From an uncultured Pelagibacteraceae bacterium (GTDB taxonomy: Bacteria; Pseudomonadota; Alphaproteobacteria; Pelagibacterales; Pelagibacteraceae), in contig CACOCP010000001.1 in NCBI GenBank assembly GCA_902625715.1, positions 124,001 to 188,000 on the forward strand: DNA of 64,000 bases. Direction: 5' to 3'. Every line of letters starts with the position of its first letter. Position 1 is the stretch's first letter. This document shows positions 1 through 64,000 of the stretch, piece by piece. A model generated the notes under the pieces. It ran no database searches and was not told the DNA's origin. It saw nothing but the letters and a program-made list of their open reading frames with translations. A program made the position numbers and the translations under genes.

Positions 1-368
1 CAATCATTGTATCATTAGGCTCTGAGTACGCAGGGTTATTTTCAAATAATGATAAACTCTCAAAACAATTGTATGAAGCTGGTGAAAAAGTAGAAGAAAA
101 AGTATGGAGAATGCCACTGCATAAAAACTATGATAAATTAATTAATTCTAAAAATGCAGACATGCAGAATATTAACTATGTTGGTGGCGCAGGATCAACT
201 ACAGCTGCTCAATTTTTACAAAGATTTATACTTAATAAAACACCTTGGGCTCATTTAGATATAGCTGGAATGTCTTTCTCTAAATACGCAGGAGCATTGA
301 ATTCAGGAGGTGCAACAGGTTACGGAGTTAGATTATTAAATAAATTTGTGGAGGAAAACTATGAGTAA
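1..368 (+). CDS. pepA: Leucyl aminopeptidase, C-terminal part (5' end outside window)
   Basis: This is the 3' end of a cytosol (M17) leucyl aminopeptidase, a two-metal exopeptidase that releases N-terminal residues from peptides. The reading frame is open from base 3 to the TAA at 366-368. The visible tail matches the family: SLGSEYAGLFSNND near the window edge, WRMPLH, then NYVGGAGSTTAAQFLQ and WAHLDIAGM, ending in GGATGYGVRLL. The catalytic and metal-binding core lies upstream of the window. The stop overlaps the start of ndk by 8 bases, so the two genes are probably cotranscribed and translationally coupled. The family call is secure; only the C-terminal third is visible. Confidence 0.93.
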   Translation, partial: IIVSLGSEYAGLFSNNDKLSKQLYEAGEKVEEKVWRMPLHKNYDKLINSKNADMQNINYVGGAGSTTAAQFLQRFILNKTPWAHLDIAGMSFSKYAGALNSGGATGYGVRLLNKFVEENYE

Positions 369-771
369 TATCGAACAAACACTCTCAATAATTAAACCAG
401 ATGCAGTCGAAAGAAACTTACAAGATGAAATAAAACAAGAATTTATAAATAAAGGATTTGAAATTAAAAAAGAAAAAAAAATTCATATTTCTAAACAAGA
501 GGCTGAACAATTTTATAAAGTTCATGAAACAAAACCTTTCTACAATGAACTATGCTCATACCTTTCTTCAGGTCCTATTGTTGTTATGGAATTAAGTAGA
601 GAAAATGCCGTTTTGGAGAACAGGAAGTTAATGGGTGCAACAAATCCTAAAGATGCTGTAGAAGGAACCCTTAGAAAAAAGTATGGTATTTCAATAGATA
701 AAAACTCAGTTCATGGCTCTGATAGTCCTGAAAATGCTGAAATTGAGTTAGACTTTTTCTTTAAAGACTAG
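361..771 (+). CDS. ndk: Nucleoside diphosphate kinase
   Basis: NDK moves the terminal phosphate from ATP to other (d)NDPs through a phosphohistidine. The 136-residue length is usual for the family. The phosphohistidine is His118 in the signature NSVHGSDS, and the N-terminus TLSIIKPDAV and the RKLMGATNP segment are typical. I place the start at the ATG at 361, not at an in-frame GTG at 346, because a GGAGGA ribosome-binding site at 350-355 is spaced correctly for 361 and the protein then begins like other NDKs. It overlaps pepA by 8 bases. It converges on purN, and the two 3' ends overlap by 11 bases. Confidence 0.96.
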   Translation: MSNIEQTLSIIKPDAVERNLQDEIKQEFINKGFEIKKEKKIHISKQEAEQFYKVHETKPFYNELCSYLSSGPIVVMELSRENAVLENRKLMGATNPKDAVEGTLRKKYGISIDKNSVHGSDSPENAEIELDFFFKD

Positions 772-1348
772 ACTTTTTTAAAATTTTTTCAATTGCAGAC
801 GGATAAAGTTTATGTTCAATTTTTAAAATTTTTTTAGCTAATTTTTGCTCTGTATCAGCTTTTGAAATTCTAATTTTTTTTTGTAATATTATTTTTCCAG
901 AATCTAATTTAGAAGTAACCGAATGAACCGTTGCTCCTGAGAATTTATCTTTATTTTTAATTGCTCTTCTATGAGTATTTAAACCTTTGTATTTTGGTAA
1001 TAGAGAAGGATGAATATTTAAAATTGGTTTTTTAAACTTTCTGATGAAACTTGGTGATAAAATTTTCATAAAACCCGCTAAACAAATTAAATCAATTTTA
1101 TTTTTTCTTAAATATCCTAATATTTTTAATTCTGCTTGTTTTTTTTTTGAATAATTTATTACATGATATTTAATCTTATTTTTTTTGGCAAATTCTAAAC
1201 CTTTTGAAAATTTATTATTAGAAATTACCAAATTAATTTTAATTTTAGATTTTTTTATCTTTGAGTACTTGATCAAAGAAAGTAGATTGCTCCCTCTTCC
1301 AGAAATAAAAATAGAAATATTTAAATCCCTACCAGTTAATTGTTCCAC
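761..1348 (-). CDS. purN: Phosphoribosylglycinamide formyltransferase (GART)
   Basis: PurN transfers a formyl group from 10-formyl-tetrahydrofolate to GAR, the third step of purine synthesis. The 195-residue protein has the N-terminal FISGRGSNL phosphate-binding loop, AGFMKILSP, and the catalytic block NIHPSLLPKYKG followed by GATVHSVTSKLDSG, which supplies the Asn, His and Asp of the active site. The only ATG places a short extension (MEQLTGRD) before the conserved start and overlaps the end of purM by 20 bases, so purM-purN form a coupled two-gene unit. The C-terminus overlaps ndk convergently. Confidence 0.93.
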   Translation of the reverse strand: MEQLTGRDLNISIFISGRGSNLLSLIKYSKIKKSKIKINLVISNNKFSKGLEFAKKNKIKYHVINYSKKKQAELKILGYLRKNKIDLICLAGFMKILSPSFIRKFKKPILNIHPSLLPKYKGLNTHRRAIKNKDKFSGATVHSVTSKLDSGKIILQKKIRISKADTEQKLAKKILKIEHKLYPSAIEKILKKSSL

Positions 1349-2351
1349 TTAAATTTACTTTGTTTTTATTTTTTGAAATTTTTCCTATAACATAGGGTTT
1401 ATACTTCTTATCAAAAGTTAACTTTACTTTATTGAAATTTTTTTTATTTATAATTATACAGAAACCAACACCACAATTAAATGTTTTTAACATCTCACTA
1501 TCTGATACTCCTGATTTTTGAAGCCATCTAAAAATTTTTTGAGTTTTAACTTTATCTAAATCTATATTTGCACATAAATTATTTGGAATAACTCTTTTAA
1601 TATTATCTTCTATTCCACCACCAGTTATATTTGCACAACCATTGATAAGGTTTTTGTCTATTAATTTAATAATTTCTTTTACGTAAATTTTAGTTGGTTT
1701 TATTAATTCATTTTTAAGATATTTATTTTTGTTTATTTTAATTTTTTTTACTTTTAAAACTTTTCTGACAAGTGAAAAGCCATTAGAATGTATACCATTT
1801 GATGGAATAGCTAAAATTAAATCGTTTTTTTTTATTTTATTAATTAGAATATTTTTTTTTTCTACCAAACCAACAGAAAAACCTGCAAGATCAAATTTAC
1901 CTTGCGAATATGTACCGGGCATTTCTGCTGTTTCTCCTCCAACAAGATTACAATTTGATAATTCACATCCCTTAATAATGCCTTTGATAATTTCTTTCAT
2001 TTTTTTTAAATTAATTTTATCTATTGAAATATAATCCAGAAATAAAAAAGGTTTTGCACCTTGAACAATCAAATCATTTACACACATCGCAACAAGATCT
2101 ATGCCAATTGTGTTAAATTTTTTAATTTCATTTGCAATCTCCAGTTTTGTTCCTACCCCATCTGTGCTGGTTACAATGTGTGGATTTTTTAAGTTTCTTG
2201 GTATGTTTGAAATTGCTCCAAATCCCCCAATATTCTTAAAATCACCACTTTTCTTTGTTTTTTTTGTTAAATTAGAAATGAAATCTATAAATTTATCTGC
2301 ATTCTTTATGTTTACTCCGCTATTTTTATATGTGAATTTTTGCGTTTTCAT
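1329..2351 (-). CDS. purM: Phosphoribosylformylglycinamidine cyclo-ligase (AIR synthetase)
   Basis: PurM closes the imidazole ring of AIR using ATP, the fifth purine step. The 340 residues carry the family landmarks in order: TYKNSGVNI near the start, GGFGAI, STDGVGTKLEIA, the metal/nucleotide block GIDLVAMCVNDL, and GGETAEMPGTY, then NGIHSNGFSLVR. It is the first gene of a purM-purN operon and its 3' end overlaps purN by 20 bases. It is transcribed away from the DUF2066-hda pair, whose first start lies only 12 bases beyond the purM start. The purN-purM-DUF2066-hda neighbourhood is also known in gammaproteobacteria such as Pseudomonas. Confidence 0.96.
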   Translation of the reverse strand: MKTQKFTYKNSGVNIKNADKFIDFISNLTKKTKKSGDFKNIGGFGAISNIPRNLKNPHIVTSTDGVGTKLEIANEIKKFNTIGIDLVAMCVNDLIVQGAKPFLFLDYISIDKINLKKMKEIIKGIIKGCELSNCNLVGGETAEMPGTYSQGKFDLAGFSVGLVEKKNILINKIKKNDLILAIPSNGIHSNGFSLVRKVLKVKKIKINKNKYLKNELIKPTKIYVKEIIKLIDKNLINGCANITGGGIEDNIKRVIPNNLCANIDLDKVKTQKIFRWLQKSGVSDSEMLKTFNCGVGFCIIINKKNFNKVKLTFDKKYKPYVIGKISKNKNKVNLSGTINW

Positions 2352-2363
2352 AAATTATTAACA

Positions 2364-3437
2364 ATGACTTTATCTAAAAAAATATACAATTATCTATACA
2401 TTTTTTTATTCGTTTTAATTATTGTTATTAGTGAGTTTTCCACAAATTTTGCAAAAGCTAAAACTTTCGAAATTAACGATATAGAAATTCAAGAAAAATA
2501 TGATTTAAATTTTAATAAAATAAAGGTGGTTGATAAAGCTTTTAAAAAAGCTTTTGAAATATTAATTTCAAAAATTTTACAAAGTCAAAACAAAAGTATT
2601 TTAAGATCCATTGACATTAACCAAATTAAAAGTTTTGTTGAGGGTTTTTCATTGATGGAGGAAAAATTTGTAGATGATTATTACCAAGCACAAATAAATG
2701 TTGATTTTAATAAAAAAGATTTAATTAATTATTTTAATTCAAAAGGGATAATTACATCATCCATAAACCCAATTGATGTCATGATATTGCCTATATTGAT
2801 AGATTTAAAAAAAAATCAAATATTTTCATATTCAAAGAATCCTTTCTTTCTGAATTGGAACTTAAATAATAAAAAATTTCATCAAATAAATTATGTTTTA
2901 CCCAACGAGGATATTGAAGATTTTTCAGTAATTAGAAAAAATATTGACAATATAGAAAATTATAATTTTAATGAAATATTTAATAAATATAATATTAAAA
3001 ATAGAATTTTACTTGTTTTATTAAATCAAGATAATCTGCTTAAAGTTTTTTCTAAATTAAATTTAGAAAACAATGAGATGTACATAAATAAAAGTTTTAA
3101 AGACGTAAGTATAAAAAACCTAGATCAAATAAATGATGCAATTTTAGATTTGAAAAAAGATTATGAAAATAAATGGAAATCATTAAATGAAATAAATACG
3201 TCAATAATTCTTCCTATTAGATTATCCGTTGATTCAGATAATTTTCTACTATCAAACAATTTAGAAAATTATTTAAATGAGGTAGATTTAATTTCAAATT
3301 ACAAAATTGAAAATTTTAATAGTAAGCAGATTATATATAAAATTATATTCAATAGTACTCCAGATAAGTTTTTAAAAATAATGCAAAACGCAAAATTTAA
3401 AATTGATACTTCCAAAGATGTTTGGAAATTACAATGA
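2364..3437 (+). CDS. DUF2066-family exported protein, function unknown
   Basis: Function is not known. The protein is 357 residues from the ATG at 2364; a TTG at 2340 could add eight residues but would overlap purM and break up the signal peptide. The first 30 or so residues form a membrane-crossing stretch (YLYIFLFVLIIVISEF) followed by FAKA, consistent with a signal peptide or lipid anchor, so the mature protein is probably periplasmic. The segment VDKAFKKAFEILISKI and the later IDVMILPILID resemble DUF2066 proteins, which sit between purM and hda in other proteobacteria. The 3' end overlaps hda by an ATGA quadruplet, so the two are translationally coupled. Assignment to DUF2066 rests on synteny plus weak pattern matches. 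Confidence 0.7.
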   Translation: MTLSKKIYNYLYIFLFVLIIVISEFSTNFAKAKTFEINDIEIQEKYDLNFNKIKVVDKAFKKAFEILISKILQSQNKSILRSIDINQIKSFVEGFSLMEEKFVDDYYQAQINVDFNKKDLINYFNSKGIITSSINPIDVMILPILIDLKKNQIFSYSKNPFFLNWNLNNKKFHQINYVLPNEDIEDFSVIRKNIDNIENYNFNEIFNKYNIKNRILLVLLNQDNLLKVFSKLNLENNEMYINKSFKDVSIKNLDQINDAILDLKKDYENKWKSLNEINTSIILPIRLSVDSDNFLLSNNLENYLNEVDLISNYKIENFNSKQIIYKIIFNSTPDKFLKIMQNAKFKIDTSKDVWKLQ

Positions 3438-4090
3438 GCGAACTTAACCAATTATTACTTGATTTTGATCATAATATTGAATTTAACGAACATGATTATT
3501 ATGTATCAAGAAGTAATTACTTGGCCTTTAATTTAATTCAAAATTGGCCAAAATGGGAAAGAAAAATACTCAATATTTCAGGAGATACATTTTCAGGAAA
3601 AACGCACCTGGCTAAAATCTTTCAAAATAAAAGTAACGCCGTATATTTGGGTCACAGTGATATTAACGAGGATGTATTCAAAAAAATTAAGTTAAATGAA
3701 TCTATCGTTATTGACGATTTTGAAAAAATAAAAAATGAAAATTTATTATACTCTTTATTTAATTTGATTTATCAAGATAATAAGTACTTATTGATTTTAT
3801 CAAACAGAACAATAAGTAAGATTAATTATAATCTTGATGATTTAAATTCCAGAGCAAAAAATTGTATATTTGCCCAAATTGGAAATCCAGATGATGATTT
3901 AATTTTTGCAATAATTGTAAAAAGTTTTTCAGATAGACAAATCAAATTAGAAAAAAAATTGCTAGAATTTATTATAAAAAGGATAGAGAGATCTTATGGT
4001 AAAATTTACGAATTTATATATAAGGTTGACGAATTGAGTTTAAAAAAAAAGAAACCTATTAATTTAAAAACAATTAGAGAAATATTGTAA
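3434..4090 (+). CDS. hda: Hda-type DnaA-regulatory AAA+ protein
   Basis: Hda joins the beta sliding clamp and drives ATP hydrolysis on DnaA after initiation (regulatory inactivation of DnaA). The 218-residue protein is a DnaA-like ATPase without the C-terminal DNA-binding domain. It shows a P-loop (GDTFSGKTHL), a Walker B-like IVIDDFE, and ILSNRT. Near the N-terminus, QLLLDF at residues 6-11 fits a clamp-binding hexapeptide, which is what separates Hda from other DnaA paralogues. The ATG at 3434 is chosen over an in-frame TTG at 3422 because it forms an ATGA overlap with the DUF2066 stop. aspS starts 2 bases downstream. Confidence 0.85.
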   Translation: MSELNQLLLDFDHNIEFNEHDYYVSRSNYLAFNLIQNWPKWERKILNISGDTFSGKTHLAKIFQNKSNAVYLGHSDINEDVFKKIKLNESIVIDDFEKIKNENLLYSLFNLIYQDNKYLLILSNRTISKINYNLDDLNSRAKNCIFAQIGNPDDDLIFAIIVKSFSDRQIKLEKKLLEFIIKRIERSYGKIYEFIYKVDELSLKKKKPINLKTIREIL

Positions 4091-4091
4091 A

Positions 4092-5876
4092 TTGAATAAA
4101 TATAGAACACATACATGCGGAGAACTAAATATCTCTAATAAAGGTCAAAAAATTATTTTAGCTGGATGGATTAATAAGAAAAGAGATCATGGAAATCTGT
4201 TATTTATTGACTTAAGAGACAATTACGGCCTTACCCAATGTGTCGTAGACAATGAAAATAAAGTATTTAAAGAAATAGAAAACCTTCCATTAGAAACTGT
4301 ATTAAAAATAACTGGGAAAGTTATTGAGAGAAACAAAGATACCATTAATGAAAATTTATCAACTGGTGAAATAGAAATTTCAATTATTGATTTTGAAATT
4401 CTAGGACAAACAAAAGAACTCCCTATGCCAGTATTTTCAGATCAAGAATATTCAGAGGAAATTAGACTTAAATACAGATTTTTAGATTTAAGAAGAAAAA
4501 AAATTCATCAAAATATTATTCTCAGATCAAAAGTGATTTCGTTTATTAGATCTGAAATGAATAAGTTTGGATTTTTAGAATTTCAAACACCAATATTAAC
4601 ATCTTCTAGTCCAGAGGGTGCTAGAGATTTTTTAGTTCCAAGCAGATTAAATCCAGGAAAATTTTATGCATTACCTCAAGCTCCCCAACAGTTTAAACAA
4701 TTAATAATGGTATCAGGATTTGATAAATACTTTCAAATTGCACCGTGCTTTAGAGATGAAGACGCAAGAGCCGATAGAAGCCCTGGTGAATTTTACCAAT
4801 TAGATTTAGAAATGTCATTTGTTGATCAACAAGATGTCTTTGAAGTGGTGGAAAAATTGATGGTTAAAGTTTTTAAAAACTTTTCAGATAAAAAATTACT
4901 TTTTGAGACTTTTCCAAAGATTTCCTATTCTGACGCTATGTTGAAATTTGGATCTGATAAACCAGATTTAAGAAACCCACTTATTATTTCTGATATTACA
5001 AAATTATTTGAAAGGGATGATATCAGTTTCGAAATATTTAAAAATTTAGTCAAGAAAGGTTCAATTGTAAGATCAATCGTTACCAAAAATACAAAAGATA
5101 AACCCAGAAGTTTTTTTGATGGAATAGATAAATGGGCAAAGGAACAAGGTTCATCTGGTCTAGCTTATTTTACTTTAGAAAAAAATGATAAAATTGTAGG
5201 AAAGGGACCAGTCGGTAAATTTTTTTCAGAAAAGTCTTTAGTAGAATTGATGAAAATCACAAATGCAGAAATAGGGGATACCGTTTTTCTTTCTTGTGGT
5301 AAACAAAATGATGTAGAAAAAATATTATCAATTGCTCGAACTAGGATAGCAGAAGAGCTCAAAATTATTAAAGAAGATTGTTTTGCATTTTGTTGGATAG
5401 TGGATTACCCAATGTTTGAAATAGATGAACAAACAAAAAAAATAAGTTTTAGCCACAACCCATTTTCAATGCCACAAGGAGATATTAAAAACTTAGATTT
5501 AACAGATCCTCTTTCTTTAAAAGCTTATCAATATGATATTGTATGTAATGGTATTGAGTTATCATCTGGAGCCATTAGAAATCATGTACCTGAATTAATG
5601 TATAAGCTATTTGATATAGCTGGTTACTCCAAAAAAGATGTTGAGGAAAAATTTAGTGGAATGATAAATGCATTGAGTTATGGCGCACCACCACATGGAG
5701 GTATTGCACCAGGTATAGACAGAATAGTGATGCTTTTAGCTGACGAAAAAAATATTCGAGAAGTTACAATGTTCCCGATGAATCAAAATGCTCAAGATTT
5801 AATGATGAATGCACCATCCTCAATTAGCGATGATCAATTGAAGGAATTAAACCTTGCTGTTAAGAAAAAAACTTAA
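4092..5876 (+). CDS. aspS: Aspartyl-tRNA synthetase (probably Asp/Asn-tRNA type)
   Basis: AspRS charges tRNA with aspartate. The 594 residues match the bacterial form with the inserted GAD domain. The order is: N-terminal anticodon-binding OB fold (THTCGELN, LAGWINKKRDHGN), class II motif 2 (PCFRDEDARADRSPGEFYQLDLEMSF region), GAD insertion in the middle, and motif 3 (GAPPHGGIAPGIDRIVMLL). The start codon is TTG at 4092; no in-frame ATG lies nearer and the protein begins at the conserved position. The His in RDHGN of the OB fold is typical of non-discriminating enzymes that also make Asp-tRNA(Asn) for GatCAB; discriminating enzymes such as that of E. coli have Leu there. Its stop abuts the convergent gene at 5877. 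Confidence 0.95.
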   Translation: MNKYRTHTCGELNISNKGQKIILAGWINKKRDHGNLLFIDLRDNYGLTQCVVDNENKVFKEIENLPLETVLKITGKVIERNKDTINENLSTGEIEISIIDFEILGQTKELPMPVFSDQEYSEEIRLKYRFLDLRRKKIHQNIILRSKVISFIRSEMNKFGFLEFQTPILTSSSPEGARDFLVPSRLNPGKFYALPQAPQQFKQLIMVSGFDKYFQIAPCFRDEDARADRSPGEFYQLDLEMSFVDQQDVFEVVEKLMVKVFKNFSDKKLLFETFPKISYSDAMLKFGSDKPDLRNPLIISDITKLFERDDISFEIFKNLVKKGSIVRSIVTKNTKDKPRSFFDGIDKWAKEQGSSGLAYFTLEKNDKIVGKGPVGKFFSEKSLVELMKITNAEIGDTVFLSCGKQNDVEKILSIARTRIAEELKIIKEDCFAFCWIVDYPMFEIDEQTKKISFSHNPFSMPQGDIKNLDLTDPLSLKAYQYDIVCNGIELSSGAIRNHVPELMYKLFDIAGYSKKDVEEKFSGMINALSYGAPPHGGIAPGIDRIVMLLADEKNIREVTMFPMNQNAQDLMMNAPSSISDDQLKELNLAVKKKT

Positions 5877-6707
5877 TTAATTTTTACCTTTTAGATTTAT
5901 TCTAATGTCTGATAGATCTACCAATTTTCTTTTATAATCACTTCTTACAAATCCCTTACTAGTAATATCTTTGACTAGCTTTAAGAAGTGATTTTGATCT
6001 TCAGAGTTTTCATTATTCAAATCATCTATTTTTTCTGATCCACCAATAGATGGAGTATGTGCCAGATCTTCTCTATTGAGATAAGATATTGCCAATTCTC
6101 TAAATATATAATCTAAAATTGAGCTCGCGCTTAAAATTCTATCATTTCCATGGACTTTTCCTGACGGTTCAAATTTTGTACCTACATAAGCATTTACAAA
6201 TTCATCGAGAGGAACCCCATACTGTAAACCTAAAGAAATTGCTATTGCAAAGTTATTCATGAGAGCTTTTACTAACTCACCTTCTTTACTAGTATCAATA
6301 AATATTTCACCTATTTTTCCATCTTCATATTCACCAGTATGAAGATATACTTTATGATCACCAATCGTTGCCTTTTGAATATATCCTTTTCTTCTGTCTG
6401 GCATACTAAATCTTTTTCCAAGTTTTTCATTTAAATTGCTTTTAAATTTTTCACCTATTTTATTATCTATCTTTGGAGCATTCTGTGAAATTGGAGTACT
6501 AATTGTTTTATCAATTATATTTACTTTATTTTTGTCTATTTTTTCTAAATTTTTTGTTTTTCTATTATCAAGTTTAACGTCCAGTATCTCAAATTTTCCA
6601 TCCTCGTTTTTTTCTAAATTTTGTAAGTTTTTCTCATTAACATCATCTAAATAATGACTTACTTTAAAACTACATGTGTAATATGTCTCAACTAAATATT
6701 TTGCCAT
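5877..6707 (-). CDS. Stand-alone NrdJ C-terminal-domain protein (B12-type ribonucleotide reductase tail)
   Basis: The C-terminal two thirds of this 276-residue protein match the C-terminal region of the long alphaproteobacterial adenosylcobalamin-dependent ribonucleotide reductase. Landmarks are [55 protein letters not shown] and [16 protein letters not shown]. The catalytic barrel of that roughly 1,200-residue enzyme is absent and no such gene lies beside it. The N-terminal 110 residues are charged and low in complexity ([26 protein letters not shown]). A ribosome-binding site AAGGAA precedes the ATG. The reading frame is intact, so this looks like an independent gene, not debris. Role unknown; it may work with a reductase encoded elsewhere, or have been recruited for another job. 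Confidence 0.8.
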
Positions 6708-6815
6708 AATATTTCCTTATAAAAATTGAATCGTTAGAAATTATGTATATACAAATTAATGTTATAGTCTAATTTAATTTATACAATTTTAAATTGAAAA
6801 AATAATTAATTTTTT

Positions 6816-7175
6816 ATGTTGACATTTTTAAAAGAAATTTTCACTTGGTGGAATGGTCAGACATTGGGAACCAGATTACAAACAATTCTTTTTGGGAAGT
6901 TGGTTGGTGAGGATGAACTAGGGAATAAATATTATCAAAATAAAAAAGGTAAAAGATGGGTAATATATAATGGAGAGGTTGAAGCATCAAAAATACCAAA
7001 TGACTGGTACTCATGGATTCATAATACAAATAATAAAATTGAAAATTCACATAATTTAAAAAAATATAAATGGCAAAAAAACCATTTACCTAACCAGACA
7101 GGAACAACAAACGCTTACAACCCCAAAAATAATAAAAATGCAATTGAAAAAAAATATAAATCTTGGCAAGGTTAG
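6816..7175 (+). CDS. NADH:ubiquinone oxidoreductase NDUFA12-family subunit
   Basis: This 119-residue protein matches NDUFA12 (B17.2 in mitochondria), an accessory subunit of Complex I found in mitochondria and Alphaproteobacteria. Diagnostic segments are the start FTWWNGQTLGTRL, then LVGEDELGNKYYQ, RWVIYNGEVEASKIP and DWYSWIHN, and the C-terminal KWQKNHLPNQTGT with YNPKN. It should sit on the matrix-arm side of Complex I at the inner face of the cytoplasmic membrane. The Complex I core genes are not in this window. It overlaps the following DUF2155 gene by 38 bases in a different frame. NDUFA12-DUF2155 beside accBC is a common alphaproteobacterial arrangement. Confidence 0.9.
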   Translation: MLTFLKEIFTWWNGQTLGTRLQTILFGKLVGEDELGNKYYQNKKGKRWVIYNGEVEASKIPNDWYSWIHNTNNKIENSHNLKKYKWQKNHLPNQTGTTNAYNPKNNKNAIEKKYKSWQG

Positions 7176-7545
7176 TTTTGCTTTATTTTTTATTTTACTT
7201 TTTCAAATATTTTTCTTAAAGGCAAATTCAGAAACAAATATATATAGTGAAAAGTTCGCAGAAATATTAGTTTTAGATAAAGTAAGTTCTAAAACAACAA
7301 AGTTAAAGTTAACAATTGGAGAAGAGCTATTGTTTCAAAATTTAAATATAAATATTCTAAAATGCCAGAATTCAAAATTTGATGACGATCCTGAAGTAAC
7401 AGCATTTATGCAAGTAATCGATTTGAAAAATAAAGATAAAGATAAAGTTTTTGTTTTCAATGATTGGACATTTGCATCAAGTCCATCAATAAGACCCTTT
7501 GATCATCCCGTATACGATATATGGTTAAAAAAGTGTTATTCTTAA
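7138..7545 (+). CDS. DUF2155-family exported protein
   Basis: This 135-residue protein has one N-terminal hydrophobic segment (VSFALFFILLFQIFFL) ending at KANSET, consistent with a signal peptide. The rest fits DUF2155: EILVLDKVSSKTTKLKLTIGE, a Cys in NILKCQ, and the end VFNDWTFASSPSIRPFDHPVYDIWLKKC. Two conserved Cys (in LKCQ and at the C-terminus) could form a disulfide in the periplasm. Function is unknown. The start at 7138 lies inside the NDUFA12 gene; a TTG two codons later is an equally possible start. The stop shares a TTAA quadruplet with the convergent accC stop. Confidence 0.8.
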   Translation: MQLKKNINLGKVSFALFFILLFQIFFLKANSETNIYSEKFAEILVLDKVSSKTTKLKLTIGEELLFQNLNINILKCQNSKFDDDPEVTAFMQVIDLKNKDKDKVFVFNDWTFASSPSIRPFDHPVYDIWLKKCYS

Positions 7546-8879
7546 ATTAATTTTTCTTTGTCTAGCCAACTTACATTAAAGTCAGAATTAATAAATTTTT
7601 CATGATTTAATAAAGTTTTATGTAAATCTATTGTAGTAGTTATCCCTTCAATTACGAATTCATCGAGAGATCTATTCATCCTTTGTATTGCTTCTGTTCT
7701 ATTTCTTCCATGGCAAATTAATTTACAAACCATGCTGTCATAATAGGGAGTAACTTTATAACCTTGAAAAATTGCACCGTCTACTCTAGTTCTAAAACCA
7801 GAAGGCTGGTGACACATTCCGATTAATCCAGGTGAGGGTTGAAAATTTTTACTTGGATCTTCAGCATTTATTCTGCATTCAATAGCATGTCCTCTTGGAT
7901 TAATATCACTTTGACTTAATGCTGTTTCACCAGTGTAAGCTATATTTATTTGTTCTTTGATAATATCTATACCTGTAACCATTTCTGTTACTGGATGTTC
8001 AACTTGAACTCTAGTATTCATTTCTAAAAAATAGAATTTTCCTTCTTCATAGATAAACTCAACTGTTCCTGCCCCCTCGTATCCTATTTGACTTACCATC
8101 TTTACAGTTTTGTTAAATAAATCTGACCTGACCGTATCCGTTAAAACTGGGCTTGGGGTTTCCTCTATTAATTTTTGATGTCTTCTCTGCACTGAGCAAT
8201 CTCTTTCATGTAAGTGAACAGTTCTATTTTTTCCAGATAATACTTGAACCTCAATATGTCTTGGATTTTGAAAAAATTTTTCAATATAAACCTCATCATT
8301 TCCAAAAAATTTTTTTGCCTCTAATTTTGCAGTTAAAAATAAATTCTCAAAATCATTTTCATTATTTACTATTTTCATTCCTTTTCCACCGCCACCACCT
8401 GCAGCTTTTATCAGAACTGGAAAACCTATATTTTTAGATAATTTTTTAGCCTCTTTAATATCTGAAACACCACCCTCAGAACCTTCAATAACTGGTAAAC
8501 CATATTGTTTGGCAATTTTTTTTGCTTGAATTTTATCTCCCATTTTACTTATCAAACCTGAAGATGGACCAATGAACTTAATATCATTATTCTCTAGGAT
8601 TTTAGCAAATTCAGCATTTTCAGATAAAAAACCATATCCTGGGTGTACGGCTTCAGAATTTGTCAATTCTATAGCAGACATTATTGCCGGAATATTTAAA
8701 TAACTATTAGATGGTTGATGAGGACCCACGCAAATACTTTCATCTGCTAATCTTACATGCATACTATCTCGATCAACATCCGAATGAATTGCAACTGTCG
8801 ATATACCCCATTCTTTGCAAGCCCTGATAACTCTGACTGCAATTTCTCCTCGATTTGCAATCAGAATTTTTTTGAACAT
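7542..8879 (-). CDS. accC: Acetyl-CoA carboxylase, biotin carboxylase subunit
   Basis: AccC carboxylates the biotin on AccB using ATP and bicarbonate, the first half of malonyl-CoA formation for fatty acid synthesis. The 445-residue length is normal. Motifs in order: KKILIANRGEIAVRVIRAC at the start, HPGYGFLSEN, the glycine-rich ATP loop KAAGGGGGKGM, HLHERDCSVQRRHQK, and the catalytic block EMNTRVQVEHPVTEMVTG. It lies 1 base downstream of accB and is surely cotranscribed with it. The accAD carboxyltransferase genes are not in this window. Confidence 0.97.
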   Translation of the reverse strand: MFKKILIANRGEIAVRVIRACKEWGISTVAIHSDVDRDSMHVRLADESICVGPHQPSNSYLNIPAIMSAIELTNSEAVHPGYGFLSENAEFAKILENNDIKFIGPSSGLISKMGDKIQAKKIAKQYGLPVIEGSEGGVSDIKEAKKLSKNIGFPVLIKAAGGGGGKGMKIVNNENDFENLFLTAKLEAKKFFGNDEVYIEKFFQNPRHIEVQVLSGKNRTVHLHERDCSVQRRHQKLIEETPSPVLTDTVRSDLFNKTVKMVSQIGYEGAGTVEFIYEEGKFYFLEMNTRVQVEHPVTEMVTGIDIIKEQINIAYTGETALSQSDINPRGHAIECRINAEDPSKNFQPSPGLIGMCHQPSGFRTRVDGAIFQGYKVTPYYDSMVCKLICHGRNRTEAIQRMNRSLDEFVIEGITTTIDLHKTLLNHEKFINSDFNVSWLDKEKLI

Positions 8880-8880
8880 A

Positions 8881-9309
8881 TTAATCTAAAATTGCTATAG
8901 TTTGTCCAAACTCAACAGGCTGACCATCCTCAACACAAATTTCTTTTATTGTTCCATCCATTGGGCAGGGCACATGGTTCATCGTTTTCATTGCCTCAAC
9001 AATCATTACAGTATCACCCTTCTTAATTTTTCTTCCTTTTTCTGCAAATTTTTTACCTCCTGGTTCAGGTGCTAAGTATGCAGTACCAATAATTGGTGAT
9101 GTAATCTTTGTTCCACTTATTTCAGATAGCTTGTTTTCAGTTCTTTCTATCTCTTGTTTTGAAGTATTTGTGATGACAGGAGTTGAACTAATTCCTTTTG
9201 ATTTTGAAACTTTAACTTTTAAATCTTTTTCAGTGTATTCAATTTCAGTAAGATTAAATTCATCCAAATAATCACTTAATTCTTTAATAATATTTTTATT
9301 TATCTTCAT
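8881..9309 (-). CDS. accB: Biotin carboxyl carrier protein of acetyl-CoA carboxylase
   Basis: AccB carries the biotin that shuttles CO2 between AccC and the carboxyltransferase. The 142 residues show the expected N-terminal helical part, a linker with Ser/Thr, and a C-terminal biotinyl domain. The biotin lysine is in EAMKTMNHVPC, and the domain ends with GQPVEFGQTIAILD. The start ATG at 9309 overlaps the end of aroQ by 14 bases, and accC follows after one base. The order aroQ-accB-accC on one strand is the usual alphaproteobacterial and gammaproteobacterial arrangement. Confidence 0.96.
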   Translation of the reverse strand: MKINKNIIKELSDYLDEFNLTEIEYTEKDLKVKVSKSKGISSTPVITNTSKQEIERTENKLSEISGTKITSPIIGTAYLAPEPGGKKFAEKGRKIKKGDTVMIVEAMKTMNHVPCPMDGTIKEICVEDGQPVEFGQTIAILD

Positions 9310-9742
9310 TTTCTAAAAGCTCATGCATTGAATTTATGGCCAAAATATAGCCGTTTATTCCAAGTCCACAAATAATTCCAGTTACAACACCACTTATCAT
9401 TGACTTATGTCTAAATTCCTCTCTTTTGTAAATGTTTGATATGTGCACTTCGATTTTAGGTTTTTTAAATACATCTAATGCATCTCTTATAGCTACAGAT
9501 GTATGACTGTAAGCTGCAGCATTAATAATAATACCATCGTAATTATCAACACTATTTTGTATTAAATTTACAATTTCACCTTCTACATTCGATTGTTTTA
9601 TGTCCAAATTTAAACTTAATTCTTTGGCCTTTTCATAACAAATCTCAGTTAAGTGGTTGTAGTCTTTGCTTCCATATTGAGATTGTTCTCTTTGACCTAA
9701 TAGATTAAGATTAGGTCCATTTATAATTATTATTTTGCTCAC
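9296..9742 (-). CDS. aroQ: 3-Dehydroquinate dehydratase, type II
   Basis: AroQ removes water from 3-dehydroquinate in the shikimate pathway. The protein has the family start KIIIINGPNLNLLGQRE, where the catalytic Tyr follows in QSQYGS, then the loop INAAAYSHTSVAIRDAL and VEVHISN-like IEVHISNIYKREEFR. I place the start at the GTG at 9742, giving 148 residues, the usual length. The frame stays open for 42 more codons upstream, but that extension is hydrophobic, lacks homology-like features, and would run through thiS on the other strand. It overlaps accB at its 3' end by 14 bases. Confidence 0.93.
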   Translation of the reverse strand: MSKIIIINGPNLNLLGQREQSQYGSKDYNHLTEICYEKAKELSLNLDIKQSNVEGEIVNLIQNSVDNYDGIIINAAAYSHTSVAIRDALDVFKKPKIEVHISNIYKREEFRHKSMISGVVTGIICGLGINGYILAINSMHELLENEDK

Positions 9743-9758
9743 TAAAAACTTATAATAT

Positions 9759-9977
9759 ATGAGAAAAAAAAATAAAATAAAAATAACGGTAAACGGTAAG
9801 CAAACTATTATAAATTCAAATTTTTCATTAAAAAATCTTGTTGATAAGTTAGAAATACCCCTAAACAAAATTGCAATAGAATATAACAGAGAAATTATTG
9901 ATAAAAAAAAGATAAAAAAAATTCTTCTTTCTAAAAATGATAAAGTAGAAATTGTCCATTTTATTGGAGGAGGCTAA
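9759..9977 (+). CDS. thiS: Sulfur carrier protein ThiS
   Basis: ThiS is the ubiquitin-like sulfur carrier for thiazole formation; its C-terminal Gly-Gly is thiocarboxylated. The 72-residue protein ends in HFIGGG, and ITVNGKQ near the start with IALEYN-like IAIEYNREII fits the beta-grasp fold. It overlaps thiG by one base in TAATG, so the two are translationally coupled. It is transcribed away from aroQ with a 16-base gap between the starts, so a shared divergent promoter must overlap the coding regions. No thiF or thiO lies next to it. Confidence 0.92.
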   Translation: MRKKNKIKITVNGKQTIINSNFSLKNLVDKLEIPLNKIAIEYNREIIDKKKIKKILLSKNDKVEIVHFIGGG

Positions 9978-10753
9978 TGAAAAATAAAGATAAATTTATA
10001 ATTGCAAAAAAAAATTATTCCTCAAGACTAATTGTTGGTACAGGAAAATATAAATCCATGAAAGAGTGTGCTAAAGCTATAAAAATCTCAGGCGCAGATA
10101 TTGTGACAGTTGCAGTAAGAAGAGTAAATATATCAGATAAAAATAAACCTTTGCTTATGGATTACATAAATCCAAAAAAAATTACCTATCTTCCAAATAC
10201 TGCGGGATGTTTTAGTTCAGATGAAGCTTTAAGGACACTTAGGTTAGCAAGGGAAATTGGAGGATGGAAATTAGTAAAACTTGAAGTTTTGGGAGAAAAA
10301 AAAACATTATTTCCCGATGCAATTGAAACGCTTAAATCTACAGAAGTTTTAACAAAGGAGGGATTTAAAGTTATGGTTTATTGCAATGACGATCCTTTGA
10401 TGGCAAAGAGGTTAGAAAATGCTGGAGCGTGTGCAATAATGCCTTTGGCTGCACCAATAGGCTCAGGTTTGGGTATTCAAAATAAAATTAATTTGAAGAT
10501 AATCAGAAATCAAACAAAGCTTCCTGTTATTGTCGACGCAGGCATAGGGCAAGCATCCGATGCAACGCAGGCAATGGAGCTAGGTTGTGATGGGGTCTTA
10601 ATTAATACAGCAATAGCTAAAGCTAAAAACCCTTATGAGATGGCTGAGGCAATGAAATATGCTGTAATATCAGGAAGAAAATCATTTCTTTCTGGAAGAA
10701 TTAATCCAAATTTATTTGGATCTGCATCAACTACAAATATCGGAATTATTTAA
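9977..10753 (+). CDS. thiG: Thiazole synthase
   Basis: ThiG joins 1-deoxyxylulose 5-phosphate, dehydroglycine and ThiS thiocarboxylate to give the thiazole phosphate of thiamine. The 258-residue TIM barrel shows SRLIVGTGKYKS, GADIVTVAVRRVN, TAGCFSSDEALRTLRLARE, the Schiff-base lysine region KLVKLEVLGEKK, and PLAAPIGSGLGI with DAGIGQASDATQAMELGCDGVL. A GGAGG sequence inside the thiS end serves as ribosome-binding site. SAR11 bacteria are known to lack thiC and depend on external pyrimidine precursor, so keeping thiSG fits thiazole made in house. It converges on the RNase E/G gene with an 8-base overlap. Confidence 0.96.
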   Translation: MKNKDKFIIAKKNYSSRLIVGTGKYKSMKECAKAIKISGADIVTVAVRRVNISDKNKPLLMDYINPKKITYLPNTAGCFSSDEALRTLRLAREIGGWKLVKLEVLGEKKTLFPDAIETLKSTEVLTKEGFKVMVYCNDDPLMAKRLENAGACAIMPLAAPIGSGLGIQNKINLKIIRNQTKLPVIVDAGIGQASDATQAMELGCDGVLINTAIAKAKNPYEMAEAMKYAVISGRKSFLSGRINPNLFGSASTTNIGII

Positions 10754-12509
10754 TTTTCTTCTTAACAAACTTTCTTTTTTTAAATTTTCTTTTTTTAAAC
10801 GTTTTTTGAATAGAAGAATTTGAATTTTCTTTTGCAATAACAACTTTTTGCAAATTTTCAATTTTTTCAATTTTATCTAATATTTTCCCAGATTTAGACT
10901 TAAACTCTATAAGATATTCGGTGAAATTTAATTCGTCAGAATGTGTAATATTTATTTTAATTTTATTTTTTTTTTCGAAATATTTTAAATCCTCAAGAAA
11001 TTGATTTTCTATAAAATCTGAAATTTTATTATTAATTTTTAAATCAATAATTTTGGAACCATTTTCTAAAGATTTGATTTCGATTAATTTTATAATTTTT
11101 TGTGCAAAAGTTTCGTTTGTTAGTTTAATTGACCATTTTATGTTGCTTTCTCGAAGTCTCTGTCTTGACATTTCTAATAAACCAAAATTACTTATTCGAC
11201 CAATTTGAATTCTAGCTCTATCATTACGGCATTTTTCTTTTAATCTTCTTTCAACTTGCCTTCTATTTCCAAAATTCAGCATATCAATAAAGTCAATTAT
11301 TATTAAACCAGATAAATCTCTGATTTTAATTTGTCTTGCTATTTCTTCTGCAGCCTCTAAATTTGTATCTAAAGCGGTGCTTTCAACATTTTTTTGTTTT
11401 ATTGATTTTCCAGAATTAATATCGATAGAAACTAAAGCTTCGGTAGGATTTATTACCAAATAACCACCAGAACTTAGTTTTACCTCTGTTTTAAAAATTT
11501 CAAAAAGTTTTTTTTCAATATTTTCTTTAAAAAATAACGGTAGTTTATCTCTATACTTTTTTACTTTTTTTAACTGTTTTGGCATCATTAGCTTCATGTA
11601 ATTTTTTGCTTTTTGATAGCCCTCGTTACCCTCTACAATGATATTTTGTGTATCATCGTCGTACATATCTCTAATACTTCTTTTAATAATATCGCTTTCT
11701 TGATGTATAAGAGATGGAGCCATAGAATTCATTGCATTACTCTTAATAGAATCCCAAACTGTTATTAAATTTTTTAAATCTCCCTCAATTTCATTTTTTG
11801 TTTTATTTGATCCTGCTGTTCTTACAATTATTCCCATTGCCTTTGGAATTTCTATTTCATTTAGAATATTTCGAATTTTTTTTCGATCTCCTGGATTAAA
11901 TATTTTTCTTGAAATACCACCCCCTTTGGCTGTATTAGGCATCAGCACTATATATTTTCCTGCAATGGATATGAATGTGCTTAGCGCTGCTCCCTTCAAA
12001 CCTCTTTCGTCTTTTAAAACTTGTACCAAAATAACTTGATTAGGTTTTATAACTTCTTGAATTTTATATCTCTTTGAGGGAAATCTTTTTTGTATTTTTT
12101 CGTCTTTTTTTTCTTCTACATCCTCATCTCTTTTTTCAACTGGATCTTCAATTTTAATTTCTTCTTCTCCATCTAAGATTTTATTTTCTATATTTTCGCT
12201 TTCTTTAGATAATTCCTCTCTTACTTTTTCTTCTTCCTTTTTAATTTTTTCTAGATCACTTTGAGGTATTTGATAGTAATCTGATTGAATATCATTGAAT
12301 GATAAAAATCCGTGTCTTTCTCTTCCAAAATCAACAAAAGCAGCCTGTAAAGATGGTTCGATACGGCTTACCTTTCCAAGATAAATATTATTTTTTATTA
12401 ATGTATTGTTGATACTTTCATATTCATAATCTTCAATATGATTTTCATTTTTAAGTACAACTCTCGTTTCATTTGGATGCGATGCATCAATATATAAATT
12501 TTTTGACAT
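10746..12509 (-). CDS. rng: Ribonuclease E/G family endoribonuclease
   Basis: This enzyme should cut single-stranded AU-rich RNA in mRNA decay and rRNA processing. The 587 residues contain the N-terminal S1 region (YLGKVSRIEPSLQAAFVDFG), split by an acidic Lys/Glu-rich insert at about residues 85-143. The RNase core follows, with the metal-binding aspartates in ALVSIDINSGKS and LIIIDFIDM, then QIGRISNFGLLEMSRQRLR. The CPxC zinc-link that normally follows SRQRLR is absent; the only Cys in that part lies upstream in EKCRND. The C-terminus is very basic (KKRKFKKRKFVKKK) and probably binds RNA. It is shorter than E. coli RNase E and lacks a long degradosome scaffold. Whether to call it E or G is open. 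Confidence 0.9.
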   Translation of the reverse strand: MSKNLYIDASHPNETRVVLKNENHIEDYEYESINNTLIKNNIYLGKVSRIEPSLQAAFVDFGRERHGFLSFNDIQSDYYQIPQSDLEKIKKEEEKVREELSKESENIENKILDGEEEIKIEDPVEKRDEDVEEKKDEKIQKRFPSKRYKIQEVIKPNQVILVQVLKDERGLKGAALSTFISIAGKYIVLMPNTAKGGGISRKIFNPGDRKKIRNILNEIEIPKAMGIIVRTAGSNKTKNEIEGDLKNLITVWDSIKSNAMNSMAPSLIHQESDIIKRSIRDMYDDDTQNIIVEGNEGYQKAKNYMKLMMPKQLKKVKKYRDKLPLFFKENIEKKLFEIFKTEVKLSSGGYLVINPTEALVSIDINSGKSIKQKNVESTALDTNLEAAEEIARQIKIRDLSGLIIIDFIDMLNFGNRRQVERRLKEKCRNDRARIQIGRISNFGLLEMSRQRLRESNIKWSIKLTNETFAQKIIKLIEIKSLENGSKIIDLKINNKISDFIENQFLEDLKYFEKKNKIKINITHSDELNFTEYLIEFKSKSGKILDKIEKIENLQKVVIAKENSNSSIQKTFKKRKFKKRKFVKKKIK

Positions 12510-12589
12510 AAATTTTGATTATTTTTCATTTGTTTTTTTTAAATTCGGTGCCACAACAATACCAAATTCACTATCTAAATTAAACATAA

Positions 12590-14929
12590 ATGAGCTTAAT
12601 AATAAAAAAAGTTGCATCACTATCAATATTAATAATGTTGGTAACTTTGATTGGTGTATTTTCAATTTTATGGATTTACTCTAATAAGCTACCAGACTAC
12701 AAATTCCTAAAAAAATATAAACCTCCCGTTTCTAGTAAACTATACTCGGGTAATGGGGTATTGGTTAGTGACTTTTCGTCTGAAAAGAGAATATTTGTTC
12801 CATTTGAGGCGATACCAAATGTTGTAATCAATTCTTTCTTGTCTGCCGAGGACAAAAATTTTTTTTATCATCCCGGGGTAGATGCAAAAGGAATTGTTAG
12901 AGCTATTAAGAATAATATCAAAAATGCTCTAAAATCAAAAAGGTTAGAAGGAGCCTCAACTATAACCCAACAGGTTGCTAAAAATTTTTTACTATCAAAC
13001 GAAGTAAGTTTTGATAGAAAAATTAAAGAAGCAATTTTAGCTTTTCGAATCGAAAGAGCTTTAAGTAAAGAGAGAATTTTAGAGCTTTATTTAAACCAAA
13101 TATATTTAGGTGAAGGAAGTTATGGAATAGCTTCAGCTAGTTTGAGATATTTTGATAAATCAATCAGTGAATTAAATTATTCAGAGGCAGCTTTACTTGC
13201 AGCATTACCAAAGGCTCCAAGTAGATATAATCCATATAAAAACATAAAACTAGCTAAATACAGAAGAGATCTGGTTTTAAAAAATCTTTATGAAAATCAA
13301 TACATAGATAAAACTTTATTAAATGAATTAATAAATACAGATATTAAACTCAGTAAAAGAAAAAGAATATATTTAGAAGACTCTAGATATTATGTTGAAG
13401 ATGTAAGAAAAAATGTAATTGACACATATGGTTTTGATAAAGTTTATAAACAAGGATTTAATATCAAAACTCCAATTGATTTAAATTTACAAACTCTAGC
13501 TTCAGCAGCATTAAGAAAAGGTTTAGAACAATATGATAGAAGGAGAGGTTGGAGAGGTTCTTTAATAAATAAAAAAATAAGCAAAAATTGGCATGAAAAT
13601 TTAGATAGGTTTAAATTAGAAAAATCTTTAGGGTGGGAAATAGCAATTATAAAAACAATAAATAAATTTGAGGTAAATATAGAAACCGAAAATAATACAA
13701 AAGGCAAAATTAAATTTGAAAACGTAAATTGGACCAGAAAAAACATAGATGAGTTATTTAAAGTTGGAGATTTAGTTTATGTAAAAAAAATTAATCAGAA
13801 AGAATATGAATTAAAACAATTACCCGGTGTTAATGGTGGAATAGTTGTAATGGATCCATTTACGGGAAGAGTTTTGGCAATGGCTGGAGGATTTAGTTTC
13901 AATAAAAGTGAATATAATAGAGTTACACAAGCTAAAAGACAACCTGGATCAGCATTTAAGCCATTTATATATGCACTAGCTTTAGAAAATAATTTTACCC
14001 CTTCCACATTAGTTTTAGACGCCCCAATTGTCCTTGAACAAGGGAGTGATTTAAAGATGTGGAAACCTGAAAACTATGGAAAAAAGTTTTACGGCCCCTC
14101 AACATTAAGAACAGGTGTTGAAAAATCAAGAAACTTAATGACAGTAAGAATTGCTCAAGAAATTGGATTAAACAAAATCACAAATTTTTCAAAAAAACTT
14201 AAAATTTATGAAAGACCTGAAGAATTGATGTCAATTTCATTGGGATCTGCAGAAACTACTTTGCTAAAGATGACAAGTGCTTACTCGTCATTTGTAAATG
14301 GTGGAAAGTTAGTTGAACCAATATTTATAGATAGAATTCAAGATAGTGAAGGAAAAACAATTTTTAAAAATCAGTTGAGATTTTGTAAAGATTGCGACTT
14401 GATTTCATACACAAGTGAAAATCTTCCTAAAATAAAAAATAATTATAAGCAAATTTTTTCACCTCAAACAGCCTATCAGATGACATCTATTTTAGAAGGA
14501 GTTGTTCAAAGAGGAACCGGAAAAAAATTAAAAGATCTTAATTTACAATTAGCAGGGAAAACGGGAACTACTAATAAAAATACTGATGCATGGTTTATTG
14601 GTTTCACTTCAAATTTAGTAATTGGAGTTTATGTAGGTTTTGATAATCCAAGAACTTTAGGAAAATTTGAAACAGGATCAAAAACTGCCCTACCTATCTT
14701 CAAAGAATTTGTTAAAAACTCTGTCAATAATTACGAGGCAAGACCATTCAAAGTGGCAAAAGGAATTAAAATGATGGTTGTAGATGTATCTACTGGTAAA
14801 AAAGCTGACAGTAATTCTAAAAGTACTATTATTGAGTCTTTTAAAGAGGAAAAAATTGCAAATAATTATAAAATTGATATTGATAATATTGGCGATGTAT
14901 CAAAAACAAATATTTTAAAGTTTTATTAA
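12590..14929 (+). CDS. mrcA: Bifunctional penicillin-binding protein 1A (glycosyltransferase/transpeptidase)
   Basis: PBP1A polymerises and cross-links peptidoglycan at the outer face of the inner membrane. The 779 residues begin with one membrane anchor (SLSILIMLVTLIGVFSILW). The GT51 domain has SAEDKNFFYHPGVD and GASTITQQVAKN plus RKIKEAILAFRIER. The transpeptidase domain has the SxxK box in RQPGSAFKPFIY, the SxN box in EKSRNLMT, and KTGTTNKNTDAWFIGF. An inserted OB-like region lies between the two domains. It is followed at once by prfB, as in many Alphaproteobacteria. The N-acetylmuramoyl-alanine amidase often found between the RNase E gene and this one is not here. Confidence 0.95.
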   Translation: MSLIIKKVASLSILIMLVTLIGVFSILWIYSNKLPDYKFLKKYKPPVSSKLYSGNGVLVSDFSSEKRIFVPFEAIPNVVINSFLSAEDKNFFYHPGVDAKGIVRAIKNNIKNALKSKRLEGASTITQQVAKNFLLSNEVSFDRKIKEAILAFRIERALSKERILELYLNQIYLGEGSYGIASASLRYFDKSISELNYSEAALLAALPKAPSRYNPYKNIKLAKYRRDLVLKNLYENQYIDKTLLNELINTDIKLSKRKRIYLEDSRYYVEDVRKNVIDTYGFDKVYKQGFNIKTPIDLNLQTLASAALRKGLEQYDRRRGWRGSLINKKISKNWHENLDRFKLEKSLGWEIAIIKTINKFEVNIETENNTKGKIKFENVNWTRKNIDELFKVGDLVYVKKINQKEYELKQLPGVNGGIVVMDPFTGRVLAMAGGFSFNKSEYNRVTQAKRQPGSAFKPFIYALALENNFTPSTLVLDAPIVLEQGSDLKMWKPENYGKKFYGPSTLRTGVEKSRNLMTVRIAQEIGLNKITNFSKKLKIYERPEELMSISLGSAETTLLKMTSAYSSFVNGGKLVEPIFIDRIQDSEGKTIFKNQLRFCKDCDLISYTSENLPKIKNNYKQIFSPQTAYQMTSILEGVVQRGTGKKLKDLNLQLAGKTGTTNKNTDAWFIGFTSNLVIGVYVGFDNPRTLGKFETGSKTALPIFKEFVKNSVNNYEARPFKVAKGIKMMVVDVSTGKKADSNSKSTIIESFKEEKIANNYKIDIDNIGDVSKTNILKFY

Positions 14930-14930
14930 A

Positions 14931-16029
14931 ATGGAATTAGAAACAAGTAATTTAATTAAAGAGATAAACAAAATAATATTAAGAATTAAGGAGTTTCTTT
15001 GAAAAAAATAAACTTAATTCTAAACTTGATGAATTAAATAATAAAATTGAGGATCAAAACTTCTGGCAAGATAGAAAATCATCAGAAAAAATTTTAAAAG
15101 AAAAAAAAAATTTAGAATTTTTAGTTGGATCATTTAGTAATTTTGAAAATGAGTTTAAAGACATAGTAGAAATTTTAGAACTCTCTATATCTGAAAATGA
15201 CAAATCATTACAAGATGAAAGTCTCGATAAATTGACAGCTTTGAAATCTGGAGTGAAAAAATTAGAGATAAAATGTTTTTTATCTAACGACAGTGATAAT
15301 CTTGATAGTTACTTGGAATTTCATGCTGGAGCAGGTGGAACAGAAAGTCAAGATTGGGCTGAGATGCTTAGAAGGATGTATATGAAATGGGCATCAAACA
15401 AGGGCTATTCTGTAGAACTTATTAGTGAGCACAAAGGAGATGAGGCAGGAATTAAATCATCCATAATAAAAATATCAGGTGACTATATTTATGGTTATCT
15501 TAAATCAGAATCAGGTATTCATCGATTGGTGAGAATTTCCCCATTCGACTCTGGGGCACGAAGACACACGAGTTTTGCGAGTGTATGGATTTATCCAGTT
15601 GTAGATGACAAAATAGACATTGAGATTATTGAAAAAGATTTAAGAATAGATACTTATAGATCAAGTGGCGCTGGTGGACAGCATGTGAATACAACTGATA
15701 GTGCAGTAAGAATTACGCATATCCCAACCAAAATAGTTGTACAATGTCAGAATGAGAGATCACAACATAAAAATAAAGAAACATGCATGAATATGCTGCG
15801 AGCCAGACTTTATGAACATGAGCTTCAAAAAAGAGAAAAACAAAACAAAAATATAGAAAGTTCAAAATCAGATATTGGATGGGGACATCAAATTAGATCT
15901 TATGTATTGCATCCATATCAAATGGTTAAAGATAATAGAACTAATTTTGAAAGTTCTAATCCTGAAAAGATACTTGATGGCGAAATTGATAATTTTCTTG
16001 AGAGTTCATTGTATAAAATAAATGCGTAA
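14931..16029 (+). CDS. prfB: Peptide chain release factor 2, expressed by programmed +1 frameshift
   Basis: RF2 ends translation at UGA and UAA. The first 23 codons (MELETSNLIKEI...) run from 14931 to CTT at 14997-14999, followed by an in-frame TGA at 15000-15002. Skipping T15000 opens the second frame from GAA at 15001 to the stop at 16029. The joined product is 365 residues, the same length as E. coli RF2. The stop-codon recognition motif SPF (VRISPFDSGARRHTSFASV) identifies RF2 rather than RF1, and GGQ is in SSGAGGQHVNTTDSAV. The gene starts just after PBP1A and overlaps the AsmA-like gene by 8 bases. The frameshift autoregulates RF2: scarce RF2 lets the ribosome slip at UGA. Confidence 0.95.
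14988..15002 (+). other. RF2 programmed +1 ribosomal frameshift site
   Basis: The sequence AAGGAGTTTCTTTGA contains a Shine-Dalgarno-like AGGAG, three bases of spacing, then CTT TGA. This is the same arrangement as the E. coli prfB site, where the internal Shine-Dalgarno pairs with 16S rRNA and the CUU tRNA slips forward onto UUU. The spacing between AGGAG and CTT is 3 bases, as in E. coli. The base after TGA is A, where E. coli has C. Confidence 0.95.
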
Positions 16030-18604
16030 ATACTTATTTATAATACCAATTACCATAATCTTTTTATTATTAGCAATTATTGCTTACTTAAACTTTTTTG
16101 GACTCAAAACAGATAAATTTAATAAATTAATTTATTCAAAAATAAGTCAAATAAACCCAAAATTATCATCAGAAATTAATGATGTATTTATTAAATTAGA
16201 TATCAAAGAACAGATAATAAAGCTCGAGACTTCAAACGTTAAAATACAAATTGCAGAAGAATATCTTTTTTTAGATAAAATTATTTCAAAAATAAGTATA
16301 TCAAATTTGCTAAATAATAGATCAGTTCAGAGTTTAGAAATTTTACTAAGGGAAGATGAAATATCAAATTTAAAAAGTTTTATTTCAGAGTATAATTTCA
16401 ACTTTTCAAGAGAATTAATTTTAAATCAAATTAAAAAAGGCAAGATTAAAGTCTCAATTTTTTTAGATTTTCAAAATAAAAGCAAAAAATTTGATTATAG
16501 TATTTTAGGAAAGGTAACAAATGCACAAATAAACCTTTTAAACAAAGGTGAATTAGAGAAAATTTCTTTTAATTTTATATCAGATCAAAAACAGCATTTC
16601 ATAAATGATTTGCAATTTATTTATGAAGATATTGATTTTAATTCAAAAACTATATCAGTCGAAAAGCTTGATGATAGTTTTATAATTAAAGGTGATATAT
16701 CAAATAAAAAACAGGTCTTTGACATAAAAAAATTACAAAAAAATTTAGATCATAATTTTGACTTTATTGAAAATTCAAAAGTAAATCTTTCATCTAATAA
16801 TATGTTTTCATTTAGTTTAATTAATAAAAAAAAAATTGATAAATTTGAATTAAAATCAAAAATAGATTTTGATGAAATAAAATTTAATAATAATTTAAAT
16901 TTACCAATCAATATTAACAATGGCGAATTGAAACTTGATTATAAAAATCATATAGTTGATATAAATATTAATTCAAAATTTTATTTTCTTAGTAATGAAA
17001 AGAAACAAGCAAATTTTGGAGATGCTAAATTTTTAATTTCAAAAAAAAACAATCAAAATATAAAAATTAAGGGAAATTTTTCTAACAAAGAAAATAAAAT
17101 AAACTCTGATCAAATTAGAGAATTACTTAATATTGATAGCAAGCTAATACCTAGTCAGGATTTAAAATTTGATTCAAATAATTCGATTGAATTTGAATTA
17201 AATAAAAAAAATCAGGTAGAAAAATATAAATTAAATTCTGATTTAAAAATTAGTAAATTAGAGATTTCACATAAAGATAGAAATATAAAGAGATTTTTAC
17301 CTGAATATAAAGATAAAATATTTTTTAAAGATAATTTAATTACGATAAATTTAAATAAAAAAATTAAAGATATAAAAATAAAAGGTTCATATTCATTAGA
17401 TAATAATTTATCTGATATTTTTAAAATTAATTTAACCCAAAATTTAGAGAATTTCGATTTTGACACCAATATTAATTTAAATAACCACCTTTTGAATTTT
17501 AAGCCACTTGATTATAAAAAAAATAAAAAAATCAAATCTAATTTAATCTTAAAAGGCCGATATAATAATGACGATTTAAGATTTAACAAAATAAAATATA
17601 AAGAAAATCTAAATATTATACAGGTAAGTAATTTAATATTATCAAATAAGTATAAAATCAAAAACGTTGACACAGTAATTTTGAATTATGAGAATTTAAA
17701 TAAGAAATTAAATAATTTAAAATTTCAAAAAAAAAGTGATAATCAATATAAGCTATCAGGTAGCGAGTTTGATGCTCAATTACTCATTTCAAATTATTTA
17801 AAAGGAGAAAATACTAATAACATTTTTGAAAGATTTGAAAATATAAACTCAAAAATATTAGTCGAATTTAGCAATATATTTATAGATAAAAATAGTAAAC
17901 TGACCAACTTAGTTGGTGAGATTTCATTAAAAAAAAAAATAGTTATTTCAGCGATAATTAACTCTAAAATTAACAATAAAAATGATTTTTCACTATCAAT
18001 AAAAACTAATTCTAGAGATGAAAAAGTTACTAATTTATTTATTGAAGAGCCTGAACCATTTATAAAAAACTACAAGTTCATCAAGGGTTTTACTAAAGGT
18101 AAGCTTTCTTATGGGTCAATAGAAAAAAATAATAAAACGAAAGCAAATCTAAAAATATATGATTTTAAAGTTCAAGACGTACCTGTTCTAGCAAAGTTAC
18201 TTACACTTGCATCTCTTCAAGGTATTGCAGATCTTCTTACAGGAGAAGGTATTCGATTTAATGAATTTGAAATGAATTATGAATCAAAACAGTCACTTAC
18301 TAATATAAATGAAATGTATGCTATTGGACCAGCAATCTCTATTTTAATGGAGGGTTATATTGAAAAAAATAAATTAACAAGTCTTAGAGGTACTCTGGTG
18401 CCAGCTACCACAATAAATAAAACAATATCAAAAATACCTTTATTAGGAGATATTTTGGTAGGAAAAAAGGTTGGGGAAGGAGTTTTTGGCGTAAGTTTCA
18501 AAATCAAAGGTCCACCAAAAGATCTAAAAACTTCTGTAAATCCAATTAAAACTCTGACACCAAGATTTATAACTAGAACTTTAGAAAAGTTAAAAAAAAA
18601 TTAA
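16022..18604 (+). CDS. AsmA/YhdP-like large envelope protein
   Basis: This 860-residue protein has one N-terminal membrane segment (YLFIIPITIIFLLLAIIAYL) and then a long, beta-rich, Asn/Lys-rich body of repeating short strands, consistent with an AsmA/TamB-type groove protein in the periplasm. The C-terminal part is the most conserved: YDFKVQDVPVLAKLLTLAS, LTGEGIRFNEFEM, then AIGPAISILMEGYI and LRGTLVPATTINKTISKIPLLG, which resembles the AsmA-like C-terminal domain of YhdP-type proteins. Members of this group are thought to move phospholipid between membranes. The start overlaps prfB by 8 bases. The stop shares a TTAA with convergent tyrS. Confidence 0.8.
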   Translation: MRKYLFIIPITIIFLLLAIIAYLNFFGLKTDKFNKLIYSKISQINPKLSSEINDVFIKLDIKEQIIKLETSNVKIQIAEEYLFLDKIISKISISNLLNNRSVQSLEILLREDEISNLKSFISEYNFNFSRELILNQIKKGKIKVSIFLDFQNKSKKFDYSILGKVTNAQINLLNKGELEKISFNFISDQKQHFINDLQFIYEDIDFNSKTISVEKLDDSFIIKGDISNKKQVFDIKKLQKNLDHNFDFIENSKVNLSSNNMFSFSLINKKKIDKFELKSKIDFDEIKFNNNLNLPININNGELKLDYKNHIVDININSKFYFLSNEKKQANFGDAKFLISKKNNQNIKIKGNFSNKENKINSDQIRELLNIDSKLIPSQDLKFDSNNSIEFELNKKNQVEKYKLNSDLKISKLEISHKDRNIKRFLPEYKDKIFFKDNLITINLNKKIKDIKIKGSYSLDNNLSDIFKINLTQNLENFDFDTNINLNNHLLNFKPLDYKKNKKIKSNLILKGRYNNDDLRFNKIKYKENLNIIQVSNLILSNKYKIKNVDTVILNYENLNKKLNNLKFQKKSDNQYKLSGSEFDAQLLISNYLKGENTNNIFERFENINSKILVEFSNIFIDKNSKLTNLVGEISLKKKIVISAIINSKINNKNDFSLSIKTNSRDEKVTNLFIEEPEPFIKNYKFIKGFTKGKLSYGSIEKNNKTKANLKIYDFKVQDVPVLAKLLTLASLQGIADLLTGEGIRFNEFEMNYESKQSLTNINEMYAIGPAISILMEGYIEKNKLTSLRGTLVPATTINKTISKIPLLGDILVGKKVGEGVFGVSFKIKGPPKDLKTSVNPIKTLTPRFITRTLEKLKKN

Positions 18605-19824
18605 AGAATAATTTTAAAGTGCTTTTTTTTTCCGACTGAAAGTTTTATAAAGCCTTTACTTTCAAACAATTTTTTACTTATTAATAATTTTTCATCCTCA
18701 ATTTTCTTATTATCAATTTTAATTCCATTATTTTTAATTAATCTTCTTATTTCGCTTTTTGATAACTCATTACTTATATGTTCTATCAAACAAATTATAT
18801 CCTTTCCTATTAAATCACTTCTAATTTTAAAACTAGGTAGATGTTCACCAGTTGAATTTTCTTTAAAAGTAGATTTTGCTAATTCTTCAACTTTTTTTGT
18901 TTCAATTTCTCCATGTAACATCTTTGTAGCTTCATTAGCTAATAAAATTTTCAAATCATTAATGTTTTCATTTTTTATTTCTTCTATTTTTTCTAAAGAC
19001 AAGTCTGTAAACATTTTTAGAAACTTGGAAACGTCCTGATCATCTGTATTTCTCCAAAATTGCCAATAGTCATAAGTAGATAGTAGATTTTTATCTAACC
19101 ATACTGCTCCACTTTCTGTCTTTCCCATTTTTGCTCCCGAAGCTAATGTTATAAGAGGAGTTGTCAATCCAAAAACTTCTTTTGATGAATATCTTTTAAT
19201 TAAATCAACACCATTGACTATGTTACCCCATTGATCTGATCCTCCAATTTGAAGAAGACAATTCTGTTTTTTATTCAATTCAAGAAAGTCATATGCTTGA
19301 AGTATCATGTAGTTAAATTCCATATAACTAAGAGATTGTTCTCTGTCTAAACGGAGCTTTACACTATCGAAACTTAACATTTTATTGATTGTAAAATGTT
19401 TCCCTATATCTCTAAGAAAAGAAATATAGTTTAACTCTTTTAACCAAGAATAATTATTTACAAATATAGGAGACGTCTGCTTATTTTCAGTATTAAGATA
19501 TTTTTTTAAAACAAGTTCAATACTTTTAATATTTTTTTCAATCTCATTTTCATCTAAAATTTTTCTTGTTTTATCTTTTCCTGATGGATCTCCTATCCTA
19601 GTTGTTCCTCCACCTAGCAAAACTATTGGCTGGTGCCCATGCTTTTGCAGCTGCCTCAAACACATGATTTGTAATAAACTCCCTACATGTAGACTTTGAG
19701 CAGTACAGTCAAATCCTATATACCCTTTAATACTTTCTTTATTTAATACATTTGAAAGTCCCACCTCGTCCGTACACTGATAGAAAAAGCCTCTGTCTTT
19801 GAATTCTTTTATAAAATCATTCAT
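18601..19824 (-). CDS. tyrS: Tyrosyl-tRNA synthetase
   Basis: TyrRS charges tRNA(Tyr). The 407 residues include the HIGH-like HVGSLLQI, the substrate loop GGGTTRIGDPSGKDKTR, GGSDQWGNIVNG and the KMSKS-type motif KMGKTESGAVWL, then a C-terminal S4 RNA-binding domain (IRRLIKNNGIKIDNKKI). KMGKT is a normal variant for this enzyme. The start is ATG at 19824. anmK begins divergently 48 bases away; the tyrS-anmK neighbourhood is common in proteobacteria. Confidence 0.96.
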   Translation of the reverse strand: MNDFIKEFKDRGFFYQCTDEVGLSNVLNKESIKGYIGFDCTAQSLHVGSLLQIMCLRQLQKHGHQPIVLLGGGTTRIGDPSGKDKTRKILDENEIEKNIKSIELVLKKYLNTENKQTSPIFVNNYSWLKELNYISFLRDIGKHFTINKMLSFDSVKLRLDREQSLSYMEFNYMILQAYDFLELNKKQNCLLQIGGSDQWGNIVNGVDLIKRYSSKEVFGLTTPLITLASGAKMGKTESGAVWLDKNLLSTYDYWQFWRNTDDQDVSKFLKMFTDLSLEKIEEIKNENINDLKILLANEATKMLHGEIETKKVEELAKSTFKENSTGEHLPSFKIRSDLIGKDIICLIEHISNELSKSEIRRLIKNNGIKIDNKKIEDEKLLISKKLFESKGFIKLSVGKKKHFKIIL

Positions 19825-19872
19825 AATTTTATATTTTCAATATACATATTTATTTAAAAATAATAATCAATA

Positions 19873-20970
19873 ATGGACAATAGTATTACTTCTTTAGGTT
19901 TAATGAGCGGCACTTCTTTAGATGGGATTGATGCAAGTATAATTAATTCAGATGGAAAATCACATCTAGAGGTAAAAGCAAACCAGTTTTATCAATATAA
20001 ATCTGAGTTTAGACAAAAATTAAGAGATTATATTAAAAATATTAATTCAATAGAAGATATAGGAAATAGTATTACCGAATATAAAAATCTTGAGAGAGAA
20101 ATCACTCTTCTTCATTCCGATATATCAAAAAAAATAATATCCAAGCAGACTATTGAGGTTGATTTAGTTGGTTTTCATGGACAAACAATTATTCATAAAC
20201 CTGAAAAAAAATATTCAATTCAGATGGGTGACCCAAATTTATTATCTCAATTAATTAAAAAAAAAGTCATTTTTAATTTTAGAAAAAACGATATTGTGAA
20301 CAACGGAGAAGGTGCACCTTTAACACCAGTATATCACTCTTTATTATCAAAAAAAATTTTTCATAATGAATCATGTATTTTTTTAAATATAGGAGGAGTT
20401 TCAAATTTTACTTATTGTAACAATGAAGAATTAGTTGCTAGAGATATAGGACCAGGAAATGTTTTGTTAGATGAATATTTAAAAAAAACAAAAAATATAG
20501 ATTTTGATAAAAATGGTGAAATTGCATCCACAGGACAAATCAATATGGACATTATAAATCAATTTATCGAGCATGATATTTACAGTTCAGAAGATAGACA
20601 TTCTTACGATAGAAATGAGTTTGATTTTCATTTTATTAAAGGATTAATTTTTGAAGACGCTGTTGCAACTCTTAATTATTTTACTGCCTTAATTATTTCA
20701 AATTATTTAAATGATAATTTTATAAATTGTTCAAATTTAATATTATGCGGAGGTGGCAGAAAAAATAAAACATTAATTAAAAATTTGAAAAGTTTATTAA
20801 AAAAAAATATTTATAATATCGATAAATTTAATTATGACGGAGATTTTATCGAGTCCCAAGCATTTGCTTATTTAGCAATAAGATCATATCTTAAAAAAAA
20901 TATATCTTTTCCTTCTACTACAAAAGTAAGTAAACCAATATCAGGTGGAGAGACTTTTAAAAATTATTAG
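19873..20970 (+). CDS. anmK: Anhydro-N-acetylmuramic acid kinase
   Basis: AnmK hydrolyses and phosphorylates 1,6-anhydro-MurNAc in peptidoglycan recycling. The 365 residues contain the ASKHA-type phosphate loop LGLMSGTSLDGIDA, GFHGQTIIHKPE, VNNGEGAPLTPVYH, LNIGGVSNFTY, DIGPGNVLLDEY and LCGGGRKNKTL, all typical. It is about the usual length. Finding it with PBP1A in the same neighbourhood fits cell-wall turnover. It is divergent from tyrS and converges on the hydrolase gene, sharing a TTAG quadruplet. Confidence 0.94.
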   Translation: MDNSITSLGLMSGTSLDGIDASIINSDGKSHLEVKANQFYQYKSEFRQKLRDYIKNINSIEDIGNSITEYKNLEREITLLHSDISKKIISKQTIEVDLVGFHGQTIIHKPEKKYSIQMGDPNLLSQLIKKKVIFNFRKNDIVNNGEGAPLTPVYHSLLSKKIFHNESCIFLNIGGVSNFTYCNNEELVARDIGPGNVLLDEYLKKTKNIDFDKNGEIASTGQINMDIINQFIEHDIYSSEDRHSYDRNEFDFHFIKGLIFEDAVATLNYFTALIISNYLNDNFINCSNLILCGGGRKNKTLIKNLKSLLKKNIYNIDKFNYDGDFIESQAFAYLAIRSYLKKNISFPSTTKVSKPISGGETFKNY

Positions 20971-21632
20971 TAAAGAGCTGTTTCTTTTTTTATATATTTA
21001 TTTAAAGATTTAATAAGGGCAACTTCAGCTTTTGAGAAGAAATGATTTGCCTCTGTAATAGAGTCAAATTCAACTTGAATTCCTTTTTGAGAACTAAGTC
21101 TTTTATTTAGTTCATTAATATGTTCAACAGGAACTAATTCATCTTTTTTACCATAAATCATTATTCCTGATGTAGGACATGGTGATAAAAAAGAAAAATC
21201 ATAAACATTTGGTTGGGGTGAAATTGCTACAAACCTATTTATTTCTGGTCTTCTCATTAATAATTGCATTGCAATTAATGAACCAAAGGAAAATCCTGAA
21301 ATCCAACATTGTGAATTGTCAAAGTTTTCTCTTTCTAACCAATCAAGTGCAGCTGCAGCATCTGCTAACTCACCTTGACCATTGTCAAATTCTCCATCAC
21401 TTTTGCCAACTCCTCTAAAGTTTACTCTACACACAGAAAAATCGTTATCCATAAAAGTTTGAAATGTATCAACAACAACTTTATTATTCATAGTTCCACC
21501 ATATTGGGGGTGTGGGTGCAAAACTAATGCAATTGGAGATGTATTTTTTTTGCTTTTATAATATTTCGCTTCTAACCTTCCTGCAGGTCCAGGAATAAAT
21601 ATTTCCACAATTTTGTTATCTGATGTTGTCAT
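20967..21632 (-). CDS. Alpha/beta hydrolase (COG2945-like)
   Basis: This 221-residue alpha/beta hydrolase has the N-terminal VLHPHPQYGGTMNNKVV block, the oxyanion part RVNFRGVGKSDGEFD, and the nucleophile elbow GFSFGS with Ser as nucleophile. It ends with an Asp in YGKKDELVP and the catalytic His in EANHFFS. The family is a small esterase group of unknown substrate; the HPHPQYGG motif is typical of it. It is transcribed away from the IscR-suf operon, and such a hydrolase is often beside iscR-suf in Alphaproteobacteria. No signal peptide, so cytoplasmic. Confidence 0.85.
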   Translation of the reverse strand: MTTSDNKIVEIFIPGPAGRLEAKYYKSKKNTSPIALVLHPHPQYGGTMNNKVVVDTFQTFMDNDFSVCRVNFRGVGKSDGEFDNGQGELADAAAALDWLERENFDNSQCWISGFSFGSLIAMQLLMRRPEINRFVAISPQPNVYDFSFLSPCPTSGIMIYGKKDELVPVEHINELNKRLSSQKGIQVEFDSITEANHFFSKAEVALIKSLNKYIKKETALY

Positions 21633-21709
21633 TGATAATTAATCTCAAAAAAAAATTATATTTTTCTATCAAAATTGAGCGACAAAATGCAAGTTCAAAA
21701 ATTTTTCAG

Positions 21710-21734
21710 AAACTTGACTATTTTAGTCGGGTAT
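21710..21734 (+). promoter_or_regulatory. IscR type 1 (apo/holo Fe-S regulator) binding site upstream of iscR-suf
   Basis: The core TTGACTATTTTAGTCGGGTA fits the E. coli type 1 IscR consensus (YYGACTRWWWYAGTCRR-STAT) at every position from the S base on; only the middle base of the leading ATA triplet differs (AAA here). The two half sites are GACT and AGTC. The site overlaps the -35 element of the likely promoter, as expected for repression by [2Fe-2S]-IscR. This strongly suggests negative feedback of the whole suf operon. Confidence 0.85.
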
Positions 21735-21743
21735 ATATATAAA
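21714..21743 (+). promoter_or_regulatory. Likely sigma70-type promoter of iscR-suf
   Basis: TTGACT at 21714-21719 is a good -35 hexamer. TATAAA at 21738-21743 (spacing 18) or TATATA at 21736-21741 (spacing 16) can act as -10. The transcript would start about 15 to 20 bases before the iscR ATG at 21764, giving a very short leader. Confidence 0.65.
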
Positions 21744-21763
21744 CCGCATAAAATAATAATAAT

Positions 21764-22186
21764 ATGAAACTTTCAAGTAAAGGAAGATACGCAGTTACGG
21801 CACTTGCAGATCTAGCTAAATTTGATCCTAATGAGCCAGTCTCTTTAAGAGATATTTCTTTAAGACAAGGAATATCTTTAGTTTATCTCGAACAATTATT
21901 TTCAAGACTAAAAAAAAATAATATTGTTAACAGTGTCCGTGGAATTAAAGGTGGATACGTTCTTTCTAAAGAAGCTTCGAGTATTAAAATTTCGGATATT
22001 TTGTTTGCAGTCGATGAAAAAGTTAAAACTATAGGATGTGAAAAACATTCAAAAAAAGGGTGTAATGGTAAAACCGCAAAATGTATTACTCACGATCTCT
22101 GGGATGAATTGGAAGATTATATAAATAATTTTTTTGAAAAAAAAAGCCTTAGAGATTTGCTAAATCAATCAACGAATAGATTATAG
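21764..22186 (+). CDS. iscR: Rrf2-family Fe-S cluster regulator, IscR-like
   Basis: This 140-residue repressor has the Rrf2 winged-helix start MKLSSKGRYAVTALADLA, the recognition helix region ISLVYLEQLFSRL and the wing VRGIKGGYVLSKE. Three cysteines at 92, 100 and 107 (IGCEKHSKKGCNGKTAKC) can ligate a [2Fe-2S] cluster, and a His follows. E. coli IscR has C92, C98 and C104, so the spacing here is slightly wider. It heads the suf operon with its own binding site in the promoter, and sufB starts on the base after its stop. The call is IscR/SufR-type; RirA is less likely, given the site sequence. Confidence 0.92.
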   Translation: MKLSSKGRYAVTALADLAKFDPNEPVSLRDISLRQGISLVYLEQLFSRLKKNNIVNSVRGIKGGYVLSKEASSIKISDILFAVDEKVKTIGCEKHSKKGCNGKTAKCITHDLWDELEDYINNFFEKKSLRDLLNQSTNRL

Positions 22187-23623
22187 ATGAGAGATAAACA
22201 AATAGAAGATTTAAAAGAATATAAATATGGATTTACAACTGATATAGAAAATATCAGAGCCCCAAAAGGTTTAAATGAAGATATAATCAAATTTATATCT
22301 AAAGTTAAAAAAGAACCTGATTGGATGTTAAGTTTTAGACTTAAAGCATTCGAAAGATTTAAACAATTGAAAGAGCCAAATTGGCAAAAACCGAAGTATC
22401 CAAAAATAGATTATCAAGACCTGTATTATTACTCAGCACCAAAAAGCATGAAGAATAAGCCAAATAGTCTTGATGAACTAGATCCAAAACTTTTAGAAAC
22501 TTATAAAAAACTTGGAATACCACTTGAAGAACAAAAAAGGTTAAATGGAATAGCAGTAGATGCAGTTTTTGACTCTGTTTCAGTTGCAACAACATTTAGA
22601 GAAGAATTAACAAAACACGGAATTATTTTTTGTCCAATATCTGAAGCTATTCAAAACCACCCTGAACTTGTTAAAAAGTATTTGGGTTCAGTTATTCCTA
22701 CTACAGATCATTTTTTTGCGACTTTAAATTCTGCTGTCTTTACAGATGGATCTTTTGCATACATTCCGGAGGGAGTGAGATGTCCAATGGAATTATCAAC
22801 ATATTTTAGAATCAATGCATCTAAAACAGGTCAGTTTGAAAGAACATTAATAGTTGCTGATAAAGGTAGCTATGTCAGTTATTTAGAAGGGTGCACTGCT
22901 CCTATGAGAGATGAAAATCAACTGCATGCTGCAAATGTAGAATTAGTTGCATTAGATGATGCAGAAATTAAATATTCAACTGTTCAAAATTGGTATCCTG
23001 GAGATAAAGATGGAAAAGGTGGGATTTATAACTTTGTAACTAAAAGAGGACTCTGCAAAGGTAAAAATTCTAAAATTTCCTGGACACAAGTTGAAACAGG
23101 ATCAGCAATAACATGGAAATACCCAAGTTGCATACTTAGAGGAGATAATTCAGTTGGTGAATTTTATTCAATCGCAATCACAAATAACCATCAAAAAGCA
23201 GACACAGGTACTAAAATGATACATTTAGGAAAAAATACAAAAAGTAAAATTATTTCCAAAGGTATATCGGCTGGAAATTCAGATATGACTTATAGAGGTC
23301 TGGTTGACATATCACCAAAAGCAAATAATTCAACAAATTACACTCAATGTGACTCCCTATTAATGGGAAACAAATGTGGAGCCCATACAGTCCCGTACAT
23401 TAGAAATAAGAATTCAGAGTCAAATATTGCTCATGAAGCAACAACATCTAAGATAAGTGAAGATCAATTGCATTATTGTCAACAAAGAGGTTTAAACCCA
23501 GAGGAAGCAGTCGGGTTAATTGTTAATGGTTTTTGTAAAGAAGTTTTACAACAACTTCCCATGGAATTTGCAGTAGAGGCACAAAAATTAGTCGGTATAA
23601 GCTTAGAAGGAAGCGTGGGATAA
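22187..23623 (+). CDS. sufB: Fe-S cluster assembly scaffold subunit SufB
   Basis: SufB with SufC and SufD forms the scaffold on which Fe-S clusters are built. The 478 residues are typical: [63 protein letters not shown] and the end region [22 protein letters not shown] with [22 protein letters not shown]. Several conserved cysteines ([20 protein letters not shown]) are present. It begins directly after iscR with no gap and overlaps sufC by one base. Confidence 0.97.
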
Positions 23624-24357
23624 TGTTAAAAATAAATCAATTAAATGCGAAAATTGATAATAAACAAATTCTGAGAGGATTTTCTCTTAATATTAATCCT
23701 GGTGAAGTGCATGCAATTATGGGTCCAAATGGATCAGGTAAAAGCACATTATCAAACATTTTATCAGGAAAAAAAGGGTACGAAGTTTCTGGAGAAATCC
23801 TATTTGAAGACAAGGATTTGTTTGAACTTGAAACAGAGGAAAGAGCCCATAAAGGTATCTTTTTAGCCTTTCAATATCCCTTAGAAATACCAGGTGTTAA
23901 CACTAACATTTTTTTAAAAACATCATTAAATGCGGTCAGAAAAGCAAGAGGTGAAAAAGAATTAGACGCAATAGAATTTTTAAAATTAGTAAAAGAAAAA
24001 TCCAAAGAATTAAAATTTGACGAAGAAAAATTAAATAGACAATTAAATGTTGGTTTTTCTGGAGGTGAAAAAAAGAAAAATGAAATTCTACAAATGTCAT
24101 TACTGGCTCCTAAATTATCAATCTTAGATGAAACAGACTCTGGTTTAGATATTGATGCATTAAGGATTGTTGCTAATGGAGTTAATACATTAAGAGATAA
24201 CAAAAATTCATTTTTAATTATTACACACTATCAAAGGTTACTTGATTATATAAAACCTGATTTCGTTCATGTTTTAATGAATGGTAAAATTGTTAAATCA
24301 GGAGGACCAGATTTAGCTACTGAATTAGAAAAAAAAGGATATGAAAGTTTTAATTAG
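23623..24357 (+). CDS. sufC: Suf ATPase subunit SufC
   Basis: SufC is the ABC-type ATPase of the SufBCD complex. In the 244 residues I see Walker A GPNGSGKST, the Q-loop in FLAFQYPLEIPG, the signature FSGGEKKKNEILQM, the Walker B and D-loop LSILDETDSGLDIDAL and the H-loop ITHYQRLL. These are SufC-specific versions of ABC motifs. Its stop directly abuts the sufD start, and it overlaps sufB by one base. Confidence 0.98.
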   Translation: MLKINQLNAKIDNKQILRGFSLNINPGEVHAIMGPNGSGKSTLSNILSGKKGYEVSGEILFEDKDLFELETEERAHKGIFLAFQYPLEIPGVNTNIFLKTSLNAVRKARGEKELDAIEFLKLVKEKSKELKFDEEKLNRQLNVGFSGGEKKKNEILQMSLLAPKLSILDETDSGLDIDALRIVANGVNTLRDNKNSFLIITHYQRLLDYIKPDFVHVLMNGKIVKSGGPDLATELEKKGYESFN

Positions 24358-25605
24358 ATGAAAGAACAATTACAAAAAGATTTTGAAAATATTATTAGAA
24401 ATTTAAATCTTTCTCAAAAAGATATCGAAATAAAAAAATTTTGTTTAGATAATTTTATAGACAAGGGTTTCCCAAACAGAAAAAATGAGGATTGGAAATT
24501 TTCAGATCTAAATCAAATAATAAAAAAAAATATTGGAGAATTAAGTTTTTATAGCGATTATACATTTACCAACAAAATTGATACATCTATATTTGTAGAT
24601 GGTCTCGAGCATAATAAAATAGTATTCATAAATGGCAGAATTGAAAAAATCGATTTTAATTATGAAAAGAAGGAACAAATAGAAATAATTGATCAGTCAG
24701 AAACTATTAACAAATTTAATGCTAAAAACTCTCTATCTGATTTAAACAACGCTTTTACAAATAAATCATTTAAAATTTTGGTTAAAAATGGATATAAATT
24801 GATAAAGCCGCTTATTATTTATCATACTACTACTTCAAAAATTTGGTCCAAAAATATAAATTTAAAACTAGATTTTGAACTAGATAAAAATAGTTCATTA
24901 AGAGTAATTGACTATTTTAACGACACATCAAAGAAAAATTTTATTAATATTTTTTATAACTTTGATTTAAAAGAAAATTCAATTTTGAAAAATTATAAAT
25001 TAGATAAATTTCAAAACGATAATATAAAATATTTCTTCAATAATATTGAACAAGAAAAAAATAGTATTTCAGAAACCTTTATTTTATCCTCAGGATCTAA
25101 TTTCTTAAAAAATGAGATAAATTGCGACTTAAATGGTGAGTATGCATCAGCATTTGTGAATGGTATTTTCTCGTTAAATAACAACAATCACCATGAAATC
25201 CGAACAACTATAAATCACCTAACTGAGAATACAAAAAGTTATCAGTTAATAAAAAGTGTTTTAGAGAAAAATTCAAATGCTGTATATCAAGGAAAAATAT
25301 TTGTGAATTCAGATGCACAAAAAACTGATGGTTATCAACTAAGTAAAGCAATATTGCTAGACAAAGAATCAGAGTTCAACGCTAAGCCAGAGTTAGAAAT
25401 TTATGCTGATGATGTTAAATGTTCTCATGGTTCTGCATCGGGTAGTTTAAATGAGGATTCAATATTTTATTTGATGTCTAGAGGTTTAAGTTATCAGCAA
25501 TCAAGAGAGTTATTGATAAATGGTTTTTTACTTGATGTAGTAGAAAAAATAACAGACTCAGAAATAAAAAACCTTATTAAAAATATGATTGGAATAAAAG
25601 AATGA
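24358..25605 (+). CDS. sufD: Fe-S cluster assembly subunit SufD
   Basis: SufD pairs with SufB in the scaffold. The 415-residue protein is more diverged than SufB, as usual, but shows GFPNRKNEDWKFSDL near the N-terminus and the conserved C-terminal block KTDGYQLSKAILL, then SEFNAKPELEIYADDVKCSHGSA region with YLMSRGLSYQQSRELLINGFL. It starts at the base after sufC and overlaps sufS by 4 bases (ATGA). Confidence 0.95.
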   Translation: MKEQLQKDFENIIRNLNLSQKDIEIKKFCLDNFIDKGFPNRKNEDWKFSDLNQIIKKNIGELSFYSDYTFTNKIDTSIFVDGLEHNKIVFINGRIEKIDFNYEKKEQIEIIDQSETINKFNAKNSLSDLNNAFTNKSFKILVKNGYKLIKPLIIYHTTTSKIWSKNINLKLDFELDKNSSLRVIDYFNDTSKKNFINIFYNFDLKENSILKNYKLDKFQNDNIKYFFNNIEQEKNSISETFILSSGSNFLKNEINCDLNGEYASAFVNGIFSLNNNNHHEIRTTINHLTENTKSYQLIKSVLEKNSNAVYQGKIFVNSDAQKTDGYQLSKAILLDKESEFNAKPELEIYADDVKCSHGSASGSLNEDSIFYLMSRGLSYQQSRELLINGFLLDVVEKITDSEIKNLIKNMIGIKE

Positions 25606-26819
25606 ACATAGAAAATATAAAAAAAGAGTTTCCAATATTTGATGAAAAAATTCAAAATAATGATTTAGTTTATTTAGACAGTGCAAACTCTTCACAAAAG
25701 CCAAGAGTGGTAATCGATAGAATATATGATTTTTACTCTAAAGAGTTTTCTAACGTAGGTAGAAGTGTTCATTATTTGGCAGTAGCAGCAACTAATCTTT
25801 ATGAAAACACTAGAACATCAGTTCAAAAATATATCAATGCAAAAGATAAGAACGAAATTGTATTTACTAAAGGTGCAACAGAGGCAATTAATCTTGTAGC
25901 TAATACATTTGGTCAAAAGTATTTAGAAGAAGGAGATGAAGTATTATTAACAGAGCTTGAACATCATTCAAATTATGTTCCTTGGCATTTCCTGAGAAAT
26001 TCAAAAAAAATTAAAATTGAATTTGCAGAAATTAATGAGGCAGGCGAGATAACTATTGAAGCAATAAAAAATAAAATAACTAACAAAACAAAAATTATAA
26101 GCGTTACTCATCTATCAAATGTAACTGGAGCAATATTGCCAATTAAGGAAATTGTAGAACTCGCGCACTCAAAAAATATTCCTGTTTTAGTAGATGGTTG
26201 CCAAGGAGCACCACATTTAAAATTGGATATGCAGGAATTAGATTGTGATTTTTATGCTATATCGGGACATAAGATGTACGGTCCTACAGGAATTGGGGTT
26301 TTATACGCAAAAAAGAAATGGTTAGATGATCTACCGCCATATCAAGGTGGAGGTGGAATGATAAATGAAGTTAAAAAAACTGGAATTTCTTATGGAGAAT
26401 TACCAAATAAATATGAGGCAGGCACAATGGCAACAGCCCAGGTAATTGCATTTAACGAGTCTATAAAATTTATGGAAAAAGTTGGTATTGAAAATATAGA
26501 GAAGCATGAGAAAGAACTATTGGATTACGGATTAGATATTTTGAGGAAAAATAATTCAATAAAAATTGTTGGTAATCCAAAAAATAAAGGTGGAGTGATT
26601 TCTTTTACAATTGAAGGTGTTCACCCACATGATATTGCTACTATTCTTGATGAAGATGGAGTAGCAATCAGAGCAGGACATCATTGTTGTCAAATATTAC
26701 ATGAAAAGCTTAAATTACCAGCTACGGCAAGAGCATCGTTTGGAGTATATAATACAAAAGATGATATCGATCAATTAAGTAAATCAATAGAAAATTGTAA
26801 AAAAATATTTAATTTATAA
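25602..26819 (+). CDS. sufS: Cysteine desulfurase, SufS type
   Basis: SufS takes sulfur from L-cysteine as a persulfide, using PLP. The 405 residues carry the group II desulfurase features: FTKGATEAINLVAN, LTELEHHSNYVPW, the PLP lysine in AISGHKMYGPTGIG, YQGGGGMI, and the persulfide cysteine in RAGHHCCQ. An adjacent second Cys follows the usual one, which is not common. No SufE gene lies here; SufU follows instead and is the likely sulfur acceptor. Confidence 0.96.
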   Translation: MNIENIKKEFPIFDEKIQNNDLVYLDSANSSQKPRVVIDRIYDFYSKEFSNVGRSVHYLAVAATNLYENTRTSVQKYINAKDKNEIVFTKGATEAINLVANTFGQKYLEEGDEVLLTELEHHSNYVPWHFLRNSKKIKIEFAEINEAGEITIEAIKNKITNKTKIISVTHLSNVTGAILPIKEIVELAHSKNIPVLVDGCQGAPHLKLDMQELDCDFYAISGHKMYGPTGIGVLYAKKKWLDDLPPYQGGGGMINEVKKTGISYGELPNKYEAGTMATAQVIAFNESIKFMEKVGIENIEKHEKELLDYGLDILRKNNSIKIVGNPKNKGGVISFTIEGVHPHDIATILDEDGVAIRAGHHCCQILHEKLKLPATARASFGVYNTKDDIDQLSKSIENCKKIFNL

Positions 26820-27283
26820 TGGACCTCAAAGAATTATATCAAGAAATTATTTTGGATCATGGTAAAAATCCTAGAAATTTAAGAAAAACAGAAAACTTTA
26901 ATAAAGATGCAAAAGGACATAATCCTTTATGTGGTGACAATGTTCATATCTATTTAAAATTAAACGAAAATAAAAAAGTTGAGGATATTTCATTTGAAGG
27001 TCATGGATGTGCTATATCAATGGCGTCAGCTTCAATAATGACAGATCTAGTAAAAGGCAAAGAGGAAACTGAAGTAAAAGAAATTGTAAACGATTTTTTA
27101 GATATGATTAAAGAAAAAGAGGAACTTCAAAATAAAATCTTAAATGAAGATGAAAAAACTAAATTAATGTGTCTATCAGGTGTAAAACAGTATCCAATGA
27201 GAGTAAAATGTGCCACTCTATCTTGGCACACTTTAACGTCAGCTATAGATGATTTTCAAAAAATAGTAAATACTGAAAACTAA
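26819..27283 (+). CDS. sufU: SufU-type sulfurtransferase
   Basis: SufU is a zinc protein that accepts persulfide sulfur from SufS. The 154 residues contain the three cysteines and aspartate of the IscU/SufU fold: NPLCGDN, GHGCAIS and VKCATLSW. The insertion between the second and third cysteine segments is longer than in IscU, which fits SufU. The SufU partner system is best known in Firmicutes, but SufU genes also occur in some Alphaproteobacteria. It overlaps sufS by one base, and sufT follows after one base. Confidence 0.93.
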   Translation: MDLKELYQEIILDHGKNPRNLRKTENFNKDAKGHNPLCGDNVHIYLKLNENKKVEDISFEGHGCAISMASASIMTDLVKGKEETEVKEIVNDFLDMIKEKEELQNKILNEDEKTKLMCLSGVKQYPMRVKCATLSWHTLTSAIDDFQKIVNTEN

Positions 27284-27284
27284 A

Positions 27285-27581
27285 ATGGATTTAAAAGAAA
27301 AAGTAATATCTGAGATTAAAAAAATATATGATCCTGAAATTCCTGTAAATATTTACGAATTAGGGTTGATATACGATATAACGATTAAAGATAAAGATGT
27401 TCAAGTTAAGATGACACTTACAACGCCAAACTGTCCAGTTGCCGAAAGTTTGCCTAAAGAAGTTAAAGACAGTATAATGGGACTTGATGAAGTGAACAAT
27501 GTCAACTTAGATTTGGTTTGGGATCCTCCATGGAACAAATCTATGATGTCGGAGGCAGCCAAATTAGAATTAAATTTATGA
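27285..27581 (+). CDS. sufT: SufT/MIP18-family (DUF59) Fe-S maturation factor
   Basis: This 98-residue DUF59 protein shows the family core IKKIYDPEIPVNIYELGLIYDI, LTTPNCPVAESLP with the conserved Cys, and VDLVWDPPW-like LDLVWDPPWNKSMMSEAAK. SufT proteins help mature Fe-S proteins under high demand. It has the same MDLKE start as sufU, one base after its stop. The ATGA overlap with sufA shows tight coupling. Confidence 0.93.
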   Translation: MDLKEKVISEIKKIYDPEIPVNIYELGLIYDITIKDKDVQVKMTLTTPNCPVAESLPKEVKDSIMGLDEVNNVNLDLVWDPPWNKSMMSEAAKLELNL

Positions 27582-27913
27582 CGAAACAAATTATAACTTT
27601 AAGTGATAATGCAGCGACTAGAATAAAAGAGATTATGTCTCGAGATCAGCAAAATTCTATAGGTGTAAGAGTTGGAGTTAAATCTGGTGGGTGTGCAGGG
27701 ATGTCTTATATTATGGAATATACAAAAGAAATAAATCCTAATGATGAAGTAATTGAGGACAAAGGGGTAAAAGTCTTTATCGATTCTGCAGCAGTGATTT
27801 ATCTTCTTGGTACAGAAATGGATTATAAGAAAGAGCAGTTTTCATCCTCATTTGTGTTCAATAATCCCAATGAAACTGAGCGTTGTGGTTGCGGAGAGTC
27901 TTTCAAAATCTAG
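27578..27913 (+). CDS. sufA: A-type Fe-S carrier (SufA/ErpA/IscA family)
   Basis: This A-type carrier binds Fe-S clusters and passes them to targets. Of 111 residues, the conserved ones are the Cys in SGGCAGMSY and the pair in ERCGCGESF at the C-terminus. I chose the ATG at 27578, which overlaps the sufT stop as ATGA, since the longer frame from 27518 would add 20 residues that simply repeat the antisense/alternate-frame reading of sufT. It is the last clear gene of the suf operon. Position in the operon favours SufA over ErpA. Confidence 0.93.
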   Translation: MTKQIITLSDNAATRIKEIMSRDQQNSIGVRVGVKSGGCAGMSYIMEYTKEINPNDEVIEDKGVKVFIDSAAVIYLLGTEMDYKKEQFSSSFVFNNPNETERCGCGESFKI

Positions 27914-27971
27914 TATAAGTTTAGTGCATACCAGAGTTGTTTAAAACGCATATCTGTGGTATTAATTTGTT

Positions 27972-28142
27972 ATGAACAAATTTGAATTTAAAAATCTTGT
28001 TAAGGATCTTAAAGATAACTTGAAAGAAAGGTCATTCTTTAAAGTTTTACGTAAAGAAGTTGAGACTGGAGCAAATGGTACTCAAGATTACGTTGTTAAA
28101 AAAGGTATTAACAAAGATTCAATTGCATCAACCAAACAGTAG
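27972..28142 (+). CDS. Small ORF, 56 residues, function unknown
   Basis: An ATG at 27972 opens 56 codons ending in TAG at 28140-28142. The peptide is basic and hydrophilic: MNKFEFKNLVKDLKDNLKER, then SFFKVLRKEVETG, ending in IASTKQ. It has no membrane segment and no recognisable domain; the first 30 residues could form an amphipathic helix. It fills the space between sufA and glnA, and its stop lies 6 bases from the glnA stop, which matches the tight convergent junctions elsewhere here. I cannot name a function. It may be a conserved SAR11 small protein; comparison of related genomes would decide. Confidence 0.55.
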   Translation: MNKFEFKNLVKDLKDNLKERSFFKVLRKEVETGANGTQDYVVKKGINKDSIASTKQ

Positions 28143-28148
28143 TTTTTA

Positions 28149-29555
28149 TTAACTGCTATAATACATCTCAAACTCAACAGGGTGAGGTGCATGTTCAAAC
28201 TTATGAATCTCTTCAAACTTTAGTGCTATATAAGCATCTATTTGATCATCAGTAAATACACCACCTTGAGTTAAAAATTCTCTGTCCTTATCCAACGCTT
28301 CCATTGCTTCTCTTAAAGATCCACAAACTGTTGGAATGCTTTTTACCTCTTCTTCAGGTAATTCATACAAATCTTTATCAAAAGACTCACCAGGATGAAT
28401 TTTATTTTTAATACCATCTATACCTGCCATTAGCATTGCCGCAAAAGTTAAGTAAGGGTTTCCAGCAGCATCTGGAAATCTAATCTCACATCTTGCACCT
28501 TTTTTGCTTAAAGTAATTGGTATCCTACAAGATGCAGATCTATTACGTGCTGAATATGCTAATAAAACTGGTGCTTCAAAACCTGGAATTAATCTTTTGT
28601 AACTGTTTGTTGTAGAGTTAGCAAACGCGTTAATTGCTTTAGCATGTTTTAATATTCCTCCAATATAGAATAACGCTGTTTCAGATAATCCTGAATATGC
28701 TTCACCAGAAAAAACTGGAGTATCACCTTTCCAAATAGATTGGTGTATATGCATACCTGAACCATTATCACCTGCTACAGGCTTTGGCATAAACGTTGCT
28801 GTTTTTCCAAATGAGTGTGTAACCATTTGAACAACATATTTATACAATTGAACATTATCTGCTTGGTCTACTAACGTACCAAAATACATACCTAGTTCAT
28901 GTTGACTTGGAGCAACTTCATGGTGGTGTTTTTCAACTTTAATACCAACATCCTTAAGTCCTTTTAAATATTCACCACGCATATCTTGACCACTATCAAC
29001 TGGTGGAACTGGAAAATATCCACCTTTAATGCCAGGTCTATGTCCCATATTTCCATTTTCATATCTTTTGCCAGAATTATAAGGACCCTCAGTACTATCA
29101 ATAGCAAAACTAGTTTCATTCATATCGTTTTTAATTCTTACATCATCAAATACAAAAAATTCTGGCTCTGGTCCAAAAAAAGCTTTATCACCAATACCCG
29201 AAGCTTTTAAATATTCCTCTGCTTTTTTAGCTATACCCCTTGGATCACGTTCATAAGGGTTTTTCTTTACTGCATCTAAAATATCACAGAATAAAACCAA
29301 TGTGTTATGTGAAGTAAAAGGATCCATAAACATTCTTGAAAAATCTGGTTTTAGTATCATGTCAGACTCATTAATTGCTTTCCAACCAGCTATTGACGAA
29401 CCATCAAAAAACACACCCTCATTTAACATGTCTTCATCTACTATCGTAGAATCCATTGTTAAGTGTTGAAGTTTTCCTCTTGGATCTGTAAATCTAAGAT
29501 CTACAAATTCAGCCTCTTTGTCTTTGATCATTTTAAGTACATCACTAGCGCTCAT
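28149..29555 (-). CDS. glnA: Glutamine synthetase, type I
   Basis: GlnA makes glutamine from glutamate, ammonia and ATP, the main ammonium entry point. The 468 residues are standard for GSI-beta: [36 protein letters not shown], and the adenylylation site DLYELPEEE with its Tyr. The C-terminal YYSS is typical too. A ribosome-binding site AGGAG precedes the ATG. No glnB (PII) gene is next to it, unlike most Alphaproteobacteria. The adenylylation Tyr suggests the enzyme could still be modified if an adenylyltransferase exists elsewhere. Confidence 0.97.
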
Positions 29556-29613
29556 AATTTACTCCTATTAATTTTGTAATTCGGGGTGATTAACATTAAA
29601 AAAATGATAAATA

Positions 29614-29643
29614 ATGCATATAAAATAGATAACACGTATGCAT
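29614..29643. promoter_or_regulatory. Inverted repeat in the glnA / YbaK intergenic region
   Basis: Perfect 7-base arms ATGCATA and TATGCAT, separated by 16 bases, lie about 60 bases before the glnA start in the divergent 143-base spacer. The spacing of about three helical turns between centres suits a dimeric or tetrameric regulator. The arms begin and end in TGCA like nitrogen-regulator sites, but the spacing differs from enteric NtrC sites. The rest of the spacer is AT-rich and I see no better-defined element. Confidence 0.35.
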
Positions 29644-29698
29644 TTTTTACATATATATATCCAAAATTACTCATTTTTTTTAACAACTATAGATTGAT

Positions 29699-30178
29699 AT
29701 GAATGTAATAGACAAAGAACCAGTGCTAAGAGCAGAAAGAGCACTTAAAGATTTTGATAGTTCCCTTAATGTTATTGAATTAAAAACTTCCGCTAGAACT
29801 GCAATTGATGCTGCTAATTCACTGAACTGTGAAATTGGTGCAATTGTGAAAAGCCTTCTTTTTAAAACAGAGAAAAACTTTATTTTATGCTTAGTAGCAG
29901 GAGATAAAAAATGCTCTTTAAAGAAATTAAAAAAAATCACTGATTTAAACGACATAAAAATGGCATCTCCTGATGAGGTAAAACAATATACCGGATATAC
30001 GATAGGAGGTGTTTCACCAGTTGGACATCTTACAGATTTACAAATTTATATTGATATAACTTTAGAAAGATTCGTAAAAATTTTTGCAGCAGCAGGCCAT
30101 CCAAATTGTGTATTTGAGATTAGTTTTAACAATTTAGTAAAACTTACTAATGGAAAAATCAAAAATTTAACAGAATGA
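29699..30178 (+). CDS. YbaK/EbsC-family aminoacyl-tRNA deacylase
   Basis: The 159 residues match the YbaK/ProX editing-domain fold: TSARTAIDAANSLNCEIGAIVKSLLF with the conserved Lys, LCLVAGDKKCSLKKL, GYTIGGVSPVGHLT and IFAAAGHPNCVFEI. These small proteins clear mischarged tRNAs in trans. The exact specificity (Cys-tRNA(Pro), Ala-tRNA(Pro) or another) cannot be read from this. It overlaps the next DMT transporter gene by an ATGA-type 4-base junction, so the two are cotranscribed. Confidence 0.88.
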   Translation: MNVIDKEPVLRAERALKDFDSSLNVIELKTSARTAIDAANSLNCEIGAIVKSLLFKTEKNFILCLVAGDKKCSLKKLKKITDLNDIKMASPDEVKQYTGYTIGGVSPVGHLTDLQIYIDITLERFVKIFAAAGHPNCVFEISFNNLVKLTNGKIKNLTE

Positions 30179-31062
30179 GACAACCAAATTTAATTGATTA
30201 TATTTTATTAACCCTTCTAGCTTTAATTTGGGCATCAGCTTTCTTTAATATTAAGATAGCCACATATTCATTCGGACCTGTTACCATTGCTTTATTAAGA
30301 GTATTTTTTGGAGCTATTCCTGTTTTAATTTTATGCTTTTGTAAAAAAATTAAAGTAGAGGCATTTTCAAAAGATTGGTATTGGTTTGCAATAATTGGTT
30401 TTATAAACTTAGTTGTTCCTTTTTTCCTTATTTCTTATGGTGTGAAATCTGTTCAGAGTAATTTAGCTGCAATATTGATGTCAACAACTCCTTTATCTTC
30501 AACAATCTTGGGACATTATTATACGAAAGATGAAAAATTTAACTTTACAAAAACTATTGGAATTTTAATTGGTTTTGCAGGAATAGTATACTTATTTTCT
30601 GACAATTTATTAATTAATGAAAGTAATTTTTTCTCTGCAATATTAATTTTAGTTGGGTCTACTTGTTATGTAATAGGTGGTGTACTAACTTTAAAAATAA
30701 AAGAAAAAAAAAATGAGAATGTTACTGGTTCTATATTAATTTGGGCAGTAATAATTTTAATACCTTTATCCCTTTTAATCGAAAAACCTTGGACATATAA
30801 TCCATCAATTCAGTCAACTATATCTGTAATTTACCTTGGCCTGGTATCTACAGGCATAGCCTGGTTATTGAGATTTAAGATTTTGGTTGATAATGGTTTA
30901 ATTTTTCAGTCTCAAGTGTCTTATTTAATACCTATATTTGGAACTATACTTAGTTATATATTTCTAAACGAATTAATTACTGTTAAAGTATTAATATCCT
31001 TAATAGCTGTTGTAATTGGAATTTACTTTGTAAGACAAGCAGGTGGAAAAAAAATTATTTAA
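30175..31062 (+). CDS. EamA/DMT-family transporter
   Basis: This 295-residue membrane protein has two EamA repeats of about five hydrophobic segments each. The first repeat contains LIWASAFFNIKIATYSFGP and RVFFGAIPV; the second starts around FFSAILILVGSTCYVIGGV. The family exports or imports amino acids, nucleotide bases or other small metabolites; the substrate is not predictable here. It is translationally coupled to the YbaK-like gene and overlaps the convergent homocysteine methyltransferase gene by 8 bases. Confidence 0.88.
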   Translation: MRQPNLIDYILLTLLALIWASAFFNIKIATYSFGPVTIALLRVFFGAIPVLILCFCKKIKVEAFSKDWYWFAIIGFINLVVPFFLISYGVKSVQSNLAAILMSTTPLSSTILGHYYTKDEKFNFTKTIGILIGFAGIVYLFSDNLLINESNFFSAILILVGSTCYVIGGVLTLKIKEKKNENVTGSILIWAVIILIPLSLLIEKPWTYNPSIQSTISVIYLGLVSTGIAWLLRFKILVDNGLIFQSQVSYLIPIFGTILSYIFLNELITVKVLISLIAVVIGIYFVRQAGGKKII

Positions 31063-31969
31063 GAGTTGAAATTTCTTTAATATGTTCTGGTTTAGTTTCA
31101 CAACAACCTCCTAAAATTTTTGCTCCTCTTTCAACCATTCTTTTTGTAAAAAAATAAAACTCTTTTGCGCTAAAATTTCTTGAACCAAGTGCAATGTTTG
31201 GATTTGTTCCTATTTCATTGTGTTTTGCCGAATTAAAAGTTTGCACTGGAGTTGGTTCTTCAATACCCCATAAATTTACCTTAAATCCGAAAGGAAGTTT
31301 TAAATCTGAAAAAAAGTCAGATGTTTTTTCAACTATTTCTGGAGATACACAAGCAAAAACTAAACCTATCCAACTGTTACATTGAAATTTTTCAATAATA
31401 TTTTGAATATTCTCACCCGAAGGTAATTTGCAATTCTTTTTTAAATGTATGCCTACTACCACCTTTTTTCCTAGTTTTTCAACAATATTTGAGGCAATTT
31501 CAATCTCTCTTCCACTGCTTACAACATCAAGATAAAAAAAATCAACATAAGGGCTTATTATTTTAGCCTGCTCCTCAAAATCAGATTGAATTTCTGATGA
31601 ACTTCTTTCATCTACAACATAGGTATCACTTTGAGATGGCAATGAACCAGCTATCAATATATTTTGTTTGGAAATCTCTCTTGCTTTATTTGCTAAAATA
31701 CCTGCTTGTTCATTAGCGTATTGGAATTTATCGACAACTTTATTTTGAATAAATCTAATTTTCCTTGCAGAGAAATTATTTGTGACAATTATATCTGCAC
31801 CTGCGTTTATATATGAAATATGTGCATCAATTACTAATTTATGAAATTCTTTATCAATCAATGCACTTGCAGACCATAGTGTACCTTTTGAAATTAAGCC
31901 TTTACTTAAAAGTTCTTGACCCATTCCTCCATCAAAAATTCTAATTTTTTCAAAATATTTAGTGTCCAT
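31055..31969 (-). CDS. Homocysteine S-methyltransferase family protein
   Basis: The 304-residue protein fits the zinc-dependent homocysteine methyltransferase family (MmuM/BHMT type). I see IFDGGMGQELLSKG, INAGADIIVTNNF, AGSLPSQSDTYV and the zinc-binding ILGGCCETKPEHI near the C-terminus; the third zinc Cys is probably in LVFACVSPEIV. It would make methionine from homocysteine using S-methylmethionine, betaine or dimethylsulfoniopropionate as donor. SAR11 depends on reduced sulfur compounds, so a DMSP- or betaine-type donor is plausible. It lies 5 bases after a second DMT transporter. Confidence 0.85.
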   Translation of the reverse strand: MDTKYFEKIRIFDGGMGQELLSKGLISKGTLWSASALIDKEFHKLVIDAHISYINAGADIIVTNNFSARKIRFIQNKVVDKFQYANEQAGILANKAREISKQNILIAGSLPSQSDTYVVDERSSSEIQSDFEEQAKIISPYVDFFYLDVVSSGREIEIASNIVEKLGKKVVVGIHLKKNCKLPSGENIQNIIEKFQCNSWIGLVFACVSPEIVEKTSDFFSDLKLPFGFKVNLWGIEEPTPVQTFNSAKHNEIGTNPNIALGSRNFSAKEFYFFTKRMVERGAKILGGCCETKPEHIKEISTLK

Positions 31970-31974
31970 AAAAA

Positions 31975-32829
31975 TTATTTTTCTGGCCTTGTAGCAATAT
32001 AAACACCAATTGATGCAATTAAAAAACCAATTATGTCAATAAAGTATAAATTTTCATTTAAAAACAACCAAGCCATCAAAGCAGATACAGATGGTATTAA
32101 AAAGAAAAAAGAGGTTGTTTTACTTGCTGAATTTTCTCTTATCAGGAACATCAGAATTGTAAAAGCACCAAATGAGACTAACAAAACTTGATGACTCATC
32201 GCAGCTATGAAAGTGAAAGAAAAATTAATTTGAAATTTTGTAAAAAAAATTATTATTAAGATATGGAATAAACACCCTCCAAGAGCTTGATAGGTATTAC
32301 TTGTTTCTAGTGGTAAGTTATTTGATATTTTTTTTTGCCAAATTGTTGCAGATGTAATTGATACTAGAGAAATTATAGTTGCTATCACTCCATCAAAAGG
32401 AATATTTTTTCCTATATCAAAACCCAAGACTAATGTAGCACCTAAAAATCCAAGTAATATTCCAATCCACTGATGATAGGATACATTTTCTTTAAGAATT
32501 GGACCTGCCAATATATTTGTTAGAATAGGTTGTAATGTTACAATTAATGCAGCTATACCAGTCGGCATTCCAACAGATACTGAATAAAAAACTCCTCCAA
32601 GATAAATTCCATGAAATAAAACTCCACTTACTAATGATTGAATTAAATTTGATTTAGAAACTACTAAACTAAAATTTTTATATATTGAAAAAATTAAAAA
32701 ACCTAGAGATACAAAAAAAAATCTAAAAGCTAATGCTGAAAAAGGTTCACTATGATCAACAATTGGTTTGGTTGTGATAAATGCTGATGACCACAAAACA
32801 ACGAATATCAAAGGAAAAATCTTTGTCAT
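31975..32829 (-). CDS. EamA/DMT-family transporter
   Basis: A second EamA-type transporter of 284 residues with ten predicted hydrophobic segments; FVVLWSSAFITTKP at the N-terminus and the LFLNENLYFIDIIGFLIASIGVY block near the C-terminus are typical. It is not a close copy of the transporter at 30175-31062. It probably forms an operon with the homocysteine methyltransferase downstream, so its cargo may be a sulfur compound or an amino acid; that is a guess from position only. Confidence 0.87.
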   Translation of the reverse strand: MTKIFPLIFVVLWSSAFITTKPIVDHSEPFSALAFRFFFVSLGFLIFSIYKNFSLVVSKSNLIQSLVSGVLFHGIYLGGVFYSVSVGMPTGIAALIVTLQPILTNILAGPILKENVSYHQWIGILLGFLGATLVLGFDIGKNIPFDGVIATIISLVSITSATIWQKKISNNLPLETSNTYQALGGCLFHILIIIFFTKFQINFSFTFIAAMSHQVLLVSFGAFTILMFLIRENSASKTTSFFFLIPSVSALMAWLFLNENLYFIDIIGFLIASIGVYIATRPEK

Positions 32830-32890
32830 TTATAAAAAATTTATATCAAAAAAAGGCTTAGAACAATTTAAAGAGGATATTTTTGCTTTA

Positions 32891-34333
32891 TTAAGTTTTA
32901 AGTCCTAAGTGAGTGTATTTAATATTTAAATAATCTTTAATTGCCATAGATCCACCCTCACGTCCATATCCAGTTTGTTTTATACCCCCAAATGGTGCTT
33001 CTGCTATTGCAACCGTTGGCGTGTTCACAGCTACACAGCCAGTCTCCATTAACTCTGAAGCTTTATGTGCTTTTTCCATTGAGTTTGTATAAATATAGCT
33101 ACACAATCCTAAATCATTATTATTTGCTCTTTCAACAACTTCATCAAAAGACTTGAATGAGAGCATGGGAACTAGAGGTCCAAATGGTTCTTGTTTCATT
33201 ATGGTAAAATTATCATCAACATCATCAAATACAGTTGGCTCGTAAAAATACCCTTTATTAAAGCCTGATGGTCTTTTTCCACCTATTAAAACTTTAGCAC
33301 CTTCTTTTTTTGTTGTTTCTACAAGCTCTTCAATTTCACTTAACCTTTTTAAAGTTGTTATAGGACCTAATTGAACACCTTGATCCATACCATTTCCTAT
33401 TTTTAATTTTTTAGTTTTTTCAATAAATTTGTTAACAAATTCATCTTTCTTACTTTCTTGAATATAAAATCTATTTGGGGAAATACATACTTGTCCATTA
33501 TTTCTAAATTTTGCTGCAATCGCCATATCGGCTACTTTTTCAATGTTACAATCTTCAAATACGATAAATGGTGAATGACCACTTAGTTCCATTGTTACTC
33601 TTTGAACTTTATCAGCAGCTTTCTTAAGTATTAATTTTCCAACCCTGGTTGATCCTGTAATTGAAACTTTTTTCACAATATCTGACTCTAGCAATTGCTC
33701 AGAAATTGAAGGTGGATCACCAGACAATAAATTAACAACACCATCAGGAACACCACATTCTTTGCAGATATCAACTAATTCCATAACAGTACCTGGTGTT
33801 ATTACATCAGGTTTACATATTACCGAGCATCCAGCAGCCAAGGCAGTAGAAATTTTTCTAGATGCTAAAATAAGTGGAAAGTTCCAAGGAACTAGCGCTG
33901 CAACAACCCCGACAGGTTGATAGTATACATGAACTCTTGTATCTGAAAATCTACTTTCAACTGTTTGTCCATAAATTCTTTTAGTTTCTTCAGAGTTCCA
34001 TTCAAAAATATCAGCTGCTCCTCCTGCTTCACCAACTCCTTCTGCTAAAGGTTTTCCAACCTCTAAAGTCATCCATTTAGCCAAAATATCTTTTTTTTCT
34101 CTAATTTTATCAGCAATATTTCTTAAAACTTTAGACCTTTCCCAAGGAGTAGTATTTCTCCATTTTTTAAATCCACTCTCAGATGAAAGAAGTGCCTTTT
34201 CTACGTCTTCACGACAAGCTTTAGATGCATGTCCTAAAATTTCCTCCGTTGCAGGATTTATTACTTCGTATGTCTCGTTGTTTTGAGACTTTTGCCACTT
34301 ACCATCAATAAATTGTCCAAACCTTTCATACAT
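32891..34333 (-). CDS. Aldehyde dehydrogenase (NAD(P)-dependent, GabD-like)
   Basis: The 480 residues match the aldehyde dehydrogenase superfamily: VINPATEEILGH, VVAALVPWNFPLILASRKI, TGSTRVGK, the general base Glu249 in VTMELSGHSPFIVF and the nucleophile Cys283 in NNGQVCISPNRFY, then EPFGPLVPM and GGIKQTGYGREGG. The closest groups are succinate-semialdehyde, 2-oxoglutarate-semialdehyde and lactaldehyde dehydrogenases. It lies 5 bases after the sugar-acid dehydratase gene, so its aldehyde substrate probably comes from that route. The substrate cannot be fixed from sequence alone. Confidence 0.92.
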   Translation of the reverse strand: MYERFGQFIDGKWQKSQNNETYEVINPATEEILGHASKACREDVEKALLSSESGFKKWRNTTPWERSKVLRNIADKIREKKDILAKWMTLEVGKPLAEGVGEAGGAADIFEWNSEETKRIYGQTVESRFSDTRVHVYYQPVGVVAALVPWNFPLILASRKISTALAAGCSVICKPDVITPGTVMELVDICKECGVPDGVVNLLSGDPPSISEQLLESDIVKKVSITGSTRVGKLILKKAADKVQRVTMELSGHSPFIVFEDCNIEKVADMAIAAKFRNNGQVCISPNRFYIQESKKDEFVNKFIEKTKKLKIGNGMDQGVQLGPITTLKRLSEIEELVETTKKEGAKVLIGGKRPSGFNKGYFYEPTVFDDVDDNFTIMKQEPFGPLVPMLSFKSFDEVVERANNNDLGLCSYIYTNSMEKAHKASELMETGCVAVNTPTVAIAEAPFGGIKQTGYGREGGSMAIKDYLNIKYTHLGLKT

Positions 34334-34338
34334 AATTT

Positions 34339-35514
34339 TTATTCGATTATATTAAAATCTTTTTTATATTCTTCAGTAAGCGATAAACCCAAACCTGGTG
34401 TATTATCATCTAAATTAATAAATCCATCTTTTGGAGAAGGATCACCTTTAAATATATAATAAAAAAGTTCATTACCGACTTCAACATCATTTACAGGAAA
34501 ATATTCTGCTATCGGACAATTGAAGTTTGACATAGTTAGATGATAATTATGCATTTGACCAGCATGTGGTATAACCGGAATTTGATACGCTTCAGCTAGA
34601 GCATTTATTTTCTGTGCAATTGTAAAACCACCTACTCTGTTATTATCATATTGAATATAACTTAAGGCATTTAAATCTAACAATTGCTTAAAACCAAATA
34701 AATTAAACTCATGCTCACCTCCAGATATCGGTATAGCGTTCATATTGTTTAATTCTTTATATCCATTAACATCATCAGCAATTACTGGCTCCTCTAACCA
34801 CCTAGGATTATATTTCACCAATTTTGGTATCATTCTTTTTGAATAATCTAAATTCCATCCCATGTAACATTCCAACATTAAATCTGTGTCATAACCAATA
34901 ACTTCTCTTACAGCCTCAACTAACTCTATATTTTTTTTCATTCCCGCTGACCCATCTTTTGGCCCCCAGCCAAATCTCATTTTAAACATTGTAAAACCTT
35001 GTTTTTTATAACTTTCAGCTTCTTGCTGTAAATTTTTGATTGGTTGGGAATAAAGTTTAGATGCATAAACCGGTATTTTTTCCTTAGTTCTTCCACCCAA
35101 TAACTTAAATACTGGTTTATTCGTTAATTTGCCTAAAATATCCCATAAAGCGATATCAACTGCAGATATAGCAACCATGCCTAAACCTCTTCTTCCCCAT
35201 GCGTGCGTTCTTCTATACATTTTTTCCCAAATATATGAAAAATCAAATGGATCCTCTCCAACAACTAAAGGTGCAAGATATGTATCTATTGTTTTTTTTA
35301 CTAATTGAGGAGCCAGAGCGGCATTTCCAATTCCTATAGTACCCTCGTCTGTTTCTACTTCACAAATTAACCATTCGTGAAATCTGAAAGAACCCATAGC
35401 ATCTGATTTTTCATAGAGTAAATCTGATGCATTTGTGCAAAAATTATTTTGTGGAGGAACTGTTTTACCATTCCATTGATAAACTTTTGTTCTTATTTCT
35501 TTAATTTTTGTCAT
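34339..35514 (-). CDS. Mandelate racemase/enolase-superfamily dehydratase, rhamnonate-dehydratase-like
   Basis: The 391-residue protein is an enolase-superfamily enzyme. The N-terminal capping domain is followed by the barrel. Likely metal ligands are Glu215 in LMLECYMGW, Glu241 in WLEEPV and Glu267 in ISGGEHEF; the general base is His317 in [10 protein letters not shown] with Asp290 in [26 protein letters not shown] resembles HWGPHDGDAGIRKD of E. coli L-rhamnonate dehydratase, and there is no Lys-x-Lys base. It should dehydrate a sugar acid to a 2-keto-3-deoxy acid. The first metal ligand is Glu where E. coli RhmD has Asp. Operon with the aldehyde dehydrogenase; an 90-base gap separates it from the PdxA-like gene. 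Confidence 0.9.
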
Positions 35515-35604
35515 TTTTTTTATTTTTGCAATTTAATCTACTCTTGTGCCATTAGTTAATACAACTCCCAAAATACTTAATAACTTTAACTTTCTAGACT
35601 CATT
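35515..35604 (-). other. 90-base spacer with a short reading frame, possible gene remnant
   Basis: The minus strand of this gap contains an open stretch reading LSILGVVLTNGTRVD followed by TAA, which looks protein-like but has only a TTG as possible start. A separate ATG at 35603 gives just five codons. It may be a leftover C-terminus of a deleted gene, or chance. No hairpin is visible. Confidence 0.25.
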
Positions 35605-36597
35605 TTAATTTTTATTTTCAGCCATTCTTAATGCAATTTTAAATGAATTCAAAGTTGGTTCTAATTTTGCCTGATTTTTTCCAGCAATATCAAACGCGGT
35701 TCCATGTGCAGGTGTTGTTATTGGAATTGGAAGACCACCTTGAACTGTTACTCCTCTATCAAATCCAAAAGCCTTTAGTCCAGATTGAAGAGCATCATGA
35801 TACATTCCAACAATACAATCATGATTTTTATTTTTAAATGCTGTAATAAAAGAAGTATCACATGGTAAAGGACCATCAGCGTTAATACCAAGTTTTTTTG
35901 CTTCCTCTATTGCTGGTATTATTTCATCTTTTTCTTCATTACCAAACTCTGCATGAGGGTTAAGAGCTTGAACTGCAACTCTTGGATTTTCTATACCATT
36001 TAACTTCATTGCTTCATTAATCAATTTTATAGGCTTCATTATTTTATCTTTCTTAATGTGCTCTGAAACTTCTTTTATAGGTATATGAGATGTAACTCGA
36101 GCAGTCCAAAAATTATCCACTACATTAAATTCACAAAAAAAACTTTTCACGTTTAACTTATCAGCCATATGATGTAATTCGTCATCAAATTTACATCCAC
36201 CTAGTTTTAAACTTGTCTTGTTAAAAGGACCAAAATTAATAGCATCAATTTTTTTCTCTTTCGCAAGTTCTAGTGCTAAATCTAATGCATTTAAAACGGT
36301 TTCCCCAGATTCTGCGGAGCACTCAGATAAATTATAATCTTTGTTTTTACCTTTAGAGATATCTAAAAAATATTTATTTTTTTTATCAAAATTTATTTCT
36401 TCAAAATCAGTAACAATTTCTAGATCTGAATTATTTCCAGTAATTTTATCTCCAGAATTTAAAATATTTTTTTCACCAATTACAGTAATGTTTGCGCTCG
36501 ATAGTTCGTTTTGGGCCAAAAGTTTTGATATAAGTTCTGGTCCAATACCGGATGGATCTCCTAGTAATAAAGCAATATTTTTTTTCCTATTTGTCAT
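35605..36597 (-). CDS. PdxA-family dehydrogenase (PdxA2-like)
   Basis: This 330-residue protein belongs to the 4-hydroxythreonine-4-phosphate dehydrogenase family: LLGDPSGIGPELISKLL, GPFNKTSLKLGG, ALNPHAEFGNEEKDEIIPAI, DGPLPCDTSF, CIVGMYHDALQSGLKAFG and PAHGTAFDIAGK. The three metal histidines are in HHMADKL, NPHAEF and MYHDAL. It sits with sugar-acid enzymes, as PdxA2 homologues do when they oxidise 4-phospho-erythronate or threonate, rather than with pyridoxine genes. However, no OtnK/DenK-type kinase is nearby, so the phosphorylated substrate is unexplained. It could alternatively act on a non-phosphorylated hydroxy acid. Confidence 0.88.
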   Translation of the reverse strand: MTNRKKNIALLLGDPSGIGPELISKLLAQNELSSANITVIGEKNILNSGDKITGNNSDLEIVTDFEEINFDKKNKYFLDISKGKNKDYNLSECSAESGETVLNALDLALELAKEKKIDAINFGPFNKTSLKLGGCKFDDELHHMADKLNVKSFFCEFNVVDNFWTARVTSHIPIKEVSEHIKKDKIMKPIKLINEAMKLNGIENPRVAVQALNPHAEFGNEEKDEIIPAIEEAKKLGINADGPLPCDTSFITAFKNKNHDCIVGMYHDALQSGLKAFGFDRGVTVQGGLPIPITTPAHGTAFDIAGKNQAKLEPTLNSFKIALRMAENKN

Positions 36598-36608
36598 CTT
36601 TTCTCTTA

Positions 36609-36621
36609 CTGTTTCTAACAG
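36609..36621. promoter_or_regulatory. Short inverted repeat in divergent promoter of the sugar-acid cluster
   Basis: CTGTTTCTAACAG has perfect 5-base arms around TCT, in the only spacer between the two divergent halves of the cluster. It could be an operator for a local regulator. The arms are short, so chance is not excluded. Confidence 0.25.
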
Positions 36622-36666
36622 ATTATGATTAAATATTTAAATATAAATTAACTTAAGAGGGAAATA

Positions 36667-37641
36667 ATGAAAAAAAGTTTTAAATTATTCTTAGCTGCAG
36701 CTTTTGTAGTAACAGAATTTTTTATCGTTGCTCTTCCATTAATGATTACGTCTGCAAAAGCAGATGGTCATCCAATACAAGCAATTACTCACGCTGGTTT
36801 TGGTGGTGGAACAGATGTTACTACCAGAATGATGTTGTTAAGAGCAAGAAGAGTTTTAAAACAAGACATGCAGTTAGTTAATAAAAAAGGTGGCGGTGGA
36901 GCTGCATCTATGGATTACATGATGTCTTTACCTGCAGATGGAAATCACACTTTAACTTGGACTACTGGTCACGCTGTATCAATGGCACTAGGAAAAACTA
37001 AAGTTAAATTGAGTGATATGCAGCCTTTAGCAAGAGGAACTGATGATCCTCAGTTATTTGTTGTAAACTGCAATAACGACATCAAAGATGCTAAAAAATT
37101 TATTAGCACACAAAAATCAAAATCTTTGAAATATGGTACAACGCACACAGGTGGTATTGATGATGTAAGTGCAATAGCATTCACAAAAAAAGGTGGATTA
37201 AAGGATCCAACCATTGTTGCTTACAAAGGCGTGGCTCCTATTAAAACAAACCTAATTAAAGGAGATATAGATGTAGGTGTTTTAAACCTAGGAGAAGCTT
37301 TGACTGAAATTAATGAAGGCAAACTTTGTGTTTCAGTAGTTCTTGCAAATAGTAGAATGGCTAAAATAGGTGACTCTCCAACAGCAAAAGAACTTGGTAT
37401 TCCTGTTTCTTTATCCACTGTTAGAGGTTTTGTAACTAAGAAAGGTGCTCCAGCTGATAGAGTAAAACAATTAGAAGCTGGAATGTTAAAAGCTATGAGC
37501 CACAATTACTATAAAAATTTCTTAACTGAAATTGGATTGGACGACACAAGTGTTGTAGGTGCAGATGAGTGGGGTAAGCAAATGGAAGAAATGCTTGCTG
37601 AAATGACTGCTCAATTAAAAGCTTTGGGTTATATCAACTAA
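36667..37641 (+). CDS. tctC: Tripartite tricarboxylate transporter substrate-binding protein
   Basis: TctC-type periplasmic proteins capture carboxylates for the TctAB membrane pair. The 324 residues start with a signal peptide ending in SAKA, then the Bug-family core: ITHAGFGGGTDVTTRMMLLRA, NKKGGGGAASMDYMMS, LARGTDDPQLFVV, LKYGTTHTGGIDDVSA and LGIPVSLSTVRGFVTKKGAP. A clear ribosome-binding site (AAGAGGGA) lies before the ATG. It is divergent from the PdxA-like gene across a 69-base spacer that must hold both promoters. A terminator-like hairpin follows 39 bases after its stop. Confidence 0.92.
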   Translation: MKKSFKLFLAAAFVVTEFFIVALPLMITSAKADGHPIQAITHAGFGGGTDVTTRMMLLRARRVLKQDMQLVNKKGGGGAASMDYMMSLPADGNHTLTWTTGHAVSMALGKTKVKLSDMQPLARGTDDPQLFVVNCNNDIKDAKKFISTQKSKSLKYGTTHTGGIDDVSAIAFTKKGGLKDPTIVAYKGVAPIKTNLIKGDIDVGVLNLGEALTEINEGKLCVSVVLANSRMAKIGDSPTAKELGIPVSLSTVRGFVTKKGAPADRVKQLEAGMLKAMSHNYYKNFLTEIGLDDTSVVGADEWGKQMEEMLAEMTAQLKALGYIN

Positions 37642-37649
37642 AGTAATTA

Positions 37650-37674
37650 GTACATTTACAAATGAGTAATGTAC
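37650..37674 (+). other. Hairpin with the tctB start codon in its loop
   Basis: GTACATTTAC and GTAATGTAC pair with one bulged T, leaving the six-base loop AAATGA, which contains the likely tctB ATG at 37662. It is AU-rich, so stability is modest. It directly precedes the stronger hairpin at 37681. Confidence 0.35.
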
Positions 37675-38168
37675 GTAATAAAAAAAGGGCAGGCAGTAGC
37701 TTGCCCTTTTTTTTTAAAGATTCAACTATTGTTCCATTCATCATTATTTTAATATCCTCGATACTTTTATATATTACTTTTACATTTGATATTGTTCCAC
37801 CAATTTTAAATCGAGGCATACAACCTGCAACCTTTCCAAAAGCATTATTGTTATTAATAATATCTTTAACGTTAATAATATTTTTTCTATCTATTAAAAA
37901 ACCTTGGAAAGAAGAAAAGAAACTCCCAAAAGAATTCTATATTACACTAGGATGTTTTCTTTTATTTTTATTTGTTTCAAAATTTTTAGATTTTTTTTTA
38001 GGAATTTCGTTACTTTCAGCAATTGTCTCCTATTTTTGGGGAGAAAGAAGATTAATATTTATTTTATTTGTAAGTATTTTATTTCCTATAATTGTATTTA
38101 TCTTTTTCGAAACCATTTTAGGATTAAGATTTCCTTCTGGAATAATTACAGATTTATATTATAGCTAA
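37662..38168 (+). CDS. tctB: Tripartite tricarboxylate transporter small membrane subunit
   Basis: TctB is the small four-helix membrane partner of TctA. The 168 residues show membrane segments STIVPFIIILISSILLYI, FPKALLLLIISLTLIIFF and two more near the C-terminus, with the PATFPKALLLL motif of the family. The start is uncertain: the ATG at 37662 gives a hydrophilic leader (NVRNKKRAGS) encoded by a terminator hairpin, while an in-frame TTG at 37701 would remove it. The conserved part begins near KDSTIV. The stop abuts tctA. Confidence 0.82.
   Translation: MSNVRNKKRAGSSLPFFFKDSTIVPFIIILISSILLYITFTFDIVPPILNRGIQPATFPKALLLLIISLTLIIFFLSIKKPWKEEKKLPKEFYITLGCFLLFLFVSKFLDFFLGISLLSAIVSYFWGERRLIFILFVSILFPIIVFIFFETILGLRFPSGIITDLYYS
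37681..37715 (+). terminator. Intrinsic-terminator-like hairpin between tctC and tctB
   Basis: The arms AAAAAAGGGCAGGC and GCTTGCCCTTTTTT pair over 14 bases with one G-U pair, around loop AGTA, and end in an unbroken run of nine T. This is a textbook rho-independent terminator by shape. It lies inside the first 20 codons of tctB as read from the ATG at 37662, so it must either leak, act as an attenuator, or show that tctB starts further down. The likely effect is more transporter binding protein than membrane subunits. Confidence 0.8.
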
Positions 38169-39635
38169 ATGGAAAATTTATCTTTTATTCTTGCACCTTT
38201 ATTTAGCTCTAAACTTTTAATAGTTTTATTTCTTGGTACTTTATTTGGATTAGTTCTAGGTGTTTTACCTGGCTTAGGACCAACAACGGGTGGAGCATTG
38301 ATTTTGCCTTTTACAATGACACTAGATCCAATATCAGCAATAGTTTTATTAACTGCTATCTATTGTGCTGGGACTTATGGTGGTGCAATAACTGCAATTT
38401 TAATTAACACCCCTGGAACTCCTGCTGCAGCTGCCACCTGTTTAGATGGTTATCCATTAGCACAAAAAGGAGAAGCTGGAAGAGCATTAGGAATGGCAAC
38501 CGTTTCAAGTGTTGTTGGCGGATTAATTAGTGTTTTAGTTCTTATATTTTTTGCACCACTTTTGGCACAATTAGCTTATGAATTTGGCCAACCAGAATAC
38601 TTTGCGTTAGCAATATTTGGTTTAACAATGCTTGCGTCTATTGGTGAAGGCAGCCCAATTAAAAATTTAATTGCAGGAGCTTTTGGAATTTTAATTTCAA
38701 CAGTAGGTAAAGATTTTATGACATCAATAGATAGATTTACATTTGGAATAAATGAATTAACTGAGGGAATTGGTTTTATTCCAGTTGTTGTTGGTTTATT
38801 TGCAATTAGCGAGATGTTAACTCAATCTACGCTTTTAAACCAGGTATTTAACAGAGTTGCATTAAAAGCGGTAAAACTTCCTACAAAAGATGATTATAAA
38901 AAGACGTGGAAGACCATCCTTAGGTCAAGTGGAATAGGCTCGTTCATAGGAGTTTTACCTGCTGAAGGTGGAACAGTTGCATCTTTAATAGGATATTCTG
39001 AGGCTAAAAGATGGTCGAAAAAACCAGAAGATTTTGGAAAAGGATCTATAGAAGGAATTGCTGGAGCTGAAGCTGCAAACAATGCTGCAACTGGAGGTGC
39101 TATGGTACCAACACTTGCATTAGGTATTCCAGGTAGTGCTACAACAGCAGTTATATTAACTGGTTTAATTATTCATGGAGTTAGACCAGGTCCAGATCTT
39201 TTTAGAGAACAACCAGAATTCCTTTATGGAATATTTGGATCAATGTTAATCGCAAACATACTTTTTTTTATACTAGGTTTCTTTGGAGCCAAATTATTTG
39301 CTAGAATTACTTTAGTACCGAATAAATTATTATGGCCAATGATTTTTGCAATTTCTGTTTGTGGCACTTATTCTTTAAGCCAGTCTTTGACAGATGTTTG
39401 GATAATGTTGTTTTTTGGAGTTATTGGTTTTTTTATGCGAAGATATGGTTTTTCAGTAGTTCCCGTCATTATAGGGTTAATTCTTGGAGAACTTGTCGAG
39501 GGAACTTTAAGGCAATCATTAGTCATATTTGAAGGAAACTGGCTTATGTTTTTTCAAAGACCTATCGCACTTATATTTTTTATTTTATCTTTAATTGCTT
39601 TAGGTTTTCCGTTAATTAAAAAGAAAAAAATATGA
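38169..39635 (+). CDS. tctA: Tripartite tricarboxylate transporter large membrane subunit
   Basis: TctA is the transport channel of the system, with about 12 membrane helices and energised by an ion gradient. The 488 residues show the diagnostic GVLPGLGPTTGGALILPFT near the N-terminus, GTYGGAITAILINTPGTPAAAAT, IGVLPAEGGTVASLIGYSEAKR and AANNAATGGAMVPTLALGIPGS, all strongly conserved in TctA. It starts one base after tctB ends and overlaps the SDR gene by an ATGA. The substrate is a carboxylate; the neighbouring enzymes point to a sugar acid. Confidence 0.95.
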   Translation: MENLSFILAPLFSSKLLIVLFLGTLFGLVLGVLPGLGPTTGGALILPFTMTLDPISAIVLLTAIYCAGTYGGAITAILINTPGTPAAAATCLDGYPLAQKGEAGRALGMATVSSVVGGLISVLVLIFFAPLLAQLAYEFGQPEYFALAIFGLTMLASIGEGSPIKNLIAGAFGILISTVGKDFMTSIDRFTFGINELTEGIGFIPVVVGLFAISEMLTQSTLLNQVFNRVALKAVKLPTKDDYKKTWKTILRSSGIGSFIGVLPAEGGTVASLIGYSEAKRWSKKPEDFGKGSIEGIAGAEAANNAATGGAMVPTLALGIPGSATTAVILTGLIIHGVRPGPDLFREQPEFLYGIFGSMLIANILFFILGFFGAKLFARITLVPNKLLWPMIFAISVCGTYSLSQSLTDVWIMLFFGVIGFFMRRYGFSVVPVIIGLILGELVEGTLRQSLVIFEGNWLMFFQRPIALIFFILSLIALGFPLIKKKKI

Positions 39636-40381
39636 ATAATTTTGATTTAAAAAATAAAGTTGCAATAGTAACTGGTGGAGCCCAAGGTTTTGGCTTTGCT
39701 ATTACCGAAAAATTTTTGGCCTCAGGTGCTAAAGTTTTGATTTGGGATATTGATGAGAAGGAAGCTAATGTTGCTTTAAAAAAATTTAATAATGAAAATT
39801 GCTCTTATCAAAAGGTAGATGTTAATAATTTTAATGATATTGAACAAACATTAAAACAAATTGAGAGTTCTCATGGCAAAATAGATATTTTTATAAACAA
39901 TGCTGGAATAACTGGGATGAATGCAACAATAGCTGATTACCCAACAGACGAGTGGGAAAAAGTTATTAATTTAAATTTGAATGCGGTTTTTTACTGCTGC
40001 AAAGCCGTTGTGCCTTACATGATTAAACAAAATTATGGTAGAATTGTAAATATTTCCTCAATTGCTGGAAAAGAGGGAAACCCTAATGCTGGAGCTTACA
40101 GCACATCAAAAGCAGGCGTTATCGGACTAACAAAATCTTTAGGAAAAGAATTAGCCCAAAAAAATATAGCAGTTAATTGCGTTACCCCTGCAGCTGCAAA
40201 GACAAGAATTTTTGATCAAATGACCAAAGAACACATTGATTATATGTTGTCAAAAATTCCAAGAAATAAATTTGCAAAAGTAGAGGAATTAGCATCACTA
40301 GTAGCTTGGCTCTCAAGCGAAGAAAATTCTTTTTCAACAGCAGCTGTATTTGACTTGAGCGGGGGAAGAGCAACTTATTAA
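39632..40381 (+). CDS. Short-chain dehydrogenase/reductase
   Basis: The 249 residues form a classical SDR: the nucleotide loop TGGAQGFGFAI, INNAGITG, the catalytic Ser in NISSIAGKEG, the YxxxK in AYSTSKAG (Tyr and Lys), and the C-terminal FDLSGGRATY. In the diketo-hydrolase route of L-rhamnose and L-fucose breakdown, an SDR oxidises C4 of the 2-keto-3-deoxy acid, which is the role I infer here. It overlaps tctA by 4 bases, and the next gene starts on the base after its stop, so the cluster is one transcript. Confidence 0.9.
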   Translation: MNNFDLKNKVAIVTGGAQGFGFAITEKFLASGAKVLIWDIDEKEANVALKKFNNENCSYQKVDVNNFNDIEQTLKQIESSHGKIDIFINNAGITGMNATIADYPTDEWEKVINLNLNAVFYCCKAVVPYMIKQNYGRIVNISSIAGKEGNPNAGAYSTSKAGVIGLTKSLGKELAQKNIAVNCVTPAAAKTRIFDQMTKEHIDYMLSKIPRNKFAKVEELASLVAWLSSEENSFSTAAVFDLSGGRATY

Positions 40382-41242
40382 ATGAAAATTGGCTTCATTG
40401 GAACTGGATTAATGGGCGTTCCAATGATCAAAAATTTATTAAAATCTAAAAATAAGATAAGTATTTTCAATAGAACAATCAAAAAAGCTGAAAAACTGAG
40501 GAAATATGGAGCAATTGTATCTTTAAGTATTGATCAAATAGTTAAGGACAAAGATGTGATAATAACAATGTTAACCGACGATAAAGCAGTAAATCAAATA
40601 ATAAGTAGTAAAAAATTTCTTCATAATATTAATAAAAAAACAACAGTAATAGACATGAGCTCAACTAAACCAATCACAGCTTTAAATAACTATAAAAAAT
40701 TAAAAAAATTAGGAGTTTATTTTTTAGATGCTCCTGTTTCTGGCGGCACTAAAGGAGCTGAAGATGCTAGCCTTGCTATAATGGTTGGTGGGGATAAGAG
40801 AATATTTAAAAAAAACTTAAAAGTTTTACAGATTTTTGGAAATCCAAATTATGTAGGAAAATCATCCTCTGGTCAGGCTACAAAATTAGCAAACCAAATA
40901 ATTGTCGGTATTACTATTGGTGCGGTATCAGAGTCAATTATATTATGCAAGAAACTAGGTTTAAATTTAAAAAACGTATTAAAGGCCTTAGAAGGAGGAT
41001 GGGCTGATAGTAAAATATTGCAAACACATGGATTAAGAATGATAAATGATGATTTTAGACCTAGAGGAAAAGTATCTTCACAACTGAAAGATATGGAAAA
41101 TATTTTAATTACAGCAAAAATGAATAATGTAAATCTACCACTTTCAAAGATTATAAGAAATATGTATAAACAACTATCAAAAAAAGGTTATAATAATTTA
41201 GATCACAGTTACTTATTTAAAGAAATTAAAAACTATTTTTAA
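40382..41242 (+). CDS. 3-Hydroxyisobutyrate-dehydrogenase-family oxidoreductase
   Basis: This 286-residue beta-hydroxyacid dehydrogenase has the NAD loop GFIGTGLMGVPM, the substrate block DAPVSGGTKGAEDASLAIMVGG and the catalytic lysine in GQATKLANQIIVG. It resembles tartronate-semialdehyde reductase, L-threonate dehydrogenase or 3-hydroxyisobutyrate dehydrogenase; these cannot be told apart by eye. In this cluster it probably reduces a small aldehyde acid or oxidises a hydroxy acid. It follows the SDR directly, and the FAH-family gene starts 19 bases after it with a GGAGA ribosome-binding site. Confidence 0.88.
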   Translation: MKIGFIGTGLMGVPMIKNLLKSKNKISIFNRTIKKAEKLRKYGAIVSLSIDQIVKDKDVIITMLTDDKAVNQIISSKKFLHNINKKTTVIDMSSTKPITALNNYKKLKKLGVYFLDAPVSGGTKGAEDASLAIMVGGDKRIFKKNLKVLQIFGNPNYVGKSSSGQATKLANQIIVGITIGAVSESIILCKKLGLNLKNVLKALEGGWADSKILQTHGLRMINDDFRPRGKVSSQLKDMENILITAKMNNVNLPLSKIIRNMYKQLSKKGYNNLDHSYLFKEIKNYF

Positions 41243-41261
41243 TAATATTAATGGAGATAGA

Positions 41262-42104
41262 ATGAAACTATTAAGAATTGGAAAAAAAGGAAATGAAAAA
41301 CCAGCCGCAATAGACAAAGATGGCAAAATTAGAGATATAAGTTCACATATTCAAGATTTAAAACCTGATCATTTAAATTTTGATACTATTTCAAAATTAC
41401 AAAGTGCAGATTTATCTTCACTACCAGAACTATCTTCAAATGAAAGAATTGGCTCATGTATTACAAACCCAGGTAAATTTGTTGCTATTGGATTAAATTT
41501 TTCTGATCATGCAGCTGAAACTGGAGCAAAACCACCCACTGAACCTATAGTATTTATGAAGGCAACTAGTTGTATAAACGGACCAAATGACGATATAGAA
41601 ATCACTAAAGACTCCAAAAAACTTGATTGGGAAGTTGAATTGGGTGTTGTCATTGGAAAACATACAAAACATATTTCAGTAAATCAGTCTCAAGATCATA
41701 TTTTGGGATATTGTTTGGTCAATGATGTCAGCGAAAGAGAATGGCAAATAGAAAAAATGGGTCAATGGGTTAAAGGAAAATCACATGATACCTACGGTCC
41801 AATTGGCCCATATTTAGTAACTAAAGATGAAATTTCTGATGTAAATAATTTAAATATGTCTTTGGATTTAAATGGTGAAAGAATGCAAACTGGCAACACA
41901 AACACCATGATTTTTAATGTGAATATAATTGTTTCATATTTGAGTAAATTTATGTCTTTACAGCCTGGAGATATTATAACCACAGGAACTCCTCCTGGAG
42001 TTGGTATGGGTATGAAGCCACAAAAATTTTTAAAAGCTGGTGATAAAATGAGACTATCAGTAGATTATTTGGGAGAGCAAAACTCCAAAGTTGTACTAAT
42101 ATAG
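41262..42104 (+). CDS. Fumarylacetoacetate hydrolase family protein (diketo-acid hydrolase-like)
   Basis: The 280 residues show the FAH fold: CITNPGKFVAIGLNFSDHAAE, the metal ligands in LDWEVELGVVIG and VNDVSEREWQ, WVKGKSHDTYGPIGPYLV and DIITTGTPPGVGMGMKP. The closest subfamily is the 2,4-diketo-3-deoxy-sugar-acid hydrolase / ureidoglycolate-lyase-like group, which splits 2,4-diketo-3-deoxy-rhamnonate to pyruvate and lactate. That fits the dehydratase and SDR genes here. ppc starts 19 bases downstream. Confidence is high for the family and moderate for the reaction. Confidence 0.88.
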   Translation: MKLLRIGKKGNEKPAAIDKDGKIRDISSHIQDLKPDHLNFDTISKLQSADLSSLPELSSNERIGSCITNPGKFVAIGLNFSDHAAETGAKPPTEPIVFMKATSCINGPNDDIEITKDSKKLDWEVELGVVIGKHTKHISVNQSQDHILGYCLVNDVSEREWQIEKMGQWVKGKSHDTYGPIGPYLVTKDEISDVNNLNMSLDLNGERMQTGNTNTMIFNVNIIVSYLSKFMSLQPGDIITTGTPPGVGMGMKPQKFLKAGDKMRLSVDYLGEQNSKVVLI

Positions 42105-42123
42105 TACTAAAGTATTTATTTTT

Positions 42124-44811
42124 ATGATCAAAAGAGACTTATACTACGAGAGGATTCCAACTAAATCACTTAGAGATGATGTAAGACTGCTTGGTAATAT
42201 ATTGGGAAATGTAATTAAAAAACAAGAGGGACAGACCTTTTTTAATCTTGTTGAAAAAATTAGAAAACTTTCAAAAGCTAATAAGGCTAATATTAAACAA
42301 AATAATTCATATAAAAAAATAACTAAAACTCTAAATCAAATAAATCCAATCAATATTTATAAACTTACAAGAGCATTTTCACATTTTATGAATTTTATAA
42401 ACCTTGCTGAATCAATTGATGCATCAAGAACCTTAGATGAATTTGAAAATAATAACAAAGTTAAAACAAATAAAAACATTTTTATAGAAGAAATCTTTGA
42501 GGATCTTTTTAGAAATAGAAAAATTTCATCGAGTAAAATTTATAACACCGCTAAAAATTTAAACATTGGTATTGTATTAACAGCGCATCCTACAGAGGTA
42601 AAAAGAAGAACACTTATACAAAAATACCATAATATAACTGAGCTTTTAGAACAGAGAGAGTTGATGAAAAGTTTTCCATCTAAACAAAAGATTATAGATA
42701 GAAAGTTATACGATGAATTGACTATTATTTGGAATACAGATGATTTAAAGAGAGCAAAACCATCTCCGTTTGATGAAGCAAGATGGGGGTTAGCTATAAT
42801 TGAAGACAGTTTATGGGAAACAATACCTAAGGTTTATAGAAGACTGAACAGTATTTTTGTTAAAAATATGGGTAAAGGTCTTCCAAAAAATTTTAATCCA
42901 ATTCAATTTGGTTCTTGGATGGGGGGAGATAGAGATGGAAACCCCAATGTAACTGCAGAGGTTACAAAAGAGGTAATTTTATTATCAAGATGGGAGGCAG
43001 CAAAATTATATGAGAAATCTTTAACTAAATTAATCAGATCTTATTCTATGGGAAAATGCTCTAAGAAAATTAAACAGGAAACAGGTGAAACTTTTGAACC
43101 TTACAGAGTTTTTTTACGTCCTCTTAGAAATAAAATGAGAGTAACACACAGATCAATAGAGCAACATTTAGTAAATAAAAAACCACTGGATAAAAATTTA
43201 TTACTTAAATCAAGAGAAGAAATATTAAAACCTTTACGAATAGTAAGACAATCTTTAGAAGAAAATCAGAATGAAACTTTAGCAAGTGGTGAGTTATTAG
43301 ATTTAATGAGAAGAGCTAAATGTTTTGGAATAAACTTAGCTAGATTAGACATAAGACAAGAGTCATCAAGACACTCTCAATTAATTGCTGAATATGTGAA
43401 AAGAAAATATAAAGATGACTATTATAAATGGAATGAAAATAAAAAGATAAATTTTTTAGCAAAACAACTTAAAAGAAAAAAAAATTTATTTACTAATTTC
43501 AAATTTAAGAATAAAGAAAATAATGAAGTATGGTCAACTTTTAAAACTATATCAGAACAACCACATGAATGTTTAGGTGCTTATGTGATTTCAATGACCT
43601 CTTCAGTTTCAGATATTATAAGTGTGTCATTTCTTCAAAAAGAGGCAAAGATTGAGAATAAATTAAGAGTTGTTCCATTATTTGAGACACTAGACGACCT
43701 AATAAATTCAAAAGCTATAATGCATTCACTATTTCAACAAAATTGGTACAGAAAACTTATAAAAAACAAACAAGAGGTCATGATAGGCTACTCAGACTCC
43801 AGTAAAGATGCAGGAAAGATATGTGCTAGTTGGCATCAATACAAAGCTCAAGAGGACATAGTTAAACTTGCAAAGAAATACAAAATAGAGGTAACTTTTT
43901 TTCACGGAAGAGGTGGATCAGCAGGTCGTGGAGGTGGTCCTATACAAGCAACGCTTAGGTCTCAACCTCCATATTCAGTGAATGGAAAAATTAGAATTAC
44001 TGACCAGGGAGAAGTAATTCAACAAAAATACGGTTACGAACCTTTAGCAAAATATAATTTATGTAGTTATATAGGCGCAGTTACAGACGCAACCTTGAAC
44101 CCTCCGCCTATCCCGAAAAAAAATTGGAGAGAATTAATTGAAAAAATGTCAGATATTTCAAAAAGTTCATATCGAAAAAATATTAATCAGAATTTAGATT
44201 TTATAAGATATTTCAAAACTGTAACACCACATGTGTCTTTAGGTAAATTATTAATTGGCTCAAGGCCGTCTAAGAGAAAAAATGTGGATAATATAAAAAG
44301 TTTACGAGCAATACCATGGGTATTTGCATGGACTCAAATTAGATTAATGTTACCAGCATGGTTAGGTAGTGCAGAAGCATTAAGATATTCGTCAATTAAA
44401 AAATTTAAACACACCCTTTATGACATGGAAAGAAATTGGCCATTTTTTAACTCAATGCTAGACATTCTAGATATGGTTATTTCTAAAGTTGATCCTGAAA
44501 TTTCAAAAATATATGAAAAGTATTTAGCAGATGATAAGTTAGTAAGAATTGGTAAAAAACTTAGATATCAATTTGAAATTGTAAAAAAATTAAATAAAAA
44601 AATAACACCAAAAGAAATTGCTAACGCAAGAAAACAATTTAGAAACAGCATAATTGTTAGAAATATTTACACAGAGGTACTTAATATAATACAGCCAATA
44701 GTAATTTCTAAAATTAAAACAATCAAAGGTAGTGAAAATAAAAAATATCTTAATGATGCATTGTTAACATCAATTGCTGGTATTTCTGCTGCAATGAAAA
44801 ATACTGGATAA
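42124..44811 (+). CDS. ppc: Phosphoenolpyruvate carboxylase
   Basis: PEP carboxylase forms oxaloacetate from PEP and bicarbonate to refill the TCA cycle. The 895 residues contain VLTAHPTEVKRRTL with the catalytic His, FGSWMGGDRDGNPNVT, IGYSDSSKDAG, FHGRGGSAGRGGGPIQATL with catalytic His/Arg, and QIRLMLPAWLG. The C-terminus ends in AAMKNTG, the usual terminal motif. It may be cotranscribed with the sugar-acid genes upstream, and it overlaps ccdA by one base. Confidence 0.96.
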   Translation: MIKRDLYYERIPTKSLRDDVRLLGNILGNVIKKQEGQTFFNLVEKIRKLSKANKANIKQNNSYKKITKTLNQINPINIYKLTRAFSHFMNFINLAESIDASRTLDEFENNNKVKTNKNIFIEEIFEDLFRNRKISSSKIYNTAKNLNIGIVLTAHPTEVKRRTLIQKYHNITELLEQRELMKSFPSKQKIIDRKLYDELTIIWNTDDLKRAKPSPFDEARWGLAIIEDSLWETIPKVYRRLNSIFVKNMGKGLPKNFNPIQFGSWMGGDRDGNPNVTAEVTKEVILLSRWEAAKLYEKSLTKLIRSYSMGKCSKKIKQETGETFEPYRVFLRPLRNKMRVTHRSIEQHLVNKKPLDKNLLLKSREEILKPLRIVRQSLEENQNETLASGELLDLMRRAKCFGINLARLDIRQESSRHSQLIAEYVKRKYKDDYYKWNENKKINFLAKQLKRKKNLFTNFKFKNKENNEVWSTFKTISEQPHECLGAYVISMTSSVSDIISVSFLQKEAKIENKLRVVPLFETLDDLINSKAIMHSLFQQNWYRKLIKNKQEVMIGYSDSSKDAGKICASWHQYKAQEDIVKLAKKYKIEVTFFHGRGGSAGRGGGPIQATLRSQPPYSVNGKIRITDQGEVIQQKYGYEPLAKYNLCSYIGAVTDATLNPPPIPKKNWRELIEKMSDISKSSYRKNINQNLDFIRYFKTVTPHVSLGKLLIGSRPSKRKNVDNIKSLRAIPWVFAWTQIRLMLPAWLGSAEALRYSSIKKFKHTLYDMERNWPFFNSMLDILDMVISKVDPEISKIYEKYLADDKLVRIGKKLRYQFEIVKKLNKKITPKEIANARKQFRNSIIVRNIYTEVLNIIQPIVISKIKTIKGSENKKYLNDALLTSIAGISAAMKNTG

Positions 44812-45518
44812 TGCTAGAGCTTTTCATTGCGCTTAGTGCAGGTCTTGTAAGTTTTTTATCACCATGCGTATTACCTTTGATCCCAGGTTATGTATCCTAT
44901 ATTTCTGGAAGTTCCTTAAATGAGCTTATGGAAAGCAAGGAAATAAATATTTTTCCAATAATTCTATTTTCTTTCGGTTTCTCTATTGTATTTATAAGTT
45001 TTGGAGCTACAGCAACATATCTGGGTTCTTTAGTTTTAGATTATTCATACGAATTAAGAATTATTGCGGGTTCACTTATAATAATTTTTTCTCTTCATAT
45101 TATGGGTTTATTGAATATCAAATTTTTAAATTATGAAAAAAGAATTAATTCAAATATTAAACCAAGTAATTTCGGATCTATTTTAATTGGTATGGCATTT
45201 GGTTTTGGATGGACACCATGCATTGGCCCAATCCTTGGTTCTATTTTAGCTTTAGCTGCAACGGAGGATAGTATTAACAAAGGTATATTGTTATTACTTT
45301 TTTACTCACTCGGCTTAGCAATACCATTTATTTTATCTGGATACCTCATCCAAAGATTTATGATTTTTTCAAAAAACTTAAAAAATAAAATGAATTTAAT
45401 TTCAAAAATTGGTGGTGGACTTTTATTGATTACAGGAATATTGATGATAACGAACCAATTACAGGCATTAGGTTTTTATCTTTTAAGATACATACCTTTT
45501 CTTGGAAATATTGGATAA
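44811..45518 (+). CDS. ccdA: CcdA-type cytochrome c biogenesis / thiol reductant transporter
   Basis: CcdA carries reducing power across the inner membrane to periplasmic thiol proteins during cytochrome c maturation. The 235 residues have six membrane helices and the two redox cysteines in FLSPCVLPLIPGY and FGWTPCIGPILG. It begins in the ppc stop (TAATG) and is followed after 3 bases by a flavoprotein gene. The redox partner (a CcmG-like thioredoxin) is not in this window. Confidence 0.93.
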   Translation: MLELFIALSAGLVSFLSPCVLPLIPGYVSYISGSSLNELMESKEINIFPIILFSFGFSIVFISFGATATYLGSLVLDYSYELRIIAGSLIIIFSLHIMGLLNIKFLNYEKRINSNIKPSNFGSILIGMAFGFGWTPCIGPILGSILALAATEDSINKGILLLLFYSLGLAIPFILSGYLIQRFMIFSKNLKNKMNLISKIGGGLLLITGILMITNQLQALGFYLLRYIPFLGNIG

Positions 45519-45521
45519 AAT

Positions 45522-46112
45522 ATGAGAAAAATTTATCAAATTGATTGTAGTGCTAGAAAAGAAGGTTCAACATCAAGAAGTTTAGCTAAAAAATTATTAA
45601 AAAAAATACAAACAAAAGAAGACCAATTAATTTATAGAGATTTAGACGATGAGATGCTTTTTATTTCTGGTTTAACAGAGTCTGGTATGAAAATTCCAGA
45701 AGACCAACAAACAAACCAACATAAAAAAATGTTTGAGCTGTCTGATAAATTAGTCATCGAATTAAAAGAGAGTGATATTATAATCATCTCTGTTCCAATT
45801 TATAATTTTGGCCCACCTGCAACCTTGAAAGCTTGGGCTGATCTTGCTGCCAGAGTTAAGCTTACATTTAAATATTCTGAGGATGGTCAAAGAATTGGTT
45901 TATTAGAAGATAAACAAGTTTATCTTGTTATAACCTCTGGAGGAACAAAGATTAATGGTGATGAAGATTACCTTACTCCATGGCTAATCCATATGTTAAA
46001 TTTTTTTGGAATAAAAAAAATTGAGATAATTGCAGCTGATCAAATGGCTTTAGACTATGAAAAATCTGTAAAAGAAGCTGAAAATAAAATTGAAGAATTG
46101 TTTAAAAATTAA
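45522..46112 (+). CDS. FMN-dependent NADH-azoreductase-like flavoprotein
   Basis: The 196 residues resemble the AzoR/flavodoxin-fold quinone reductases. It has the N-terminal phosphate loop QIDCSARKEGSTSRSLAKKL, the FMN-binding SVPIYNFGPPATLKAWADLA and the LVITSGGTK loop. Such enzymes reduce quinones or azo compounds by two electrons and protect from electrophiles. It follows ccdA by 3 bases and overlaps the convergent dioxygenase gene by 11 bases. The physiological substrate is not evident. Confidence 0.87.
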   Translation: MRKIYQIDCSARKEGSTSRSLAKKLLKKIQTKEDQLIYRDLDDEMLFISGLTESGMKIPEDQQTNQHKKMFELSDKLVIELKESDIIIISVPIYNFGPPATLKAWADLAARVKLTFKYSEDGQRIGLLEDKQVYLVITSGGTKINGDEDYLTPWLIHMLNFFGIKKIEIIAADQMALDYEKSVKEAENKIEELFKN

Positions 46113-47208
46113 ATTTTCTTTTGAGGTGTAATAATTTACCTTCAGTACTGTCAAAATCTAAATAGCATCCTTGTAAAAATCTTTTTCCCTCATTTGGATC
46201 AAAAGATGTTCTTCCATGAAGTAGCCTGTGGTTATCCATCATCATTAAATCTCCAGGCATTAGTTTAAATTCTATTCTGTATTTATTTGAATTATACAAA
46301 TCTGATAAACATTTTCTTGCATTATAATAAATTTCAAGTTTTTCTTTTTTCATTTGGGGCACATAATCTAATCTCGGGCTAAATCTAACATTTTGAAAAT
46401 TACCATTCTCATCTAAATGAATTAATTCAGCCCAACTTTCAAGCACTGTATCTTTATCCGAAAATCTAAATCTGACTTTAGTTGAAGTTAAAATATCATA
46501 AAAATCTTTATTCAAATTTTTTAAATCCTCAGAAACTGTAAAACCATCAACTAAAGTTGAATAACCTCCTTTTACCTCATTTTCAATGCAGTGCAGTATT
46601 TGAATACAGGGTGGGAAAGGATTTCTGTAAGGATTATCAGTATGTGGTGCTAAATTTAATGCTGTATAAGCTAAATCATTCGGATTAGGTTTAGATCTTA
46701 CATTAAAATGTTCACCAAAGTTCGTTCTTTTAACGCTACCAATCATATTTGCAAATTTTACTAGAAAGTTATCATTTGTTGGTACATTTTGAATTATAAC
46801 AAAACCATATTTATAGAAATCTAAAAGCAAATTATACATATCTTCACTATCAAAAAAGTCGTCTGTATATTTAAAACTTTTTATATTTTTAAAATCAGAT
46901 TTCCATTTGACCTTTTTAATATCAATTACATCATTTGATTTTAAACTTATTTCATCAGATAATTTATTAATCTCAAAACTTGAGTTAACCCCATCATTGA
47001 AGCTAACATTTAGAAATTGTCCATTTATCTCTGCATTTATAATTTCAATTGACTGTTTCATTGCAGAAGGATCAAACAAACGTTGTTGTGTACCTTGATC
47101 AAGATGCTCTTTTTCGCTTACACGCTCTCTGAGCCAAAAAGGGTGAATTTCCTCTTTATTTAAACCTTTGAGTGAAAATACTTTGTTAGAATTAACTTCA
47201 AATTTCAT
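46102..47208 (-). CDS. Gamma-butyrobetaine-dioxygenase-like 2-oxoglutarate/Fe(II) oxygenase
   Basis: This 368-residue protein has an N-terminal DUF971 domain (IHPFWLRERVSEKEHLDQG) and a C-terminal TauD-type jelly roll, the layout of gamma-butyrobetaine and trimethyllysine hydroxylases. The Fe(II) ligands are in LAPHTDNPYRN (His and Asp) and RLLHGRTSF (His), and an Arg in GKRFLQG probably binds 2-oxoglutarate. It could act in carnitine or quaternary-amine metabolism. The direct substrate is not certain; taurine is less likely because of the DUF971 domain. Stands alone on its strand. Confidence 0.86.
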   Translation of the reverse strand: MKFEVNSNKVFSLKGLNKEEIHPFWLRERVSEKEHLDQGTQQRLFDPSAMKQSIEIINAEINGQFLNVSFNDGVNSSFEINKLSDEISLKSNDVIDIKKVKWKSDFKNIKSFKYTDDFFDSEDMYNLLLDFYKYGFVIIQNVPTNDNFLVKFANMIGSVKRTNFGEHFNVRSKPNPNDLAYTALNLAPHTDNPYRNPFPPCIQILHCIENEVKGGYSTLVDGFTVSEDLKNLNKDFYDILTSTKVRFRFSDKDTVLESWAELIHLDENGNFQNVRFSPRLDYVPQMKKEKLEIYYNARKCLSDLYNSNKYRIEFKLMPGDLMMMDNHRLLHGRTSFDPNEGKRFLQGCYLDFDSTEGKLLHLKRKFNF

Positions 47209-47295
47209 AGTTGTTAAAACTTTCTCTCAAAAACACTTTTTTTTCAAGATAATTTCGTTTGTATTGATTTAAATATTTTATTAATACGTGATCCG

Positions 47296-48093
47296 ATGAG
47301 CAAAAACTTTAATTATAAAATTTACTATAATTTTCTTAATCTTTTAGCAAAACAACTTACAAAATACTATTACTCAAAATTAGATAAGCCGTTCAAAATT
47401 AGCAATAAATTAAAAGGTAAGGGCTATGATCCAGTAACAACCTCGGATAAAGCTTTTGAGAGATTCATAAGAAAAAAAATTTTAGATAAGTTTCCAGACC
47501 ATCAAATTATTGGCGAAGAATATGGATTAAAGAAATCTAAAAGTGATTACTCTTGGGTAATTGATCCAATTGATGGAACAAGATCTTTTGTCACTGGAAA
47601 TCCAACCTGGAGTAATTTAATATCTTTAAATTATAAAGGATCTCCCATAATAGGTCTTGCAAATTTTCCAAAACTTAAAAAATATTACATAAATAAAGAT
47701 GAAAAAAATTCATATTTATTTGAAAATGGAAAAAAGACTAAATTAAATGTAAATTCAAAGGTATCCATTAAAAATGCAAAAATAGCAGCAGCATTTCATG
47801 GTTATTTATCATTCAGCAAACAAAAAAAAATTCAAAAATTTATTAAGATAGTTAATTTTCCTTGTTTTGATGCTTTGACTTATGCGCAGTTAGCAGAGGG
47901 AAGACTTGATATAGTAGTTCAATGTGCAAACAAAATTTGGGATGTGCACGCGATCATACCTATAATTAGCGCTGCTGGTGGAATACTTACTACATGGAAA
48001 AATGAAAATGGTAAACTTGCTGGAAATATTTTAGCATCAAGCAATAAACTAAATCATAATAAAATTTTAAAATTGCTAAAGCCAGCGACATGA
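47296..48093 (+). CDS. Inositol-monophosphatase-family phosphatase (HisN-like)
   Basis: The 265 residues match the magnesium-dependent IMP family: DPVTTSDKAFERFIR, FPDHQIIGEEYG, WVIDPIDGTRSFVTGNP, and WDVHAIIPIISAAGGI. The sequence is nearest to alphaproteobacterial histidinol-phosphate phosphatases, so HisN is the most likely role. It could also be an inositol- or sugar-phosphatase. It overlaps the next gene by an ATGA. No other his gene is nearby. Confidence 0.85.
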   Translation: MSKNFNYKIYYNFLNLLAKQLTKYYYSKLDKPFKISNKLKGKGYDPVTTSDKAFERFIRKKILDKFPDHQIIGEEYGLKKSKSDYSWVIDPIDGTRSFVTGNPTWSNLISLNYKGSPIIGLANFPKLKKYYINKDEKNSYLFENGKKTKLNVNSKVSIKNAKIAAAFHGYLSFSKQKKIQKFIKIVNFPCFDALTYAQLAEGRLDIVVQCANKIWDVHAIIPIISAAGGILTTWKNENGKLAGNILASSNKLNHNKILKLLKPAT

Positions 48094-48812
48094 AAAATAT
48101 AATTGTACTTCAGCATATCAAAATAGAAGATCCAGGATACATTAAAGATCTTATGATAAGTGATGGAATAAATCTAACAACTATAGAATTAGATGAAGGT
48201 GAAAAAATTCCAAACGACCTAAATAAATTTGATGCAATGTTTTGTATGGGTGGACCTATGGATACATGGATGGAAAATGAATATCCTTGGCTTATTGAAG
48301 AAAAAAAAAAAATTAAAGAATTTGTTGTAGATTTAAAAAAACCTTATTTAGGTTTTTGTTTAGGTTGCCAACTGCTTGGCGAAGTTATTGGAGGGAGAGT
48401 TGTAAAATCATCAAAACCTGAAATTGGTATTTTAGATATTAATTTTTTAGAGAATAAAAAAAAAGATCTGTTGTTTAGTAAATTCCCTGATAAAATTAAA
48501 TCACTACAGTGGCACTCTTATGAAGTTCAAGATTTAGAAAATACACAATCTGTCACTCTAATAGCTTCATCACCTGAGACTAAATATCAAATTTTTAAAT
48601 TTCAGGAGCATGCTTATGGGATACAATTTCATATTGAAATCAAAGATACTACAGTAAGTGATTGGGGATGTGTGCCCGAATATAAAACTGCTCTTGAAAG
48701 CCAGTTAGGAAAAGGTGCACTTACAAAATTTGATAATGATGCAAAAATTAATATGTCTTCAATGAACAAATATTCAGCAATTCTCTATGATAATTTCAAA
48801 AAATTAATTTGA
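48090..48812 (+). CDS. Class I glutamine amidotransferase-like protein
   Basis: The 240 residues form a GATase-1 domain: FDAMFCMGGPMDTW, the nucleophile Cys in LGFCLGCQLLGEVIGG, LQWHSYEV, and the catalytic His in YGIQFHIEI. No synthetase domain is attached, so it is not GuaA or CarA; it resembles the stand-alone YfeJ/GMP-synthase-like amidotransferases or gamma-glutamyl-polyamine hydrolases. Substrate unknown. It is coupled to the HisN-like gene. Confidence 0.85.
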   Translation: MKNIIVLQHIKIEDPGYIKDLMISDGINLTTIELDEGEKIPNDLNKFDAMFCMGGPMDTWMENEYPWLIEEKKKIKEFVVDLKKPYLGFCLGCQLLGEVIGGRVVKSSKPEIGILDINFLENKKKDLLFSKFPDKIKSLQWHSYEVQDLENTQSVTLIASSPETKYQIFKFQEHAYGIQFHIEIKDTTVSDWGCVPEYKTALESQLGKGALTKFDNDAKINMSSMNKYSAILYDNFKKLI

Positions 48813-48875
48813 TTATTAACTTTTTTTTAATTCATTATTGAGCTAAATTTTTAATAATAATTTTTAGGAGGGGAA

Positions 48876-50438
48876 ATGAAAACTTTCAAGTTTTTTAAGA
48901 TTTTACTGACTTTTTTATTTGTTTTTGCCTCAACACAATCATTTGCAAAAACAATTAAATGGTCGATGCAAGGAGATAGTTTAACACTTGATCCACATGC
49001 ACAGAATGAAGGACCAACGACACAGGTTTCAAGACAAGTTTATGAGGCTTTAGTTACAAGAGGCTTAGACATGACTATCGAACCTCAGTTGGCAACCAAG
49101 TGGAGCACAACGGATCCAAACACTTGGATTTTTAAACTAAGAGAGGATGTAAAATTTTCTGATGGATCTAAGATGACATCAAGAGATGTTGTTTTCAGTA
49201 TTTTAAGAGCGAAACAAAGAACATCTGATTTTAAAGAGTATATAAGCACAGTTTCAGGAGTTGAAGCAATCGATGACTACACTGTAAAAGTAACTACAAG
49301 TAAACCAAATCCTATACTTTTAAATCAACTTTCTAACATATTTGTAATGTCTAGAGATTGGAGTGAAAAGAATTTTGCGGTTACAGCGCAAAATTGGGAT
49401 GCTGGACAGGAAACTTTTTCGGCCACTAATGCAATGGGAACAGGTCCTTTCAAAATCACTTTAAGAGAACCAAATACAAAAACCGTGTTTAAAAGAAATA
49501 AACACTGGTGGGGTGATATGAAGGATAATAAAGTAACTGAAATTCATTTGCTACCAATTAAAAATGCGGCTACTAGAGTGGCAGCACTTTTATCAGGTGA
49601 AGTTGATTTAGTTACAGATGCTCCAGTTCAAGACTTAGCAAGAATTGGTAGCTCATCAGCTCACAAAGTAAATAGTACTGCACAAATGCGTACAATATTT
49701 TTAGGTATGGACCAAGCTGCAGATAAACTAAGAACAGGTAACACTGGTGACAATCCTTTTAAGAAAAAAGAAGTGAGACAAGCTCTGTATCAAGCAATTG
49801 ACATTGAAGCAATTAAAAAGAAAGTAATGAGAGGCTTGAGTGAACCGGCTGGTATTATTACTTTTCCTGGTGTTAATGGATATACAAAAGAGCTAGATGC
49901 AAGATTACCATACGATGTTGATGCTGCAAAAAAACTTTTGGCAGATGCAGGCTATCCAAATGGTTTCGATGTTGAGTTAAGATGTCCAAATGACAGATAT
50001 GTCAACGATGAAGCAATTTGTACAGCAGTTGTAGGTATGCTTGGAAAAATTGGAGTTAATGTAAGTTTATTTGCACAAACAAAATCAAAGCATTTCAAAG
50101 AACTTAAAGATAATCAAGGTGACTTTTATATGCTTGGATGGGGTGTTCCAACATTAGATAGCCACTATGTATTCCACTATTTATATGAATCTGGTGCTAG
50201 CTGGAATAAAGTAAATTTCAGTAACTCTGAGGTAGACGCAGCTATTAGAGTAATGGAAGGTGAAGTAGATTTAGATAAAAGAAATGAAGCTATTGCAAAA
50301 GCTTGGAAAATTGTAAAAGATGATATTTCTTATTTACCTCTACATCATCAAGTTATTTCTTGGGCATCAAAAAGCAATGTTGATGTTCCAATAAGACCGA
50401 ATAACGAACCGTTATTCCGTTTTGCTAGTTTTAACTAA
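48876..50438 (+). CDS. dppA: Peptide-type ABC transporter substrate-binding protein
   Basis: The 520-residue protein belongs to the family 5 binding proteins for dipeptides, oligopeptides and related solutes. It has a signal peptide ending in QSFAK, then SLTLDPHAQNEGPTTQVSRQVYEALV, FKLREDVKFSDGSKMTSRDVVFS, and GTGPFKI with FKRNKHWWG. A strong ribosome-binding site (AGGAGGGG) precedes the ATG. It heads a dppABC-DF type operon, with a hairpin after its stop. The cargo could be peptides, but sugars, glutathione or other compounds occur in this family. Confidence 0.93.
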   Translation: MKTFKFFKILLTFLFVFASTQSFAKTIKWSMQGDSLTLDPHAQNEGPTTQVSRQVYEALVTRGLDMTIEPQLATKWSTTDPNTWIFKLREDVKFSDGSKMTSRDVVFSILRAKQRTSDFKEYISTVSGVEAIDDYTVKVTTSKPNPILLNQLSNIFVMSRDWSEKNFAVTAQNWDAGQETFSATNAMGTGPFKITLREPNTKTVFKRNKHWWGDMKDNKVTEIHLLPIKNAATRVAALLSGEVDLVTDAPVQDLARIGSSSAHKVNSTAQMRTIFLGMDQAADKLRTGNTGDNPFKKKEVRQALYQAIDIEAIKKKVMRGLSEPAGIITFPGVNGYTKELDARLPYDVDAAKKLLADAGYPNGFDVELRCPNDRYVNDEAICTAVVGMLGKIGVNVSLFAQTKSKHFKELKDNQGDFYMLGWGVPTLDSHYVFHYLYESGASWNKVNFSNSEVDAAIRVMEGEVDLDKRNEAIAKAWKIVKDDISYLPLHHQVISWASKSNVDVPIRPNNEPLFRFASFN

Positions 50439-50447
50439 ATAATTTTG

Positions 50448-50476
50448 TACAGGCCCTTTTTTAATAAGGGCCTGTA
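50448..50476 (+). other. Perfect hairpin between dppA and dppB
   Basis: TACAGGCCCTT and AAGGGCCTGTA form an 11-base perfect stem around a 7-base loop, 10 bases after the dppA stop. No T run follows, so a plain intrinsic terminator is unlikely. It probably protects the dppA message from 3' exonucleases or partly slows transcription, giving more binding protein than permease. Confidence 0.85.
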
Positions 50477-50495
50477 ACTTCTTAACTTTCTAAAA

Positions 50496-51479
50496 TTGAT
50501 AAAATATTTTTTCAAGAGACTGTTCCAATCTGCATTAGTAATGCTTGTTGTTGCTTTAGTATCTTTTTCTTTATTTAATTTTGTTGGTGATCCAATTAAT
50601 AACATGGTTGGAGAAGAGACATCTGATGAGGAAAGAGAAGAATTAAGAGAAAGTTTAGGTCTAAATGATGGTGTTTATGTACAATTTTCAAGGTTTATTG
50701 TAAACGCCTCAAAAGGAGAGTTTGGAATTTCATATCAATTAAGAAGACCTGTTTCTGATTTAATTATAGAAAGGTTGCCTGCAACAATTGAATTAGTGAT
50801 AATTTCTGCTCTTATAGCTTTAATTTCTGGAACATTACTTGGGGTTTATACCAGCATAAACAGGAAAGGATTATTAAGTGATATTATTTTAGCTGTCTCA
50901 TTGTTGGGAGTTTCACTTCCTACATTTGTAATTGGTATACTTTTCATTTATTTATTCGCCGTAATTCTTGGAGTACTACCTTCTTTTGGAAGGGGAGAAG
51001 TAGTAGATCTAGGCTTTTGGTCAACCGGATTTTTAACAATTTCAGGATTAAAGGCTATAATACTTCCTTCTGTAACTTTGAGTTTGTTTCAAATGACCTA
51101 CATCATTCGATTAGTTCGCGCAGAAATGATGGAGATTCTACAAACAGATTACATTAAATTTGCTAGAGCAAGAGGTATAAATGAAAAAAGTATTTATTAC
51201 AAACACGCTTTGAAAAATGGACTAATACCAGTAATTACTATCGCAGGAATTAATATTGGAACTTTAATAGCGTTTTCAATTATTACTGAAACAGTTTTTC
51301 AATGGCCTGGAATGGGATTTTTGTTTATTCAAGCCGTTCAGTTTGTGGATATACCAATTATGTCTGCTTATTTGGTCTTTATAGCATTTGTATTTGTAAT
51401 GATAAATTTTATTGTTGATATCCTGTATTATTTTATCGATCCAAGAATAAGAGTTAAAGGAGATAAAATAATTGGATAA
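50496..51479 (+). CDS. dppB: Peptide-type ABC transporter permease 1
   Basis: The 327 residues have the DppB-type layout with six helices; FFKRLFQSALVMLVVALVSF at the N-terminus, then the permease motif region EILQTDYIKFARARG and YKHALKNGLIPVITIAG. The start is TTG at 50496; no ATG is near and the protein begins at the normal point for the family. A hairpin lies just upstream. It overlaps dppC by 8 bases. Confidence 0.92.
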   Translation: MIKYFFKRLFQSALVMLVVALVSFSLFNFVGDPINNMVGEETSDEEREELRESLGLNDGVYVQFSRFIVNASKGEFGISYQLRRPVSDLIIERLPATIELVIISALIALISGTLLGVYTSINRKGLLSDIILAVSLLGVSLPTFVIGILFIYLFAVILGVLPSFGRGEVVDLGFWSTGFLTISGLKAIILPSVTLSLFQMTYIIRLVRAEMMEILQTDYIKFARARGINEKSIYYKHALKNGLIPVITIAGINIGTLIAFSIITETVFQWPGMGFLFIQAVQFVDIPIMSAYLVFIAFVFVMINFIVDILYYFIDPRIRVKGDKIIG

Positions 51480-52398
51480 TAAATTTCAAAATACTTGGGA
51501 AAGAATAAAAGAAAGCGATGTTTATTTTAGTTTTATAAAATCACCTACAGCAATAATATCATCTGTAATTCTATTTATTATTTTTTTCTGTTCATTTTTT
51601 ATAGAATTTTTATCTCCATATGATCCTTTTGATCCATCTACATTATCTTTAATGGAGGCATTTACACCTCCATCTTGGACAGAGGAAGGAGTAGCTAAAT
51701 TTATTTTAGGTACTGATGGACAAGGAAGAGATATGTTATCAACTATACTTTATGGATCAAGAATTTCACTAATTGTTGGTTTTTCTGCAATTATTTTCAG
51801 TTTAGTTTTAGGCGTCTTTTTAGGTCTTACATCAGGATACTTTGGTGGGAAGTATGAAATGATTGTAATGAGATTAACTGACGTACAGCTTACGGTACCA
51901 AGTATTTTGATGGCACTACTTGTAGATGGTATAGCTAGAGGAATTATTTCTAGAGAACTTCATGACGAAATGGCAATTTATGTTTTAATATTTGCAATTG
52001 GAATTTCTGAATGGCCACAGTTTGCAAGAGTATCTAGAGCTGCTACTTTGGTTGAAAAAAATAAGGATTACGTTTCAGCATCTACAATAATTGGCGTTTC
52101 AAATATACTTATTATGTTTAAACATATATTGCCAAATATAATGAGACCAGTTCTTGTAATTGGAACAATAGGCCTAGCACTAGCAATAATAGCAGAATCC
52201 ACTTTAAGTTTCTTAGGAGTTGGCGTTCCACCAACAACACCTTCTTTAGGAACATTGATTAGACTTGGTAATGATTTTTTATTTTCCGGAGAGTGGTGGA
52301 TTACTTTCTTTCCAGCAATCTTTCTAGTTATATTAGCATTTTCAATTAATCTTTTAGGAGATTGGATGAGAGATACTCTTAATCCAAAACTAAATTAA
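51472..52398 (+). CDS. dppC: Peptide-type ABC transporter permease 2
   Basis: The 308 residues match DppC/OppC: a short N-terminal helix with LSPYDPFDPS, LGTDGQGRDMLSTILYGSRISL, the EAA-type loop ATLVEKNKDYVSASTIIGVS and HILPNIMRPVLVIGTIGLA, then LGVGVPPTTPSLGTLI. Start is TTG at 51472, preceded by AAAGGAG, and overlaps dppB by 8 bases. The stop/start with the next gene overlaps by one base. Confidence 0.92.
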   Translation: MDNKFQNTWERIKESDVYFSFIKSPTAIISSVILFIIFFCSFFIEFLSPYDPFDPSTLSLMEAFTPPSWTEEGVAKFILGTDGQGRDMLSTILYGSRISLIVGFSAIIFSLVLGVFLGLTSGYFGGKYEMIVMRLTDVQLTVPSILMALLVDGIARGIISRELHDEMAIYVLIFAIGISEWPQFARVSRAATLVEKNKDYVSASTIIGVSNILIMFKHILPNIMRPVLVIGTIGLALAIIAESTLSFLGVGVPPTTPSLGTLIRLGNDFLFSGEWWITFFPAIFLVILAFSINLLGDWMRDTLNPKLN

Positions 52399-54083
52399 TG
52401 AGTTTTCTAAAAATAAGTAATTTAAGCGTTGATTATAAAATGAGAAGAGAGACAGTAAATGCTGCTAAAAATGTTAATATAGAGGTTAGCAAGGGAGAAA
52501 TTTTAGGATTAGTTGGAGAATCTGGATCTGGCAAAAGTACGGTAGGTAATGCCATAATAAATCTTATTGATGAACCAGGAAAAGTTTCAAATGGCACAAT
52601 ATTTTTAGGTGATATAAATGTTCACAAAGATCCAGAAAATATTGTTAATTATAGAGGTAATAAAATTGGTTTAATTTTTCAAGACCCTCAAACATCATTA
52701 AATCCTATATTTACAATAGGCGAACAGCTTATTGAGACAATACAGACACATTTGAATTTGAAGTTAGAAGAAGCAAAAAATAAAGCTATAGGTTTGTTAA
52801 AAGAAGTTGGAATTAAAGATGCAGAAGTAAGATTTAATAATTATCCACACCAATTTTCTGGCGGTATGAGACAAAGAGTTGTTATTTCTCTTGCACTTTG
52901 TTGTGAACCTGAATTACTTATAGCGGACGAACCAACAACAGCATTAGATGTTTCAATTCAATCACAAATTTTAGATTTAATTAAAAGATTAACCAAAGAG
53001 AGAAATTTAGCTGTAATTTTAATTACACATGATATGGGAGTTATTTCTGAAACAACAGATAGGGTAGCTGTGATGAAAAATGGCGATTTAGTTGAAATAG
53101 GACCAACAAAAAAAATACTAACAAACCCAAAAGAAATTTACACTAAAAGTCTTGTAAGCTCTGTACCACCTACAAATAAAAAAATAGATAGATTTATAAT
53201 TATTGAAAAAGAAAATAAAAAACAAAGTGAAACCAATATTAAGATATTAAATAGATGGACCAAAAAAGAAATTATTAATCAATATTTAGTTCAAGTAAAA
53301 CATTTAAGTAAAACATTTAATGATAGTTTTTTTACAGAAAGTTCCAAAAATTCTGTTATGGCTGTAGATGATATATCATTCAAAATTAAAGAAGGTCAAT
53401 CATTTGGACTAGTAGGAGAAAGTGGAAGCGGGAAATCAACAATTGCTAAAATGATTGTTAATTTATTTAGGCCAAGCAAAGGAGATATATTTTTTGATAA
53501 TGTTTGTATAACAAAAATTAAAAGTAACAAAGAAATGATGAAATTTAGGAAACAAATTCAAATGATATTTCAAGATCCATACTCTTCGTTAAATGGAAGA
53601 TTAAAAGTTAAAGATATAGTTGCTGAGCCAATAAAACTTCACAATCCCTCAATAAGCTTAAAAGATTTAAATAGCTATATTAATGATTTATTAGAATCTG
53701 TTGAATTAACTCAACAATCTGCAGATCGCTATCCTCATGAATTTTCTGGAGGTCAAAGACAAAGAATTTCAATTGCTAGAGCTCTTGCAACTCAACCTAG
53801 GCTTCTTATATGTGATGAACCAACATCTGCTTTGGATGTAAGTATTCAAGCACAAATATTAAACTTATTAAAGGATTTACAAGAGCAGTTAAATTTGACA
53901 ATCTTGTTTATTAGTCACGATTTACCCGTGGTAAGACAAATGTGTGATCGAATAGCAGTATTAAAAAATGGAAAACTTTGTGAAGTTTCAAAAACTGAAG
54001 AATTATTTAAAAATCCATCACATGAATACACAAAAGAATTATTAAGATTAATGCCAAAAATTGAGTCAATTTATAACTTATGA
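52398..54083 (+). CDS. Peptide-type ABC transporter ATPase, two domains fused (DppD-DppF)
   Basis: The 561 residues hold two complete ABC ATPase domains in one chain. Domain 1 has Walker A at 40-48 (GESGSGKST), the signature [10 protein letters not shown] and Walker B LLIADEPT. Domain 2 has Walker A at 340-348, [11 protein letters not shown] and LLICDEPT. This is the YejF/GsiA-type fusion, where DppD and DppF are separate in other systems. It ends in an ATGA shared with the following hydrolase. With dppABC it makes a complete importer. Confidence 0.94.
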
Positions 54084-55219
54084 AAAAAATATTATTAATA
54101 CTAATCTGTTTATTTTTAACCTCTACTTTTCTTAGCGCTCAACAAAAGGAGGGTGGACCACCTAAAGCTAAAGAATGGAAAGGGACAGGTGAAAAGATTA
54201 AGTTTCAATCTTTGCCAACATTAACCATGAGAGATTTTTTATTAGGAAAAAAACCAGGTAGAGAAATAAAAATATGGGGTACATTAAATTTTCCTGACAA
54301 TGCAGAAGATAAAAATGTTCCAGCAGTTGTTATATTGCATGGAATGGGTGGTGTTAATGATGCCGAAGAGCACTGGATTAAAGTAATAAATAGCATGGGA
54401 ATAGCTACATTTATGGTTGATAGTAATTGGGCACGTCGTAAATGTAAGAAGGATAATAAAATTAAAAAAGAAATTCCTTGGTGCGCTGCAATGAATAGAG
54501 GCATGAATAGAATTATAGATGCATATGGCGCATTAAATATTTTATCAAATCATCCTCGTATTGATTCTAAAAATATTGGTTGTATAGGAATTTCTCTTGG
54601 TGCAAAAGGATGCTTGTATTCAAATGTAATAAGATTCCAAAAAATGTGGGGAACTCCAGGTATGGATTTTGCAGCTAGCGTGCCAATGTATCCACCATGT
54701 AATGCTTCTTTTAAAGAAGATGACGAAATTACAGATACCCCAATTCGTATCCATGTTGGAGAATTAGATACATATTTTCCAGTTGATTCATGTGTAAATT
54801 ATGTTGCGCGACTTAAGGCAAAAGGAAAAAATGTAGATATTAAAGTTTATCCTGGTGCTCACCACGGTTTTGAGGCAACAATTTCTGGAAAGAAGTCAAT
54901 GAAGATTAAAGGGCAAAACGATGGAAAATGTTATTATGAGGAAAATCATTTATTACCAGTTGATGAAATGGCACCAGATGATGTTGCTATATTATCCCAG
55001 GTTGGCTTTGATGATTGGTATGCTAGTGCATCTAACAAAGATAAGAAAAAAATTTTTAAAAGGGTTAAAATGAGACACAAAATGGGTTGGAGAATTCCAC
55101 AGTTTCAATACGATAGAACCTGCGTTAGCAAATCAAATATTTTAGCTTATAATAAAGTAGCATCAGAAGAGAACGAGAAACTGGTGAGAGAATTTTTTTC
55201 CTCTACTTTGTTAAACTAA
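54080..55219 (+). CDS. Secreted dienelactone-hydrolase-family protein
   Basis: This 379-residue protein begins with a signal peptide ([20 protein letters not shown]) and has an alpha/beta hydrolase fold. The nucleophile Ser lies in CIGISLGAKG, the acid in HVGELDTYFP and the His in YPGAHHGFEA. ILHGMGGVND gives the oxyanion region. Several cysteines (RRKCKK, PWCAAM, YPPCNAS) could form disulfides in the periplasm. It overlaps the ABC ATPase gene by ATGA, so it may process the cargo of that transporter before or during uptake. Substrate unknown; the fold is near dienelactone hydrolase. Confidence 0.82.
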   Translation: MKKILLILICLFLTSTFLSAQQKEGGPPKAKEWKGTGEKIKFQSLPTLTMRDFLLGKKPGREIKIWGTLNFPDNAEDKNVPAVVILHGMGGVNDAEEHWIKVINSMGIATFMVDSNWARRKCKKDNKIKKEIPWCAAMNRGMNRIIDAYGALNILSNHPRIDSKNIGCIGISLGAKGCLYSNVIRFQKMWGTPGMDFAASVPMYPPCNASFKEDDEITDTPIRIHVGELDTYFPVDSCVNYVARLKAKGKNVDIKVYPGAHHGFEATISGKKSMKIKGQNDGKCYYEENHLLPVDEMAPDDVAILSQVGFDDWYASASNKDKKKIFKRVKMRHKMGWRIPQFQYDRTCVSKSNILAYNKVASEENEKLVREFFSSTLLN

Positions 55220-55247
55220 ATAAAATACTAAAAAATAAGGAGGATAA

Positions 55248-55640
55248 ATGCCAATTTTTTCACCAATCCAAGAAAATGAAGCCAAAGGGAAGGTAAAAGA
55301 AATTTTTGAGGACATAAAACAAAAAAGAAACATTAAATCTGTAAATAATTTTTGGAAAATGTTAGCTAATGAACCAGAAACTTTAGAAAGAACCTGGAAT
55401 TCATTACAGCAAGTAATGAAAAAAGGTGCTCTAGATGAGATGACAAAAGAATTAATTTATATTTCTGTTTCAATTACAAATAGTTGTGAATATTGTATAA
55501 AATCTCATAGTGCAGCTGCACTTAAGAAGGGTGCAACAAAAGATATGCTTGCTGAACTTAATGCTGTGGTCGGAATGGCAAATGAAACAAATAAATTGGT
55601 TGAGTCGTATCAAGTAAAAGTAGACGAAATCTATGAATGA
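55248..55640 (+). CDS. Carboxymuconolactone-decarboxylase/AhpD-like protein
   Basis: The 130 residues carry the AhpD-like redox motif NSCEYCIKSHSAAA, with the CxxC and the following His typical of alkylhydroperoxidases in this family, and ALDEMTKELIYISVSI. It could reduce peroxides or act in another thiol reaction. A strong AAGGAGG ribosome-binding site precedes it 28 bases after the hydrolase gene. It overlaps the DUF924 gene by 8 bases. Confidence 0.88.
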   Translation: MPIFSPIQENEAKGKVKEIFEDIKQKRNIKSVNNFWKMLANEPETLERTWNSLQQVMKKGALDEMTKELIYISVSITNSCEYCIKSHSAAALKKGATKDMLAELNAVVGMANETNKLVESYQVKVDEIYE

Positions 55641-56193
55641 TAGGGCACAAGCAATCCTAGACTTCTGGTTTGATGATCTGATAGTTGAAAAAAGATTTAA
55701 GAAAGATGAAAAATTTGATCAGTTAATTAGAGATAAATTTGAAGAAGATTACAAGAAGGCAATTTTGAATGAATATGATGATTGGCAAGATGAACCTTTA
55801 AGTTGTTTAGCTTTAATTATTTTATTGGATCAATTTTCTAGAAACCTTTATAGAAATGATAAAAAGTCTTTTGAATATGATTTTAAAGCAAGATTGATTG
55901 TAAATGATGCAGTTTATAATGGATATCTTGATCAAATGGATGAATACCAAAGATTTTTTATGCTACTTCCTTATATTCATAGTGAAGAAATTATTGATCA
56001 CGACAGAGCATATAAATTATTAACAAATTATTTATCAAATCATCCAAATTTTTTAGAAATTAAAAAATTTTGGAAAGATCATACAGCGGTAATTAAAAGA
56101 TTTCATAGATATCCTCACAGAAATAAAATATTAGGAAGAAGATCTACAGCAGAAGAAATTGAGTTTTTAGATCAACCCAATTCTTCATGGTAA
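55633..56193 (+). CDS. DUF924-family protein
   Basis: The 186 residues match DUF924: AILDFWFDDL at the N-terminus, LALIILLDQFSRNLYRNDKKSFEYD, FFMLLPYIHSE, and FLDQPNSSW at the C-terminus. The fold is an all-alpha TPR-like bundle; function is unknown, though the conserved Gln/Arg/His residues suggest an enzyme. It overlaps the AhpD-like gene by 8 bases and abuts the convergent SMR gene with no gap. Confidence 0.9.
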   Translation: MNDRAQAILDFWFDDLIVEKRFKKDEKFDQLIRDKFEEDYKKAILNEYDDWQDEPLSCLALIILLDQFSRNLYRNDKKSFEYDFKARLIVNDAVYNGYLDQMDEYQRFFMLLPYIHSEEIIDHDRAYKLLTNYLSNHPNFLEIKKFWKDHTAVIKRFHRYPHRNKILGRRSTAEEIEFLDQPNSSW

Positions 56194-56529
56194 CTATTTT
56201 GTGTTACCTAAGAGGTTTACAATTAAAACACCAGTAATTATTAAAAATAAACCAATAATAGTTGTAAAGTTCGGAATTTGATTAAATTTTAAAACTCCTA
56301 CTACGCTGGTTGCTATAATACATAATCCCGCAAATGATGCGTATGTAATTCCTACAGAAATTGATTTCATTACAAGTGAAAGTGTAAACATACAGCCAAC
56401 AATTGTAATCGCAGTTAAAATACTTGGAATTAATAGAGTAAAACCTTGAGCGCTTTTTGCAAAAGCATTTGATGCTGTTCCTAAAATTACTGCAACAATT
56501 AAATATATATATGCATTTAAATTACTCAT
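56194..56529 (-). CDS. SMR-family small membrane protein, atypical
   Basis: The 111 residues have four helices and align well with EmrE: YIYL near the start, SAQGFTLLIPS, GITYASFAGL and LIITGVLIVNLLG. However, where EmrE has Glu14 the ungapped alignment puts Gly here, and the Trp of YAIWSG is Phe in YASFAG. Glu14 is the proton- and drug-binding residue, so this should not work as a normal drug/proton antiporter. It may be half of a heterodimer or use another mechanism. It overlaps the isomerase gene upstream by 8 bases. Confidence 0.85.
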   Translation of the reverse strand: MSNLNAYIYLIVAVILGTASNAFAKSAQGFTLLIPSILTAITIVGCMFTLSLVMKSISVGITYASFAGLCIIATSVVGVLKFNQIPNFTTIIGLFLIITGVLIVNLLGNTK

Positions 56530-57121
56530 TATTTTTTGACCAATTTATTGCATCTTCCATTCTATCATCTCCCCAAAATATTTCGTTACCCGAAACAAAA
56601 GAAGGACTTCCAAATATTTTATGTGATCTTGCATTTTCAGTGTTTTCTAAATATTGATTTTCTATCTCTTGAGAATTTGCATTATTTACAATTTTTTCTT
56701 TATCTAAACTAAGCTCATTACATATCTCAGAAAGATTTGGCTCCGTAGCTGGTTCTTTTACATCTTGGAACCATCTCTTGTAAGTCAATCTTACATAATC
56801 TACTCCCCAGCCTTCCTTTAATCCTAATATTGCAAGTTTATTCGCTAAATCAAATTCACTTAATGGGTAAGGCACAGGAGTTTTTGCAAAAAAACCATAA
56901 CCTTTAGCTCTTCTCTCTATATCTCTCCACATATAATCAACTTTATTCTGTTTATCTTTTGGAAAAGGTATGTTGTTCATTTCTTTCATTATTGCTCTTA
57001 CACTAAATGGGATCCAATTAAATTTTATATTAGATTTTTTTTCAACATCTAATATCCTTGTAACTGTAAGATAAGTATAAGTACTTCCAATTGAAAAATA
57101 AAAATCAACTTTTTTCATCAC
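56522..57121 (-). CDS. 2-Hydroxychromene-2-carboxylate isomerase family (DsbA-like)
   Basis: The 199 residues have the DsbA/kappa-GST fold of HCCA isomerases: KVDFYFSIGSTYTYL at the N-terminus with Ser instead of the DsbA CxxC, FNWIPFSVRAIM, and IFGSPSFVSGNEIFWGDDRM at the C-terminus. These enzymes use glutathione in naphthalene breakdown, but homologues are common in bacteria that do not degrade aromatics. It is between DUF2798 and SMR genes in a minus-strand run. Confidence 0.86.
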   Translation of the reverse strand: MMKKVDFYFSIGSTYTYLTVTRILDVEKKSNIKFNWIPFSVRAIMKEMNNIPFPKDKQNKVDYMWRDIERRAKGYGFFAKTPVPYPLSEFDLANKLAILGLKEGWGVDYVRLTYKRWFQDVKEPATEPNLSEICNELSLDKEKIVNNANSQEIENQYLENTENARSHKIFGSPSFVSGNEIFWGDDRMEDAINWSKNNE

Positions 57122-57134
57122 TTATATTAACCTA

Positions 57135-57356
57135 TTATTTTGTGATTTTATCTACAATTTTTTTTACTAAAGGAGCAACAATTGAGGTTGCTAACATTGC
57201 AACTGGAAAACTCACAGACCATGCAGTTATAAATCTATTAAAATAATCTTTGTCATAGCCAGTGTTAATATAGGTTATTAGGAGAGTCATCATAAAACTC
57301 ATCCCACATCCCATTAAAACTATAAATAATAGGTTTGAGTATTTTTTTGAAAACAA
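57135..57356 (-). CDS. DUF2798-family small membrane protein
   Basis: The 73 residues have two membrane helices and fit DUF2798: LLFIVLMGCGMSFMMTLLIT, DYFNRFITAWSVSFPVAMLA and the C-terminal VAPLVKKIV. Function is unknown. It lies between the NTF2-like and isomerase genes with spacers of 11 and 13 bases. Confidence 0.82.
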   Translation of the reverse strand: MFSKKYSNLLFIVLMGCGMSFMMTLLITYINTGYDKDYFNRFITAWSVSFPVAMLATSIVAPLVKKIVDKITK

Positions 57357-57367
57357 ATTTAAATATT

Positions 57368-57688
57368 TTATTTGTTCATTGGGGTTGCACCAGTCTCAAG
57401 TGTAAACACTTTATTATCTTTAAATTTAAAAACAGCCATTACCGCTTCTTTATTTCCATCATTAAATGTTACAAATGCGTGTTCAACACCAATTTCATCA
57501 TTTTCATAAATAACTCTAACTTTGTCTCTATTGATATCTCCACTCATTGCCCATTTTACCACATCGTCTTTTTTTAAAACAGTTCCTGATTTATGCATTG
57601 TAAAAGTATAATCGTCGTGAATTATATCTCTTAATGCCGCCTCATCTTTATCCTCCATGGCTTTATTGTATTTAGCTAAAATTGACAT
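57368..57688 (-). CDS. NTF2-like/SnoaL-type small protein
   Basis: The 106 residues form an NTF2-like cone: a first helix (LAKYNKAMEDKDEAALRDIIHDDYTF), then strands AVMAVFKFKDNKVFTLETG. No catalytic residues are recognisable. An AAAGGAG ribosome-binding site lies within the DUF1330 gene end, 2 bases from the stop. Ligand unknown. Confidence 0.78.
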   Translation of the reverse strand: MSILAKYNKAMEDKDEAALRDIIHDDYTFTMHKSGTVLKKDDVVKWAMSGDINRDKVRVIYENDEIGVEHAFVTFNDGNKEAVMAVFKFKDNKVFTLETGATPMNK

Positions 57689-57690
57689 TA

Positions 57691-57978
57691 TTATTCTCCT
57701 TTTATTATTATTCCATTTGATATTGCATTATCTAAACGGATTTTCTTTATTGGTTTGTATTCATCAGAGTTATACCACTCCTGAGCTTTCTCATAACTAG
57801 GAAACTTTATCACTATAGTTCTTGGATGCTCCCATTTACCCTCAACTAACTCAAATTCTCCACCTCTTACAATATATTTTGCTCCAAATTTCTCTGCAAC
57901 TGGTTTTACTTTTTCAATATATTCTTTGTAATTTTCTGGGTTTGTAATTTTAATATTAAAAATTACGTAACCAGTCAT
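57691..57978 (-). CDS. DUF1330-family protein
   Basis: The 95 residues match DUF1330 (a ferredoxin-like dimeric fold): YVIFNIKITNPENYKEYIEKV, KYIVRGGEFELVEGKW, and IVIKFPSYEKAQEWYNSDEYKPI. Function unknown; some relatives bind small molecules. Second or third gene of the minus-strand run, 2 bases before the NTF2-like gene. Confidence 0.88.
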   Translation of the reverse strand: MTGYVIFNIKITNPENYKEYIEKVKPVAEKFGAKYIVRGGEFELVEGKWEHPRTIVIKFPSYEKAQEWYNSDEYKPIKKIRLDNAISNGIIIKGE

Positions 57979-57989
57979 TATCAGAAATT

Positions 57990-58376
57990 TTAATATAAAG
58001 TTTGAACAACCTTCTCAACACGTTCTTTACCATTTGGTATGGTCTTTTCTAAAAAAGCATGGCAATCGTCAGTTAATTCTTTGTTATATTTTGAACCGTA
58101 ATGTTTATCTACAGCCTTGTTAACCCTGTCATCCCAATCTGCTTCAGAAATCCCAGTTTCCAATGCATACGTTTTCCAAACTTTAGCTGATGAGATTGAT
58201 TTTTCTTTCATACTATATTCAAAAGTTTCTCCCGATGGTAAAAAATAGTTAGCCATATATATGCCAACACAATCTAATGCTTTTTTAGTATCTTTCTTGC
58301 TCAAAACTCCTGCATTTGCATTGTTTACTATTGTAAAACTTAAAAATATAAAAATGTATTTTTTAATTGATTTCAT
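57990..58376 (-). CDS. Secreted protein of unknown function
   Basis: The 128 residues begin with a signal peptide (KKYIFIFLSFTIVNNANA). The mature part is helical with two cysteines (ALDCVGIYMANYF and DDCHAFLEKT), which may pair in the periplasm, and no known domain by eye. It lies 11 bases from DUF1330 and 18 bases after the SnoaL-like gene. I cannot assign a function. Confidence 0.75.
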   Translation of the reverse strand: MKSIKKYIFIFLSFTIVNNANAGVLSKKDTKKALDCVGIYMANYFLPSGETFEYSMKEKSISSAKVWKTYALETGISEADWDDRVNKAVDKHYGSKYNKELTDDCHAFLEKTIPNGKERVEKVVQTLY

Positions 58377-58394
58377 AATTACACTTGATCTGTT

Positions 58395-58778
58395 TTATTT
58401 TTTGATAGCATTAAACATGCTTAAAGTATCATCAAACGTCATCATAGTTAACATTTTTCCATTTTCTCCAATTTCAAAATAATGACCAAACATCGTATCC
58501 ATGCCATCTGCAGTTGCCTTAGCTCTGACAAAAACTTTATTTCCTTCTGCTATCATATCAATAGGAGTTAAATGAAAATTGGACCAGAGTGTTGGTATTT
58601 TACCCATTGCAGCCATCATTGCTTGAGGTCCTTTGTGAACTCCTGATAAAGGGTGTACACCTTCTTTTCCTGGAAATGTCCAAGTAGTGTTTTCATCAAC
58701 CATTTCCTTGAAAAAAGTTTCCATGTCACCTTTGTTAAAAAGGTCATAACCCATTTTTGTTCTTTCTTTTGCGTCCAT
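58395..58778 (-). CDS. SnoaL-like/NTF2-fold protein
   Basis: The 127 residues fit SnoaL-like domains: GYDLFNKGDMETFFKEMVDENTTWTFPGKEGVHPLSGVHKG, then AEGNKVFVRAKATADG and TFDDTLSMFNAIKK. It may be an isomerase- or hydratase-like fold without known role. An AAGGAG ribosome-binding site precedes the ATG. It heads the seven-gene minus-strand run that ends with the SMR gene. The 94 bases between it and cysK contain only AT-rich sequence. Confidence 0.82.
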   Translation of the reverse strand: MDAKERTKMGYDLFNKGDMETFFKEMVDENTTWTFPGKEGVHPLSGVHKGPQAMMAAMGKIPTLWSNFHLTPIDMIAEGNKVFVRAKATADGMDTMFGHYFEIGENGKMLTMMTFDDTLSMFNAIKK

Positions 58779-58872
58779 TTATAACTCCTTAATTTTAATT
58801 ATTATTTTGTAAATGCTAATTGTTTTTTTTGAATATAGTAAATAAATTTTAACAATTCAGATATGTGGTTTT

Positions 58873-59874
58873 TTATATCCAACTTGGTGTTGGTAACCCT
58901 TTTTCTTGTAAAAACTTTTTATTAAACATCTTTGAGTTGTATTTATCTGATTTGTCGCAGAGAATTGTTACAATAGTTTTACCAGGACCGATTAATTTAC
59001 CAAGTCTAATTGCTCCAGCAATATTTACACCACAACTAGTGCCTAAGCTTAGTCCCTCTTCTTTAATTAAGTTATAAAGTAAAGGTAAAGATTCATGGTC
59101 ATCAATTGAAAATGCACCATCTATTTTTGCTTCAGCAAAATTTGCTGTTACTCTACTGGAGCCAATACCTTCGGTTATTGAACCACCTTCAGATTTTAAT
59201 TCACCATTTTCAATGAAATTATATAGAGCTGAACCTGAAGGATCAGATAAATAAATTTTTATATTTTTATTTTTTTCTTTCAAATAACTACTTATTCCAC
59301 CAATTGTTCCACCAGTGCCTGATGCACAAACAAATCCATCAACCTTACCCTCTGTTTGGTTCCATATTTCAGGACCAGTTGTTTCATAGTGACCTTTAGC
59401 ATTTGCAATGTTGTCAAATTGGTTTGCCCATACTACTCCATAATTGTTTGAATTTTTTAATTCATCTGCAAGTCTACCTGCAACTTTTACATAATTTCCA
59501 TCATCACTGTAGGGTTTTGGTGGGACTAACCTTAAATCTGCACCGATGTTTATTAAAGTATCTTTTTTCTCTTGTGTTTGATTATCGTTCATTACAATTG
59601 TTGTTTTGTAACCTAAAGAATTTCCTAGAAGACATAAACCTATACCAGTATTACCTGCCGTTCCTTCAACAATCATTCCACCTTTTGATATTAATTTTTT
59701 TTCTTCTGCATCTTTTATAAGTGCTAAGGCTGCTCTGTCTTTTACAGATCCTCCTGGGTTTAAATATTCTGCTTTTCCATAAACATTACATCCAGTAATC
59801 TCTGAAGCTGCTTTTAATTTTATTAAAGGGGTATTTCCAATTGACTGTAAAAAATTATCTTTGCTATTAATCAT
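58873..59874 (-). CDS. cysK: Cysteine synthase (O-acetylserine sulfhydrylase-type)
   Basis: The 333 residues are PLP-fold cysteine synthases: [14 protein letters not shown], the PLP lysine in [25 protein letters not shown] and [10 protein letters not shown] with the pyridine-binding SGLSLGTS-like [10 protein letters not shown]. It would make cysteine from O-acetylserine and sulfide. The ATG at 59874 is chosen since the 28 codons upstream lie inside cysE; it overlaps the cysE stop by 8 bases. It could equally be CysM-like. In SAR11, which cannot reduce sulfate, sulfide would come from other reduced compounds. Confidence 0.92.
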
Positions 59875-60448
59875 TATTTTTTTCTGAATTATCATTTTCA
59901 ACAGCGTAGGGCTTAAACTCTTCTGTAGCAGTTCCAACATTCTTTGCTGGTATTCCAATCATCACAGCATTTTCTTCAACATTTTTTGTTACTACAGCAT
60001 TTGCTCCAATTTTTGAATTTTTACCAACTACCACAGGACCTAATATTTGTGCACCAGATCCAACAACTACATTATCCATTAATGTAGGATGTCTTTTTAT
60101 ATTTCTCTGATTATTTGAGTTAATACTTGGAGATATACCTCCTAAAGTGACCATATGATATATCGTTACATTGTCACCAATTTCAGATGTTTCACCTATT
60201 ACAACTCCCATCCCATGATCTATAAATAAATTTTTACCAATCTTTGCGCCAGGATGAATTTCAATACCGGTTAGGAATCTTGAAAACTGTGAAATAATTC
60301 TCGCAATTAAATCAAATTTAGCTACTGAAAAAAAATTGGCCAACTTATGAAAGAATACTGCTTTAACTCCAGGGTAAGTTAAAATTAAACTCAACTTAGA
60401 TTTTGCAGCTGGATCACGATCAATAATTGATTGCAAAAATTCACTCAT
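59867..60448 (-). CDS. cysE: Serine O-acetyltransferase
   Basis: CysE makes O-acetylserine for CysK. The 193 residues end in a left-handed beta helix: [66 protein letters not shown] and [10 protein letters not shown]. The N-terminus [21 protein letters not shown] is the short bacterial form. Gene order cysE-cysK gives both steps in one operon. It is divergent from the peroxiredoxin gene, and 111 bases separate the two starts. Confidence 0.93.
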
Positions 60449-60505
60449 TGGTTGGTTATATAGTTATTAATGATTGAATTTAAAGTTATTTAGTTTTCTT
60501 ATAAT

Positions 60506-60534
60506 TTGCTTCATAAATCATTTTTTCATATAAT
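60506..60534 (+). promoter_or_regulatory. Likely sigma70-type promoter of the peroxiredoxin gene
   Basis: TTGCTT at 60506-60511 and TATAAT at 60529-60534 are spaced by 17 bases. The -10 is perfect. Transcription would start near 60541, and an AGGAG ribosome-binding site follows at 60548-60552, before the ATG at 60560. Confidence 0.65.
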
Positions 60535-60559
60535 TATTTTTATAAGAAGGAGATTAATA

Positions 60560-61219
60560 ATGTTAAAAATAAATAGTATGTGTCCTGATTTTCAGGCAAA
60601 AACTACAGAGGGAGATATCTCTTTTCACGAATGGTTGGGCGATAGCTGGGGAGTAATATTTTCACATCCAAAAGATTTCACGCCAGTTTGTACAACAGAA
60701 CTTGGAGTTCTTGGTTTAATGAAAGATGAGTTCGATAAAAGGAATGTGAAGGTGATAGGTCTCAGTGTGGATGGAGTAGATGATCACAAAAAGTGGCTAG
60801 ATGATATTAAGGATGTTTCAGGTTCAAAACCAGATTATCCAATAATTGCAGATGAAGATCTTAAAGTTGCAAAATTGTTTAATATGTTAGAAGCTGATGC
60901 TGGTACTACATCGATGGGAAGAACAGCCGTTGACAATGAAACAGTAAGAACAATTTTTGTTATAAGACCAGACAAAAGAATCGGTTTATACCTTACATAT
61001 CCAATGGCAACAGGAAGAAACTTTTTAGAAATATTAAGGGCCATAGACTCCATGCAGTTAACAGCAAAACATAAAGTTGCAACTCCTGCAAATTGGAAAA
61101 AAGGGGAAGATGTTGTTATTTTACCAGCTGTTAAAGATGAAGAAGCTAAAAAAATATATCCAAATGGGTGGGAAACTGTAAAACCTTATCTAAGAAAGGT
61201 TCCAGACCCTTCAAAATAA
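60560..61219 (+). CDS. 1-Cys peroxiredoxin (Prx6/LsfA-type)
   Basis: The 219 residues reduce peroxides. The peroxidatic Cys44 is in FTPVCTTE and the 1-Cys signature continues with DGVDDHKKWLDDI and DAGTTSMGRTAVDNETVRTIFVI. The only other Cys is at position 8 (MCPDF), so no resolving Cys of the 2-Cys type is present. I start at the ATG at 60560, after a good ribosome-binding site; an upstream frame from 60506 would add residues over the promoter. A methyltransferase gene starts one base after the stop. Confidence 0.94.
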   Translation: MLKINSMCPDFQAKTTEGDISFHEWLGDSWGVIFSHPKDFTPVCTTELGVLGLMKDEFDKRNVKVIGLSVDGVDDHKKWLDDIKDVSGSKPDYPIIADEDLKVAKLFNMLEADAGTTSMGRTAVDNETVRTIFVIRPDKRIGLYLTYPMATGRNFLEILRAIDSMQLTAKHKVATPANWKKGEDVVILPAVKDEEAKKIYPNGWETVKPYLRKVPDPSK

Positions 61220-61220
61220 T

Positions 61221-61874
61221 TTGGACAAAAATATATTAAACCAACAATCTCAGCATTGGGAAACAAATTTCTCAAATAAGCCTGAGATGTTTGGTTTAGA
61301 ACCAAGTTATCCCGCAAAGAAAACCCTAGAAATTTTACAAGAAAATAACATTTCTAAAATAGTTGAATTAGGCTCTGGATTAGGACGTGATACTTTATTT
61401 TTTGGCCAAAACCTAATTGAAGTTATCGCACTTGATTATAGTTTTAAAGGTATTTCGATTATTAATGATAAAGTAAAAAAACAAAATTTAAACTTACTAA
61501 TTAAAACAAAAAATTTTGATGTAAGGAATAAATTACCTTTTAAGAATAATTCAGTAGAGATTTGTTATTCTCATATGTTGTATTGCATGGCTTTAACAAA
61601 TTTTGAAATAATAAATTTAAATAAAGAGATTAAGAGAATTTTAAAACCTGGTGGTTTAAATATTTATACTGCAAGGAATATGGATGATGGAGATTACAAA
61701 AAAGGCATTTTCAGAGGAGAAAACTTATATGAAAATGATGGATTTATAGTCCACTTTTTTTCTATTGAAAAAGTAAATAGTTTATTGGATGGATTTAAAA
61801 ACATATTTATTGAAAACTTTGTTGAAGGTAAATTCCCAAGAAAATTGTATATGGTTTGTAATAAAAAAATTTAA
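61221..61874 (+). CDS. Class I SAM-dependent methyltransferase
   Basis: The 217 residues contain the SAM motif I VELGSGLGRDTLFFG, motif II ALDYSFKGISI, the NSVEICYSHMLYCM region and RILKPGGLNIYTARN. The architecture resembles TehB/thiopurine methyltransferases, but the target is unknown. The start is TTG at 61221, one base after the peroxiredoxin stop. The stop shares TTAA with the convergent racemase-like gene. Confidence 0.87.
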   Translation: MDKNILNQQSQHWETNFSNKPEMFGLEPSYPAKKTLEILQENNISKIVELGSGLGRDTLFFGQNLIEVIALDYSFKGISIINDKVKKQNLNLLIKTKNFDVRNKLPFKNNSVEICYSHMLYCMALTNFEIINLNKEIKRILKPGGLNIYTARNMDDGDYKKGIFRGENLYENDGFIVHFFSIEKVNSLLDGFKNIFIENFVEGKFPRKLYMVCNKKI

Positions 61875-62569
61875 TTGTTATTGTATTTCTTCATTGAAAT
61901 TTGAGCTAGTAAAAGGTTTGGATCAATAAACAACCTTGACTCTTTTGCTTTTTTAAAAGATTTGTAAGCAAATAATGCAATAGGAAGTTCAGTACAACCT
62001 AGAATAATTTTCTTACATTTCTTGTTTATCAGCTGATTAACCGCTGGACGCATCACTTTCTCAGCCTCTTTGACTTTTCCCATTTTTACAAACTTAATAG
62101 CTTTGTTTACTGAGTTTTTTTGTATCTGTTTTGTAGGACTTATTAATTTAAACTTTCTATCAAAATATTTATGATAAACCTTTGTCTTTAGAGTTGCCTC
62201 TGTACAAAGAATACCAACTTTTGTATTTTTTTTACAGTTTTTCTTTGTGTAGTTAAAAACTTCTTTTGGCATACTTAATAATGGAATATTTATTTTTTTT
62301 TGAATGTCCTCATGCCAATAGTGTGCAGTATTACATGGCATTACAATAAACTTACATTTATTTTTTGATAGCATTTTGCAACCTTTAACTAATTCATCGA
62401 GGACTTTTTTATAATTTTCAAGATTTTCAGGTCTTTTAGGTGTATCTGACTTATTGTATAGAACAAACATCGGATATTGTTGATCTAACTTACCTCTATA
62501 TAGTTTTGCAAGCTTGCTACAAAAATCTAATCCTGCTTGCGTTCCCATCCCTCCAAGTATACCAATCAT
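61871..62569 (-). CDS. Aspartate/glutamate racemase-family protein
   Basis: The 232 residues match the Asp/Glu/hydantoin racemase family: MIGILGGMGTQAGLDF, MPCNTAHYWHEDIQ, and LGCTELPIAL, with the catalytic pair of cysteines in PCNTAH and GCTEL. It would be a PLP-independent racemase or an aspartate racemase; glutamate racemase is less likely, given the ILGGMGT start. It converges on the methyltransferase gene and shares a 4-base stop overlap. Confidence 0.9.
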   Translation of the reverse strand: MIGILGGMGTQAGLDFCSKLAKLYRGKLDQQYPMFVLYNKSDTPKRPENLENYKKVLDELVKGCKMLSKNKCKFIVMPCNTAHYWHEDIQKKINIPLLSMPKEVFNYTKKNCKKNTKVGILCTEATLKTKVYHKYFDRKFKLISPTKQIQKNSVNKAIKFVKMGKVKEAEKVMRPAVNQLINKKCKKIILGCTELPIALFAYKSFKKAKESRLFIDPNLLLAQISMKKYNNN

Positions 62570-62648
62570 AAATGATAATTTTCCAATCTATATATTAATA
62601 AGTAGAACTATATTTTAATTTAATTTATGCAAGAAATATACATTAGAG

Positions 62649-63812
62649 ATGAATAGAAACCTTTTCTTACTCGTTTTAAGCCAAGTATTTAGTTTTACAG
62701 CTGCCACAGTTACAGTTTTTATAAGTGGTATTATTGGATCACAACTAAGTCCTATAAAGACTTTGTCGACTCTTCCACCATCGATTTATGTTGTTGGTAC
62801 TGCTGCAGCTACAATTGTTGCTGCTAAAATAATGAGTTTAATTGGAAGAAGACTTGGATTTATATTCGCTTCTGCTGCTGGTTCAATTTCTTGTTTGATA
62901 GGCGCATATGCAATAGTGGTAGAAAATTTTTATATATTTTGTTTCGCCAAATTTATTTTAGGGGCCACAATGGCTTTTACCCATCAATATCGTTTTGCTG
63001 CAGCAGAAAGTGTTGAGAGGGAAAAAGCCCCTAAAGCAATTTCTTCATTATTATTAGCAGGTATTGTTGCAGCTTTTCTCGGTATAAGTTTGTCTAATTA
63101 CACAAAAAATTTTGTAAGTGATTATTTATATGTTGGCTCTTATTTAACTTTAGCAATTCTAACAGTAGTGCCTTCATTTTTATTATTTTTTTTCGAAGAT
63201 ATAAGAGAAGTTTCTTTAGGTTCTAATGAAAATATTAAATCTAGAAATTATTCAGAATTTCTCTCTGATCCAAAGTTTTTACAAGCAATTACCGCAGCTG
63301 CATTTGCATATGCAGTAATGTCTTTTTTAATGACGGCTACCCCAATAAGTATGCATATTGTTCATCATTTGAGTTTAGAAAAAACAGGAATAGTTCTTCA
63401 ATTTCATGTTATGGCAATGTTTTTACCTTCACTAGTTACTGGAAATTTAATCAAGAAGTTTGGTTATAGTAATATGATGTACGTGGGCGTTGTATTTTAT
63501 ATTCTAACAATTTTATTAAGTTTTTTTGAACCTTCTTTTTTAAATTATTTTATAAGTTTAATTTTTCTAGGCATAGGATGGAATTTTTTATTTATATCTG
63601 GCACTAGCTTATTAGTCACAACTTATAAGCCAGATGAGAAATTTAAAGCTCAAGGATTTAATGATTTATTAGTTTTCTCCTCTATGGCTCTAGCAAGCTT
63701 GTTGGCAGGTATACTAATTTCTATTGTCAGCTGGAAAACAGTCAATTTATTTTGTATTCCTTTTTTAATTCTTATTATTTTATCAATAATGAATGCAGAT
63801 AAAAAAAGATGA
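62649..63812 (+). CDS. MFS transporter
   Basis: The 387 residues show about 12 membrane helices, with an A-like motif (SLIGRRLGFIFASAAG) between helices 2 and 3, and a shorter second half. The protein resembles small MFS carriers of unknown cargo. It overlaps the following LysE-type gene by ATGA, so the two are cotranscribed. The upstream 79-base spacer includes a GAGATG-type ribosome-binding site. Confidence 0.88.
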   Translation: MNRNLFLLVLSQVFSFTAATVTVFISGIIGSQLSPIKTLSTLPPSIYVVGTAAATIVAAKIMSLIGRRLGFIFASAAGSISCLIGAYAIVVENFYIFCFAKFILGATMAFTHQYRFAAAESVEREKAPKAISSLLLAGIVAAFLGISLSNYTKNFVSDYLYVGSYLTLAILTVVPSFLLFFFEDIREVSLGSNENIKSRNYSEFLSDPKFLQAITAAAFAYAVMSFLMTATPISMHIVHHLSLEKTGIVLQFHVMAMFLPSLVTGNLIKKFGYSNMMYVGVVFYILTILLSFFEPSFLNYFISLIFLGIGWNFLFISGTSLLVTTYKPDEKFKAQGFNDLLVFSSMALASLLAGILISIVSWKTVNLFCIPFLILIILSIMNADKKR

Positions 63813-64000
63813 GTTTTCTAATTTTAGGTTTTTTAACTAGTTTAAGTTTAATATTAGCAATAGGACCACAAAATATCTTTGTAATAGAGCAGGGTATAAA
63901 AAAACAACATATTTTTTTAATATGTTTAATTTGTTCAGTTTCAGATACAATTTTAATTTTTTTAGGAATTTTTCTTTTTCAGTATCTTGGAACATATTTT
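63809..64000 (+). CDS. LysE/ArgO-family exporter, N-terminal part (3' end outside window)
   Basis: The 64 codons seen read MSFLILGFLTSLSLILAIGP and NIFVIEQGIKKQHIFLICL, then CSVSDTILIFLGIFLFQYL. This is the LysE/RhtB start, where the AIGPQN motif is typical (AIGAQN in ArgO). It would export a basic amino acid or another small solute. It overlaps the MFS gene by 4 bases and runs off the window. Family call is good; cargo unknown. Confidence 0.85.
   Translation, partial: MSFLILGFLTSLSLILAIGPQNIFVIEQGIKKQHIFLICLICSVSDTILIFLGIFLFQYLGTYF

Follow-up and report, generated by a model that had tools for sequence, protein, structure and literature searches.

A SAR11 gene cluster with a TTT transporter may scavenge a rearranged product of ascorbate breakdown

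The window, a 64,000-nucleotide stretch of DNA, belongs to a SAR11-like genome (G000, 88% complete), whose closest named relatives, among the best 80 of 583 relatives, were Pelagibacteraceae single cells. SAR11 is the ocean's most abundant bacterial group. Nine intact reading frames occupied exactly the span 32891-42104:

32891-34333, minus strand: aldehyde dehydrogenase (ALDH), SSADH-like (PF00171, 533.3 bits)
34339-35514, minus strand: sugar-acid dehydratase of the enolase superfamily, MR subgroup (PF13378/PF02746)
35605-36597, minus strand: PdxA-like enzyme (PF04166, 255.2 bits)
36598-36666, no strand: intergenic region of 69 bases between the divergent transcripts, from the PdxA-like gene to TctC
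36667-37641, plus strand: TctC, periplasmic binding protein of the TTT transporter (PF03401, 67.9 bits)
37662-38168, plus strand: TctB, small membrane subunit of the TTT transporter (PF07331, 47.4 bits)
38169-39635, plus strand: TctA, large membrane subunit of the TTT transporter (PF01970, 535.9 bits)
39632-40381, plus strand: SDR dehydrogenase (PF00106, 202.8 bits)
40382-41242, plus strand: HIBADH-family reductase, tartronate-semialdehyde-reductase-like (TIGR01505, 243 bits against a cut-off of 340.75)
41262-42104, plus strand: FAH-family hydrolase (NF053535, 394.9 bits against a cut-off of 500)

Each of the nine proteins was assigned by Pfam to a named family, with E-values from 2.9e-12 (TctB) to 7.5e-161 (TctA). 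The frames and the Pfam families agreed with the first-pass annotation, which had described a cluster of seven functions (dehydratase, SDR, FAH, TTT, ALDH, HIBADH and PdxA-like) in two divergent transcripts. The region between the PdxA-like and TctC genes of the window held no GntR-family gene; such a gene occupied this position in genome G420. A promoter scan of 32800-42200 returned 35 sites, fewer than the 41.9 obtained in shuffles, and for this reason no promoter is claimed for the intergenic region.

The best 80 of 583 relatives were taken, and 56 loci of the dehydratase's group (13 Pelagibacteraceae and 43 others) were surveyed, excluding L022 (48% identity) as well as L063, L064 and L066-L102 (below about 50% identity or of another group). 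Presence tables were based on tblastn, since the gene caller over-calls in high-GC loci. The reference proteins of the 56-locus table came partly from L015, L021, L054, L059, L060, L103, L107 and L108, which therefore match themselves, and the survey includes near-copy loci such as L021/L058, L018/L041 and L045/L047. Contig ends cut several loci, L043, L057 and L062 being among those without PdxA. The SAR11 genomes are related to one another; locus and genome counts are not numbers of independent events.

Co-occurrence of the seven functions in other genomes, put forward earlier as a check on the cluster, was observed for a part of them. The TctABC, PdxA-like, dehydratase and SDR genes lay together in all 12 Pelagibacteraceae loci among the best 80 of 583 relatives, with SDR copies 76-80% identical. 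The FAH gene was within reach in four of these 12 and a HIBADH copy in three. HIBADH was also found in G552; the regions of G420, G564 and G550 showed no copy. The ALDH, which scored 486.1 bits against the SSADH subfamily model (cut-off 646.35), was found in nine of the same 12 loci, the other three ending before its place. In eight of the 12 it had an iolD-like neighbour and was separated from the dehydratase by approximately 8 kb; only in L034 was it adjacent. In G624 it stood beside the same iolD-like gene with no dehydratase there, and the G420 region showed no copy. Both ALDH and HIBADH, previously listed as cluster members with undescribed roles, are present in the window but loosely placed; they are probably not core, and HIBADH is probably accessory.

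The PdxA-like gene was the most constant partner of the dehydratase. The dehydratase was detected in 43 of 397 family genomes, and all 43 carried the PdxA-like gene, the matched stretches being 2-93 bases apart. In the locus survey the PdxA-like gene accompanied the dehydratase at 41 of 56 loci (13/13 Pelagibacteraceae and 28/43 others, from Alpha-, Beta- and Gammaproteobacteria); ten of the 15 loci without it were from Acidobacteria, Verrucomicrobia or Sphingomonas. Counting against our lead reading, 34 of 77 PdxA-bearing Pelagibacteraceae genomes had no dehydratase match at the threshold used. G443 (99% complete) carried TctABC, PdxA-like and SDR genes, no dehydratase match and a second SDR in the dehydratase's position. 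The dehydratase itself had E241, E242, E267, D290 and H317 invariant among eight aligned sequences, residues that we take to be the metal ligands and the Asp-His pair, and position 215 held E in six of the eight and D in the other two. It falls into a group of its own within the enolase superfamily, one that has the PdxA-like gene as its fixed partner, and it is proposed to be an L-lyxonate dehydratase.

The PdxA-like protein scored 225.6 bits against the PdxA model TIGR00557, below the cut-off of 290.35. It carries E, L, T and I at E. coli PdxA positions H136, T137, N283 and R292, presumably the substrate residues of PdxA, and keeps H166, H211, H266 and K274 (E. coli numbering), so that the metal histidines are retained. 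H136, N283 and R292 were replaced in 41 of 41 PdxA-like proteins; L106, with its PdxA-like gene in two pieces, was excluded from the residue table. A Sinorhizobium TTT cluster that has no dehydratase, and whose TctC is just 25% identical, shows this signature as well, as does a gene cluster for L-threonate in Agrobacterium; the signature therefore does not mark one substrate. We propose that the protein is an NAD- and metal-dependent 2-carboxy-L-lyxonate decarboxylase. The first-pass annotation had called its role undescribed; the gene is, however, not an unexplained extra, and it indicates the branch of ascorbate catabolism that passes through 2-carboxy-L-lyxonate and L-lyxonate.

The module of sugar-acid dehydratase, SDR and diketo-acid (FAH) hydrolase that had been recognised in the window was upheld. 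The SDR carries YSTSK at 156 and NNAG at 89 and is a proposed 2-keto-3-deoxy-L-pentonate 4-dehydrogenase. The FAH protein fell below the cut-off of NF053535 (2,4-didehydro-3-deoxy-L-rhamnonate hydrolase), and its best structure match was the L-2,4-diketo-3-deoxyrhamnonate hydrolase 8gsr (295.8 bits). Its His83 and Glu86 bear the same numbers as the pair given for C785_RS20550 in PMC6336799, according to which an SDR and an FAH enzyme turn 2-keto-3-deoxypentonates into pyruvate and glycolate. The window thus holds an SDR and an FAH protein with the His/Glu pair, the sequence features of this route III, and the FAH protein is proposed to hydrolyse 5-hydroxy-2,4-dioxopentanoate to pyruvate and glycolate. 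An FAH match at 1e-60 was obtained in 13 of the 14 genomes searched; AraD1 (NF040903) was positive only in the fourteenth, G375 (99% complete), and gave none in G000. DapA-like genes at 50% identity were absent from the 13 Pelagibacteraceae loci in the locus search. The exit therefore varies among genera of one family, a compact case of modular exchange in streamlined genomes.

TctC copies 80-98% identical lay beside PdxA-like genes in Pelagibacteraceae regions, and copies 40-55% identical were found in seven other alphaproteobacterial TTT loci. TctA at an identity of at least 55% was present in 20 of the 41 PdxA-bearing dehydratase loci. Since TctABC and the PdxA-like gene stay together in three regions where the dehydratase is missing (G443, G468 and G624), the transporter was tied to the PdxA substrate. 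TTT membership alone does not fix the ligand; we infer that TctC binds 2-carboxy-L-lyxonate, a dicarboxylate. The Sinorhizobium transporter, with its TctC of only 25% identity, may or may not share this ligand. The earlier view that the organism imports the acid itself, through a TTT system feeding the dehydratase, SDR and FAH enzymes, was judged right.

Genes for WD40/YncE-like, gluconolactonase (SMP-30) or cytochrome b561 proteins occurred in nine of the 41 PdxA-bearing loci, none of which also carried TctA; cytochrome b561 was found in L061, L106, L107 and L108 among the fetched loci, and the G389 region held a gene 34% identical to an SMP-30 protein. The WD40-like protein had no Pfam match at 1e-10, and its YncE name derives from record annotation. 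Following the ascorbate pathway reportedly described by Stack et al. 2020, we take its gene to encode the rearrangement enzyme of that pathway. A WD40-like match was obtained in 14 plasmid records, and eleven of these were also in the dehydratase list, the two at most about 9 kb apart; five of those 11 are also loci of the 56-locus survey, and one is the query's own. A profile was used because a single-sequence search gave only weak matches, in two of eight genomes. The profile matched three of three positive controls, their own proteins being profile rows, and none of the 43 dehydratase-bearing SAR11 genomes (33 at least 90% complete). Because the WD40-like gene was not found in any of the 43, these SAR11 bacteria would scavenge the pre-formed acid. 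PF08450 (SGL) and PF04909 (Amidohydro_2) had no match in G000 (88%) and G375 (99%), and each matched in the other six of eight genomes searched; for G000 this agrees with the lack of a lactonase noted before. PMC10444878 cites an ascorbate pathway that requires a COG4948 enzyme, and according to PMC11066805 and PMC6225978 2-carboxy-L-pentonate and its lactones arise non-enzymatically from diketogulonate in plant-apoplast-like conditions and then gradually shed CO2, yielding L-lyxonate/L-xylonate.

We consider it probable (roughly 0.6) that the cluster serves to scavenge a product of ascorbate breakdown that has undergone rearrangement, and we infer every substrate and reaction in it. TctABC would import 2-carboxy-L-lyxonate, a branched dicarboxylic sugar acid formed from dehydroascorbate via 2,3-diketo-L-gulonate, and the PdxA-like enzyme would strip one carboxyl group to give L-lyxonate. 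The dehydratase would convert L-lyxonate to 2-keto-3-deoxy-L-lyxonate (L-2-keto-3-deoxypentonate), which the SDR would oxidise at C4 to 5-hydroxy-2,4-dioxopentanoate. The FAH hydrolase would cleave the latter to pyruvate and glycolate, so that the SDR and FAH steps would stand in for the usual alpha-ketoglutarate exit. The observations beneath this reading are the gene families, the conservation of the PdxA-dehydratase pair, the lost PdxA substrate residues, the failure of the WD40-like profile to match and the swap of FAH for AraD1 in a single genome. In 11 of the 12 SAR11 loci drawn from the best 80 of 583 relatives, a ROK-family kinase gene adjoined the SDR or lay roughly 1 kb away; the window, L034 and the G420 region lacked it. 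This kinase gene has no role in the scheme and counts against it. The wider statement, that SAR11 members take up this vitamin C debris by TTT and degrade it by PdxA-type decarboxylation, L-lyxonate dehydration and diketo-acid hydrolysis, leaving the opening of ascorbate to other organisms or to seawater, stands at about even odds.

It is unlikely, in our estimate, that the transporter instead takes up L-lyxonate, a different pentonate (L-xylonate, L-arabinonate) or both for the dehydratase, SDR and FAH enzymes, with the PdxA-like protein handling a side substrate, for instance an epimer at C2 or some unrelated hydroxy acid. The pentonate logic is the best-supported part, and the 15 dehydratase loci without a PdxA-like gene would suit such a division, but the close spacing of the pair in 43 of 43 SAR11 genomes and the persistence of TctABC with the PdxA-like gene in three regions lacking the dehydratase argue against it. 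It also draws on the slow, unaided loss of CO2 from the branched acids to give L-lyxonate and L-xylonate (PMC11066805).

Degradation of L-rhamnonate or L-fuconate to pyruvate and lactate, the view of the first-pass annotation, is improbable. The dehydratase reached 227.5 bits against the L-rhamnonate dehydratase model NF011968 (cut-off 393), and its nearest solved structures were 3ssz, 3stp and 3sqs of the separate group (664-695 bits), the best rhamnonate dehydratase scoring 203.6 bits. AraD1 or DapA-like genes were present in 35 of the 56 dehydratase-group loci, the 12 SAR11 loci with an SDR having neither, and KGSADH-like dehydrogenases adjoined dehydratase relatives in 12 of 56. We take these neighbours to indicate pentonate chemistry ending in alpha-ketoglutarate, which, to our knowledge, a 6-deoxy-hexonate cannot yield; rhamnonate and fuconate are therefore unlikely. 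AraD1, which replaces FAH in G375, passed its own model cut-off (494.5 versus 340). Against this C5 argument, the 'KGSADH' of G375 reached only 128.7 bits (cut-off 770), and the DapA-like proteins matched no NCBIfam model at 1e-30. The reading would also leave the PdxA-like gene unexplained, and it was set aside on the model cut-offs and the relatives' neighbours, although the dehydratase-SDR-FAH enzyme set fits it and the FAH protein is closest to 2,4-didehydro-3-deoxy-L-rhamnonate hydrolases. According to PMC6336799, the Herbaspirillum pair gave lactate from L-KDF, so that pairs of this kind take both C5 and C6 substrates.

A vitamin B6 role of the PdxA-like gene beside an unrelated sugar-acid cluster is scarcely credible: the family's standard annotation is 4-hydroxythreonine-4-phosphate dehydrogenase and PdxA2 can perform the PdxA reaction (PMC9997740), but a second PdxA (G000:C1:116484-117302) keeps T137, N283 and R292, with I at position 136, and the window copy, below the equivalog cut-off, has lost the substrate residues, which ruled this role out. 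A phosphorylating PdxA2/DUF1537 route was rejected, since neither the window's cluster showed a kinase for sugar acids nor did the annotated neighbours of the relatives, whose gene tables are incomplete; the Agrobacterium cluster has a 3-oxo-tetronate kinase and shows no dehydratase. Decarboxylation of a C6 aldarate by PdxA followed by FAH was dropped by reasoning, as AraD1/DapA partners need a 4-hydroxy intermediate.

If the ascorbate reading is true, a SAR11 TTT transporter would gain a named substrate, and ascorbate-derived branched sugar acids would become a component of labile dissolved organic carbon that can be tested for; for ascorbate in seawater, nothing relevant was among the literature matches listed. 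The public-record names 'PdxA' and 'L-rhamnonate dehydratase' are misleading for this gene pair. The pathway marker would be the pair, not either gene singly, and its neighbours suggest whether the starting point is ascorbate or the pre-formed acid.

Among known systems, the PdxA2/DUF1537 kinase pathways for threonate reportedly described by Zhang et al. 2016 share with our cluster a PdxA-family enzyme in sugar-acid catabolism; in contrast, the window's cluster has no kinase (the ROK-family genes lie near its relatives), and, in the alignment with the PdxA2 structure 2hi1, residues that this structure retains are replaced in the window's protein. Pseudomonas aeruginosa PAO1 is said (Ghasempur et al. 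2014, cited in PMC6336799 and PMC10444878) to convert L-lyxonate to alpha-ketoglutarate with the help of a further dehydratase and of a semialdehyde dehydrogenase; the proposed first enzyme here would likewise be an MR-subgroup L-lyxonate dehydratase, whereas 13 of 14 SAR11-family genomes searched lacked AraD1. Cupriavidus necator H16 reportedly catabolises L-ascorbate via 2-carboxy-L-lyxonate (Stack et al. 2020, JACS 142:1657), with cytochrome b561 ascorbate oxidation, a WD40-like benzilic-acid-rearrangement enzyme, a gluconolactonase-family enzyme, an amidohydrolase-family lactonase, and a decarboxylase of the PdxA family, after which an L-lyxonate dehydratase acts. By homology and linkage, the same type of pair is adjacent in 43/43 dehydratase-bearing SAR11 genomes, and elsewhere it stands beside b561, SMP-30 and WD40/YncE-like genes. 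The SAR11 version differs in having no WD40-like match (0/43), in the missing SGL and Amidohydro_2 matches of G000 and G375, and in its TTT importer and SDR-FAH exit. This exit resembles route III of Herbaspirillum huttiense, where, according to PMC6336799, a dehydrogenase acts on a 2-keto-3-deoxypentonate and an FAH-type hydrolase (His83/Glu86) splits the oxidised product into pyruvate and glycolate; that route is fed by pentoses via the corresponding acids, whereas the SAR11 route would be fed by acid uptake and PdxA-type decarboxylation. The combination of steps has probably not been described as a whole before, and it is probably a trimmed and re-plumbed version of the known bacterial vitamin C pathway.

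The nine open reading frames of the cluster were intact, their coordinates were those reported by the first-pass annotation, and each family was confirmed by Pfam:

32891-42104, minus strand: aldehyde dehydrogenase (ALDH), enolase-superfamily dehydratase and PdxA-like genes
32891-42104, plus strand: TctC, TctB and TctA of a TTT transporter, SDR, HIBADH-type and FAH genes

The window (C1:124001-188000) belongs to G000, an assembly of 1.16 Mb in 29 contigs that is 88% complete. The cluster had been read as an L-rhamnonate or L-fuconate route with a rhamnonate-dehydratase-like enzyme, and here the sequence says otherwise. Against the NCBIfam model for L-rhamnonate dehydratase, which has a cut-off of 393, the dehydratase reached 227.5 bits, and its nearest solved structures were separate (3ssz, 3stp and 3sqs; 664-695 bits, compared with 203.6 bits for the best rhamnonate dehydratase). 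An identity as L-rhamnonate dehydratase is unlikely on these scores. The three structures bear only the names ‘mandelate-racemase-family protein’ or ‘putative galactonate dehydratase’. Residues E241, E242, E267, D290 and H317 were invariant in all eight aligned sequences, with E (six) or D (two) at position 215; we take the conserved positions to be the metal ligands and the Asp-His pair known from enolase-superfamily work. Among the best 80 of 583 relatives, the closest in named genomes were 82-88% identical and came from single cells of uncultured Pelagibacteraceae (SAR11). We propose instead that 2-carboxy-L-lyxonate would be imported by TctABC, converted to L-lyxonate by the PdxA-like enzyme and passed to the dehydratase, SDR and FAH. 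Every enzymatic step of this scheme has a known precedent; the combination of steps, its presence in SAR11 and the entry by TTT uptake were not described among the literature matches listed, most subscription journals being outside the reach of the search.

The fixed partner of the dehydratase is the PdxA-like gene. The dehydratase was found in 43 of 397 Pelagibacteraceae genomes and the PdxA-like gene in 77; of the 140 genomes with a completeness of at least 90%, 33 had the former and 49 the latter. All 43 dehydratase-bearing genomes carried both, with the matched stretches 2-93 bases apart. We then compared 56 loci with a dehydratase of at least 56% identity, namely 43 from other groups and 13 from Pelagibacteraceae (12 from the relatives search, limited to the best 80 of 583, and one from genome G375). 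The PdxA-like gene was present in 13/13 and 28/43 of these, respectively. Ten of the 15 loci lacking it belonged to Acidobacteria, Verrucomicrobia or Sphingomonas, where the dehydratase was accompanied by varying sets of MFS, AraD1, HIBADH-family or GH39 genes, and three of the 15 (L043, L057, L062) were on short contigs or abutted a contig end. In five acidobacterial and Sphingomonas loci (L053, L054, L056, L059, L060), dehydratase relatives of 56-61% identity stood with MFS and HIBADH-family genes and no PdxA-like gene, several of them also with GH39 glycosidases or AraD1. Sulfatase genes adjoined the dehydratase in Marinovum (L104) and Polaromonas (L106), the PdxA-like match of the latter being split in two pieces. 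The supposed co-occurrence of all the cluster genes was borne out for the PdxA-like gene and for the SDR (12/12 SAR11 loci from the relatives search); it did not extend to HIBADH, with a copy in 3/12, or to ALDH, found in 9/12 and usually about 8 kb away, adjoining an iolD-like gene. The ALDH and HIBADH genes have no clear place in the proposed scheme.

The PdxA-like protein was aligned with 40 others, using E. coli PdxA numbering. In all 41 sequences H136 was replaced by E, N283 by T or S, and R292 by I, V, L or M; T137 was replaced in 40, being kept in L035, and metal histidines 166, 211 and 266 as well as K274 were retained. Positions 136, 137, 283 and 292 are presumably substrate contacts, following the E. 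coli PdxA annotation. The second PdxA of G000 retained T137, N283 and R292, with I at 136. The signature of the 41 sequences was also found outside the pair of PdxA-like and dehydratase genes in one Sinorhizobium and one Agrobacterium protein, and therefore marks a broader non-classical PdxA group. The Agrobacterium gene (L155:3995-4990) lies inside an L-threonate gene cluster, threonate being another ascorbate breakdown product. On Sinorhizobium pSymB (L154:3968-8255) the order is GntR-PdxA-TctC-TctB-TctA, the dehydratase being absent from the stretch and TctC only 25% identical.

The neighbours of the pair point to vitamin C. Genes for WD40/YncE-like, SMP-30/gluconolactonase-like or cytochrome b561 proteins adjoined it in 9 of 41 PdxA-bearing loci, e.g., on the Ruegeria pomeroyi megaplasmid and in Phaeobacter, Sphingomonas and Variovorax. 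The WD40-like protein matched 14 of 72,556 plasmid records, and 11 of the 14 were also among the dehydratase records listed (40 of 47), with the two genes at most about 9 kb apart; this check is only partly independent, as five of the 11 were already among the 56 loci, one being the query's own. In two loci of another alphaproteobacterial group (L021, L058) the pair stood with an amidohydrolase and an SMP-30-family gene, and an IlvD-type dehydratase and a mutarotase were called by eye. We take this gene set to match the L-ascorbate pathway described by Stack et al. 2020, which reportedly starts with oxidation by b561, a gluconolactonase and a WD40-like benzilic acid rearrangement to 2-carboxy-L-lyxonolactone. 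It is said to continue through an amidohydrolase lactonase, PdxA-family decarboxylation with catalytic NAD+, and conversion of L-lyxonate to alpha-ketoglutarate. An excerpt of one article, with Stack 2020 and Ghasempur 2014 as its sources, states that a COG4948 enzyme is needed for a pathway of ascorbate degradation (PMC10444878), and part of another cites Stack 2020, among other papers, on the benzilic acid rearrangement (PMC12932077). According to a third excerpt, a non-enzymatic rearrangement of diketogulonate under apoplast-mimicking conditions gives 2-carboxy-L-pentonate, a dicarboxylic acid, together with two lactones; these products are unstable, and their gradual loss of CO2 leaves L-lyxonate and L-xylonate (PMC11066805). 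Most such by-products were, in the portion available of a fourth, undiminished by hydrogen peroxide or superoxide, and two were not oxidised in vivo (PMC6225978). Among the literature matches listed, none documented ascorbate products in seawater, and none on SAR11 and ascorbate dealt with this pathway by its title or abstract start.

SAR11 would probably import the pre-formed acid. Completeness was at least 90% in 33 of the 43 SAR11 genomes with the dehydratase, and the WD40-like profile matched none of the 43 (3/3 positive controls matched, these proteins being rows of the profile). The earlier remark that no lactonase is present agrees with the lack of SGL and Amidohydro_2 matches in G000, as well as in G375 (99% complete); the G389 region contained one gene with 34% identity to an SMP-30 protein. 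TctA and ascorbate-entry genes were mutually exclusive across the 41 PdxA-bearing loci: 20 had only TctA (at least 55% identity), nine only ascorbate-entry genes, 12 neither and none both. A TTT system for a dicarboxylate would fit 2-carboxy-L-lyxonate as its ligand.

The dehydratase was not matched in 34 of the 77 PdxA-bearing SAR11 genomes, six of which were inspected. TctABC-SDR and the PdxA-like gene persisted in G443, G468 and G624, and a second SDR occupied the place of the dehydratase in the first two; in G552 the PdxA-like region was at a contig edge, and in G524 and G427 TctABC was not near. Either another dehydratase serves in such genomes or the PdxA product is used otherwise; G443 and G468 carry a second IlvD/Edd-family gene and FAH elsewhere, as do some dehydratase-bearing genomes. 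In 11/12 SAR11 loci (L023-L033, e.g., L023:4300-5202) the SDR had a ROK-family kinase gene as its neighbour or at a distance of about 1 kb; this gene has no place in the proposed scheme and was absent from the window, L034 and the G420 region. Compared with 32891-44811 of the window, different sugar cassettes filled the stretch of L023-L033 that runs from the PEP carboxylase/FAH side to the ALDH side; they comprised ABC sugar transporters, a ROK-family kinase, an iolD-like gene and, as judged by eye, ribokinase-like and rbsD-like genes. This suggests a variable sugar-use island.

The dehydratase product is most likely a 2-keto-3-deoxypentonate, judging from the exit modules, which vary between SDR/FAH and AraD1/DapA-like. 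AraD1 or DapA with a semialdehyde dehydrogenase converts 2-keto-3-deoxypentonates to alpha-ketoglutarate. Among the 56 loci, the 12 SAR11 loci from the relatives search (best 80 of 583) had the SDR and neither AraD1 nor DapA-like genes, 35 others had AraD1 or DapA-like genes and no SAR11-type SDR, and nine had neither; KGSADH-like dehydrogenases were present in 12. AraD1 was firmly identified, with 494.5 bits over a cut-off of 340; the KGSADH label in G375 was weak (128.7 versus 770 bits), and the sole match of the DapA-like proteins was the Pfam DHDPS family. FAH was matched in 13 of 14 SAR11-family genomes, G375 being the one without it and the only one with AraD1. In G420, a 100% complete genome in a single contig, TctABC, FAH and SDR formed one run adjoining PdxA-dehydratase, with a GntR gene between. 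The SDR and FAH would thus form the exit of the SAR11 cluster, yielding pyruvate and glycolate. The likeness is to ‘Route III’ of Herbaspirillum, which in the available part of its description takes 2-keto-3-deoxypentonate to the same two products (PMC6336799).
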